In this document: piece by piece, positions 1 through 41,190 of the stretch
Layout of the letters: every line of letters starts with the position of its first letter
Position numbering within the stretch: the stretch's first letter is position 1
Source of the DNA: Geobacteraceae bacterium
GTDB lineage: Bacteria > Desulfobacterota > Desulfuromonadia > Geobacterales > Geobacteraceae
Assembly: GCA_024281055.1 (NCBI GenBank)
Contig: JAMXLF010000082.1
Coordinates: 1 to 41,190 of the forward strand
DNA: 41,190 nt
Direction: 5' to 3'
The notes under the pieces: generated by a model
What the model saw: only the letters and a program-made list of their open reading frames with translations
What the model was told of the DNA's origin: nothing
The model's database searches: none
Made by a program: the position numbers and the translations under genes

Positions 1-1
1 C

Positions 2-592
2 ATCTTCTTTAAATTCCTTCAGGTCCAGCGGGCCAAAAGCGAGTCACAGCGCTTCCTGGACTTCTTCTGGAAGACCAAGCGCTTCGACGCCATCAGCAGC
101 CAGGTCGACCGCTTCGCCAATGCGCCCTTGACCCTTCTCTTCAGCGAAGGGTATGCGGAACTAAAAAAACTGATGGAGCACGGCGAGCAGGTGGCGGCTC
201 CGGGGGTCATCACCACCGAAACCGGCGGCATCGACAACATCGACCGCGCCCTGCGGCGGGCCACCAACACCGAAGTCGCCCGGCTGGAGAAGTATCTCAC
301 CTTCCTCGCCACCACCGGCTCCACCGCCCCGTTCATCGGGCTGTTCGGCACTGTCTGGGGGATCATGACCTCCTTCAAGGGGATCGGCGAAACCGGCTCC
401 GCCAGCCTGGCCGTTGTGGCTCCCGGCATCGCCGAGGCGCTCATCGCCACCGCCATCGGTCTGGTGGCCGCCATACCGGCCGTCATGGGGTACAACCATT
501 TCCAGCACAAGATCAAGGTGCTCATCGCGGAGATGGACAGCTTCTCCACGGAGTTCCTGAACATCGTGCAGCGTAGCTTCGCCAAAAAATAA
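2..592 (+). CDS. tolQ: TolQ proton-channel subunit of Tol-Pal (5' partial)
   Basis: TolQ is the inner-membrane MotA/TolQ/ExbB-type subunit that, with TolR, uses the proton motive force to energise TolA. The reading frame is open from base 2, so the N-terminus lies outside the window; 196 codons remain. The visible part begins with the cytoplasmic region (FFKFLQVQRAKSE) and holds the two conserved C-terminal membrane segments, one around STAPFIGLFGTVWGIM and one around ALIATAIGLVAAIPAVMGY. These match the MotA/TolQ/ExbB channel domain, whose Gly, Pro and Thr residues line the proton path. The gene ends 12 bases before tolR and starts the tolQRAB run. TolQ and ExbB are close relatives; the neighbours tolA, tolB and pal decide for TolQ. 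Confidence 0.95.
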   Translation: MFFKFLQVQRAKSESQRFLDFFWKTKRFDAISSQVDRFANAPLTLLFSEGYAELKKLMEHGEQVAAPGVITTETGGIDNIDRALRRATNTEVARLEKYLTFLATTGSTAPFIGLFGTVWGIMTSFKGIGETGSASLAVVAPGIAEALIATAIGLVAAIPAVMGYNHFQHKIKVLIAEMDSFSTEFLNIVQRSFAKK

Positions 593-604
593 GGAACCCT
601 CCCC

Positions 605-1024
605 ATGGAAATAGGAAGCAGAGACAACAGTGACCGCGGCACCATGTCGCAGATCAACGTCACCCCCCTCGTGGACGTCATGCTCGTGCTGTTGGTGATC
701 TTCATGGTTACCGCCCCCATGATGCAGCAGGGAGTGCAGGTCAACCTGCCGAAGGCGGAAACCAAGGCGCTGCCGTCCCAGGAGGAGACGGTGGTCGTAT
801 CCATCGAAAAGTCGGGCCGCCTCTTCATCAATAGCTCGGAGGTGTCCAACGAGGAACTCCGCAGCAAGCTCATGACCATGTTTGCCAACCGGAGCAAGAA
901 AGAGGTGTTTCTCAAGGCCGACCGCGATGTGCCGTACGGCGAGGTGGTCAGAACCATGGCCGAGATCAAGGGTGCCGGCATCGAACGCCTCGGTATGATC
1001 ACGGAGCCCACCCAGAGGAAATGA
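605..1024 (+). CDS. tolR: TolR/ExbD-family biopolymer transport protein
   Basis: This is the partner of TolQ in the proton-driven motor of the Tol-Pal system. It has 139 residues, the usual length. A short cytoplasmic N-terminus is followed by one membrane segment (PLVDVMLVLLVIFMVTAPMM, about residues 19-38) that carries the conserved Asp of the proton path. The periplasmic remainder has the ExbD/TolR fold (VPYGEVVRTMAEIKGAGI near the C-terminus). It overlaps tolA by four bases (ATGA), so the two are probably translationally coupled. ExbD is the alternative by sequence alone; gene order favours TolR. Confidence 0.95.
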   Translation: MEIGSRDNSDRGTMSQINVTPLVDVMLVLLVIFMVTAPMMQQGVQVNLPKAETKALPSQEETVVVSIEKSGRLFINSSEVSNEELRSKLMTMFANRSKKEVFLKADRDVPYGEVVRTMAEIKGAGIERLGMITEPTQRK

Positions 1025-1785
1025 CGCTGCAGCCTTCGCGACACGAGGGACGACTGGGCACGATGGTGGCCGTCTCCCTGATGGTTCACCTGACCATGTT
1101 CGTTATCCTGACCCGGGCCAATTTCTTCCCCGGGCTCAAGTACCCCGAAGCGCCGGTCTACTACGTGGACGTTGTTAACCTGCCGGTCGCCAGTCCGCGG
1201 GCAGGCAGCCCCGCAGCCGCACCGGGCCCCGCCGCTCCAGCCCCCCCACCCCGCACCGCACCGCGCGAGATGACTCTGCCGGCCACCTCGCCGGCAAAAA
1301 CGAAACCGACCAGCACCCCGGCCAAAGCCGGACCCCAGAAACCAACGCCGGAAACGGCTCGGGAATTCGAGGAACGGCTGGCCCAACTGGAGCGGGAAAC
1401 CGAGGCCCGCCACGAGGCAGCGGCAATCGAAGAGCTCAAGAAGCGCGTGGCGGCGGGCGGCCGGGCACCGGCAGGGATGCCGGGCGCGACCGGCAAGGAG
1501 GCGGGGAGCGATTACGGCAGCTATATCCAGTCGCGGCTCCGGGACGCCTTCAAGACCACCATTGCAAGCCAGAGCAAGAACCCGGAGGTCGTGGTGCACC
1601 TCACCATCGACCGGAACGGGAAGGTCGTCCGGGCACGGCTGGAACGCAGTTCCGGCGACAAGGTGTTTGAGGATTCCGTCATGCGTGCCATCGCCAAGGC
1701 GGAACAAAACTTTCTGCCTCCTCCCCGCGGGGGGGGATTCGATCAAGGCTTTATCTTCAAGCCGCAAGGGGTAGGAAAAAAGTGA
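1021..1785 (+). CDS. tolA: TolA/TonB C-terminal energy transducer
   Basis: TolA spans the periplasm and passes energy from TolQR to Pal and TolB at the outer membrane. The 254 residues show one N-terminal membrane anchor (about 12-32, VAVSLMVHLTMFVILTRANF), a long Ala/Pro/Lys-rich stretch (about 57-105), a charged helical part (EFEERLAQLERETEARHEAA), and a TonB-like C-terminal domain (about 165-254) containing VVVHLTIDRNGKVVRARLE. The helical linker is much shorter than in E. coli TolA (421 residues), which is usual outside gammaproteobacteria. It overlaps tolR by four bases and tolB by four bases. TonB is the alternative; the tolQ-tolR-tolB-pal context supports TolA. Confidence 0.9.
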   Translation: MTLQPSRHEGRLGTMVAVSLMVHLTMFVILTRANFFPGLKYPEAPVYYVDVVNLPVASPRAGSPAAAPGPAAPAPPPRTAPREMTLPATSPAKTKPTSTPAKAGPQKPTPETAREFEERLAQLERETEARHEAAAIEELKKRVAAGGRAPAGMPGATGKEAGSDYGSYIQSRLRDAFKTTIASQSKNPEVVVHLTIDRNGKVVRARLERSSGDKVFEDSVMRAIAKAEQNFLPPPRGGGFDQGFIFKPQGVGKK

Positions 1786-3068
1786 AGAAGATTTTTCTCG
1801 TCATGGCCCTCCTCATCTTTCCGGCAGCCGTCTTCGCCGCCAGCCAGGGTTATCTGGAGGTCACCGCACCGGGAACGCGCCTCCTCCAGCTTGCCATAGC
1901 CCCTCCCGTCGCCCTGGCTGGCCCCGAGAACAGTGCTTTTTCCAAGGATATCGTCGATGCCCTTCGCTTCGACATGACGCTGGCAGGGCCGTTCAATGTC
2001 ACGACGTCTCCTGTGACTGAAGGAACGAGCGGCATCCGCCCGGGCGATTTCGATTTCACGCCCTGGAAGGCCGCGGGCGCCGATCTCCTCATCAAGACCG
2101 GGTATTCCCAGGCCAACGGCAACGTTACGCTGGAATGCCGGCTGTACGACGTGGTCCGGAGCCAGGAGTTGGCGGCCAAGCGGTACAGCGGCAGCGCCAA
2201 GGAACTACGCCGGATGGCCCATACCTTCTCCGACGAGATCATGCGGGTGACCACCGGCGAGAAGGGACCGTTCACCGGCAAGATTGCCTTTGTTTCTACC
2301 CGGACCGGAAACAAGGAGATCTACCTCATGGACTACGACGGCTATAATGTCCAGCGGGTCACCCACAACGGTTCCATCAATCTCAACCCCGATTTCTCCC
2401 CGTCCGGGCGGGAGCTCATTTACACTTCCTACAAAAAGGGGAACCCCGACCTTTACCGCCGGGAACTCTTCACCGGCACCGAGGCCCGCATCTCTGCCCG
2501 CCGCGGCATCAATATCACCGGCGCGTGGGCTCCCGACGGCAACCGCATTGCCCTCGCCATGAGCAAGGACGGCACATCCCAGATCTACGTCATCTCCAAG
2601 GACGGCAAGGAGCTCGCACGGCTCACCCATTCCAACGCCATCGACGTCTCGCCGGCCTGGTCCCCGGACGGTTCCCGCCTGGCCTTCGTCTCCGACCGGC
2701 TGGGAAAGCCCCAGGTCTTCATCATGAACGCGGACGGCTCGAACGTCCACCGGCTCACCACGAGCGGAGCCTACAACGTCAGCCCGCGCTGGTCGCCGAA
2801 AGGTGACCGGATCGCCTACTGCCGCCAGATGGGCAACGGTTTCCAGATCTTCACGATCAATCAGGACGGTAGCGGCGATACCCAACTCACCACGGATGGA
2901 AGCAACGAGCATCCCCGCTGGTCTCCGGACGGGCGGTACATCACCTTCAGCTCACGGCGGGGGGGAGCGGATGCCCTCTATGTCATGCGGGCCGATGGCA
3001 CCGGCCAGGCCATGATCTCCAGGGGAAAGGGAAATGATTCGCACCCCGTCTGGTCGCCGCGCTGGTAG
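1782..3068 (+). CDS. tolB: TolB periplasmic beta-propeller protein
   Basis: TolB is the periplasmic protein that binds Pal and is displaced by TolA during outer-membrane constriction. It has 428 residues with a GTG start overlapping the tolA stop codon. A cleavable signal peptide is visible (MKKIFLVMALLIFPAAVFAA). An N-terminal TolB domain (about 22-160) is followed by repeated WD40-like/PD40 blades, seen as recurring SPDG or SPSG units such as AWSPDGSRLAFVSDR and RWSPDGRYITFSS. Length and architecture match the family. It closes the tightly overlapping tolQRAB block; pal follows after 130 bases and has its own promoter-like sequence. Confidence 0.95.
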   Translation: MKKIFLVMALLIFPAAVFAASQGYLEVTAPGTRLLQLAIAPPVALAGPENSAFSKDIVDALRFDMTLAGPFNVTTSPVTEGTSGIRPGDFDFTPWKAAGADLLIKTGYSQANGNVTLECRLYDVVRSQELAAKRYSGSAKELRRMAHTFSDEIMRVTTGEKGPFTGKIAFVSTRTGNKEIYLMDYDGYNVQRVTHNGSINLNPDFSPSGRELIYTSYKKGNPDLYRRELFTGTEARISARRGINITGAWAPDGNRIALAMSKDGTSQIYVISKDGKELARLTHSNAIDVSPAWSPDGSRLAFVSDRLGKPQVFIMNADGSNVHRLTTSGAYNVSPRWSPKGDRIAYCRQMGNGFQIFTINQDGSGDTQLTTDGSNEHPRWSPDGRYITFSSRRGGADALYVMRADGTGQAMISRGKGNDSHPVWSPRW

Positions 3069-3096
3069 CCTGACACCCTTTTTTTTGCAGAGGGCA

Positions 3097-3124
3097 TTGA
3101 AAACTGACGCAGCTTATGTATAAT
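3097..3124 (+). promoter_or_regulatory. Sigma-70-type promoter upstream of pal
   Basis: TTGAAA (3097-3102) and TATAAT (3119-3124) are separated by 16 bases, in the tolB-pal gap. The -10 is a perfect consensus. This would let pal be transcribed apart from tolQRAB, which fits the high abundance of Pal known in other bacteria. Confidence 0.6.
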
Positions 3125-3198
3125 GAGGGCTGCGAAAACGGCTTTGCGGAGGGGAATACCCTTCCTATTATCAATTCATGCTGAAAAGGAGCGGGACA

Positions 3199-3777
3199 AT
3201 GCGCGATGGTATGGTGGGTTTCCTGGTGGTTCTCTGTTGTGGTGCTCTTCTTGTCGGCGGCTGTGCCAAGAAGGAGATGGTGAAGGGTGAGGAGGCGATA
3301 CCCGCAGCTGCCGCCCCCGTGAAGCCTGCGGAGCAGGCTCCTGCCAAGCCCGAGGTTAAGCAAGAAAAGATGGCTGCTGAGCCGGTCAAGGAAGTCCCCC
3401 TCGCCAAGGAAGAAGCAGCCACGGCACCTTCAGCCGCCCAGGAAGAAACCCTTCAGAGAATTCACTTCGACTTCGACTCATACGTTCTCACCAAGGATGC
3501 CCGCGATATCCTCACCAAGGACGCCGAGCTGCTCCTGAAAAAGATTACCGCCAAGGTGACCATCGAGGGACACTGCGACGAGCGCGGCTCCGACGAGTAT
3601 AACCTCGCCCTCGGCGAAAAACGGGCCAAGGCTGCCATGAACTACCTTGTCACCCTCGGTATACCCGCCGACCGGCTGTCCGTCATCAGCTACGGCAAGG
3701 AAAAACCGCTCGATCCGGGGCACGATGAAGCAGCATGGGCAAAGAACAGACGGGACGAGTTCGTCGTTACCAAGTAG
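3199..3777 (+). CDS. pal: Pal peptidoglycan-associated lipoprotein
   Basis: Pal is an outer-membrane lipoprotein that grips peptidoglycan through an OmpA-like domain and binds TolB and TolA. I chose the ATG at 3199 (192 aa) rather than the upstream ATG at 3178 because AAAAGGAG sits seven bases before it. The signal peptide ends in a lipobox (LLVGGC, then AKKE). An Ala/Pro/Lys/Glu-rich tether follows, then the OmpA_C domain (IHFDFDSYVLTKDARDIL ... IEGHCDERGSDEYNLALGEKRA), with the Asp and Arg residues that bind diaminopimelate. It is followed by a strong hairpin terminator. Confidence 0.95.
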   Translation: MRDGMVGFLVVLCCGALLVGGCAKKEMVKGEEAIPAAAAPVKPAEQAPAKPEVKQEKMAAEPVKEVPLAKEEAATAPSAAQEETLQRIHFDFDSYVLTKDARDILTKDAELLLKKITAKVTIEGHCDERGSDEYNLALGEKRAKAAMNYLVTLGIPADRLSVISYGKEKPLDPGHDEAAWAKNRRDEFVVTK

Positions 3778-3803
3778 AAAGTGCACCCGTTCAAGCCTGA
3801 CAG

Positions 3804-3832
3804 GGGGCGTATGGACATACGCCCCTTTTTTT
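3804..3832 (+). terminator. Intrinsic terminator between pal and cpoB
   Basis: GGGGCGTATG (3804-3813) can pair with CATACGCCCC (3816-3825), in practice a 9-bp stem with a GGAC loop, followed by seven T residues. It begins 26 bases after the pal stop and ends 35 bases before the cpoB start, leaving no room for a full promoter in between. Confidence 0.85.
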
Positions 3833-3867
3833 GGACCTCAAGACTAATCAAGGAGGATTTCAGCACT

Positions 3868-4692
3868 ATGCGGCTCGTCGCCAGCATCGCCACCGCCCTG
3901 CTCCTCATCACCCTGACCGGGTGCGCCAGCAGGCGTGATATGGAAACTCTCCAGAGTGACATGGATGAAGTCAAGACCCGCATCCTCGGTATGGAAAAGG
4001 ATATCAGCGGGGTAAAGAACCTGACCCAGGAAGAGATGACACGGAGGCTCGCTGAGTTCCAGAAGGAGATGGACAGCGTGCGCAAGGGGACTGCCGACCT
4101 TCAGGCCACCCTCGACAGCGCCCGGGTCGACATGCAATCCCTCACCGGCAAGATCGACGATGTAGCCATCCAGGCGAAGAAGCCGGCCGAAGACATCTCC
4201 CTCCTCAAGGAAGACACCAATCGCCGTCTGACAGCCTTTGAAGAGCGGTTGCTCAAGGTGGAGAAGGGGCTGGAGGACCTCCAGAAAAACGTCGCCGACC
4301 TCAAGACTGCGGCGACGGAAACACCGGAAGCCCTCTATCAGAAGGCCCTCGACACCTTCCGCAGTGGCGACACGCAGAAGGCGCGCGAGCTTTTCAACAA
4401 ATTCCTGGAGCGCTACCCCAAGCATGAACTTGCAGCCAACGCCCATTACTGGGTTGGCGAAACCTATTACGGCGAGAAAAACTACGACCAGGCGATCTTG
4501 GCATTCCAGGAGGTCATCAAGAATTATCCCGACAAGGAAAAGGCCCCTGCGGCCATGCTGAAACAGGCCCTGGCCTTCAGGGCGCTGGGCGATACGAAAA
4601 GCGCCCGGTATGTCCTGAAGAAGCTCATCGAAGAGCACCCCGTGGCCGACGAAGTCAAGACGGCGAAGGAGAAACTGAAGGAATTCAAATAG
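3868..4692 (+). CDS. cpoB: CpoB/YbgF-type Tol-Pal accessory protein
   Basis: CpoB links Tol-Pal to peptidoglycan synthesis at division (in E. coli it modulates PBP1B). The open frame extends upstream to 3781, but the start is placed at ATG 3868 because AAGGAGG lies nine bases before it and a terminator hairpin occupies the upstream part; this gives 274 residues. The N-terminus is a signal peptide with lipobox (LITLTGC, then ASRR), so this copy is probably a lipoprotein, unlike the soluble E. coli protein. A long coiled coil follows (about 20-150), then TPR-like repeats (EALYQKALDTFRSGDTQKA, HYWVGETYYGEKNYDQAI). Confidence 0.9.
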   Translation: MRLVASIATALLLITLTGCASRRDMETLQSDMDEVKTRILGMEKDISGVKNLTQEEMTRRLAEFQKEMDSVRKGTADLQATLDSARVDMQSLTGKIDDVAIQAKKPAEDISLLKEDTNRRLTAFEERLLKVEKGLEDLQKNVADLKTAATETPEALYQKALDTFRSGDTQKARELFNKFLERYPKHELAANAHYWVGETYYGEKNYDQAILAFQEVIKNYPDKEKAPAAMLKQALAFRALGDTKSARYVLKKLIEEHPVADEVKTAKEKLKEFK

Positions 4693-4693
4693 C

Positions 4694-4720
4694 AAAAAGG
4701 CGGGGGTGACCCCGCCTTTT
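4694..4720. terminator. Bidirectional terminator between cpoB and tatA/B
   Basis: GGCGGGG (4699-4705) pairs with CCCCGCC (4710-4716) around a GTGA loop. The stem is flanked by A and T tracts, so it can work on both strands for the two converging genes. Confidence 0.8.
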
Positions 4721-4752
4721 CTATCAGCTACCTGCTATCGTTTCGCTCGGCG

Positions 4753-5049
4753 CTAGGCGTCGCGCTTTTCCCCGGCTTTCTGCGCAGTCTGGTCGGCCGC
4801 GGCGGCCGGCTCCTGCTCTGCAATTGCGGGCCTGGCTGCCTGCTCCGCCGCTTCTTTCGCAAGCCGTTCCTTCTCCTCCTGCGCCCGCGCCTCTTCCTCG
4901 ATGTTCTGCTTGAAATCCTCCGTGGCTCGCCGGAATTCGGCCAGGCCGCGTCCGAGGGATCGGGCGAGATCGGGGAGCTTCTGGGGCCCCAGGACGATCA
5001 GCGCGATCACGAGAATGACGATCAGCTCCGGCATTCCGATTCCAAACAT
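4753..5049 (-). CDS. TatA/TatB-family twin-arginine translocase subunit
   Basis: This is a Tat translocase component for export of folded proteins. It has 98 residues: a short periplasmic N-terminus (MFGIGMPE), one membrane helix (about 8-22), the hinge and conserved [17 protein letters not shown], an amphipathic helix, then an Ala/Glu/Gln-rich charged tail. Glu at residue 8 and the GPQ-LP hinge lean towards TatB; the short tail is equally compatible with TatA/E, so I leave the symbol open. No tatC is nearby. It is transcribed divergently from nadA with its own promoter. Confidence 0.88.
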
Positions 5050-5111
5050 GCGGCACCTCTCCTTTGCCGGCCACCCAGAGTCAACCAGCCGGTCATTCCC
5101 ATAATGGTAAA

Positions 5112-5140
5112 ATAATAGAGGTTTTGCCGGACCGTGTCAA
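5112..5140 (-). promoter_or_regulatory. Sigma-70-type promoter of the tatA/B gene
   Basis: On the minus strand, TTGACA (5140-5135) and TATTAT (5117-5112) are separated by 17 bases, 63 bases before the start codon. This is a perfect -35 with a 5/6 -10. Confidence 0.7.
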
Positions 5141-5182
5141 GGCTGGTGATGTCTACCGACGATAGCCGGCGCATGCAAAGGA

Positions 5183-5231
5183 TTTGACATCATCTGCAAG
5201 TTTGTCTACTATTTCACCGTTTGACATCATC
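5183..5231 (+). repeat. Duplicated TTTGACATCATC boxes around the nadA promoter
   Basis: TTTGACATCATC occurs at 5183-5194, covering the -35, and again at 5220-5231, at about the transcription start. The copies are 37 bases apart start to start. A third, inverted partial match (TGATGTC, 5147-5153) lies upstream. Placement at -35 and +1 is what a repressor operator pair would show. Confidence 0.55.
5184..5212 (+). promoter_or_regulatory. Sigma-70-type promoter of nadA
   Basis: TTGACA (5184-5189) and TACTAT (5207-5212) are separated by exactly 17 bases. The transcript would start near 5219. The -35 lies inside the first copy of a duplicated 12-mer (see the repeat at 5183-5231). Confidence 0.75.
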
Positions 5232-5263
5232 AACCGGCAGTACGAGCGGACGGAGAACACCCC

Positions 5264-6178
5264 ATGCAGGAAGCAGCGATCAAACAGGAGATCCGGGCAC
5301 TCCTCAGGGAGCGCAACGGCGTGCTCCTTGCTCATAATTACATGCGCGACGAGGTTCAGGAGATCGCCGACATCACCGGTGATTCACTCGGCCTCTCCAT
5401 CGAGGCTGCACGGACCGCCGCCTCCGTGATCGTCTTCTGCGGCGTCCATTTCATGGCAGAGTCCGCATCCATCCTCGCGCCGGACAAGACCGTCATCCTT
5501 CCCCGCCTCGATGCCGGCTGCCCCATGGCCGACATGATCTCGGTCGAGGGCCTCCTGGCGATGAAGGAGCGCTACCCCGGGGCGCCGGTCGTGACCTACG
5601 TCAACTCGTCGGCGGCGGTCAAGGCAGCGAGCGACATCTGCTGCACGTCGGCCAATGCGGTGCGGGTGGTCAACTCCCTCCCGGAGAGCGAGCTCATCTT
5701 CACCCCCGACAAGAACCTCGGAAGCTACGTGGCCCGCTTCACCGGCAAGACCATCCACCTCTGGGAAGGATACTGCCCCACCCATGAGCGTCTCCGCGTC
5801 GACGACGTAACGCGCCTGAAGCAGGCGCATCCCGACGCCCTTTTCATCTGCCACCCCGAGTGCAACCCGGCCGTCGTGGCCCTTGCCGATCACGTCTGCT
5901 CCACGAGCGGCATGTACGATTTCTGCCGGCAGAGCACGGCACAAAGGTTCATCATCGGCACCGAGGCGGGCATCCTCTACCGGCTGAAAAGAGAGAACCC
6001 GGCCAAGGAGTTCATCCTTGCATCCCCGGCCCTCATCTGCCCCAACATGAAACTCACCTCCCTGGAGGATATCCGCGAGGCACTCACCACCATGGCACCG
6101 GTGGTGAAGGTGCCGGAGGAGATCAGGGTGAGGGCGAAACGGGCGCTGGACCGGATGCTGGCAATACCCCGGGACTAG
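5264..6178 (+). CDS. nadA: Quinolinate synthase NadA
   Basis: NadA condenses iminoaspartate with dihydroxyacetone phosphate to make quinolinate, the precursor of NAD; it is a [4Fe-4S] enzyme. The 304 residues match the short NadA form. The three cluster cysteines are visible: C86 (DAGCPMADM), C171 ([11 protein letters not shown]) and C259 ([11 protein letters not shown]). Other family motifs are [20 protein letters not shown] and [11 protein letters not shown]-like [14 protein letters not shown]. No nadB or nadC is adjacent. The stop codon falls inside a run of 7-bp tandem repeats. Confidence 0.97.
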
Positions 6179-6198
6179 GGACTCGGGACTGGGGACCA
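6171..6198 (+). repeat. Four tandem heptamers GGGACTN after nadA
   Basis: GGGACTA, GGGACTC, GGGACTG and GGGACCA follow one another without gaps. The first unit contains the first two bases of the nadA TAG stop. They resemble in style the short tandemly repeated heptamers known from cyanobacterial intergenic DNA. Confidence 0.8.
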
Positions 6199-6233
6199 GG
6201 AAACTACCAATCTAGCAAGTCCAGGAGTCTAAC

Positions 6234-6767
6234 ATGATCCGGCCATTCCAGGGGATTCATCCACAGATCGACGACAGCGCCTTCATCGCCGAGACGGCGG
6301 TCATCGTCGGCGACGTGACGATCGGCCCGCAGAGCAGCGTCTGGTACAACGTGGTGGCGCGGGGCGACGTGAACTTCATCCGGATCGGCGCCCGGACCAA
6401 TGTCCAGGACCTCTCCATGCTCCACGTCACCCACAAGAAACACGCCGACGACCCGGGCGCCCCCCTCGTCATCGGCGATGACGTCACCATCGGCCACAGC
6501 GTCACCCTCCATGGCTGCACCATCGGCAACGGCGCCTTCATCGGCATGCAGGCGATCGTCATGGACAAGGCGGTTGTGGGGGAAGGTGCCCTCATCGGCG
6601 CCCGGGCACTGGTCACCGAGGGGACTATCATCCCACCCCACACCCTCTGGGTCGGCGCCCCGGCCAAGTACAAGCGCGACCTCACCCCGGACGAGATCGC
6701 CTGGCTCGCCAAATCCCCCCAGAATTACGTCAGGTACGCCAGGCAGTACATCGACGACCAAGTATAA
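6234..6767 (+). CDS. Gamma-carbonic-anhydrase-family hexapeptide protein
   Basis: This is a left-handed beta-helix protein of the gamma-class carbonic anhydrase / YrdA / PaaY group, 177 residues. Hexapeptide repeats run through most of the chain (AVIVGDVTIGPQSSVWYNV, NGAFIGMQAIVMDKAVVGEG). Histidines suited to metal binding occur at about 64 and 67 (MLHVTHKKH) and at 88 and 93 (IGHSVTLHGC). Members of this family are often annotated as carbonic anhydrases, but many show no measured activity, so the reaction is uncertain. It lies 55 bases after nadA. Confidence 0.88.
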   Translation: MIRPFQGIHPQIDDSAFIAETAVIVGDVTIGPQSSVWYNVVARGDVNFIRIGARTNVQDLSMLHVTHKKHADDPGAPLVIGDDVTIGHSVTLHGCTIGNGAFIGMQAIVMDKAVVGEGALIGARALVTEGTIIPPHTLWVGAPAKYKRDLTPDEIAWLAKSPQNYVRYARQYIDDQV

Positions 6768-6798
6768 CCCACCTGACATACGGCTACGGCACGAATTG

Positions 6799-6837
6799 CA
6801 CAAAGCCCCCGGAACAGAGATCAGTCGGGGCTTTGTG
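6799..6837. terminator. Hairpin after the gamma-CA gene
   Basis: CACAAAGCCCC (6799-6809) pairs perfectly with GGGGCTTTGTG (6827-6837). No T tract follows, so it may be a weak terminator or an RNA 3'-end stabiliser. Confidence 0.5.
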
Positions 6838-6873
6838 GCGAGTACGCAGGCCATCGTGGTCCATCATTTTCAT

Positions 6874-7016
6874 ATTTGCAAATCACCCGCACCTTTTTGC
6901 ATTTTTGCAAAACCCCATTTCCTCTGCTGCAAACCCACTCAACCCCTTGATATTCTATGAATATTTTATCATGGACGCCATTCCGGCCGTGTAAACGTAT
7001 TTGCATTTCTACAAAT
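6874..7016. promoter_or_regulatory. Cluster of TTTGCA palindromes upstream of the OFA carrier
   Basis: This AT-rich stretch holds ATTTGCAAAT (6874-6883), TTTTGCA-N4-TGCAAAA (6895-6912), a half-site TGCAAA (6928-6933), and ATTTGCA-N4-TACAAAT (6999-7016). The two 18-bp palindromes have the same N4 layout and centres 104 bases apart, about ten helical turns. The rest of the 6768-7174 gap has no gene that I can support. Confidence 0.55.
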
Positions 7017-7174
7017 CAGTTTCCCAAACCCCTGAACGTCGTCTTAATCTGCACTTTTATAACTATCTATTATTGTTAATGTTTTTTTGTTATACAAAAT
7101 TCTAGAACATTGGTATGCATGTTGCTCTTCTATTTTGTCAGATTCTGGACCATTAATCACGGAGGTGAGATATC

Positions 7175-8476
7175 ATGTCACAATCATCGACTAACAAGGG
7201 TTGGCAGGTCACCATGGCCGGCCTCGGCATCAACCTGGCGCTCGGGGTGCTGTACGCGTGGAGTATCTTCAAGGGGGCCATCAAGGCATCCATCGAGAAG
7301 GGCGGCCCTGACGCCTTCCACTGGAGCCTCACCTCCATCAACGACCCGTACGCTCTCTGCTGCCTCGTCTTCGCATTTGCCATGATCATCGCCGGCAAAT
7401 GCCAGGACAAGATCGGCCCGGCCCGCACCGCCCTCATCGGCGGGATCCTCGTCGGCGGTGGTTTCACCCTTATGTCCATCTCCAACAGCTATACGGCCTG
7501 GGTTGTCGGCTTTGGCGTGCTCGCCGGTGCCGGTTTCGGCTTCGGCTACGGCGCCGCCACACCGCCCGCCCTCAAGTGGTTCTCCTCTACCAAGACGGGC
7601 CTGATCGCCGGCATCGTTGTCGCCGGTTTCGGACTTGCCCCGGTCTACATCGCCCCGCTCTCGACTTACCTGCTGGGAGCCTACGGCATGCAGAAAACCT
7701 GTCTTTTCCTGGCCATAGGCTTCGCGGTCCTGGTATGCGGGCTCTCATTCCTGCTGGCCAACCCGCCGCAGGGATATGTACCGGCTGAGCCTGCCAAGAA
7801 GGATGATGCCAAGAAACCCGCAGCTAAGACGGCTCACAACGCCACGGTCGGCGAGATGATCCGGTCGCCCAAGTTCTATCTCCTCTGGACCAACTTCTTC
7901 ATCGGTGCCGGTGCCGGCCTCATGGTGATCGGCAGCGTGGCCGTCCTGGCCAAGAAGAGCATGGGGTCGATGGCGTTTGTCGCCGTGGCCATCATGGCGG
8001 TCGGCAACGCCGGCGGCCGCGTCATTGCTGGTGTCCTTTCCGACAAGATCGGCCGCAGGGCAACTCTCTCCATCATGCTGGCCTTCCAGGCCCTCTTGAT
8101 GTTTGCCGCCATCCCGGTTGTCGGTTCCGGCAGCGCGACGCTTCTGGTCCTGCTGGCCACCTTCATCGGCTTCAACTACGGTTCCAACCTTTGCCTCTTC
8201 CCCTCCTTTGCCAAGGACTACTGGGGTACCAAGAACTACGGCCTCAATTACGGTGTTCTCTTCACTGCATGGGGAGTCGGCGGCTTTGTCCTGGGCAGGG
8301 TCTCCGAAATGATTAACGCTCAACCCGGCGGTCTGAACAAGTCGTTCATCCTGGCCGGCACGCTTTGCGCAACCGGGACGGTTCTTACGATCTTCCTCCG
8401 CGAGAAGAAGAAAGTCGAAGTCACTGCGCCCGTTACCGTCGGGGAACCGATTACCGTGGTGGAAAAGAGCGTGTAG
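7175..8476 (+). CDS. OFA-family MFS transporter
   Basis: This is a 12-helix carrier of the major facilitator superfamily, OFA (oxalate/formate antiporter) group, 433 residues. It has the family N-terminus (GLGINLALGVLYAWSIFKGA), two six-helix halves, and a charged middle loop rich in Lys and Ala (about 200-220). A loop typical of MFS proteins is present (GRVIAGVLSDKIGRR). GGAGGTGA sits seven bases before the ATG. OFA members move small monocarboxylates or dicarboxylates; the substrate cannot be told from sequence. It is a single-gene unit behind a palindrome-rich upstream region and before a 14-bp hairpin. Confidence 0.88.
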   Translation: MSQSSTNKGWQVTMAGLGINLALGVLYAWSIFKGAIKASIEKGGPDAFHWSLTSINDPYALCCLVFAFAMIIAGKCQDKIGPARTALIGGILVGGGFTLMSISNSYTAWVVGFGVLAGAGFGFGYGAATPPALKWFSSTKTGLIAGIVVAGFGLAPVYIAPLSTYLLGAYGMQKTCLFLAIGFAVLVCGLSFLLANPPQGYVPAEPAKKDDAKKPAAKTAHNATVGEMIRSPKFYLLWTNFFIGAGAGLMVIGSVAVLAKKSMGSMAFVAVAIMAVGNAGGRVIAGVLSDKIGRRATLSIMLAFQALLMFAAIPVVGSGSATLLVLLATFIGFNYGSNLCLFPSFAKDYWGTKNYGLNYGVLFTAWGVGGFVLGRVSEMINAQPGGLNKSFILAGTLCATGTVLTIFLREKKKVEVTAPVTVGEPITVVEKSV

Positions 8477-8517
8477 CCCTCGGATTGCATCCGATGCCGA
8501 GTGGTAGTTGCTAAAAA

Positions 8518-8549
8518 TTAAGGGCCATGCAGTGCATGGCCCTTAATTT
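8518..8549 (+). terminator. Hairpin terminator after the OFA carrier
   Basis: TTAAGGGCCATGCA (8518-8531) pairs with TGCATGGCCCTTAA (8533-8546), followed by TTT. The stem can form up to 14 bp, with the innermost pairs opened to make a loop. Confidence 0.7.
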
Positions 8550-8550
8550 G

Positions 8551-8579
8551 TTTCAAAATCCGTAAATCCTGAGTATAAT
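8551..8579 (+). promoter_or_regulatory. Promoter of the TadG-like gene
   Basis: A perfect TATAAT (8574-8579) has a weak -35 (TTTCAA, 8551-8556) 17 bases upstream. It lies between the preceding terminator and the start codon at 8610. Confidence 0.45.
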
Positions 8580-8609
8580 CCCGGGCAACTCTTGGATAAG
8601 GGCACTGGA

Positions 8610-9785
8610 ATGGAAGAAAACGAAGAAAAAGGGATGGACACCACCTACGTCGGCATCATGCTGGTCGCCTTTCTGGTGCTCGCGGCCCTGGCAATCGATA
8701 TCGGCTACATGTACGTCAGCGAGGAGGACCTGCAGGGCGCGGCGGAAACCTCAGCCCTGGCCGGTGCCCAGACCATCAAGCAGCGAATTCAGGCGCAAGT
8801 GCTAGCCGATCCGCATGAACTGCGCGAAGTCCTTACCGATCAGGTACAGGCTGCTGCCCGGACCACGGCCATCGATGCGGTTTCGGGGAAACATAAGGCG
8901 GTTGCCCTGACAGAGATCCTCAACAACAACACCAATCGGCTGACCACGGAGAATGACCTGACAGTGGGATTCTGGAACGTCAGCACGCATACCTATACTC
9001 CCGGCGCCACACCGGTCAATGCAATGCAGGTGCGGACCCGACGCACCGCGGAGAGTGAATCCGTCGGCCTGGGGTCCCTGGGGAACATCATCGCCAAAAT
9101 TTCCGGCATCCAGAAATTCGACTACACCCCGGAAGCGGTTGCCGCCTTTCCACCACGGGCAGACACCAACTTTGCCCTTTGTGTTGCCGCCTGTGACAGT
9201 GGCTGCACCTATCCCAATGTCTGCTCGATCCCGGAGCGGAGAATGATCCGTGATCCCTGGGATCCGCGGAAAGACCCGCCGGCGACAAACCGTTATGCCT
9301 ATACATCACTGCTCTATCCCCCAACGGGCACGACCCGGCTGTCGGATCTCATATGCATGGAAATGCCGCCCCAGGAAGTGTGCGGCAAAGAGATCTATAC
9401 CATCCAGGACCGGGATGACGGTGCGCTGCGGGATATGGAATCGATGATGTACAACCCGAATATCGACAAGTCGAACAAGGAATATGACAAGGATAGCGGC
9501 GACGTGACGGGATGGTGGGTAATCGCGCCGGTTACCGATTGTCCGTCGGCAACACAGGCGCAGGATTTTGAGCGTCACGCCGTAACGAGGTATGCGTTGA
9601 TCAGGATCCGGAGGATTTGCGTCCCCGGAACGACGGGGTGCAGGCAGAATGACACCGCTTTCGATGCACCGTCGGCCCAATGCAACGGCAACAACGGCCT
9701 CTACATCGACCGCATTTCCTGCATCAGTTGCGGCAGCAAGGAAATGGCCCAATTCCCGGGTCTCCACCCGGTTCTGGTAAAATAG
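8610..9785 (+). CDS. TadG-like envelope protein, orphan
   Basis: The N-terminus resembles the TadG/TadE-like Flp-pilus assembly domain: a hydrophobic segment (VGIMLVAFLVLAALAIDIGY) followed by the typical MYVSEEDLQGAAETSALAGA. I place the start at ATG 8610 (391 aa), with AAGGG seven bases upstream, rather than at TTG 8592. The remainder is extracytoplasmic in character and rich in cysteines (CVAACDSGCTYPNVC, RRICVPGTTGC, RISCISCGSKE), suggesting disulfides. No Flp pilin, TadA ATPase or other tad gene lies within the window, so a pilus role is not established. It is followed by the convergent glycosyltransferase. Confidence 0.65.
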   Translation: MEENEEKGMDTTYVGIMLVAFLVLAALAIDIGYMYVSEEDLQGAAETSALAGAQTIKQRIQAQVLADPHELREVLTDQVQAAARTTAIDAVSGKHKAVALTEILNNNTNRLTTENDLTVGFWNVSTHTYTPGATPVNAMQVRTRRTAESESVGLGSLGNIIAKISGIQKFDYTPEAVAAFPPRADTNFALCVAACDSGCTYPNVCSIPERRMIRDPWDPRKDPPATNRYAYTSLLYPPTGTTRLSDLICMEMPPQEVCGKEIYTIQDRDDGALRDMESMMYNPNIDKSNKEYDKDSGDVTGWWVIAPVTDCPSATQAQDFERHAVTRYALIRIRRICVPGTTGCRQNDTAFDAPSAQCNGNNGLYIDRISCISCGSKEMAQFPGLHPVLVK

Positions 9786-9819
9786 GCAGCCCTGGCCGTC
9801 CGAAAGGCTCTTTCCGCGG

Positions 9820-10842
9820 CTAGGTGACGCAGAGAAAATCCTCCCCCTCGACAAACCCGTTGCCAGCAGCCCACGTCCTGAGCCCCTCCCGTGCACCGCG
9901 GGTGCCGACGGTGATAAGCATCTTCCCGCCGTCCGGCACAACACCAGTAGCGGCGATCACCGGCGCGCCGTGGAGAACGCGGCCGACCTTGCGCGGGTCG
10001 ATGTCCACCCAGCGGACCACACGCACCTCTTCCCGCTCCAGAACCTTGCGCCAGGCGCGTCCTTCAAGCCCGGCCCCGGCCAGGGTCACCTCCGCGACAT
10101 CCCGGAGAAAGCCCCGTCTAAGGTGGTGGGCCTTACAGGTGCGAAATGCGTTCGCGTCGTACTCGGCCATGGTGCGCGTGGCACGCTCCGGCCGCTCCCG
10201 CCAGAACAGGAGCGGCTGCGCCAGCCGGGCAAACCGGGTGCCGGCGGCAGCAAGACACAGCCACAGGTCATAGTCCTCGGCCCATCCCATGTCGCGGTAA
10301 CCGCCGACACGCTCCACCGTTTCCCGGCGAAACATGACGCTCGGGTGGACAAAGGGGGACTCGACAAACAGGTCGCGCATAATCGACTCGTGGCTGGTGA
10401 GCGCGTTCTGCCATGCCTCGTAGGCGAGCATCCCCACACCGAGCTGTTGGCGGGGGAAGTGGCGGAAAGCGCAGGCAGCAAGCCCCACTTCCGGGTTTGC
10501 TGCCATGAATGCATGCTGGAATTCGAGTCGGCGGGGGTGAGCGATGTCGTCCCCGTCCATGCGGGCGATGAGTGCGGCTCGGCAGGCGGCAAGGCCGGCG
10601 TTGAGGGCGGAGACAAGTCCTCGCTGTGGAGACGGGAGAACCCTGACACGCGGGTCGCGGTGCGCTGCCTCGGCAAGGATGGCCGGGGTGGCATCGGTGG
10701 AGCCGTCGTCCACTGCCACGAGCTCCCAGGAGGTAAGGGTCTGGTGTAGGAGCGAGGCCAGGGCCGCCGGCAGGTAGCGCTCTTCGTTGCGCACGGGGAG
10801 AAGGATGGAGACGGTGGGCCGGGAGCAGGCTGACCGGGTCAT
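9820..10842 (-). CDS. Family 2 glycosyltransferase
   Basis: The frame is open further upstream, but the ATG at 10842 overlaps the stop of the PAS gene as ATGA and directly precedes the family start (TVSILLPVRNEERYLPAAL), giving 340 residues. The GT-A fold motifs are clear: VAVDDGSTD, the DXD-type ARMDGDD, and WAEDYDLWL. A C-terminal part of about 70 residues (VRWVDIDPRKVGRVLHGAP ... ITVGTRGAREGL) looks like a small Rossmann-type add-on. The sugar and acceptor are unknown. It is the last gene of the minus-strand operon with the YeeE/YedE transporter, TusA and the PAS protein, an unusual place for a glycosyltransferase. Confidence 0.85.
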   Translation of the reverse strand: MTRSACSRPTVSILLPVRNEERYLPAALASLLHQTLTSWELVAVDDGSTDATPAILAEAAHRDPRVRVLPSPQRGLVSALNAGLAACRAALIARMDGDDIAHPRRLEFQHAFMAANPEVGLAACAFRHFPRQQLGVGMLAYEAWQNALTSHESIMRDLFVESPFVHPSVMFRRETVERVGGYRDMGWAEDYDLWLCLAAAGTRFARLAQPLLFWRERPERATRTMAEYDANAFRTCKAHHLRRGFLRDVAEVTLAGAGLEGRAWRKVLEREEVRVVRWVDIDPRKVGRVLHGAPVIAATGVVPDGGKMLITVGTRGAREGLRTWAAGNGFVEGEDFLCVT

Positions 10843-11846
10843 ACGCGAGGAGCGACCCGTCGGAAAATGCAGCTGGTGGCGACCGGCGAGCCATTGGCAA
10901 AGATGCAGCTTACGTTGCCTTCCACCGGAACCGGCGTGCCATCCCGTGCGATGAAGACGGTATCGACGCGGTCGATCCGCGCTCCGGCCAGAAGTTGCCG
11001 GAAGTTTTGCAGGCACTCGTCCCGATGGTCGGGATGGATGATGTCGGACAGCGTCAGGGTGGCCACTTCCGCATCGTTGTATCCGAGGGTTTCCCGCCAG
11101 GCACGGTTGACGAAATTGAAGGTACCGTCTGGACTGACGCTCTGGATCAGGTCACTGGCGTGCTCGAAGACATTGCGGTACATCTCTCCGGTTTCCCGAA
11201 GGGCTTTTTCGGTCCGGACGCGGTCGGTGATGTCGTGGTAGACGATGACCACGTTGGTCACGTCACCGTAGCGGTTCCTGATCGGCGCGCCCGCCACATC
11301 GAACAACCGGTCGCCGAACTCCCAGGCCGTCAGGTGGGCTCCCACCCGGGACGCGAGAACTTTTTCAACGGTGCACGACTCGGGCGGGTCCTGCCTCTTG
11401 CAGAGGAGCTCATAACAGGGCTTACCGATGATTTCCCCTTCATCGCGCAGGAACAGTTCCCGAAGCTTCTGGTTGAAAGCCTCGATCCGCATCTCGCTGT
11501 TTACCACGAGGATCCCTACCCCGGCGGCGGAGAGGATGGCCTGGATTTCCCGGTTGGCCAGCTTCAACTTGTCGTTGGTCTGATTGAGGTGATCGAGCAC
11601 CTGGGCGAAGGAATCGGCGATGATGCCGATCGGGTCGAGTTCCAGAAGAGTCTGGTCATCGAGTTCCTCCGGCCGGAGAGGTAGGGTTCCCATGACCAGG
11701 AGCAGCTGGTTGATCTTGCGCCTGATGTAGGTGACGGCAGTCTGTTCCCGTTCCCGCAACAGCTCATTATCCCGTGCCAACCGGTCGAGTTCGCCGGCAG
11801 CGGCAAACCTGCCGAAGGCTCCCATAGCCTTTTCCATTAGTTTCAT
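10839..11846 (-). CDS. Double-PAS protein without output domain
   Basis: This soluble 335-residue protein has an N-terminal helical part (about 1-95, with REREQTAVTYIRRKINQLL), a PAS domain (about 100-215, ILSAAGVGILVVNSEMRIEAFN, PAC end VVIVYHDITDRVRTEKAL), and a second PAS domain (about 220-330, MYRNVFEHASDLIQSVSPDG). Two cysteines in the first PAS (KPCYELLCKRQDPPESC) could hold a ligand. The chain stops right after the second PAS core at SCIFRRVAPRV, where a longer protein would read something like FRDITERK. No kinase, cyclase or DNA-binding domain follows. The start has GGAG upstream. It is 37 bases after tusA and ATGA-coupled to the glycosyltransferase. Confidence 0.8.
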   Translation of the reverse strand: MKLMEKAMGAFGRFAAAGELDRLARDNELLREREQTAVTYIRRKINQLLLVMGTLPLRPEELDDQTLLELDPIGIIADSFAQVLDHLNQTNDKLKLANREIQAILSAAGVGILVVNSEMRIEAFNQKLRELFLRDEGEIIGKPCYELLCKRQDPPESCTVEKVLASRVGAHLTAWEFGDRLFDVAGAPIRNRYGDVTNVVIVYHDITDRVRTEKALRETGEMYRNVFEHASDLIQSVSPDGTFNFVNRAWRETLGYNDAEVATLTLSDIIHPDHRDECLQNFRQLLAGARIDRVDTVFIARDGTPVPVEGNVSCIFANGSPVATSCIFRRVAPRV

Positions 11847-11883
11847 CGACGCTCCGCCTTTGTGCCCGACACAACAATCCAGC

Positions 11884-12138
11884 TCAGATTCCGTTGTCGA
11901 CGGTGATCAGATAGTAATTCGCCTCTTTGGCCACAGTCGCCCCGTACCCCATATGCTCCGCCGCATCGGGAATAGTGACCGTCGCGTCCCGGTTATCCGT
12001 CTTGAAGAGCAGCACCATATCCCCGCTCCTGAGCGCCTCCTTGTGCCGGTTCATCTCTTTCAGGGCGATCAGGAGCGTTGACGGGCAGATCTGCCCCCTG
12101 ATGTCGAACTGAATCACCTTCTGCCCGCCGTTATCCAT
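11884..12138 (-). CDS. TusA/SirA-family sulfur carrier
   Basis: This is an 84-residue protein of the TusA family, small carriers that hold persulfide sulfur on a conserved cysteine. C18 lies in GQICPSTLLIAL; the usual CPxP is here CPST. The middle (DMVLLFKTDNRDATVTIPDA) and end (NYYLITVDNGI) fit the fold. It sits 39 bases after a YeeE/YedE membrane protein, a pairing known for thiosulfate uptake (TsuA with TsuB) and for YedE/YedF. It therefore probably receives sulfur (or possibly selenium) from the transporter. Confidence 0.85.
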   Translation of the reverse strand: MDNGGQKVIQFDIRGQICPSTLLIALKEMNRHKEALRSGDMVLLFKTDNRDATVTIPDAAEHMGYGATVAKEANYYLITVDNGI

Positions 12139-12177
12139 GACTGCTCCATCCTCCCCGTTATGTCTCCCTGCACCGCG

Positions 12178-13293
12178 TCAGGTGACGACCGCCTTTACCA
12201 GGATTCTGCAGCCGACCCAGGCCCCCGGTATCAAACCCAACAGAAACAGTACGCTCTGGGTCGCGAGGACCGGCAATCCGCCGAACAGGTGCCAGACACT
12301 GCAGGCCGGTGCCATCCGCGAGGCCAACCCCATGATCACTCCTCCAGCCATGGCGGACGCGCCTTGCCGGAGGGGAACCCGCACGTAGATCTTGAACTCA
12401 TGCAGCAGGAGGGCGGACAGTGCACTTCCGCAGACAATGCCGGCAATGAGCGGAAACTGAATGGCGGTAATGGCATCGAGCCGGGGACCGGCCCCCCCGG
12501 TCAGGCGCACTGCTCCGAACGGCGGGAGGTAATCGAGGGTGGAGGCCCGGAAGTAGGCCAGTCCCGCAACATGCTCCGGAAAAACGAGGCCCTCTGCGTA
12601 AGCGCCGAGTTTGGCATAGGCGGTCGTCACTCCGAGTGGCATGCCGATGAGTATATACGACAGTGTCCCGATGAATGCAAGGCAGATTGCGGCGCACCAT
12701 GGCTGGAGGTAGCCTTCTGCCGCCGACCTCCGCTTCCAGGCATCTTTCCGGAACCACCTTCGGCAGGGATAGACAGCACAGGCAAGCACGCTGGCAACCA
12801 CGAACGGAGGCCTGACACCGAGCATCTGAGGAATCGTCACCTTCCCCGGACAGAAGGTGGTTGCCCGGGCAAAGGGGAGCCACCAGGAATGGAACTCCGC
12901 ATAGAGAACGCTCCCGGCGATAAGGCCGAGGAACGCCAGGAAACTCGTAAAACTCCCGCTCCCCATCTTGTAGAGAGTCCCCACGACGCATCCCCCCGCA
13001 AGAACCATCCCGATGCCGAACAGAAAGCCACCGCAGAGGTTGGCAAGAGAGGGAGGGCCGAGGAGCGGAAAAGGATAGTTTGCCAGTAATCCAAACTGCC
13101 GGGCTGTCTCGAACAGCACCATGGTGGTGGCGACGAGGAGCACGAGACAGCGCAGCATATAGGTCTGCCCGAACAGGAAGAAATCACGGAACGTGCGCAC
13201 CACGCAGAAATCGGAGCGATGCATGACGATCCCTGCAACACCCCCCAGCAGAAGGGAGGTACCGATGATCAGCGGATACGCATTCTGGATCAT
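12178..13293 (-). CDS. YeeE/YedE-family sulfur transporter
   Basis: This is a polytopic membrane protein of the YeeE/YedE (TsuA-like) family, 371 residues from the ATG at 13293; a TTG at 13314 is the alternative. The family's relay cysteines are visible: C30 (HRSDFCVVRTFRDFF), C102 (LAGGCVVGTLYKMGSGS) and C331 (APACSVWHLFGGLP). In TsuA such cysteines pass thiosulfate through the membrane. The last motif, with WHLFGG, is more like the YedE branch sometimes linked to selenium. It heads the operon with tusA, so import of a sulfur compound is the best guess. Confidence 0.85.
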   Translation of the reverse strand: MIQNAYPLIIGTSLLLGGVAGIVMHRSDFCVVRTFRDFFLFGQTYMLRCLVLLVATTMVLFETARQFGLLANYPFPLLGPPSLANLCGGFLFGIGMVLAGGCVVGTLYKMGSGSFTSFLAFLGLIAGSVLYAEFHSWWLPFARATTFCPGKVTIPQMLGVRPPFVVASVLACAVYPCRRWFRKDAWKRRSAAEGYLQPWCAAICLAFIGTLSYILIGMPLGVTTAYAKLGAYAEGLVFPEHVAGLAYFRASTLDYLPPFGAVRLTGGAGPRLDAITAIQFPLIAGIVCGSALSALLLHEFKIYVRVPLRQGASAMAGGVIMGLASRMAPACSVWHLFGGLPVLATQSVLFLLGLIPGAWVGCRILVKAVVT

Positions 13294-13365
13294 GATGTCC
13301 CACGGGCAGGGCAATTTTCAGGTTACAATCGCAAGCGGCTGCCAGAACGTCAGACAGCGTGAGAT

Positions 13366-13394
13366 AGCATAAGATAAGAGTTGCCGGACCACAA
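13366..13394 (-). promoter_or_regulatory. Possible promoter of the YeeE/YedE operon
   Basis: On the minus strand, TTGTGG (13394-13389) and TATGCT (13371-13366) are 17 bases apart, upstream of the transporter gene. Both boxes match only in part. Confidence 0.35.
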
Positions 13395-13419
13395 GAGATT
13401 TTTCATGGTCGGCGCCAGA

Positions 13420-13803
13420 TTATTCCCGGAGCGCCGCGATCAGTTCTTCAGGTAGCCGCCGTGCCTTCAAGTCCGGCGTGGTGCAGACCAGAGTGAGCCT
13501 GCCGTCGGCCAGGAGCTTCCCGTCGAGTACCCTGACCACCTGCTGACCAAGGGTAAACGATGTCTTCCCCACCGCCAGCACCTCGGTCGTGACCCGAACG
13601 AGGTCGTCGTGCACCGCCGGCGCCCGGTACTCGATCTCCAGTCTGATCACCGGGAAGATGTAGCCCTGTGCAGCCAGTTCACTCACCGACACCCCCCGGC
13701 TGCGAAGGTATTCGGTCCTCCCCCGCTCGAAATAGCGGAGATAATTGGCATGATAGACAACCCCGCCGGCATCGGTGTCCTCATAGTAGATACGCAGCTC
13801 CAT
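13420..13803 (-). CDS. ybgC: YbgC-type acyl-CoA thioesterase
   Basis: This is a hot-dog-fold thioesterase of the 4HBT/YbgC family, 127 residues. The active-site region is classical: YYEDTDAGGVVYHANYLRYF, with the catalytic Asp in DTDAGG. YbgC hydrolyses short acyl-CoAs and has been linked to phospholipid enzymes in E. coli. In most proteobacteria ybgC is the first gene of the tol-pal operon; here it lies about 9 kb beyond cpoB, 30 bases after an AsmA-like gene and on the other strand. AAAGGAG precedes the ATG. Confidence 0.9.
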   Translation of the reverse strand: MELRIYYEDTDAGGVVYHANYLRYFERGRTEYLRSRGVSVSELAAQGYIFPVIRLEIEYRAPAVHDDLVRVTTEVLAVGKTSFTLGQQVVRVLDGKLLADGRLTLVCTTPDLKARRLPEELIAALRE

Positions 13804-13833
13804 GGCGCTCCTTTCTGTTTCCGTCTTGAACGG

Positions 13834-16800
13834 TTACTCCTCCCACTTGAATTCCGTTGCCGGCGGCGCCTCGACAGGGGCTTCGGCAGGAGGCTCTCCG
13901 CCCTTGACCGCCTTACCGCGGGCCGCGGCTTCCCGGATCGCAGAGATCAGGTGGTCCACCGCGATCCGGTTCTGGACCGGCGCCACGGAAACGCTCAGAT
14001 CCTTTACCCCGAAGAAATTGGTATGCTCGATGTCAAGGAGGTCGAACGTCAGGTACCCCTTTTTCAGGGTAGCACTGATCTCACCGCGGTCGTACGGGCG
14101 GTCGTTGCGGAAGAATATTCCCTTCAGCTTCTTGCCGGCCAGTTTCTGCAGGAATTCCTTGCTGACAAGCATCTTCTCATGGTTGCCGGTGCGAGTCCAG
14201 AGGTCAATCGTCCCCGTCATCCCTTTCAGCCCGGCCCCCTCCCGGTGAAAGGTCATGACGCCGTCGAGCCGTCCTGTGATGTACCCCTTGATGGCCGGGT
14301 AGGAATCGCAGAACATTCTCAGGCTCAGATCGTTCACCAGGATATCGCCACCGTATGCGGCGCCCCGCCGGTAGCCGACGAACCCTTTCCCGAGCAGCTC
14401 TCCGCCGTAAAGCTCCGCCTTGAGTGCCGTTATCTCCGTAATGCCGTTACCGGTCTTGACACGGACGGTGATTTCACCGCTCTCCACGGCGCCGAAGCGG
14501 ATGCTGCCAATCGTGAAGGTTTCCCCGTCCGGTTTGGCCTGCCGCAGGTTGTGGAGGAAACCGGCATACCCGTTCCGGGAGACATGGGGGATTTCCGGGA
14601 GACTGCCTCCACCCCCGCCCGCAAGGACCAGATCGAAGGGAAAGGTCCCTCGTATACCGGAAACGCTCAGCTTCTGGCCGGGGATATCCAGAGCCCCGGC
14701 GGCAACGGTCGCCGCTCCACCGAGGACGGTGTTCCGGCCGTCCAGGCGTACAGCAGCGTGTCCCGTCAGGGTCCCGGCCAAGGTAGCTTCCTGGAGCGGA
14801 CGGGGCAGCAGATTGGCAAAGGATCCCGCCACAGTTTCAAGGGGAACCGCCGGGAGGAACAGGGACAGTTGACCCTTGCGCTCCGGTGCGGCGGCGTGAG
14901 CAACACTGCCCTGAAACTTCAGGAGCAGCTTGGGACCCACACCGACCATCCCGTCCCTGAGGGTCAGGTTGCCTTCGGCCAGATCTCCGGTCAGGGCGAG
15001 CCGGCCGTCGGCCAGGAGGGTCTTTCCTCCCTTCCCCCTCAGAAAAATGTCCCTCCCGGTAGCAGTCAGAGTGCAGCGCAAGCCATCCTGGCGGCTGTAG
15101 CTTCCTGCAAGCCGTGTATCGAGAGTGCCGCCGGCCGGTTGCACCGCTTCGCCACGGTATGCCAGCCCGGCGAGAAGGGCGCACTGGCTCCCCTCAAGAT
15201 CGAGGTTGAACCTGCCGAGTGTTTCTTTCGCAAAGGGATCGAGGCGAGCCGTGCCCCGCAGGGTGCCTTCCAGTGCCTTACCGGAGACAGTAGCCACCAT
15301 CCCCCCTTTGGTGAAGTCGAGCCGACTTCCCAGTGCCCCCATCTGCCGGTTCCCGAACATCAGGCGTGGCGCTGCAACCTGTCCGGTTCCCTCCAGCCAT
15401 CGCCCGTCCGCACCGGACACGAGATCGGCAGCCAGGCTCCCCGCCACGCCCCGTGCCTGAATCTCGTCCTGGTCGATGTCCACGCCATCGAACTCCAGGC
15501 GCAGCGGCAACCTCTCCCTTCCCGGCGAGGTACGAGCGGCAGGGATGGCAGAGCGGATGGCCACGAAGCGGACGGCGGTCGCGCCGATGGTGCAGCTGCC
15601 ATCGGAAAGGGTGATTCCCCCGTCGGCAACCCGGAAGCCAAAGGCTCCCTCGACGGCCATCCCGCCGAGCACCCCGGCAGTGACGCGACCGGTGCCCGCT
15701 GCCGTCACTTTTCCCGCTACGAGGCCGATAGTGCTCTGCGCGGCGGCTTTCCCGAGGGATACGGCTCGTCCTCCGACTGTTCCTGTCAGCCCTTCGAGTA
15801 CCACCCGCGCTTCACCGTGGAAGCCGGCGGGATAACGTCCCGCTCCCCTGAAGGAAGCGGTTGCGGTCCCCGTGGTGATCTTCACGTTGCGCTGTGCGAA
15901 CTGCTCGCCAAGGGGGGCAACAGCTACCCGTGGCACTTCGAGTCTTACTGACAGGGATTCCGGAGCGGCGGGACGATAGCTGGCTTCTCCCTCCATGTGG
16001 ACGCCTGCCACCGTGGCAGCAAAGGGACCGGCATCGGCCACGATGGGACGAAAACGGGAGGAGAGCCGGGCGCTGAAAGGAAGATCGATCTCCTGGACCG
16101 GTACTCCAACCGGCTTGGCCTTCCGGGAGAGTCTCCCCTGCACCAGCCAGTCATCCTGTTCTCTGGTCAGAGAGACCTCTCCTCCACATTCGGCAAGAAG
16201 AGGCCGTCCTCCCCGTGTCAGCTCACCACGCTTCAGAGCCAGCGTACCGCCGCCGGCGGTCACACCGTGATGGCGATCTCCGGCAAAGCGAAAGACCCCG
16301 GGGACCAGGGTGCCACGGAAGGATAAATCCCGGCGCAGCCCCGCCGGGAGGAACTCTTGGATGTCGGTCAGTTCCATCCCCGCCCCGGCGACCTCCCCGG
16401 AGAAGATGCCCTCGCCTCGAACCCGCTCGATGGACGCATGTCCGTGCAGCTTGACGACATCGTTCGCATTCAGGGAAATGCTGTCAAAGGTTGCCGTATC
16501 GCGCTTCAGGTCGTAGCTGCCGGAAAAGGCGAGCATACCGCGCAGGGGAATCTTTCCCCCCTGAACCGGCACGGCAAGTCCGGCCCAGTCGGCATCCCCC
16601 CTGGCTTCGAGTCGTTCTCCCGCAAAGTGCGCGGCCAGGGAGAGCCTGCCGGTACCCTTGTCGGCGTCGAGGGGAAGGCGCGCGCGTACAAGACGGTCGA
16701 GTCCCCGAAGTGACAGGGACGGAGCGGTAAGGGAGAGGTCGACAGCCGGAGCGTCCCCGAGACGGGCTGATCCCTCAAGGCGATAAGCGTTGCCGTTCGG

Positions 16801-17385
16801 ATCCCGGCAGGTGAGGAGCAGCCGGGAAGAAGTGGATCCCTTGGTGGCAAGGTCGGTGAGGGTCAGGGAGATTCCTTCCATCTTGCGGCCGACGATGGTG
16901 AATGAGGCGTCCTCCAGTATGAACTTCCTGACGAAGGTTTCCGCGGGGCTTTTCCTTGCCGTCAGTCGCCGCACCAGCTCACCGATATTCCACTCCCCGG
17001 TGCTGCTTCTGCTGACCGTGAGACTGAGCCCCCTGAGCTCTATCAGGGCAAAACTCCGGCGGCCAGCCAGTATCTCACTCAAGTCAGGGGCAATTCTGAG
17101 CCTCTGGCATCGTGCCAACTCTCCGTTGAAACCGGCGGGATTGGCGATTGTCACGCCATCGGCGATAAGGGTGGTGCCGCTTATGGCAAGCCCGGAGACG
17201 GTGACCGGTTGCTGCAGGAACCCGCTCAGGAACCTGGCCGTCCGGACGGCAGCCCATGGAGTCGCTACCGCTGTTTTGAGCAGGAGGTAGGCGCCGAAAA
17301 CGAGCAGGACAGCGAATGTCCCCCACCGGAGCAAAGCGCGGCCGACCCGCCGTAAAGATAAATGTCGAAAAGTGTGCGCAGCCAT
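13834..17385 (-). CDS. AsmA-like envelope protein
   Basis: This is a very long envelope protein with one N-terminal membrane anchor and a huge periplasmic part. I chose the ATG at 17385 (1183 aa) because TGAGGTG lies directly upstream; the frame opens further to 17478. The anchor is about residues 17-40 (TFAVLLVFGAYLLLKTAVA), followed by an AsmA-type start (QPVTVSGLAISGTTLIADGV, IELRGLSLTVSRSSTGEWNI). A C-terminal AsmA-like region contains LKGMTGTIDLWTRTGNHEKM. AsmA/TamB/YdbH-type proteins form beta-taco grooves that move phospholipid between the membranes; that role here is inferred from the family. It forms a unit with ybgC. Confidence 0.8.
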   Translation of the reverse strand: MAAHTFRHLSLRRVGRALLRWGTFAVLLVFGAYLLLKTAVATPWAAVRTARFLSGFLQQPVTVSGLAISGTTLIADGVTIANPAGFNGELARCQRLRIAPDLSEILAGRRSFALIELRGLSLTVSRSSTGEWNIGELVRRLTARKSPAETFVRKFILEDASFTIVGRKMEGISLTLTDLATKGSTSSRLLLTCRDPNGNAYRLEGSARLGDAPAVDLSLTAPSLSLRGLDRLVRARLPLDADKGTGRLSLAAHFAGERLEARGDADWAGLAVPVQGGKIPLRGMLAFSGSYDLKRDTATFDSISLNANDVVKLHGHASIERVRGEGIFSGEVAGAGMELTDIQEFLPAGLRRDLSFRGTLVPGVFRFAGDRHHGVTAGGGTLALKRGELTRGGRPLLAECGGEVSLTREQDDWLVQGRLSRKAKPVGVPVQEIDLPFSARLSSRFRPIVADAGPFAATVAGVHMEGEASYRPAAPESLSVRLEVPRVAVAPLGEQFAQRNVKITTGTATASFRGAGRYPAGFHGEARVVLEGLTGTVGGRAVSLGKAAAQSTIGLVAGKVTAAGTGRVTAGVLGGMAVEGAFGFRVADGGITLSDGSCTIGATAVRFVAIRSAIPAARTSPGRERLPLRLEFDGVDIDQDEIQARGVAGSLAADLVSGADGRWLEGTGQVAAPRLMFGNRQMGALGSRLDFTKGGMVATVSGKALEGTLRGTARLDPFAKETLGRFNLDLEGSQCALLAGLAYRGEAVQPAGGTLDTRLAGSYSRQDGLRCTLTATGRDIFLRGKGGKTLLADGRLALTGDLAEGNLTLRDGMVGVGPKLLLKFQGSVAHAAAPERKGQLSLFLPAVPLETVAGSFANLLPRPLQEATLAGTLTGHAAVRLDGRNTVLGGAATVAAGALDIPGQKLSVSGIRGTFPFDLVLAGGGGGSLPEIPHVSRNGYAGFLHNLRQAKPDGETFTIGSIRFGAVESGEITVRVKTGNGITEITALKAELYGGELLGKGFVGYRRGAAYGGDILVNDLSLRMFCDSYPAIKGYITGRLDGVMTFHREGAGLKGMTGTIDLWTRTGNHEKMLVSKEFLQKLAGKKLKGIFFRNDRPYDRGEISATLKKGYLTFDLLDIEHTNFFGVKDLSVSVAPVQNRIAVDHLISAIREAAARGKAVKGGEPPAEAPVEAPPATEFKWEE

Positions 17386-17396
17386 GTTCACCTCAG

Positions 17397-17425
17397 ACTT
17401 TACCCGCTGGGAGCGGATTTGGCAA
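17397..17425 (-). promoter_or_regulatory. Promoter of asmA-like/ybgC
   Basis: On the minus strand, TTGCCA (17425-17420) and TAAAGT (17402-17397) are separated by 17 bases. The -10 is only 11 bases before the start codon, so the RNA would be nearly leaderless or start within the ribosome-binding site; this lowers confidence. Confidence 0.3.
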
Positions 17426-17555
17426 GGGTAGAGGAGAGAGGCTTCGAGCGGAGGAAATTGCCGGGCAGGGTAAGGCATGGAACAAGCGTGGGATGGCCGA
17501 CAATTGACTGGAAAGCTGCGGTGCCGGACGAGGCATCTTCGGGAAGGGAATAGGT

Positions 17556-17584
17556 AAAAAAACGCCCCGCATGACGGGGCGTTT
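17556..17584 (-). terminator. Intrinsic terminator of hup
   Basis: AAACGCCCCG (17560-17569) pairs with CGGGGCGTTT (17575-17584). On the minus strand the stem is followed by a run of seven T residues, about 80 bases after the hup stop. Confidence 0.85.
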
Positions 17585-17663
17585 CTACGACCTGCAATCG
17601 CTTACAAAGAAACGGGTCCTTTGCAAGCACTATGAATGTAGCTAAATCTGCCGCAAGTAGATG

Positions 17664-17945
17664 CTACTTCTTCTTGGCGACTGCATCCTTGAGGGCCTTG
17701 CCGGGACGGAATTTGGGCACCTTGGCCGCGGCGATCTTGATCTCTTTGCCGGTCTGGGGATTGCGACCGGTGCGAGCCTTCCGGTTGGCCACTTCGAAGC
17801 TACCGAAGCCAACCAGCGTAACGCGATCGCCTTTCTTCAGAGCGCCGCTCACGGTGGAGATGAACGCCCCCACAGCCTTTTCTGCCGCCGCTTTGGTCAG
17901 ATTGGCAGACTTCGCTACCGCTTCAACAAGTTCTGCTTTGGTCAT
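17664..17945 (-). CDS. hup: HU-family DNA-binding protein
   Basis: This is a histone-like nucleoid protein of 93 residues. It has the full HU pattern: [20 protein letters not shown] at the N-terminus, [20 protein letters not shown], the beta-arm sequence [12 protein letters not shown], and the terminal helix [16 protein letters not shown]. It dimerises and bends DNA without strong sequence preference. It is a single-gene unit with a strong Shine-Dalgarno (AAGGAGGAGGG), its own promoter and its own terminator, as expected for an abundant protein. Which HU paralogue this is cannot be told. Confidence 0.96.
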
Positions 17946-17983
17946 AACAACCCTCCTCCTTTGTAATTAGCTGCTTCACGAAT

Positions 17984-18011
17984 ACTATAGACATAAAATT
18001 TCACTTTGCAA
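17984..18011 (-). promoter_or_regulatory. Promoter of hup
   Basis: On the minus strand, TTGCAA (18011-18006) and TATAGT (17989-17984) are separated by 16 bases. AT-rich DNA lies immediately upstream (a run of A and T near 18017-18040) and could act as an UP element. Confidence 0.65.
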
Positions 18012-18187
18012 GGGGTTTTTGAAAAAAAAAATTATTTTTTCCACGTATAGCCTGAATCCCCCGGGATATCCCCCGGCATTTCCACCCCCGGCAAGGGATT
18101 TTCTTCTCTGCAATCCGCGGATGAGGGCTATTCCCCGTCCGCCCCGATACCGGCAATGACCGGTACCCGTGCAGCGCGGCGACATGG

Positions 18188-20668
18188 TCACTCCCTGGTG
18201 TCGCCCCCCCCTTTGGCGGCGTCGCCGTCGTATGAGGTCGGCTCCGTGCCGCTGACGAAGCATTCCACATCGCTTCCCTCGCTCCCATCCTTGGCCAGCT
18301 TGCCGGTACGGGGGTTGATCCGGGCAAAGGTGATGTTGTCGGGGGTGGTGAAATTCTGCACCGGGACTCCCGCCAGGCCACGCTGCATGAAGTCGGTCCA
18401 GATCGGGGCAGCGGCCTGCCCACCTGATCCGCCTGCCCCGAGAGATCTCTCCTGGTCATAGCCGACCCACACCCCCGCCACCAGCTGCGGGACGTAACCG
18501 ACGAACCAGGCGTCCTTCATGTCGTTGGTGGTGCCGGTCTTGCCGGCCACGGGGCGCCCCAGCGCCTTGGCACGCTGACCGGTGCCGCTGGTCACGACGC
18601 TCTCCATGAGGTTCGTCATGATGTATGCGGTATCAGGGGAGATGACCGGTACCGGCGCCAGGGAAGAGCTTCCTTCCGACGGTTTGGTGTTCGCATCGGC
18701 AGGCCTGTTATTCCCATCGGCCGTCAATCGCACGGCCGACGTCGCCGAGGTGAAAACCGGCACCGCCGGAGGCGTGATCTCTTCGAGTACCTTCCCGTCC
18801 CGGTCGGTTACCCTGGTGATGAAGTAGGGGGTAAGCCGGTAGCCGCCGGAGGCAAACACCGCGTAGGCGCTCGTAAGCTCCATGGGAGTGAGGCTGGAGG
18901 AGCCGAGGGCCAGGGTGAGGTTGCTGTCGAGGGGAGAGGAGATCCCCAGTTTCTTGGCGTAGTCGATGGCATAGCCGACCCCGATCTGCTCGAGGATCTT
19001 GACGCTTACCACGTTGATGGAGTTGGTGAGCGCCTCCCGCATGGTCACCGCACCGCGATAGATGTTGTCGTAGTTTTTCGGCTTCCAGGCCTTGTCCTTG
19101 CCACTGTCGTACTCCACGGGGGAGTCGTCGAAGACGGTCGCCGGGGTCAGCCCCTTGTCAACTGCGGCGGCGTAGATGATCGGCTTGAAGGCCGAGCCGG
19201 GATTGCGCCGCGCCTGCATGGCCCGGTTGAACTGGCTTCGCTTGAAATCGTACCCCCCGATCATCGCCCGGACGGCGCCGGAGCGCGGGTCCATGGCAAA
19301 GAGGGCGGCCTGGGCATCCGGTTCCTGGTCGAGGGCAAAGACCGCACCGGCCTTGTTGGCGTCGGGAGTAACCACCGATACCTCGATGACCGCCCCGAGG
19401 GGGAGCGCCTTCTCCTTACCCTCCGGCCTCCCGTAGCTCTGCAAGAGCGCAACCTTGCCGGCCCAAGCCATGTTTTTCTTGGGCAGCACGCCGCTCCGGT
19501 CGCCGACCCGGACCCGCAGCTCGCCCTTGGCGGGATCCGCCCCGATGACCACCCCCTGGTAGGTGGCCCCGGTCTTAAGGACCGGTCCATCGATCCCGTC
19601 CTCGGTCCGCTTGCAGAAGTCGTCCACTTCGTTCTCACGGAGGTACTTCAGCGCCCCGCGGAATCCCTGGCGCTTGTCCAGGGCCTTGAGGCCGTTGACG
19701 ACCCCTTCGTAGGCGGCCTTCTGCATCTCGGCGTTCATGGTGGTGTAGATCTTCAGCCCCTGCTTGTACAGACGGTCCTCGCCGTACTTCTCCTCCAGCA
19801 TGATCCGCACCTGTTCCAGGAAGTAGGCCGACTGGTCGCTGTTCACCTTCTTCAGGGAACGGATCACGAGCGGGGTGTTCTTGGCGCGGTCCGCCTCGGC
19901 CTGGGTGATGTACCCCTCTTTGACCATCCGTTCCAGCACGTAGGCCTGCCGCTCTTTCGCCTTGGCGAAGTGCTTGATGGGAGAGTAGCTGTTGGGCGCC
20001 TTGGGAAGTCCCGCCAGCATCGCCATCTCCGCCAGGTTGAGCTTGTCCACGTCCTTGGCGAAATAGCTCTCCGCCGCCAGCTGCACCCCGTACGCGCCCG
20101 CCCCGAGGTAGATCTGGTTCAGGTAGATGTAGAGGATCTCGTCCTTGGAGAGGCGGTCTTCCATCCGCTTGGCGAGGATGGCTTCCTTCAGCTTGCGGGA
20201 GAACTTCTTCTCCGGGGTGAGGAGCATGGATTTGGCCACCTGCTGGGTGATGGTCGATGCCCCCTCCTTTTTCCGCAGGGAGATGAGGTTCTTGAAGGCG
20301 GCCCGGACGATCCCCAGGTAGTCGATCCCCTTGTGCTGGTAGAAATTCGAGTCTTCCGCCGCGACGAAGGCCTGGATCAGCTGCCGCGGGATCTTCTCCA
20401 CCGGCACCACCGTGCGCCGCTCGATGTAGAATTCCCCCACGAGGCTCCCGTCGTCGCCGAAGACCTGGGAGACGATCGGCGGCCGGTAGTCGGCCAGGCG
20501 GTCCACCTTGGGGAGGGTGGCCAAAAGGTAGAAGAAATAGCCGACGAGCGCCATGACGGCGGCAGTTGCGGCAAGCGCCGCCGTGACGGCAACGACCCGG
20601 CCTAGTCCGCGACCGGTTTCCCTCGGCGCCCTCCGGTTCAGGTTCTGTCGTCCTTGGTACACATTCAT
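18188..20668 (-). CDS. Class A penicillin-binding protein PBP1A
   Basis: This bifunctional peptidoglycan synthase (826 aa) joins glycan strands and cross-links peptides. It has an N-terminal membrane anchor (about 25-50), a GT51 glycosyltransferase domain with catalytic E105 (AAEDSNFYQHKG), GASTITQQVAKSM and YLNQIYLGAGAYGVQ, an OB-like domain (about 365-440), and a transpeptidase domain with nucleophile S492 in SAFK, the SxN motif S550-I-N552, and KTGT at 710-713. A Thr/Ser/Pro/Asp-rich stretch near 634-675 looks like a flexible insertion in the transpeptidase domain. It is the only gene of its unit, with a promoter just before it. Confidence 0.95.
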   Translation of the reverse strand: MNVYQGRQNLNRRAPRETGRGLGRVVAVTAALAATAAVMALVGYFFYLLATLPKVDRLADYRPPIVSQVFGDDGSLVGEFYIERRTVVPVEKIPRQLIQAFVAAEDSNFYQHKGIDYLGIVRAAFKNLISLRKKEGASTITQQVAKSMLLTPEKKFSRKLKEAILAKRMEDRLSKDEILYIYLNQIYLGAGAYGVQLAAESYFAKDVDKLNLAEMAMLAGLPKAPNSYSPIKHFAKAKERQAYVLERMVKEGYITQAEADRAKNTPLVIRSLKKVNSDQSAYFLEQVRIMLEEKYGEDRLYKQGLKIYTTMNAEMQKAAYEGVVNGLKALDKRQGFRGALKYLRENEVDDFCKRTEDGIDGPVLKTGATYQGVVIGADPAKGELRVRVGDRSGVLPKKNMAWAGKVALLQSYGRPEGKEKALPLGAVIEVSVVTPDANKAGAVFALDQEPDAQAALFAMDPRSGAVRAMIGGYDFKRSQFNRAMQARRNPGSAFKPIIYAAAVDKGLTPATVFDDSPVEYDSGKDKAWKPKNYDNIYRGAVTMREALTNSINVVSVKILEQIGVGYAIDYAKKLGISSPLDSNLTLALGSSSLTPMELTSAYAVFASGGYRLTPYFITRVTDRDGKVLEEITPPAVPVFTSATSAVRLTADGNNRPADANTKPSEGSSSLAPVPVISPDTAYIMTNLMESVVTSGTGQRAKALGRPVAGKTGTTNDMKDAWFVGYVPQLVAGVWVGYDQERSLGAGGSGGQAAAPIWTDFMQRGLAGVPVQNFTTPDNITFARINPRTGKLAKDGSEGSDVECFVSGTEPTSYDGDAAKGGGDTRE

Positions 20669-20707
20669 GATGGGTTATCCCCGTAACGAAAAAGTGAGAA
20701 TCAGGGT

Positions 20708-20736
20708 ATTATCGCCCGTTTGACGCGGGATTTCAA
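20708..20736 (-). promoter_or_regulatory. Promoter of the PBP1A gene
   Basis: On the minus strand, TTGAAA (20736-20731) and GATAAT (20713-20708) are separated by 17 bases. It starts right after the EamA stop codon, so the PBP gene can be transcribed alone. Confidence 0.6.
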
Positions 20737-20742
20737 GGATTT

Positions 20743-21654
20743 TCAGACCGGGCCGGAGCGGTAGGTGGCGATCAGTCGCCGCTCCCGGTACCGCTTGATG
20801 GCAAGCGGCATGACCACCGCCCCGAAGATCAGCGCGCACCCCAGCCACTCCCTGCCGGAAAGGCGTTCGCTGAGGAGCAGCACCCCCCCGAGCATGCTCC
20901 AGACCGGGTCGAGGGTGTAGATGAGGCCCGCCTTGGTAGGTGTCGTATAGCGCTGGAAGGAGTTCTGCAGGGTGAAGCAGATGACCGTCGGGAACACCGC
21001 GCAATAGAGGAGCGCCCCGGCGGAAACCGGGCCGACCCGGAACGGCTGCCACGGCAAAACCGCGACAAGGATGCCGCCGATGGCCGCCACGGTGGCGAAC
21101 TGCACCAGGGAGACGAGATAGACGTCCTCGTCCCTGAGGACCCGCGAAACCAGGATGATATGGAAGGAGATGAACAGGGCGCAGACCGTGGAGAGGAGGT
21201 CGCCGTGGCTGAACCCCGCGACGCCGCCCCGGGCCAGCTGCCAGAGCCCCGCGAGGGCAAGGGCGATCCCCGCCAGGTTCCACCGGTCTACCCGCTCCCG
21301 CCAGAAGAGAAAGCAGATGAGCGGGATGAGAAGGACAAAGAGGTTGTTGAGAAAGCCAGCCCGGGAGGCGGTGGTACCGAAGAGCCCGACCACGAAGGAA
21401 AGGTTGGTAGCCGCCAGAGCCAAGCCGACTATTGCCCCCCTTCGCGCTATGTCCCGGTTCATGCCCGGGAGCCGCTTGAGACAGTATCCTCCCATGATGA
21501 TGGTGGCAAGCGCAAAACGGAGGAACATGAAGGTGACCGGAGGGATCTCGCGGAAACCGAGCTTGTTGGCAACGAAACTCCCCCCCCAGAGAAAGGTGGT
21601 GAGGACCAGTACCAGGGTGACCCGGGTGGAGGAAATCTGTCGGGAATCTGTCAT
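20743..21654 (-). CDS. EamA-family (DMT) transporter
   Basis: This is a ten-helix drug/metabolite transporter of 303 residues with two EamA repeats. The first opens with LVLVLTTFLWGGSFVANKLG, and the second ends with PVWSMLGGVLLLSERLSGRE, a typical EamA signature in the last helices. A positively charged tail (KRYRERRLIATYRSGPV) is cytoplasmic. Substrates of this family vary (amino acids, metabolites, drugs) and cannot be told here. Its ATG overlaps the stop of the EndoQ-like gene (ATGA), so the two are probably co-translated, although no functional link is known. Confidence 0.88.
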   Translation of the reverse strand: MTDSRQISSTRVTLVLVLTTFLWGGSFVANKLGFREIPPVTFMFLRFALATIIMGGYCLKRLPGMNRDIARRGAIVGLALAATNLSFVVGLFGTTASRAGFLNNLFVLLIPLICFLFWRERVDRWNLAGIALALAGLWQLARGGVAGFSHGDLLSTVCALFISFHIILVSRVLRDEDVYLVSLVQFATVAAIGGILVAVLPWQPFRVGPVSAGALLYCAVFPTVICFTLQNSFQRYTTPTKAGLIYTLDPVWSMLGGVLLLSERLSGREWLGCALIFGAVVMPLAIKRYRERRLIATYRSGPV

Positions 21655-22967
21655 GGGCCCTCGTCGAAAAGCGATCGGTGCGATCCGGACAGCCGATCCG
21701 CACCGATAAGTTGCGTCAGCTCTCCCGGGGCGAACACCCTGATTACCCCGTACTCCCCGTCGTAACCAGACTGCCGGTGCACCCGACCGTTGCGGATCCG
21801 GGCCATTGCCTCTCCGAGGAGGACGGATTGATTGCGGATCTCTTCCAGGGGCGTGTGGAGGACGAGCCCGAACTCAGAGCCGAAGCGGGCAATGGTTCGG
21901 GCGTACTCGCACAGCACTGCCTTGGAACCGGGGCCGACGCCAAGGATTTCGCCAAGGACCTCGGGAAGCGGGATGAGACTGAAGACCTCCGGCGCATCGT
22001 CCGGAATGAGAGGCTCATCCCGGTCGGCAAGCTCCAGTACCCGGTGCTGCACGCCGACCGTGAGGGGCTTGCCGCAGGCCGGACAGAGGCTTTCCAGCCG
22101 GCGAGTCTCCACCGGGTCGAGGCAGACCCCGCAGGCGCGGTGGCCGTCGGCGTGGTACTTCCCCTCCTCCGGAAAGAACTCTACCGTACCCCGGAAGGTC
22201 CCGCGCCGGTTGGCGCGAATGGCGTCGCGCAGGGCGAAGAAATCGAGGCCGGTGGCGAAGAGGTTTGCCTCACGGCCGAGCTTGGCGGGGGAGTGGCAGT
22301 CTGAGTTGGAGACGAGGGCAAGCCGGTCCAGGGTCGAGATGAGGCGGTTCATGGCCGGGTCGGAGGAGAGCCCCGTCTCCAGGGCGAAGACATGGGGGGT
22401 AAGGTCGCCGAAGCACTCCTCGATACTGTCAAAGCCCGAGCGGGAGCCGAACAAGGAAAACCACGGGGTCCAGACGTGGGCCGGGACGAGGAACCCCTCC
22501 GGTGCGGCTTCGAGAAGGATCTCCAGGAGGTCGCGGCTGTCGAGGCCGAGGATGGGACGGCCGTCCGACGCGATGTTGCCGATACCGGCCAGGCGGGCGT
22601 TAACGCGCGCGGCAGCGGCAAAATCGGGGACGTAGAGGAGGTTGTGGACCTTGCGGGTGGCGCCGTGGCGCTTGTAGATGCTGCTCACCTCGGCGGAAAG
22701 GAGGAAGCGGACCGGCGCCGCTGCCGGGGTCACCCCCGGAAGCGGCGATGGGATCTCCTTATCCCGCTTCAGCCGGAAGAGCCCCGGCTCGGCCGGCTCC
22801 AGCTCCTCCGTCAGATGGCGAAACCAGCCGGGGTGGGTGAAGTCGCCCGTGCCGACGACGGTGATCCCCTTCACCCGCGCCCAGGCGGCGAGCCCCATGA
22901 GGGTGCTCTCCCGGCTTGTCGCCCGGGAGTACGGAGAATGAGTATGCAGATCGGCTATGTAATTCAT
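21651..22967 (-). CDS. Endonuclease Q (EndoQ)-like PHP-domain protein
   Basis: The sequence fits EndoQ, a PHP-fold nuclease first described in Pyrococcus that cuts 5' of deaminated bases and abasic sites. The ATG at 22967 gives 438 residues; Pyrococcus EndoQ is about 424. The PHP metal ligands are visible: H8 and H10 (ADLHTHSPYSRATSRE), D42 (GTGDFTHPGW), E93 (SAEVSSIYK), H164 (VPAHVWTPWF), and D223/H225 (SNSDCHSPAKLG). Four cysteines at 279, 282, 295 and 298 form a zinc finger (CGVC, CPAC), as in EndoQ. The open frame continues upstream to 23450, but that part is non-coding in look. Bacterial homologues are often labelled as helicase-like proteins or PHP proteins. Confidence 0.8.
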   Translation of the reverse strand: MNYIADLHTHSPYSRATSRESTLMGLAAWARVKGITVVGTGDFTHPGWFRHLTEELEPAEPGLFRLKRDKEIPSPLPGVTPAAAPVRFLLSAEVSSIYKRHGATRKVHNLLYVPDFAAAARVNARLAGIGNIASDGRPILGLDSRDLLEILLEAAPEGFLVPAHVWTPWFSLFGSRSGFDSIEECFGDLTPHVFALETGLSSDPAMNRLISTLDRLALVSNSDCHSPAKLGREANLFATGLDFFALRDAIRANRRGTFRGTVEFFPEEGKYHADGHRACGVCLDPVETRRLESLCPACGKPLTVGVQHRVLELADRDEPLIPDDAPEVFSLIPLPEVLGEILGVGPGSKAVLCEYARTIARFGSEFGLVLHTPLEEIRNQSVLLGEAMARIRNGRVHRQSGYDGEYGVIRVFAPGELTQLIGADRLSGSHRSLFDEGP

Positions 22968-23061
22968 GCTTCTTCTCGGAAAGATTAATGTAACCGGGAT
23001 GAACGGGATATTCAAGGTAAAAACGGAATTGGAGGGTAAGGGAGAGGGAAACACCCGCACC

Positions 23062-23089
23062 TTGAAAAATCGTTTATCCGCCCTATACT
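23062..23089 (+). promoter_or_regulatory. Promoter of the sensor-kinase cluster
   Basis: TTGAAA (23062-23067) and TATACT (23084-23089) are separated by 16 bases, 71 bases before the first ATG of the kinase gene. Confidence 0.55.
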
Positions 23090-23160
23090 GAGAACTGCCG
23101 GCAGAATGGGCCGGAAGAAGGACCCCACGATCAGAACCAGGCGAAAACGCCTGATGGGGC

Positions 23161-25782
23161 ATGATGATGAACGCTGAGAAGAACACCCCCCCGGGAAAGA
23201 GCCATTTCCTGTATGGCATTAATGGCATTACCGGCATGCTCATCCTCGGTGTGGTCATCCCGATCGCCGCCATCGTGCTGCTCCACCTTCTGTTGCCGGC
23301 CTGGAAGCTGGTCCATGCCCCACTCCATGCATTCATGGAATCCCTGGGGATTCTGGCGGCTTTCTCCCTGGCCCTCCTTCTCCTGTTCATCCGAAAAGAG
23401 AATCGGGATCTTACACCCCATGTCTGGATCGCCAGCGGTCTTCTCGCCATGGGTATCCTCGACAGTCTCCACGCCGCTCAAACGCTTGGGGCGCCCTTCG
23501 TGGGGCTGCGCAGCGCTTCGAATCTATTCGCCGGGATCCTCTTCTCCCTCGTATGGCTCCCCCCCCGCGCATCCCGGTCTCGGGCCGCCGATCTCCTGCC
23601 GTTCGTCACGGTCGGCGTGGTCGCATGTTTCGGCCTCTTCGTGATCGCCTCTCCCGGTGTTCTTCCGGAGATGATCGACGGTGAAGGGTATACGCTGGCG
23701 GCAAAGTTCATCAACGCCGCAGGAGGGGTTTTCTTCCTCGTTGCTGCGGCACGGTTCGTCACTCGCTATCGTGCCGGGGTGGGATTCGACGATTTCCTCT
23801 TCGCCAGCCTCTGCCTCCTCTTCGGTATGGCGGGGGTGCTCTTCCCGTTTTCCTTCACCTGATCCGCCGACTGGTGGCTCTGGCACCTCCTGCGCCTGGT
23901 GGCGTTTCTCCACATCATCTACTACATGTTCTTCATTTTCCAGCAGACCCTTGCGGAGTTGAAGGAGCTCAACGAAACCCTCGAACTGCGGGTTACGGAG
24001 CGGACCGCCCAGCTTGCAGCCGAGGTCGCAGAACGGAAACAGACCGAAACGGCGCTCAAGGAGAGCGAGACACGTTACCGCCGCCTTGTGGAATCGATCA
24101 CCGGCTATACCTACTCGGTCCAGGTCGAGGATGGGCGCCCGAGGGGGACCTCCCACAGTTCCGGCTGTGTCGCGGTAACAGGCTACACCCCCGAGGATTA
24201 TGCAGCCGACCCCGGCCTCTGGCTGCAGATGGTCCACGAAGAAGACCGGCAGGCAGTCGTGGAACAGGCGGCCCTGATCCTCTCGGGGAACGAAGCCCCC
24301 CCGCTGGAGCACCGCATCTACCACAAGGATGGCAGGATCCGCTGGGTGAAGAACAGGCCGGTCCCGCACTTTAACGGCGAGGGGAGGCTTGTGGCATACG
24401 ACGGGCTCATCTCTGACATCACCGAACGCAAGCTCGCCGAAGAGGAGATCAGGACGTACAACGAGGAACTCCTGACGATAAACCGGGTCGTCACCGCCTG
24501 CTCGAGCCTTCTTGACCTGCGGGAAGTGCTCGACCGGGTTCTCAAGGAGACCATGGAGATCGTCGGGCTCGCCGAGGGGAGCATCTGCGTCCTGAACAAC
24601 GACGGGAGCCTGCGCTTCACCGCGCACCGGGGCGCGGCCGCAATGGTGACCTTCGATGCGGCCACCGGCGAGAAGGCGCCGAGTGAATGCCTGTACAGGA
24701 GCTGCAGCGGCAATTTCGAGCCGATCATACTCCGCAGCCGGGAAGAGGTGGCACGTTTTGGCGGGAAAGATCTCCACCACGGGGAGGATATCTGCTTTCA
24801 CGCCGCATTTCCGCTCGTTACCGGGAAACGCATCTGCGTCGGGGTCCTCTGTCTCTTCAGCCGGAACGAGGCGCAACCGCCCGACAGGAGACTGCGTCTG
24901 GTGGAGACCATTACGGCCCATGTGGCACTCCTCCTGGAAAACGTCCGCCTCTACGAAGAGACGCTCTCCCATGCCGCCACCCTGGAAAAAAAGGTCGAGG
25001 AGCGGACCATGGAGCTGGAGCAGGCCAACCGGAAACTACGGGAGGTCGACCGGATCAAGTCCATGTTCATCGCCTCCATGAGCCATGAACTGCGGACGCC
25101 GCTCAATTCGGTCATCGGCCTCTCCAGCATCCTCCTCGACGAGTGGGTGGGTCCCCTGAACAGCGAGCAGAAGGAGAATCTCGCCATTGTCCTCAATGCG
25201 GGCGAACACCTCCTGTCCCTCATCAACGACGTCATCGACGTCTCGAAGATCGAAGCGGGGCAGATCGAGATTGACAGGGGGAGTTTCGACCTCCATGACG
25301 TGGTGGCAGAAGCGGTGACCACAGTGGAGAAGGAGATCCGCGACAAGGGACTGGCGCTGCACGTGGAAAACCTCCACCGCCCCATGACACGCCATGACCG
25401 CCGCAGGCTGATGCAGTGCCTGCTCAACCTCCTGAGCAATGCGGTAAAGTATACTGAAAAAGGAAGCATCTCGGTGACTGCCGGGGAGATTCCCAGCGCG
25501 AAGGCAAGAGTCGGGGATGCGGAAACGCACTGCCGGGGATACGTGGAGATAGCGGTGCAGGACACCGGCATCGGCATCGACGGGCCGGACCTGCCGCGGA
25601 TATTCGAACCCTTCACCCGCATCGATTCACGGTTGCGCCCGCGGGTTTCCGGCACCGGCCTCGGCCTCTACCTCACCAGGAAGCTCGTCACGGAAGCGTT
25701 GCGGGGAGAGATACACCTAACCAGTGAAGCCGGCCGCGGGAGCAGGTTCGTGATGGTCATCCCCGTAGACGGCGGAGAGTGA
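23161..25782 (+). pseudogene. Membrane PAS-GAF histidine kinase with in-frame TGA
   Basis: One reading frame runs from 23161 to 25782, broken only by TGA at 23860-23862 (codon 234 of 873). Codons 1-233 give about six membrane helices of a MASE3-like sensor region (MGILDSLHAAQTLGAPFVGL). After the TGA the frame continues at once with SADWWLWHLLRLVAFLHIIY, the last helix, then a linker (TLELRVTERTAQL), a PAS domain, a GAF domain (LLTINRVVTACSSLLDLREV), HisKA with H642 (SMSHELRTPLNSV), and HATPase_c (LLNLLSNAVKYTEKG, DTGIGIDG, GTGLGLYLTRKLV). A Trp would suit codon 234, one base from TGG. Without read-through the product would be two pieces; GTG 23899 or ATG 23926 could start a soluble-side kinase. 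Sequencing error, nonsense mutation and read-through are all open. Confidence 0.75.
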
Positions 25783-25794
25783 ACGGAGACGGTC

Positions 25795-27417
25795 ATGAAG
25801 GCACTCATCGTGGACGACAACGCGGCGGACAGGAAGATCCTGCGCTATATCATGGAAATGCACGGCTTCGAGGCCATCGAGGCGGAGGACGGCGAGGCGG
25901 GGCTGGAAATGGCCCTGCGCCACCATCCGGCGCTCATCATTTCCGATGCCCTCATGCCGCGGATGGACGGTTTCCAATTCCTGCGCAGGATGAAGAGCGA
26001 TCCGGGACTCAGGGACATACCCTTTCTCTTCTACTCTTCGGTCTACACCGGCTACCGGGATGAGCAGCTCGCCATGGCGCTGGGAGCGGACGCCTTTGTC
26101 GTCAAGCCGAAAAGCCCCGACGTATTCTGGGCCGAAGTATACGCCGTCCTGACCAGAGAAGAGGGCCGGCGGGGGGCGATACGGCACGAACTCCTCGAAG
26201 AAGAGGAAACGTATGTGAAGGAATATACCCACATCGTTACGGCCAAGATCGAGGAGAAGGTTGCGGAACTGGAAAGGGCCAACGTGGAGATTCGCCAGAG
26301 GGCGCGGATTTACCGCAACCTCTACAACAGCATGCGGGACGCCATCATCGTCACCGACGTGGAACACGTGGTTATCGACGCCAACCAGCCCGCCCTGCGG
26401 GAGATCTTCGGTTACGAGGAGGGAGAGGTGCTCGGGAAGAACGAGAGTCTCTTCTATGCCGACGAGGATGGGTACGGGAGGATCGGTGCTTCCTTCCCCG
26501 AGCCGGGGGGATTTGCCACCTGTCTGCCGATGGAGGTATCCCTGTGGAAGCGGAACGGCGAGGTCTTCGACGGCGAAGTCTGCGCCATGAAACGGCTCGA
26601 TGAGGAAGAGGTGCCGTCGGGCAACATCGCCATCATGAGGGACATCTCAGCGCGCAAGAAGGCGGAGGAGGCGCTCAGGGCAAGTGAGGAGGAGCGCCTG
26701 CTGCTCCAGGCCGAATTCGCGTGTGCGGCCGAGGTGCAGACGAAGCTCCTGCCGCGCCGCTACCCCGAGCTTAAGGGTTTCGATATGGCCGCCCGCTGCC
26801 TGCCGGCCCACCAGGTGGGGGGCGATTTCTTCGACTGGCTGGAGGTTTCCCCCGGCATCGTCGCCCTCACCCTCGGCGACGTCATGGGGAACGGGCTGGG
26901 CGCTGCAATGCTCATGGCCACGGTGCGGGCGACGATCCACGCGGTTGCCCACCAGGTCCACCCGGCCCGGGCACTGCAACTCGCTGAGCGGGCACTCCGG
27001 GTCGACCTGGAGAACTCCGACCGCTTCGTGACTCTCTTCCACGCCCGCCTTGATACCGCCGCGCGCACCATGACCTTTGTCGACTGCGGCCACGGCTACG
27101 TCTTTCTGCGCCGCGCCGACGGGACCGTCGAAGAGCTCCTGCCGCGGGGGGTCCCCCTGGGAATACCGAGCGGAGACCGGTATTTGGAGGGGACGGTCAC
27201 GTTTGCACCGAGGGATGCCCTCGTCCTCTACAGCGACGGCCTCATCGACGCCCAGCCCGAGATATCCCTCGACAGACACAAACTGGCCGCGAGGATCGGC
27301 GAAGCGGCAAGCGCCGCGGACATGGTGGATATCATCACCTCCATACCGGCGCTGCAGGACACTCCTCCCGACGATCTGACAGTGCTGGTGGTGCGCTGCA
27401 AGGAGACTGCATCATGA
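25795..27417 (+). CDS. Receiver-PAS-PP2C (SpoIIE/RsbU-type) phosphatase
   Basis: This is a response regulator of 540 residues with a serine phosphatase output. The receiver (1-120) has acidic D7/D8 (LIVDDNAADRKIL), phospho-acceptor D51 (LIISDALMPRMDGF), and K in VVKPKSP. A coiled linker leads to a PAS domain (about 175-290, MRDAIIVTDVEHVVIDANQ). The PP2C/SpoIIE domain (about 315-540) shows AAEVQTKLLPRRYPE, CLPAHQVGGDFFDW, LTLGDVMGNGLGAAMLMATV and LVLYSDGLIDAQ, with the metal-binding Asp residues in place. It follows the kinase by 12 bases and probably receives its phosphate. Such proteins usually dephosphorylate an anti-sigma antagonist; no such partner is in the window. Confidence 0.92.
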   Translation: MKALIVDDNAADRKILRYIMEMHGFEAIEAEDGEAGLEMALRHHPALIISDALMPRMDGFQFLRRMKSDPGLRDIPFLFYSSVYTGYRDEQLAMALGADAFVVKPKSPDVFWAEVYAVLTREEGRRGAIRHELLEEEETYVKEYTHIVTAKIEEKVAELERANVEIRQRARIYRNLYNSMRDAIIVTDVEHVVIDANQPALREIFGYEEGEVLGKNESLFYADEDGYGRIGASFPEPGGFATCLPMEVSLWKRNGEVFDGEVCAMKRLDEEEVPSGNIAIMRDISARKKAEEALRASEEERLLLQAEFACAAEVQTKLLPRRYPELKGFDMAARCLPAHQVGGDFFDWLEVSPGIVALTLGDVMGNGLGAAMLMATVRATIHAVAHQVHPARALQLAERALRVDLENSDRFVTLFHARLDTAARTMTFVDCGHGYVFLRRADGTVEELLPRGVPLGIPSGDRYLEGTVTFAPRDALVLYSDGLIDAQPEISLDRHKLAARIGEAASAADMVDIITSIPALQDTPPDDLTVLVVRCKETAS

Positions 27418-27797
27418 AGAAAGTACTGGTGATCGAGGACAACCGTGAGAACCTGCGGCTCATCACGTACGTCTTGAAAAGAAGCGGCTACGAAGTGATC
27501 GCCACGGAAACTGGAGAGGAAGGCGTTGACCTCGCCGTGAAGGCCCGCCCGTTTTTTATCATCGTGGACATCAATCTGCCGGGGATAGACGGCACCGAGG
27601 TGACCCGGAGGATACGGAACTCGGGGGCAGGAGCCATTCCCATCGTCGCCATCACGTCTCACGCCATGGTGGGAGACCGGGAAAAGGCTATGGCTGCGGG
27701 GTGCAACGGCTACTTTGAAAAGCCGATCAACCCTCTCACGATCATGGAACGGATACACGCTGCCATCGGGGTGAAACGCGCAGACAGGCAGCCCTGA
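27414..27797 (+). CDS. Single-domain response regulator
   Basis: This is a stand-alone CheY/DivK-like receiver of 127 residues. The acidic pair is E8/D9 (VLVIEDNRENLRLI), the phospho-acceptor is D52 (IIVDINLPGIDG), the conserved Thr lies in IVAITSHAM, and the Lys in GYFEKPINP. No output domain is present, so it acts by protein contact or as a phosphate relay. It overlaps the PP2C gene by four bases (ATGA) and ends the three-gene signalling unit. Confidence 0.93.
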   Translation: MKKVLVIEDNRENLRLITYVLKRSGYEVIATETGEEGVDLAVKARPFFIIVDINLPGIDGTEVTRRIRNSGAGAIPIVAITSHAMVGDREKAMAAGCNGYFEKPINPLTIMERIHAAIGVKRADRQP

Positions 27798-27833
27798 AAG
27801 TTCCGGGACTCACGGGTCGCCACGTCAGCACCT

Positions 27834-28226
27834 TCAGAACCGGCGGATCGTGAGCGTCCCGCGATCGAGGCGCCGCTGCAGCCAGAGGCCGACAAACCGC
27901 TTGATGATGGCGCGGGTAAAGGGGATGAGGAAGAAGAGGCCGAGAAAATCGGTGAAGAAACCGGGGGTAACGAGGAGCACACCCCCCACGAGCACCATGG
28001 CGCCGTCGAGGAGCTCGGCGGCGGGGAGTCTCCCCTGAGCGAGCTCATTCTGGATGCGGCGCATGATCCCGAACCCCTGGTGCCGCACGAGCCACGCACC
28101 TACCATGCTGATGGCAAGGAGGAGGAGCACCGTCGGCACCGCGCCGATCAGGCTTCCCACCTTGATCAGCAGGTAGACCTCGATCACGGGGATGACGGCG
28201 AAGAGGATGAAGAGTCGGATCAGCAT
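27834..28226 (-). CDS. fxsA: FxsA-family membrane protein
   Basis: This 130-residue protein has three to four membrane helices. The family core is present: LFILFAVIPVIEVYLLIKVG, then HQGFGIMRRIQNELAQGRLP, and DGAMVLVGGVLLVTPGFFTD. FxsA was named for suppressing F-plasmid exclusion of phage T7; its normal role is unknown. The gene starts inside the last codons of the PIN toxin gene (7-base overlap), so here it is probably transcribed from the toxin-antitoxin promoter. Confidence 0.92.
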   Translation of the reverse strand: MLIRLFILFAVIPVIEVYLLIKVGSLIGAVPTVLLLLAISMVGAWLVRHQGFGIMRRIQNELAQGRLPAAELLDGAMVLVGGVLLVTPGFFTDFLGLFFLIPFTRAIIKRFVGLWLQRRLDRGTLTIRRF

Positions 28227-28651
28227 CGTTGCCCCCGTTGCAACACCACTTCCAGCGTCTCCCGCGGGCTCAGCACCCGCACTCCCTCCGCGCTTTTCCC
28301 GAACAGATGCCCGAAGTCCCTGCGATCGCCGGTGATCAGGATATCGGCGGCGCAGAGAACGGCGGCGGCCATGATCGGCGCGTCCTTCGGGGGAAGCGGC
28401 AGACCTTGCGCCCAGGCGACTTTTTCAGGCGGGGGTTCGGGGGCGACCGTCAGAAGGGGAAGGAGGCGTTCCAGCCGGGGAAGCTTTGCCTCCGCCTTCT
28501 TGGCGAGGTTTCTTCGCGCCTCGTCCAGTGCGAAGGCAGACGTGCAGAGGGAACAATAACCGGCCTCCGCAAGGTCGAAGAGCGACCGGGCTATCCCCTC
28601 GGGCGAATAGGCAGCGGTGAAGAGGATGTTCGCGTCGAGGAAGAGCCTCAT
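28220..28651 (-). CDS. PIN-domain toxin of a type II TA module
   Basis: This is a putative ribonuclease toxin of 143 residues with a PIN fold. Visible features are the N-terminal Asp (RLFLDANILFTAAY), acidic residues in the middle (ALDEARRNL), and the C-terminal KDAPIMAAAVLCAADILITGDRRDF that completes the acidic metal site. PIN toxins of this kind (VapC-like) cleave tRNA or rRNA. It overlaps the AbrB-type antitoxin gene by four bases (ATGA), the usual TA arrangement, and the downstream fxsA by seven. Confidence 0.85.
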   Translation of the reverse strand: MRLFLDANILFTAAYSPEGIARSLFDLAEAGYCSLCTSAFALDEARRNLAKKAEAKLPRLERLLPLLTVAPEPPPEKVAWAQGLPLPPKDAPIMAAAVLCAADILITGDRRDFGHLFGKSAEGVRVLSPRETLEVVLQRGQRC

Positions 28652-28905
28652 GCCGCCTTCTTCTTTTTGATGGCAGCCTTTATCCGCCTGGCTTCGTCGG
28701 GGGTCAGGCGGTCTTCCTCAAGAAATTCCTCGATCCGCGCGTCGCTGTAGATCTCGACCGGATACACCGCTGCCTGGCGAAGGACAATGGCGCCATCTTC
28801 GGTCGTTTCCACGAGAAGTGGGACTTCGCCGGAGATGCCGACCCGCTTGAGAACGGACTTGGGGATGGAAACCTGTCCTTTTTTTCCCAGTTTTACCATG
28901 TCCAT
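28648..28905 (-). CDS. AbrB/MazE-type antitoxin
   Basis: This is an 85-residue antitoxin. Residues 1-47 form a SpoVT/AbrB swapped-hairpin DNA-binding domain (MVKLGKKGQVSIPKSVLKRV, GAIVLRQAA). The C-terminal part (EEFLEEDRLTPDEARRIKAA) would wrap the toxin. It lies upstream of and overlaps the PIN toxin, and a 12-bp palindrome just before it is the likely autoregulatory operator. AGGAG precedes the start; the ATG two codons downstream is also possible. Confidence 0.85.
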   Translation of the reverse strand: MDMVKLGKKGQVSIPKSVLKRVGISGEVPLLVETTEDGAIVLRQAAVYPVEIYSDARIEEFLEEDRLTPDEARRIKAAIKKKKAA

Positions 28906-28925
28906 GTGGACACTCCTTCCAAATT

Positions 28926-28977
28926 CCGGCTAGCCGGATTATGAGTTTATGGTACTTCACGAAAGCGGTCCCGTCAA
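28926..28977 (-). promoter_or_regulatory. TA promoter with palindromic operator
   Basis: On the minus strand, TTGACG (28977-28972) and TACCAT (28954-28949) are 17 bases apart. The perfect palindrome CCGGCTAGCCGG (28926-28937) lies between the transcription start and the antitoxin start codon, a fitting operator for the AbrB-type antitoxin. Confidence 0.55.
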
Positions 28978-29090
28978 GCTTTCTCCTCAGTCAACCGCGG
29001 CATCGTCGCGTCTCTCGGCTGTGCCAGCAGATAATCTAAATCCTCCCGGCTGATCCCGGCCGCGTCCGCTGAAGAGGCATCATCGAGCAG
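28974..29090 (-). pseudogene. Possible 3' remnant of an unknown gene
   Basis: Between the lspA terminator and the TA promoter the minus strand stays open for about 39 codons with coding-like composition (DDASSADAAGISREDLDYLL, then AQPRDATMPRLTEEKA) and ends in TGA at 28976-28974. No ATG, GTG or TTG start is in frame upstream within the gap except the internal ATG of MPRLTEEKA. It may be the tail of a gene cut off when the TA module arrived. It is not recognised, and chance cannot be excluded. Confidence 0.3.
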
Positions 29091-29117
29091 TAATGGGAGC
29101 CCGCCTGAAGAAACGAC

Positions 29118-29140
29118 AAAGCCCGCACAAAGCGGGCTTT
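29118..29140 (-). terminator. Hairpin after lspA
   Basis: AAAGCCCGC (29118-29126) pairs with GCGGGCTTT (29132-29140) around a 5-base loop, 38 bases after the lspA stop. T runs are short on both sides. Confidence 0.55.
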
Positions 29141-29178
29141 TCGCATTCTGATGACTTAGACAACCGTGCTGCAGGAGA

Positions 29179-29664
29179 CTATTTCCCCTTCTGCCTGCGC
29201 TCCTCGATGATCATGTCGATGGCCAGGAACGCTACGCCGACGCAGATGGCCGAGTCGGCCACGTTGAAGGCGGGCCAGTGGTGCTCGTACCAGTGGGCAT
29301 CGAGAAAGTCGATTACTTCGCCGAGCCGGACCCGGTCGATGAGATTTCCCAGCGCTCCGGAGAAGATGAGGGCCAGCGCTACCACCGTGAACCGCTGGTC
29401 GTCGCGCAGTTTGTGGAACACCACGAGGATCACGGCCGCCGCAACCAGGGAGATGAGGATGAAGAAGGGGAGGCGGTAGCTGAAGTTGGCGAGGAAACTG
29501 AAGGCCGCCCCCTTGTTGCGGAGATAGGTGATGTTGAAGAAGTTCTGCACGACGGTCACGGAGGTGTGGAGGTCCATGGTCCGGTCGATGTAGAGCTTCG
29601 TCGCCTGGTCGAGGAGAAGGACGATGGTGGAGACCGCGAGGAGTATGAGGTATTTCGGTTTCAT
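29179..29664 (-). CDS. lspA: Lipoprotein signal peptidase LspA
   Basis: This aspartic peptidase removes signal peptides from prolipoproteins in the inner membrane. The ATG at 29664 (161 aa) is preferred over GTG 29694, which would lie inside ileS; AGGAA precedes the ATG. Four membrane helices are seen. Catalytic Asp residues are D119 (GEVIDFLDAHW) and D137 (FNVADSAICVG), with the conserved SGALGNLIDRV. It lies eight bases after ileS, the common ileS-lspA pair. Substrates in this window include Pal and the CpoB-like lipoprotein. Confidence 0.96.
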   Translation of the reverse strand: MKPKYLILLAVSTIVLLLDQATKLYIDRTMDLHTSVTVVQNFFNITYLRNKGAAFSFLANFSYRLPFFILISLVAAAVILVVFHKLRDDQRFTVVALALIFSGALGNLIDRVRLGEVIDFLDAHWYEHHWPAFNVADSAICVGVAFLAIDMIIEERRQKGK

Positions 29665-29672
29665 GTCCGTTC

Positions 29673-32447
29673 CTACTTCACCGCTGCGAGGCACTTGGGG
29701 CAGATGGTCGGATGCTCGCTATCCTTCCCGATCTCCTCGTCGTAGCACCAGCAGCGCTCGCACTTCGCTCCGGGCGCCGCGGTCACCCGGATGGCGAGCC
29801 CGTCGATCCCCTCAGCCGCGTAGCTCTCGCCGGCAATCTCCTCCACCAGCTCCACCTTTGAGACGATGAAGACGCTCTTCAGCTCGGCGGCATACTCGCG
29901 CAGGAATGCGAGAAGCTCGGCCGGCGCCGCGATGGCGACGGCGGCGTCCAGGGAGTGGCCGATGACCTTGGCGACCCGGGCCTGCTCCAGGGCCTTGGAG
30001 ACCTCGCCCCGTACCTTGATGATCCGCTCCCAGCGCTCCACGAGGGTATCGTCCTTCCACTCCGGATGTGGCTCGGGGAAGGCGGCGACATGGACGCTCG
30101 CCTCGCGCTCGCCGGGGATGAACTCCCAGACCTCGTCGGCGGTGAAGGAGAGGACCGGGGCGACGAGGCGCACCAGGGTGTCGAGGATGCGGTACATGAC
30201 GGTCTGGGCGCTCCTGCGCTCCAGGGAGTCCTTCCGGCTCGTGTAGACCCGGTCCTTGAGGATATCGAGGTAGAAGGCGCTCATTTCCACGGTGCAGAAG
30301 CCGTTCACTGCGTGGTAGAGAACGTGGAACTCGTACTCGTCGTACGCCTTCAGTACCTTCTCCGTGAGGGCTTCCAGCTGGTGGAGGGCCCAGCGGTCAA
30401 GCTCCGGCATCTGCTCGAAGGGGATGCAGTCGGCGGCCGGGTCGAAATCATTGATATTGCCGAGGATGTAGCGCCAGGTGTTGCGGATACGGCGGTACGC
30501 CTCGGCGAGCCGCGTGAGGATTTCCGGGGAGATGCGGATATCGTCCCGGTAATCCTGGGCCGCTACCCAGAGGCGGAGGATCTCGGCGCCGAACTTCTTG
30601 ATCACCTCTTCCGGCGCCACGACGTTTCCCACCGACTTGCTCATCTTCCGCCCCTGTCCGTCGACGACGAAGCCGTGGGTGAGGACGGTCCGGTAGGGGG
30701 CGCGGCCGCGCGTACCGACACTCTCCAGGAGCGAGGAGTGGAACCAGCCACGGTGCTGGTCGCTTCCCTCCAGGTACATGTCCGCCGGGGAGGAGAGCTG
30801 CGGGTGCGGCTCAAGCACCGCCGCGTGGGAGACGCCCGAGTCAAACCAGACGTCGAGGATATCCATCTCCTTGGTGAAGGATGTGGCGCCACACGTGGGA
30901 CATTTCGTTCCAGGGGGCAGGAGCCGTTCCGCTTCCCAGTCGAACCAGACGTCGGCGCTCTCCTTCTTGAAGATCTCGGCAACGAACTCCATGGTCGGGC
31001 CGTCGGCCAGGTACTCGCCACAGGAGGTGCAGGAGAAGGCGGTGATCGGTACCCCCCAGGAGCGCTGGCGGGAGATGCACCAGTCGGGGCGGTTCTCGAT
31101 CATGCCGTAGATCCGCTCCCGCCCCCACTTGGGGACCCAGTCGACGTGGTTGATGGCGTCCAGCGCCTGCTGGCGCAGCTCGTTCGCCGCCATGGAGATG
31201 AACCACTGCTCGGTGGCACGGAAGATGATCGGCTTCTTGCAGCGCCAGCAGTGGGGATAGGAGTGGGTTACCTCACCGGCGCCCACCAGGGCGCCCACCT
31301 CCCGGAGCTTCTCGATGACGTGGGGGTTGGCGGCAAAGACGAACTCGCCGCCGAAGAACTCCAGGTTGCCGATGAACTTGCCGTGGTTATCCACCGGGTT
31401 GTAGATGTCGAGGCCGAACTTGAGCCCCATCTCGTAGTCGTCCTGGCCGTGCCCCGGGGCGGTATGGACGCAGCCGGTGCCCGCTTCGAGTGTCACGTGC
31501 TCACCCAGGAGGATGATGGACTCCCGGTCGTAGAGGGGGTGCTTGCAGCGCTTGTGGTCGAGGACCGTGGCCGGGAAGGTGGCGAGCACCGTTCCCTCCA
31601 GCTTGTTGGCGGCAAGGAAGCTGTCCTTCAGCCCCTCGGCGACAATCAGCACCTCGTCTCCCACCGCCACTGCAGCGTACGTGAAGTCGGGGTGGAGCGA
31701 GATCGCCAGGTTGGCCGGGATCGTCCAGGGGGTGGTGGTCCAGATCACCACGGAGACCTTCCGGCCGGCGAGCGCCGGCACGGCGGCAGATATGTCATCG
31801 ATCAGCGGGAATTTCACATAGATGGAGGGGGATTTGTGGTCGGCGTACTCGACCTCCGCCTCGGCCAGGGCGGTGACGCAGGAGGAGCACCAGTGGACCG
31901 GTTTCTTCCCCCGGTACAGCCCGCCGTTCCCGGCGAACTTCGCGAGCTCCGCCGCGGTGATCCCCTCGTATTCGTAGTTCATGGTGAGGTAGGGGGTTTC
32001 CCAGTCCCCCAGCACCCCGAGCCGCTTGAACTCGTCACGCTGGATGCCGATGAACTTCGCCGCATACTCCCGGCACTGCTTGCGCATCTCCAGCTTGGAG
32101 ATCTCGTGCTTCTTGCTCCCCAGGTTCTTCTCCACCTGCAGCTCGATGGGGAGACCGTGGCAGTCCCATCCCGGCACGTAAGGTGCATCGAAGCCGCTCA
32201 TCCGCTTCCCCTTCAGGATGATGTCCTTGAGGATCTTGTTGAGGGCGTGGCCGATGTGGATGTGGCCGTTGGCGTACGGCGGGCCGTCGTGGAGGATGTA
32301 TTTCGGTTTGCCCCGGCCGGCTTCCTCGATCTTCCCGTAGAGCCCCGATTTTTCCCAGCCGGCGAGGATTTCCAGCTCCTTCTGGGTCAGGTTGGCCTTC
32401 ATGGGGAATGCCGTTACCGGCAGATTGAGGGTGTCTTTGTAATCCAT
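29673..32447 (-). CDS. ileS: Isoleucyl-tRNA synthetase
   Basis: This is a class I aminoacyl-tRNA synthetase of 924 residues. The HIGH motif is at 64-67 (PYANGHIHIGHALN) and KMSKS is near residue 600 (GRKMSKSVGN). The editing domain (about 190-390, VVIWTTTPWTIPANLAIS) and a C-terminal zinc finger (CERCWCYDEEIG, CPKC) are present, as in the bacterial, mupirocin-sensitive type. GGAGG precedes the ATG. It is divergent from kup and cotranscribed with lspA. I saw no T-box leader in the short upstream region. Confidence 0.98.
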   Translation of the reverse strand: MDYKDTLNLPVTAFPMKANLTQKELEILAGWEKSGLYGKIEEAGRGKPKYILHDGPPYANGHIHIGHALNKILKDIILKGKRMSGFDAPYVPGWDCHGLPIELQVEKNLGSKKHEISKLEMRKQCREYAAKFIGIQRDEFKRLGVLGDWETPYLTMNYEYEGITAAELAKFAGNGGLYRGKKPVHWCSSCVTALAEAEVEYADHKSPSIYVKFPLIDDISAAVPALAGRKVSVVIWTTTPWTIPANLAISLHPDFTYAAVAVGDEVLIVAEGLKDSFLAANKLEGTVLATFPATVLDHKRCKHPLYDRESIILLGEHVTLEAGTGCVHTAPGHGQDDYEMGLKFGLDIYNPVDNHGKFIGNLEFFGGEFVFAANPHVIEKLREVGALVGAGEVTHSYPHCWRCKKPIIFRATEQWFISMAANELRQQALDAINHVDWVPKWGRERIYGMIENRPDWCISRQRSWGVPITAFSCTSCGEYLADGPTMEFVAEIFKKESADVWFDWEAERLLPPGTKCPTCGATSFTKEMDILDVWFDSGVSHAAVLEPHPQLSSPADMYLEGSDQHRGWFHSSLLESVGTRGRAPYRTVLTHGFVVDGQGRKMSKSVGNVVAPEEVIKKFGAEILRLWVAAQDYRDDIRISPEILTRLAEAYRRIRNTWRYILGNINDFDPAADCIPFEQMPELDRWALHQLEALTEKVLKAYDEYEFHVLYHAVNGFCTVEMSAFYLDILKDRVYTSRKDSLERRSAQTVMYRILDTLVRLVAPVLSFTADEVWEFIPGEREASVHVAAFPEPHPEWKDDTLVERWERIIKVRGEVSKALEQARVAKVIGHSLDAAVAIAAPAELLAFLREYAAELKSVFIVSKVELVEEIAGESYAAEGIDGLAIRVTAAPGAKCERCWCYDEEIGKDSEHPTICPKCLAAVK

Positions 32448-32491
32448 GGATCGCCTCCGCGGGTGCGCCGATTTCTGTCAATAAACATCTT

Positions 32492-32520
32492 AAATTACTG
32501 GGAAGCGGTTGAAAAGTCAA
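32492..32520 (-). promoter_or_regulatory. Possible promoter of ileS-lspA
   Basis: On the minus strand, TTGACT (32520-32515) and TAATTT (32497-32492) are separated by 17 bases, 45 bases before the ileS start. Confidence 0.45.
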
Positions 32521-32540
32521 GGAGGAAACAGGGATTGGAG

Positions 32541-32569
32541 TTGTCACGGCGGGCGCGAAATGCTATAAC
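32541..32569 (+). promoter_or_regulatory. Promoter of kup
   Basis: TTGTCA (32541-32546) and TATAAC (32564-32569) are separated by 17 bases, 31 bases before the kup ATG. Each box matches the consensus at five of six positions. Confidence 0.6.
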
Positions 32570-32599
32570 TACGTGGTTCATTAACGGACGGGAGCTGCT

Positions 32600-34420
32600 A
32601 TGAAAACCGGCAGAGGTGATTCATATTTCGGCGGGATCATCAAGTCGATGGGGCTGGTCTTTGGCGACATCGGCACGAGCCCGATCTATACCCTGACGGT
32701 GATCTTTGCCCTGACGAAACCTACCGAGGCGAACGTCTTCGGCATTCTTTCTCTGGTGGTCTGGACTCTGCTCATCCTCGTGACCGTCGAGTACGCCTGG
32801 CTCGCCATGAGCCTCGGGCGCAAGGGGGAGGGGGGGACGATCGTCCTCAAGGAGATCCTCGTCCGCATGCTGAAGTCGGGTCGCCGGGTCGCCTTCGTCG
32901 GCTTCCTCTCCTTTGTCGGGGTGTCGCTCCTCCTGGGCGACGGCGTGATCACCCCCGCCATCAGTATCCTCTCGGCGGTGGAAGGGATGGTGCTCATTCC
33001 CGGCCTGGAAGGGACCAGCCAGGGTGTGCTTATCCTGATCGCCGCCCTGATTGCCGTCAGCCTCTTCGTCTTCCAGTTCAAGGGGACCGACAAGGTGGCG
33101 GGCGCCTTCGGCCCCCTCATGGTCATCTGGTTTGCCGCCCTCACGCTCTCCGGCCTCATCGCCATCGCCGGTTGCCCGCGGATCGTCGCGGCGGTCAGCC
33201 CTCACTACGCCGTCAGGTTCTTCATGGACAACGGGATGGCCGCCTTCTTCGTCCTCTCGGAGGTCATCCTCTGCGCCACCGGCGGCGAGGCCCTCTACGC
33301 CGACATGGGGCACCTGGGCCGGCGGCCGATCGTCCGGGCCTGGTACTTCGTCTTCTGCGCTTTGGTGATCAACTACCTGGGACAGGGGGCGTTCGCCCTC
33401 CAGCACCCCGATACCAAGAACGTCCTCTTCGAGATGGTGCAGGGGCAATCGCGGCTCCTCTACATCCCGTTCCTCGTCCTCACCATCATCGCCACGGTCA
33501 TCGCCTCCCAGGCCCTCATCAGCGGGGTCTTCTCCATCGTCTACCAGGGGATCACCACCCGGATCATGCCCCTCATGAAGGTGGACTACACCTCCAGCCA
33601 CCTCAAGTCCCAGATCTACATCGGCTCGGTCAACTGGTTCCTCATGGGGCTCGTTATCTTCATCATGCTCATCTTCCGCAAGTCGGAGAACCTGGCCGCG
33701 GCCTACGGCCTTGCGGTCACCGGCACCATGACCATCACCGGCATCATGATGACCATGATCTTTGCCCGCACCACCAAGAAGTGGAAGGTGCCCATCGCGC
33801 TCTTCGTCACCCTGGTGGATGCCGTCTTTCTCGTCTCCAACCTCAACAAGCTTCCCCACGGCGGCTACTGGTCGATCATCCTCGCCGCCGTCCCCTTTGT
33901 CACCATCCTCGTCTGGACCCGGGGCCAGCGCGCCCTCTACCGGGCACTGAAGCCCCTCGACCTGGAGACGTTCCTCCTCTCCTACGAACAGATCTATGCC
34001 AAGGGGAAAAACATTCCCGGCACCGGCCTCTTCTTCACCCGGGAAGCACCGGTCGTACCCCCCTACGTCATCCACTGCATCATCCGGAGCAACATCATCT
34101 ACGAGCGTAACGTCTTCATCTCCATCATCCGGACCGACGAGCCGTTCGGCCTCAAGAGCCACCTGACAACGGGACTCGGCCCGGGGCTCGATGCCTTCGA
34201 GATCCGGGCGGGCTACATGGAGGTGATAGAGATAGAGAAGCTCCTGAAGAAGCACGACATCCAGGAGAAGGTCATCTTCTACGGTATCGAGGATATCGCC
34301 ACCACTAATCCCGCCTGGAAGGTCTTCTCGGCGATCAAGAAGCTCACCCCCAACTTCGTTCAGTTCAACAAGCTCCCGGCGAGCAAGCTCCAGGGTGTGG
34401 TGACGCGGGTCGAGATGTAA
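32600..34420 (+). CDS. kup: KUP/HAK/KT-type potassium transporter
   Basis: This low-affinity K+ uptake carrier has 606 residues. The family N-terminus is clear (LVFGDIGTSPIYTLTVIF), followed by twelve membrane helices (for example LLLGDGVITPAISILSAVEG) and a cytoplasmic C-terminal domain of about 150 residues (FIRTDEP-like ISIIRTDEPFG, GYMEVIEIEKLL). GGGAG precedes the ATG. It is transcribed alone, divergent from ileS, and ends 12 bases from the convergent methyltransferase-like gene. Confidence 0.96.
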   Translation: MKTGRGDSYFGGIIKSMGLVFGDIGTSPIYTLTVIFALTKPTEANVFGILSLVVWTLLILVTVEYAWLAMSLGRKGEGGTIVLKEILVRMLKSGRRVAFVGFLSFVGVSLLLGDGVITPAISILSAVEGMVLIPGLEGTSQGVLILIAALIAVSLFVFQFKGTDKVAGAFGPLMVIWFAALTLSGLIAIAGCPRIVAAVSPHYAVRFFMDNGMAAFFVLSEVILCATGGEALYADMGHLGRRPIVRAWYFVFCALVINYLGQGAFALQHPDTKNVLFEMVQGQSRLLYIPFLVLTIIATVIASQALISGVFSIVYQGITTRIMPLMKVDYTSSHLKSQIYIGSVNWFLMGLVIFIMLIFRKSENLAAAYGLAVTGTMTITGIMMTMIFARTTKKWKVPIALFVTLVDAVFLVSNLNKLPHGGYWSIILAAVPFVTILVWTRGQRALYRALKPLDLETFLLSYEQIYAKGKNIPGTGLFFTREAPVVPPYVIHCIIRSNIIYERNVFISIIRTDEPFGLKSHLTTGLGPGLDAFEIRAGYMEVIEIEKLLKKHDIQEKVIFYGIEDIATTNPAWKVFSAIKKLTPNFVQFNKLPASKLQGVVTRVEM

Positions 34421-34432
34421 GGGAGCGGCGGA

Positions 34433-35026
34433 TTACACCCGCTTTCCGAAGCGGGGCACGAACCGCGGCACCCTGCGGCAGTACTCCCGGTATGCCTCGC
34501 CGAACCGGGCCTCCAGTTCCCGCTCTTCGAGGAGGACGACCGCGTAAATCCCGGCGCACCAGAGAAGGAAGGCGCCGTAGGCGGCCGGGTAGTTGGCGAT
34601 GAGGGCATAGCCCAACAGGGCGAGGGTCATCTGGACATAGCGGGGGTGACGGATGCGGGCGTAGATGCCGTCGGTGATGGGCGGGCTCGCCGTGGGCTGC
34701 GGGGCGAGCTCCGGCACACCGATGAGGACCCGGGTCGGCAGCTTCTTGCGGAGCGTTTTCAGCAGCCAGCCGGCGACGGCGAGGCAGACGAGGCCGAGGA
34801 GGACGAGCGGATAGCTCGTGCCGGGGTCAGCGGCGAGGAGCCGTTCACGCGCGAGGAACATCCCTCCCATCACCCCGGCGATGACGGGGCAGATGACGGC
34901 GTAGGAACAGCCGATGCCGAGCCGGCGCCAGAGGCGGACGAAGGGGTGGATGAGCAGCCAGTAGACGATGGCCGCGGGGATGGCGACGATGAGGATGACG
35001 GCTATGGTGTAGCGCAGGGTGGCCAT
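34433..35026 (-). CDS. Isoprenylcysteine methyltransferase-like membrane protein
   Basis: This 197-residue membrane protein starts at ATG 35026, 13 bases after the upstream gene. About five helices are followed by a C-terminal ICMT/PEMT-like region: DGIYARIRHPRYVQMTLALL, then LLEERELEARFGEAYREYC and RRVPRFVP. This HPRY ... EE ... F...Y pattern is typical of the SAM-dependent ICMT/NnrU-like superfamily. The substrate is unknown; isoprenylation is not expected in bacteria, so lipid or small-molecule methylation is more likely. It is downstream of and probably cotranscribed with the MshEN-domain gene. Confidence 0.8.
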   Translation of the reverse strand: MATLRYTIAVILIVAIPAAIVYWLLIHPFVRLWRRLGIGCSYAVICPVIAGVMGGMFLARERLLAADPGTSYPLVLLGLVCLAVAGWLLKTLRKKLPTRVLIGVPELAPQPTASPPITDGIYARIRHPRYVQMTLALLGYALIANYPAAYGAFLLWCAGIYAVVLLEERELEARFGEAYREYCRRVPRFVPRFGKRV

Positions 35027-35039
35027 GCTTCGGACCGGT

Positions 35040-36206
35040 TCAGAGCATGAGGATCTTCTCGCGGAAGATGAGGATCTCGAAGGCGAGGGCGGTCTTGGCC
35101 AGGAGGCGATGCAGTTCGACGAAGCGTTCCCCGAGGTCCTTCTCGCCCCCTTCCAGGTAGAGGATGTTGACCACCCGGCCCATGATGGCGAGCGGCAGCA
35201 GGAGGGCCGCGGCGGGTTTCCCGCCACCGAGGCCGTCGAGCATCACGGCATTCATGGGGGTGTCGGGGATGGCGCCGAGGTAGTAACCCTGACCCTCGGC
35301 CACGGTCCTGAGCACCGACGGGGAGCCGGTCGAGACGACCAGCCTGTCGAAATCCCTGAGCTCTTCCTGGTGCCGCAACCCCTTCCAGCCGGTAATCGTC
35401 TCCCCCCGGATCACGAACAGGGCGACCCGGTCGAACTCCTGTCCAAGGTAGCCCATGAGGATCGCGGCGATCTCTTCCCGGTCCTCGGCCCGGGCGAGGG
35501 ACTGGGAGGCGGCGTCGATGGAGTAGTGTCCGACGCGCCGCAGCCACTCCTCGTCGTCGATGACCTCGACCTCTTCCAGTTCTTCTACTTCTTCAAGGTC
35601 TTCTTCGCTGCCCGGGACCAACGGGGCGGGTTCAGGCAACGGGGGGATGTCAATCAGCTCAGAGGCCGGTTCCGGCGTGGGAATTGCCGGAGTGGCTTCC
35701 GCCAGCGCAGCTGAGGCATGGGTGGCCTCTTTTTCATTTTCCATCCGGTCGATGATCTGCTGGTAGCGGGGTTCGATCTCGTACTGGTAGTATTTGCCGA
35801 GGGCCTGGACGAGCCGCACCTCCGGGGCGATGACCGGCCTGATGATAAAGCCGGTGATGAAGGATATCTCGTCGATGGCCTTCAGGTCGGCGGGGTCGGC
35901 CATGACCAGGTTGAGTTGCTTCTTGTTGCGATAGATGGGGATGACCCGGTACTTGAGGGCGAGTTCCCGGGGGATGAGGTCGATGATCTCGGGGGGGATC
36001 GCCAGGAGGCGGGAGGGATCGACGAAGGGGACCGCCAGCTTCCCGCTCAGAAAGCGGGCGAGATCGTCTTCGCGGACGTAGCCCAGTTCGATGAGGCTGG
36101 TGCCGATCTTGCCGCCATAGAGGACGCGGTTCTTCAGGGCTTCGTCGAACTGCTCCCGGGTGATCAGTCCGTTGTTTTTCAGCATGTCCAAAAGAGTGAT
36201 GCCCAT
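35040..36206 (-). CDS. MshEN (GspE N-terminal) domain protein, no ATPase
   Basis: The ATG at 36206 (388 aa) has GGGAGGG upstream. Residues 1-150 form a type II secretion GspE/PilB N-terminal (MshEN-like) region with two tandem units, LLDMLKNNGLITREQFDEAL and KIGTSLIELGYVREDDLARFL, then IPRELALKYRVIPIYRNKKQ. A Pro/Glu-rich acidic linker follows (about 170-230, EEDLEEVEELEEVEVIDDEE), then a GAF-like C-terminal domain. There is no Walker ATPase, so it is not a pilus motor but probably a regulator. Some MshEN domains bind cyclic di-GMP; the key Arg of the first unit appears to be replaced, so binding is uncertain. Confidence 0.72.
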   Translation of the reverse strand: MGITLLDMLKNNGLITREQFDEALKNRVLYGGKIGTSLIELGYVREDDLARFLSGKLAVPFVDPSRLLAIPPEIIDLIPRELALKYRVIPIYRNKKQLNLVMADPADLKAIDEISFITGFIIRPVIAPEVRLVQALGKYYQYEIEPRYQQIIDRMENEKEATHASAALAEATPAIPTPEPASELIDIPPLPEPAPLVPGSEEDLEEVEELEEVEVIDDEEWLRRVGHYSIDAASQSLARAEDREEIAAILMGYLGQEFDRVALFVIRGETITGWKGLRHQEELRDFDRLVVSTGSPSVLRTVAEGQGYYLGAIPDTPMNAVMLDGLGGGKPAAALLLPLAIMGRVVNILYLEGGEKDLGERFVELHRLLAKTALAFEILIFREKILML

Positions 36207-36283
36207 GATCCCTCCCGGATGTCCCGATTGCCCGCCCATTCCGCCGAACGGTCCGACTGCACGGCGGGCGGCCGCTTCCCATT

Positions 36284-36310
36284 ACTATACTTTCCCGCAC
36301 CCCCTGTCAA
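36284..36310 (-). promoter_or_regulatory. Possible promoter of the MshEN gene
   Basis: On the minus strand, TTGACA (36310-36305) and TATAGT (36289-36284) flank a 15-base spacer, which is shorter than optimal. Confidence 0.4.
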
Positions 36311-36396
36311 CCGGTAATCGCGGGCGAATCCGGTTTTTTCGCCGACGCAAGCGGATTCCTGCGGCTTGTCCCCGAGGAACCGGGGCATCTTCCGTG

Positions 36397-36425
36397 TTGA
36401 CCTCCACCCGCGGCGCTTGTATAGT
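36397..36425 (+). promoter_or_regulatory. Promoter of hemH
   Basis: TTGACC (36397-36402) and TATAGT (36420-36425) are separated by 17 bases, 78 bases before the hemH ATG. With the MshEN promoter it fills the divergent 300-base gap; nothing else is apparent there. Confidence 0.65.
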
Positions 36426-36502
36426 AATTTCTCGTCCGGCGGGTTCCGGTTGAATCATCGAAAAGCAGCAGAAGTGCCACTACGTGAGACCAGGAGGCTT
36501 CC

Positions 36503-37465
36503 ATGTCCGCTCCAACCGCCGTCCTTCTCCTCCAGATGGGGGGGCCGGACTCCCTCGACGCCGTTCAGCCGTTTCTCCTCAACCTCTTTTCCGACCGGGA
36601 CATTATCAAGATCGGCCCGTCGTTTCTCCAGCCGCTCATCGCCCGGTTCATCGTCAAACGGCGCGCACCGAAGGTGGTTGCCTGTTACGAGCAGATCGGC
36701 GGCCGGTCGCCGATCCGGGAGCTCACCGAGGCCCAGGCCCGGGCGCTCGAAAAGCAGCTGGGCGAGGGTTACCGCTGCTTCGTGGCGATGCGCTACTGGC
36801 GCCCCTCCACCCTGGAGGCGCTGGCGGCGATCAGGAAGGAGGGGATATCGCGGGTCATTGCCCTCTCCCTCTACCCCCACTTCTCCCGGGCCACCACCGG
36901 CTCGAGCCTCAACGAGCTCCAGCGGGTGCTCGGCGAGGCCGGGGTGCAGTTCCAGCTCACCACCATCGACCGCTTCTATAACCATCCTCTCTATATCGAG
37001 GCCCTCTGCGAGAAGATCGAGGAGGGGCTCGCCCGCTTCCCGGACCGGGACGGAGTCCATCTCCTCTTCTCCGCCCATTCCCTCCCCCAGTCCTTCATCG
37101 ACGCGGGAGACCCCTATCTCTCCCATATCATCGAGACGGTGAGCCTCGTGATGGCGCGACTGGGTGACATCGACTACCATCTCGCCTTCCAGTCCCGGGC
37201 CGGCCCGGTCAAGTGGCTCGAGCCTTCCACCGAGGAGATGCTCAAGCGGCTGGGGGAAGCGGGGTGCGAGAACCTCCTCGTGGTGCCCCTCTCGTTCGTG
37301 TCCGACCACATCGAGACCCTGTACGAGATCGATGTCCAGTACGCAGAGGAGGCCAAGGAGCTTGGCATCGCGAACTTCCAGCGCATCCCCTCGCTGAACG
37401 ACTCTCCCCGCTTCATCGAGTGCCTGGCTGATCTGGTGCTGGAAAACGTGAAAGGTGAAAGGTGA
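36503..37465 (+). CDS. hemH: Ferrochelatase HemH
   Basis: HemH inserts Fe2+ into the porphyrin ring at the end of haem synthesis, a heavy duty in a cytochrome-rich organism. It has 320 residues, typical for the family. Catalytic H192 ([13 protein letters not shown]) and E271 ([14 protein letters not shown]) are in place, as are the N-terminal [19 protein letters not shown] and the [15 protein letters not shown] motif. Whether it uses protoporphyrin or coproporphyrin III cannot be told by eye. Its last residues (VKGER) are encoded by a run of 7-bp repeats that also holds the start of the next gene. Confidence 0.97.
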
Positions 37466-37475
37466 AGGGTGAAGG
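37448..37475 (+). repeat. Four tandem heptamers GTGAARG at the hemH end
   Basis: GTGAAAG, GTGAAAG, GTGAAGG and GTGAAGG follow without gaps. They encode the last hemH residues, contain its TGA, and supply the GTG start of the next gene (third unit). Confidence 0.85.
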
Positions 37476-37659
37476 GAGCCTCCCGGTATGTGCCATCTGC
37501 CGCTCTGAATTCACGGCGGATAGTACCCGATCGGTCTTTGTCGAGGCCGGGGAGTGGTTGGCGGAAGAGGTGTGGCGGGATGCCGGGAAACTCTGCCCGC
37601 AGTGCCTGGAGAACCGGGCGCGACTGGCAATGATGTATCTGCACGAACGCAATACGTGA
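37462..37659 (+). CDS. Small zinc-ribbon protein
   Basis: This is a 65-residue protein of unknown function. Two CxxC pairs (VCAICRSEF near residue 10 and KLCPQCLEN near residue 45) are spaced like a zinc ribbon or rubredoxin-like knuckle. Between them lies an acidic segment ([17 protein letters not shown]). The GTG start overlaps the hemH stop (GTGA) and lies in a tandem repeat; no separate Shine-Dalgarno is needed if the genes are coupled. GTGAAAG-like units recur right at its 3' end (37656-37676). Confidence 0.65.
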
Positions 37660-37699
37660 AAGGTCAAAAGTGAATAAGTCCTTTTCACCATTCACTTTT
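37656..37699 (+). repeat. GTGAAAG-like units and inverted repeat
   Basis: GTGAAAG, GTCAAAA and GTGAATA follow in tandem (37656-37676). AAAAGTGAAT (37666-37675) is inverted as ATTCACTTTT (37690-37699) and can form a 10-bp hairpin. Thus the small zinc-ribbon gene is flanked on both sides by the same repeat family. Confidence 0.6.
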
Positions 37700-37725
37700 C
37701 GCCCGATTTGCCGGAGTTTACTTAT

Positions 37726-38544
37726 ATGGAACACATAACTTTGGACGGAATAACCCTTTCCCTGGCGAGCCCGGTAGAGCTGCCGCTCAAGTGGGTGGGG
37801 CAGGAGGAGCTGCTGCGCCAGCTCCTCGCGGCCTGGCTCGTGATCGACGAGCGGGACATCCCCTTCAACCCGCGCCTCATCGGCAAGCCGGGGGTGGGAA
37901 AGACCACCCTCGCCTATGCCGCGGCCCGGGCCCTCGGGCGCAAGGTCTACCTCTTCCAGGCAACCATGGACACCCGCCCCGAGGACCTGATCGTCACCCC
38001 GGTGATCGGCCCGGACGGCAGGATCCAGTACGCCGCCTCGTCGCTCGTCACCGCCATGGTGAAGGGTGGGGTCCTCATCCTCGACGAGGGGAACCGGATG
38101 AGCGAGAAGGCGTGGGCGTCGCTCGCCCCGCTCCTCGACGACCGCCGCTACGTGGAGTCGATCATCACCGGCCTGCGGATCAAGGCCGCGCCCGAGTTCC
38201 GCATCGTCGTCACCATGAACGAGGACGCCTCAACCTTCGAGGTGCCGGAGTACATCCACTCCCGCCTTCAGCCCCAGATCTACATCGACTTTCCCGAGGC
38301 GGACGAGGAGCTCGCCATCCTCAAGGAGAACCTCCCCTTCGCCCCGAGCCGCATCCTGCGCTACGTGGTGGAGTTCCTCCAGCGGGCCCACGCCTCTGAC
38401 GAGCTCTACTCGGTGCGGGACGGGATCAACATCGCCCGCTACGCCCTGAAGATGATGCAGGCCGCCGAACAGGAGCCGGGGGCGGTCCTTCCCCTGGCGG
38501 TGGAGCGGATCCTGGGGGAAGAGGCGCTGCGGTATCTGAAGTAA
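37726..38544 (+). CDS. MoxR-type AAA+ ATPase
   Basis: This is an AAA+ ATPase of the MoxR/CbbQ (AAA_5) kind. I chose the ATG at 37726 (272 aa), with GGAG nine bases upstream, rather than TTG 37708. Walker A is at about 53-61 (GKPGVGKTT), Walker B at about 115-121 (GGVLILDEGNRM), and sensor 1 lies in RIVVTMNEDASTFEVPEYI; the arginine-finger region is HSRLQPQIYIDF. MoxR ATPases act as chaperones that remodel or insert metal into partner proteins, often with VWA-domain proteins. Here the only neighbour is the 661-aa protein, 14 bases downstream. Confidence 0.9.
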   Translation: MEHITLDGITLSLASPVELPLKWVGQEELLRQLLAAWLVIDERDIPFNPRLIGKPGVGKTTLAYAAARALGRKVYLFQATMDTRPEDLIVTPVIGPDGRIQYAASSLVTAMVKGGVLILDEGNRMSEKAWASLAPLLDDRRYVESIITGLRIKAAPEFRIVVTMNEDASTFEVPEYIHSRLQPQIYIDFPEADEELAILKENLPFAPSRILRYVVEFLQRAHASDELYSVRDGINIARYALKMMQAAEQEPGAVLPLAVERILGEEALRYLK

Positions 38545-38558
38545 GAACGGATCCCGCC

Positions 38559-40544
38559 ATGGCCCATCGCCTCCATCTCGAAACCTTCGGTCCCGTCCAC
38601 GCCCTCCCCATCCTCCACTACCGGCTGGAGTTCGCCCACCTCGTGCGTGAGGCGGTGGAGCGGGTGAAGCCCGACTGCATCGCCATCGAGCTCTCAACCA
38701 CCCTTGAAACGCCGTTCCTGCGCGGCATCCGGCGGCTACCCGAAATTTCCGTCCTCTCCTACGAAGTGAGCGCCGCCCATCCCAAGGGAGAACCGGCGGA
38801 CGCCCCCCGGAGCGTCTATCTCATCATCGAGCCTGCCGACCCCCTCGTGGAAGCAGCGCGACTGGCGGTGGAGCGGGGGGTGCCGCTCCATCTCGTCGAC
38901 CTTGATCTGGACGAGTATCCGCTGCACCAGGAACCGCTTCCCGACTCCTACGCGGTCCAGCGGCTGGGACTCGCCGCCTATTACCGGGAGTTCGTCGCCG
39001 CCTTCCGGGACACGCCTCCCGACCCGGAGGACCTGCGCCGGGAGAAGGGGATGGCCTTCCGCCTCCGGCAGCTCGCCCTCCGCCATGAGCGGATCCTCTT
39101 CATCTGCGGCATGTACCACCTGGAGCGGATCAGGGAGCTGTTCCCCCATCCCCAGGCCGAGCCGTTCGGCCGGGTGCGGCGGGAGGGGATTCGGCTCTTC
39201 AACCTCCACCCCGACTCCTGCCGGGAGATCCTCGGGGAATTTCCGTTCGTCTCTGCCATCTACGAGCAGCGGCGCGGCGCAATTCCCCCGGAGCCCGCCC
39301 GTGACGGGCTTTCCCTGCGCAAGCGCTTCAGCACCCTGGAACTCATCGCGGGTGGAAAACGGGATATCCCGGAGGATGAGGTGCTCAAGGAGTCCGTTAC
39401 GCGGAGCGCCCGGCACGTGGGGGTGGAGGGGGAGATGCCCGACCGGCAGCGGGCTCACCTGCGCCTCTTCCAGGAGGCCTCCCGGCACTACCGTCAGGAG
39501 ACCGGCGAGCCGGTCCACCTCTGGCAGCGGCGCGCCTTCTTCAAGTTCACCCGCAACTACGCCCTCCTGGCCGGACGCCTCCTCCCCGACCTCTACCAGC
39601 TCCTGGCCGGCGCCCGCGGCTGCGTGGACGACAACTTCGCCTACGCCTTCTGGCGGCTCGCCACCTTCTACCCCTGGCAGCGGGAAACGGCCGACCTTCC
39701 CACCATCCGTCTCACTCCCGCCGACCTCTGGGCGGGGAGCCGGCGCATCCGCTTCCGCCCCAGGGAACACCGGCGCGAGAAGGGGCTGTCCCACCTCGCC
39801 TTCCTCAAGCGGAAACGGGAGCGGCGCCCCGGCGAATGGCTTGATGGGTTCGACAACCCCTCCATCTGTTCCTATCCGCCCGAGGACGTGGTGATCGAGG
39901 ACTACGGCCGGTTTCTCAAGAAAAAGGGGGCGAAGCAGCTCTCCGAGGAGGAGGTGCGGGTGGAACCGTTCAGCGCGTCGATGCTGGACGGGATCGACGT
40001 GCGCGAGACCTTGCGCAACCTGCACGAGGGAAGGATCTACGTCCATGAGAACCAGCGGGTGAAGGGCGGGGTGGGGAGCGTGGTGGTGGTCTTCGACGAG
40101 GACCGGGGGGGCGAGCGCTTTCCGTATCTCATGACCTGGCTGGGGGAGCATGAACAGGAGTCGGACATGGCCTTCTACGCCACGCCTCCCGCCGACAACG
40201 TCGTCGGCCCCGGTATCTGCCGCTGCGAATACGGCGGCTTCGTCCTCTCCTACCCGCCGCGCCGGATGCTCGACGTCTGGCACGACCGGGACTACGCCTT
40301 CGCCCGGGGGAAGCACGAGGTGCTGCTGCTGGCGGCCCTCGATTACTCCCGGGAAAAGCACGTGGTCTATGCGGCACCCCGGCCGCCCCGGAGCATGTTC
40401 AAGCAGCTTGCTGCCCGCCTCGGCAAGAAGATCGTCTACATCCCGCTCGGGAGCCTGTCGCCGGTGAAGCTGAAGCGGCTCCGGGTCTTTCACGTCCTTG
40501 CCGGCCATGACAAGCGGGAGATCGCCCAAGACTACATCTGGTGA
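38559..40544 (+). CDS. Uncharacterised 661-aa partner of the MoxR ATPase
   Basis: I do not recognise a named family. The first 230 residues recall the TraB/ChaN/erythromycin-esterase-like group and DUF5682: HLETFGPVHALPILHYRLEF, then RVKPDCIAIELSTTLETPFL, LPEISVLSYEVSAAHPKG, LAVERGVPLHLVDLDLDEY, and RILFICGMYHLERI. DUF5682 proteins also occur beside MoxR ATPases, which supports the comparison. The C-terminal half is rich in Arg, Glu and aromatic residues (HLWQRRAFFKFTRNYALL, ICRCEYGGFVLSYPP) and has no clear motif. No signal peptide or membrane helix is seen. It probably works in the cytoplasm with the ATPase; the reaction is unknown. Confidence 0.6.
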   Translation: MAHRLHLETFGPVHALPILHYRLEFAHLVREAVERVKPDCIAIELSTTLETPFLRGIRRLPEISVLSYEVSAAHPKGEPADAPRSVYLIIEPADPLVEAARLAVERGVPLHLVDLDLDEYPLHQEPLPDSYAVQRLGLAAYYREFVAAFRDTPPDPEDLRREKGMAFRLRQLALRHERILFICGMYHLERIRELFPHPQAEPFGRVRREGIRLFNLHPDSCREILGEFPFVSAIYEQRRGAIPPEPARDGLSLRKRFSTLELIAGGKRDIPEDEVLKESVTRSARHVGVEGEMPDRQRAHLRLFQEASRHYRQETGEPVHLWQRRAFFKFTRNYALLAGRLLPDLYQLLAGARGCVDDNFAYAFWRLATFYPWQRETADLPTIRLTPADLWAGSRRIRFRPREHRREKGLSHLAFLKRKRERRPGEWLDGFDNPSICSYPPEDVVIEDYGRFLKKKGAKQLSEEEVRVEPFSASMLDGIDVRETLRNLHEGRIYVHENQRVKGGVGSVVVVFDEDRGGERFPYLMTWLGEHEQESDMAFYATPPADNVVGPGICRCEYGGFVLSYPPRRMLDVWHDRDYAFARGKHEVLLLAALDYSREKHVVYAAPRPPRSMFKQLAARLGKKIVYIPLGSLSPVKLKRLRVFHVLAGHDKREIAQDYIW

Positions 40545-40624
40545 GAAAAAAAAGAGGTGAGCCGGCACGCCGGAGAGCAGTGGCGGGAATGGTGGGGGCC
40601 GGAGAAGCACTGTAACTGCAGGGT

Positions 40625-40657
40625 AAAAAAAGTGGGGCTGGCCCGAAGGCCAGCCCC
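40625..40657 (-). terminator. Intrinsic terminator of the cytochrome gene
   Basis: GGGGCTGGCC (40634-40643) pairs with GGCCAGCCCC (40648-40657). On the minus strand the loop reads TTCG, an extra-stable tetraloop, and seven T residues follow. Confidence 0.85.
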
Positions 40658-40705
40658 ATTTCACTGTTACCGGGGAAATCGTCCCGGTCATTTATCCGCA
40701 GCGGC

Positions 40706-41190
40706 TTAGTCTTTGGCGTGACACTTGTTGCACAGAGACCGCTGGTAGGTGGCGTAGACGGTGGCGGGCCGCTGGTAGAACGTAGCCGTGACTTCCGCCG
40801 TGGTACGGCCGCCAGCGGGAGACTGCGCAGATACATTGGACGAGTCGCTGCCGGGGTAAAGGCCTGCATAGGTCAGGAACTGGCTCTTGTTGTTCCACCG
40901 GGTCATGCTGTCCCAGCCAGTGGCGTGGGCCCTGTGGCAGGAGAGGCACATGACGTTGGAGTTGGTGTCGGCACCACCGGTCTGAGAGCCGTCATTCACT
41001 GCATGGGCGGCTAGCTGCGTACGGCTGTTGGTCCCTTCCTCGAACGGAACCATGGAGGTGTAAGCGGTCGCCACGGTGTTGGTGAAGTTACCGGAGTTCA
41101 CGTAGGCGTTGTAGTTGGAGAGGATGGTGTTATTGAGCTTGGAGTCGCTGCTGGCCGGGTGGATGAAGGAGGTGCCGGCGTCATAGGCAG
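40706..41190 (-). CDS. Multihaem c-type cytochrome (5' partial)
   Basis: The frame is open to the right window edge (reading AYDAGTSFIHPASSDSKLNN before the first GTG), so the N-terminus, including any signal peptide, is missing; about 160 codons are visible. Two haem-binding CxxCH motifs are present: NVMCLSCHRAHATGWD and RSLCNKCHAKD at the very end. The Asn/Ser/Thr-rich sequence resembles exported Geobacter cytochromes used in extracellular electron transfer, but the family cannot be fixed from this part. More haem sites may lie outside the window. Confidence 0.85.
   Translation of the reverse strand, partial: AYDAGTSFIHPASSDSKLNNTILSNYNAYVNSGNFTNTVATAYTSMVPFEEGTNSRTQLAAHAVNDGSQTGGADTNSNVMCLSCHRAHATGWDSMTRWNNKSQFLTYAGLYPGSDSSNVSAQSPAGGRTTAEVTATFYQRPATVYATYQRSLCNKCHAKD

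Follow-up and report, generated by a model that had tools for sequence, protein, structure and literature searches.

A co-inherited MoxR-class ATPase and 661-residue partner protein without an adjoining VWA gene in Geobacteraceae and several phyla

Introduction

What does a MoxR-class ATPase do when the gene that accompanies it encodes a large protein other than a VWA protein? Client choice by MoxR ATPases is poorly understood. The question is raised by two adjacent genes on contig JAMXLF010000082.1 of a Geobacteraceae bacterium (assembly GCA_024281055.1), of which positions 1 to 41,190 (41,190 nucleotides, hereafter the window) were analyzed. According to a published description, MoxR ATPases generally occur together with a VWA cofactor (PMC3893208); no VWA gene was found near this pair. 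No paper on this pair and no mention of DUF5682, the family to which the partner is compared below, were found in the open-access literature; two papers there name two or more of yehL, yehM, yehP and yehQ.

Gene organization

The ATPase gene (37726-38544, + strand) encodes 272 aa, and the partner gene (38559-40544, + strand) encodes 661 aa. The two are separated by 14 bases, as a sequence-only reading of the window had placed them, and the four motifs which that reading quoted for the 661-aa protein are all present in the translation. A possible alternative start of the ATPase is a TTG codon 18 bases upstream. Both open reading frames are real genes, since full-length homologues are conserved (57-89% identity for the ATPase, 39-80% for the partner).

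Upstream lies hemH, encoding ferrochelatase (36503..37465, + strand; Pfam Ferrochelatase 1.6e-119). Between hemH and the ATPase gene is a small ORF of about 65 aa with two CxxC motifs (37462..37659, + strand) that the sequence-only reading had overlooked. Its probable GTG start overlaps the hemH stop. It is conserved in other Geobacteraceae loci, with tblastn matches of 52-78% identity upstream of the ATPase at 20 loci besides its own. The product is zinc-finger-like, and zinc-finger models were matched sub-threshold only.

The ATPase contains an AAA_5/AAA_3 domain (Pfam AAA_5 1.2e-20) with Walker A, Walker B, sensor 1 and arginine-finger positions all present, the motif names having been assigned by the analyst; these positions are retained in 74-75 of 75 rows. 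The nearest solved sequences are midasin modules, with NorQ and CbbQ then among the closest. In a tree with few reference rows and long branches, the ATPase forms its own clade (100/100 support), lies outside the three CGN (CbbQ/GvpN/NorQ) rows, and stands apart from the YehL ATPases found beside DUF5682, the two groups being separate clades with 100/100 and 100/99 support. The GvpN model gave 38.6 bits against a cut-off of 266.8.

Distribution and co-occurrence

In both phylum samples, every genome with one of the two genes also has the other (63 of 395 and 14 of 287 genomes, respectively), and the pair is carried by members of several phyla. Co-occurrence also holds where the genes are unlinked. 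Copy number matches as well: three genomes (G737, G508 and G509) have two partner and two ATPase genes each, with one pair adjacent in each of G508 and G509. Within the Geobacteraceae sample, 47 of 48 genomes have a partner match; one match is the remnant in G002 only, and another is half a gene. Both genes have been lost from G002, where the last approximately 29 codons of the partner remain directly after hemH; the pair is therefore dispensable in at least one lineage.

Three genomes from outside the two phylum samples, all drafts, hold one gene of the two. In G036 (90% complete) the partner is intact and the ATPase was not found, with 5 kb of upstream sequence available; in G511 (2.3 Mb) the partner is present and the ATPase was not found; and in G004 (78% complete) the ATPase has an early in-frame stop and the partner was not found. 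The family sample includes discordant genomes of this kind. In the linkage survey, seven of the 12 gaps of 200-1000 bases were overstated because the N-terminal stretch of the partner missed the E 1e-40 cut. The steady linkage to a MoxR gene that had been proposed for homologues of the 661-aa protein is supported, and the homologues are not found mostly without a MoxR gene nearby.

Likewise borne out was the absence of a VWA gene: none was found with a VWA profile beside any of 81 copies (the window and 80 homologous loci, 3-14 kb per locus). The same profile matched at 10 of 11 DUF5682 loci, six of which had been used to build it, versus none of the 81 partner-family loci, in the stretches examined. 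The search covered these locus stretches, and a VWA protein encoded elsewhere in the genome could serve the pair. Clustering of neighbors gave no third gene that distant loci have in common. Neighbors were lineage-limited only, among them phasin, ABC1 kinase, transglutaminase, SelB, EF-G and hemE/hemH.

The partner protein

The architecture of the partner is constant, with a length of 599-738 aa in 86 rows. Three parts can be distinguished: an N-terminal TraB/ChaN/TIKI-like domain (residues 1-240; 38559..39278, + strand), a middle, mostly helical region (residues 270-400; 39366..39758, + strand) and a C-terminal domain (residues 424-661; 39828..40541, + strand).

The N-terminal domain is placed in the TraB/ChaN/TIKI superfamily by sequence models and predicted structure, each a moderate line of evidence, and the TraB/ChaN/Ere-like N-terminus noted earlier by eye is thereby upheld. 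TraB models were matched by six of 50 partner-family members, besides weak sequence matches, and the best structural match in the viral library was a TraB protein (E 5.7e-5). Against solved structures the matches were middling (Z 7.9-10.4, rmsd about 5), with ChaN 2g5g and HopBA1 5t09 at Z 7.9. The top five rows alone stand out, three of them being one ciliate protein; histidine and other phosphatases reached Z 5.5-5.8, level with RRSP. Foldseek returned no match in the PDB for the whole 661-aa model at E 0.001, and a sequence search for solved homologues of the family gave none, only seven chance-level rows.

Residues H20, E44, D114, R161, E162, G184 and H187 are invariant in this domain, with H20, E44 and H187 kept in 86 of 86 rows (two rows being repeats). 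From motif order and the DUF5682 alignment, rather than from superposition, these three residues appear to be equivalent to the catalytic residues of the superfamily. In Ere and RRSP, a Glu two residues ahead of the first His is part of the catalytic set. In the partner this position is I or V in 84 of 86 rows, not Glu, which makes catalysis by the partner uncertain; another invariant Glu (98 or 162) could stand in for the missing one.

The C-terminal domain is the most conserved part of the protein (identity 0.558 versus 0.368 for the TIKI domain). Its AlphaFold model is confident (pLDDT 88.1, pTM 0.80). Foldseek found no match to it in the PDB at E 0.001, and the best match of a fold search was weak (Z 3.1). 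Many of the weak matches share the RNase H-like motif, which hints at such a fold.

Relation to DUF5682 and other known systems

The sequence-only reading had associated the 661-aa protein with DUF5682 and had called the locus a reduced two-gene form of that system. The relation itself stands: hhalign pairs residues about 10-471, the middle region included, with the N-terminal half of DUF5682/YehM (probability 98.1, E 8.3e-14), and the invariant His, Glu, Asp, Arg-Glu and GxxH positions of the two families coincide. The TIKI-like N-terminal and middle regions are common to both proteins, whereas the C-terminal 240 residues are unrelated by profile (probability 0.15, no match). The 661-aa protein missed the gathering score of Pfam DUF5682 (PF18934), with 13.7 bits (E 0.02) against 26. 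Six other partner-family members do pass the cut-off, matching model positions 1-89, but for three of these neighboring stretches had to be added. In the YehL-YehM-YehP-YehQ operons (yehLMPQ in E. coli) a MoxR ATPase likewise stands directly ahead of its partner, but the ATPase of the present pair belongs to a different clade from YehL, and no VWA, SWIM or DUF5691 gene was found beside it. Direct membership in DUF5682 was rejected on four grounds: the Pfam score, the lack of a C-terminal match, the placement of the ATPase and the neighborhood. The description as a reduced form is not supported. The pair has instead the look of a parallel system, one that uses an ATPase subfamily of its own.

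Other systems are alike in part. NorQ/NorD and CbbQ also combine a MoxR-class ATPase with a dedicated partner, that partner being a VWA protein. TraB/PrgY/GumN, ChaN, Ere and TIKI proteins resemble the N-terminal domain by sequence and predicted structure; here, in contrast, the domain sits in a three-part protein co-inherited with an AAA+ ATPase. The MoxR-vWA ternary conflict systems (VMAP, iSTAND and others), as described in PMC7159879, share a MoxR core with its own partner.

Proposed function

There is good support for the identity and the pairing of the two proteins; for the mechanism the odds are about even. In the preferred reading, to which we assign a probability of roughly 0.5, the 661-aa protein replaces the VWA adaptor of a MoxR machine and bears a TIKI-type site. 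The ATPase, MoxR-class by its motifs, would form a hexamer. The 661-aa protein, to judge from co-inheritance and linkage, would be its dedicated partner and would substitute for the VWA adaptor of other MoxR systems. Docking onto the ATPase or a client probably involves the C-terminal and middle parts of this partner. The TIKI/ChaN-type site (two invariant His and a Glu) may hydrolyze a bond or hold a ligand or metal, and ATP hydrolysis would remodel the client while this site acts. A precedent for a non-VWA partner on a similar ring is McrC on McrB (PMC9976466). For the task, the steady chromosomal presence of the pair points to housekeeping maturation or quality control rather than defence. 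NorQ/NorD and RavA/ViaA are thought to remodel clients in maturation, and the arrangement proposed for NorQ/NorD is a hexamer that bears a single partner at its pore.

An alternative, possible but less favored, is an ATP-gated hydrolase: the 661-aa protein would be an esterase or peptidase acting through its His/Glu site, fed or activated by the ATPase, with no client maturation involved. Active members of the superfamily use such His and Glu residues for catalysis on esters and peptide bonds (PMC6254334), and the conservation of the two His and Glu 44, aligned with invariant DUF5682 residues, agrees with this. However, one of the four residues of the 2His/2Glu set is missing at its expected place, and the C-terminal domain, not the TIKI domain, is the most conserved. 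Nor need the fold imply hydrolysis, since one structural match, ChaN, bears the title of a heme-binding protein.

That same match, 2g5g being heme-bound ChaN, bears on an improbable third reading, in which the pair handles heme or iron in connection with the adjoining ferrochelatase and the ChaN-like domain holds heme. In Geobacteraceae hemH lies upstream of the pair, with hemE too in a few loci. Over all 110 loci, many of which have little upstream sequence, hemH was found in the stretches examined at 18 (own included). Against this reading, none of about a dozen neighbor genes scanned at distant loci (PP-loop, MFS, aminotransferase, response regulator, kinase, EF-G and others) is a heme gene. 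Moreover, hemH accompanies the ATPase in two loci (L031 and L032) although the partner gene is kilobases off, and G002 retains hemH without the pair; the synteny may therefore be incidental. The two-gene unit probably does not include hemH.

A conflict system (anti-phage or self-killing) akin to the MoxR-vWA ternary systems is the least likely, for although predicted conflict systems often contain MoxR cores (PMC7159879), the pair is nearly universal in Geobacteraceae, keeps its architecture constant, has no adjoining vWA gene and was not mobile by the records searched (no match in 50,697 phage records, one in 72,556 plasmid records, while a pattern-based search of viral contigs gave two relatives), and PADLOC gave no partner match at E 1 and weak AAA matches only for the ATPase. 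On the PADLOC result and these record searches, a known anti-phage defence system was also rejected.

Significance

The joint presence or absence of the genes in nearly all genomes sampled suggests that a poorly understood family of machines has a two-part version not yet described. In its fullest form the proposal, held tentatively and at somewhat under even odds, is of an undescribed MoxR subfamily without VWA, present in several phyla, whose ATPase has, with hardly an exception, a three-part protein as its companion, one combining a TIKI-type hydrolase site and a very conserved RNase H-like C-terminal domain, together an ATP-gated hydrolase or maturation machine. A minimal pair, kept and lost together and without an adjoining VWA gene, would let the replacement of VWA be asked directly. 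Its study would assign a function to a protein in nearly every Geobacteraceae genome sampled and in several other phyla, and would open a route into the equally uncharacterized YehLM/DUF5682 systems.

Gene layout

By ORF calling, the MoxR-class AAA+ ATPase gene (37726-38544, + strand, 272 aa) lies 14 bases 5' of the gene of its partner (38559-40544, + strand, 661 aa), in agreement with the arrangement described in the sequence-only reading. The assembly containing the window is 4.4 Mb. In the one annotated record the two genes are called 'AAA family ATPase' and 'hypothetical protein', nothing more. Upstream are hemH (36503-37465, + strand) and, between hemH and the ATPase gene, an ORF of about 65 aa with two CxxC motifs (37462-37659, + strand), which the earlier reading had not listed. 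This ORF probably starts at a GTG overlapping the stop codon of hemH. Matches to this short protein (tblastn) were found in 20 loci plus its own, always upstream of the ATPase and, where the stretch includes hemH, following it; all are family-sample loci or records titled Geobacteraceae or its genera. Searches returned zinc-finger models below threshold and nothing else from Pfam, and nothing of note from NCBIfam. The ORF could be a lineage-specific third component of the system. Downstream of the partner, a minus-strand ORF (40706-41188) carries CxxCH motifs; it probably encodes a cytochrome c and continues beyond the end of the window. Elsewhere in the window, an 882-aa ORF (29955-32603, + strand; Pfam search at E 1 empty) overlaps a 924-aa ORF on the opposite strand, and the coding strand is ambiguous.

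ATPase

The ATPase matches Pfam AAA_5 (1.2e-20) and AAA_3 (4.3e-8) and carries the motifs of its class: all 75 homologues conserve Walker A, Walker B and Arg 231, and 74 of the 75 the sensor-1 Asn and arginine-finger Arg, with one gap. Among solved sequences, midasin modules come nearest to its profile, followed by NorQ and CbbQ. In a 35-row tree the present-family ATPases form a single clade (support 100/100), whereas the ten DUF5682-adjacent ATPases form a different one (100/99); the present-family clade is also apart from three rows annotated CbbQ/NirQ/NorQ/GpvN and five MRP rows, labelled from annotation and context. No relations between clades are asserted, because three rows (RavA, one MRP and one further) sit on very long branches. 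In plasmid records the ATPase of a Neochlamydia pair shows 63% identity, and the other 39 matches listed, of 285 records, at most 34%.

Partner protein

Against Pfam DUF5682 the partner scores 13.7 bits (cut-off 26). A scan of 50 diverse homologues at E 0.1 matched DUF5682 in 29 (best 1e-7), TraB_PrgY_gumN in six (best 0.0017) and NCBIfam traB in six (best 7e-4). The proposed DUF5682 kinship was borne out by profile comparison with 11 aligned DUF5682 sequences, one of them E. coli YehM (probability 98.1, E 8.3e-14, residues about 10-471). Read by eye, this alignment places invariant positions of the two families in register: H20/H11, E44/E35, D114/D101, R161-E162/R175-E176 and G184xxH187/G199xxH202 (partner/DUF5682). 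The DUF5682 model gave eight matches in 395 genomes of the phylum; the seven above cut-off are six present-family members and one true DUF5682 gene, flanked by a MoxR gene 5' and a VWA gene 3', and the eighth is a TraB protein. Because the six (L114-L119) exceed the cut-off via model positions 1-89, present-family members may be labelled DUF5682 in automatic annotation. Two TraB/PrgY/GumN proteins from the DUF5682-model search score 29.9 and 20.1 bits against the present-family profile, and the true DUF5682 protein just 15.4 bits, in the same small set to which the E-values refer.

The AlphaFold model of the whole partner (pLDDT 85.4, pTM 0.64) had no Foldseek match in the PDB at E 0.001; its sole match at that threshold in a viral library was a TraB family protein (E 5.7e-5). 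In a second structure comparison the N-terminal part (residues 1-240) matched a ciliate complex IV subunit (three entries, Z 9.8-10.4), ChaN (2g5g) and HopBA1 (5t09; Z 7.9 each), and RRSP with two similar entries (Z 5.5-5.9, the level of several phosphatases). PMC6254334 places ChaN, HopBA1 and RRSP in the TIKI superfamily and describes a 2His/2Glu catalytic set. The partner has two invariant His and one invariant Glu, while an I or V stands two positions ahead of the first His in 84/86 rows. The N-terminal half is of the TIKI/DUF5682 type, and the TraB/ChaN-like character first suspected by eye stands.

The C-terminal domain (residues 424-661), modelled alone, was predicted confidently (pLDDT 88.1, pTM 0.80). 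Structure searches with it gave nothing significant (best Z 3.1; Foldseek empty at E 0.001). A large share of the weak matches (RNase H, RuvX, integrases, PIWI, Kae1/HypF, uS11, Pelota and the creatinase N-domain) belongs to fold classes with an RNase H-like motif; an RNase H-like domain is only hinted at, because many rows are redundant HIV entries. There was no sign of a membrane segment (top 19-residue hydropathy mean 1.09). The C-terminal domain is the best conserved part: in 22 rows below 65% identity its mean pairwise identity was 0.56, against 0.37 in the TIKI-like domain and 0.36 in the helical part (270-400). The 16 of these rows that have an ATPase gave 0.68 for that protein.

Gene neighbourhood

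With six DUF5682 operons as its source, a VWA profile matches 10/11 DUF5682 loci, whereas none of the 81 present-family loci (stretches of 3.2-14.0 kb) was matched; the pair has no adjoining VWA gene, as the earlier reading held. The ten comprise the source six, three more and, counted within the ten, L130 and L129, the latter with a VWA in broken pieces. In L130 (3947-7711) a Streptomyces DUF5682 protein is fused to a VWA domain, which suggests that the two work together. SWIM and DUF5691 profiles likewise found nothing in the present-family stretches, and no third gene is conserved across distant loci, the next cluster being eight loci, all close relatives. The partner occurs in 0/50,697 phage records and 1/72,556 plasmid records, and a pattern-based scan found two relatives in viral contigs; by the records searched, the system is not mobile.

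Co-occurrence

The two genes are real and co-occur almost perfectly. With presence cut-offs fixed before inspection, the same 63 of 395 genomes of the phylum carry partner and ATPase. Same-strand pairs with the ATPase first lie within 200 bases in 41 and at 200-1000 bases in 12, seven of these gaps being overstated because the partner's N-terminal stretch fell outside the E 1e-40 cut; three are farther apart on one contig and seven on separate contigs. In a second phylum sample, centred on a locus titled Thermoanaerobaculales, an identical 14/287 genomes carry both (11 within 200 bases, one at about 2 kb, two on separate contigs). Around 80 kept partner relatives the ATPase is upstream on the same strand in 68 (48 within 150 bases, 15 at 151-1000, five farther) and never on the opposite strand, which upholds the proposed MoxR linkage. 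The remaining 12 stretches hold no ATPase, three having under 1200 bases upstream; 7/8 genomes searched from these loci carry one elsewhere, G511 (2.3 Mb) being the one without a detected ATPase. ATPase and partner distances correlate (r 0.93, 71 pairs), as joint inheritance would predict; the species tree by itself could yield the same.

Copy numbers agree as well: two partners and two ATPases occur in G737 of the second phylum sample and, outside it, in G508 and G509. Both G508 (contig 214) and G509 (contig 203) have one adjacent pair, a second, divergent one that stands side by side as a paralogous version of the system; the second partner in L161 has about 36% identity to the window's.

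The partner was matched in 47 of the 48 family-sample genomes, against 46 for the ATPase, and the sets differ. No ATPase was found in G002 (100% complete), where the partner match covers only the last ~29 residues, about 70 bases after hemH (L162, 5471-6575); this looks like a single deletion spanning both genes, an apparent natural joint loss. In G036 (90% complete, in 280 contigs) one partner gene is intact, with 5 kb of sequence upstream, and a second copy is truncated by a contig end; no ATPase was found there at E 1e-60. In G004 (78% complete) an early in-frame stop codon interrupts the ATPase gene, and neither the genome as a whole nor the 4 kb downstream yielded a partner. G036, G004 and G511 are possible splits of the pair, in draft assemblies.

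Interpretation

The ATPase would be hexameric and would form a physical complex with the partner in an adaptor role. McrC on McrB (PMC9976466) offers a precedent for a similar ring with a partner other than VWA. The open-access literature searched yielded no paper with DUF5682 and none on this pair. We rate the pair as belonging to the MoxR-plus-partner kind, as a variant not previously described in that literature, which probably serves a housekeeping task.
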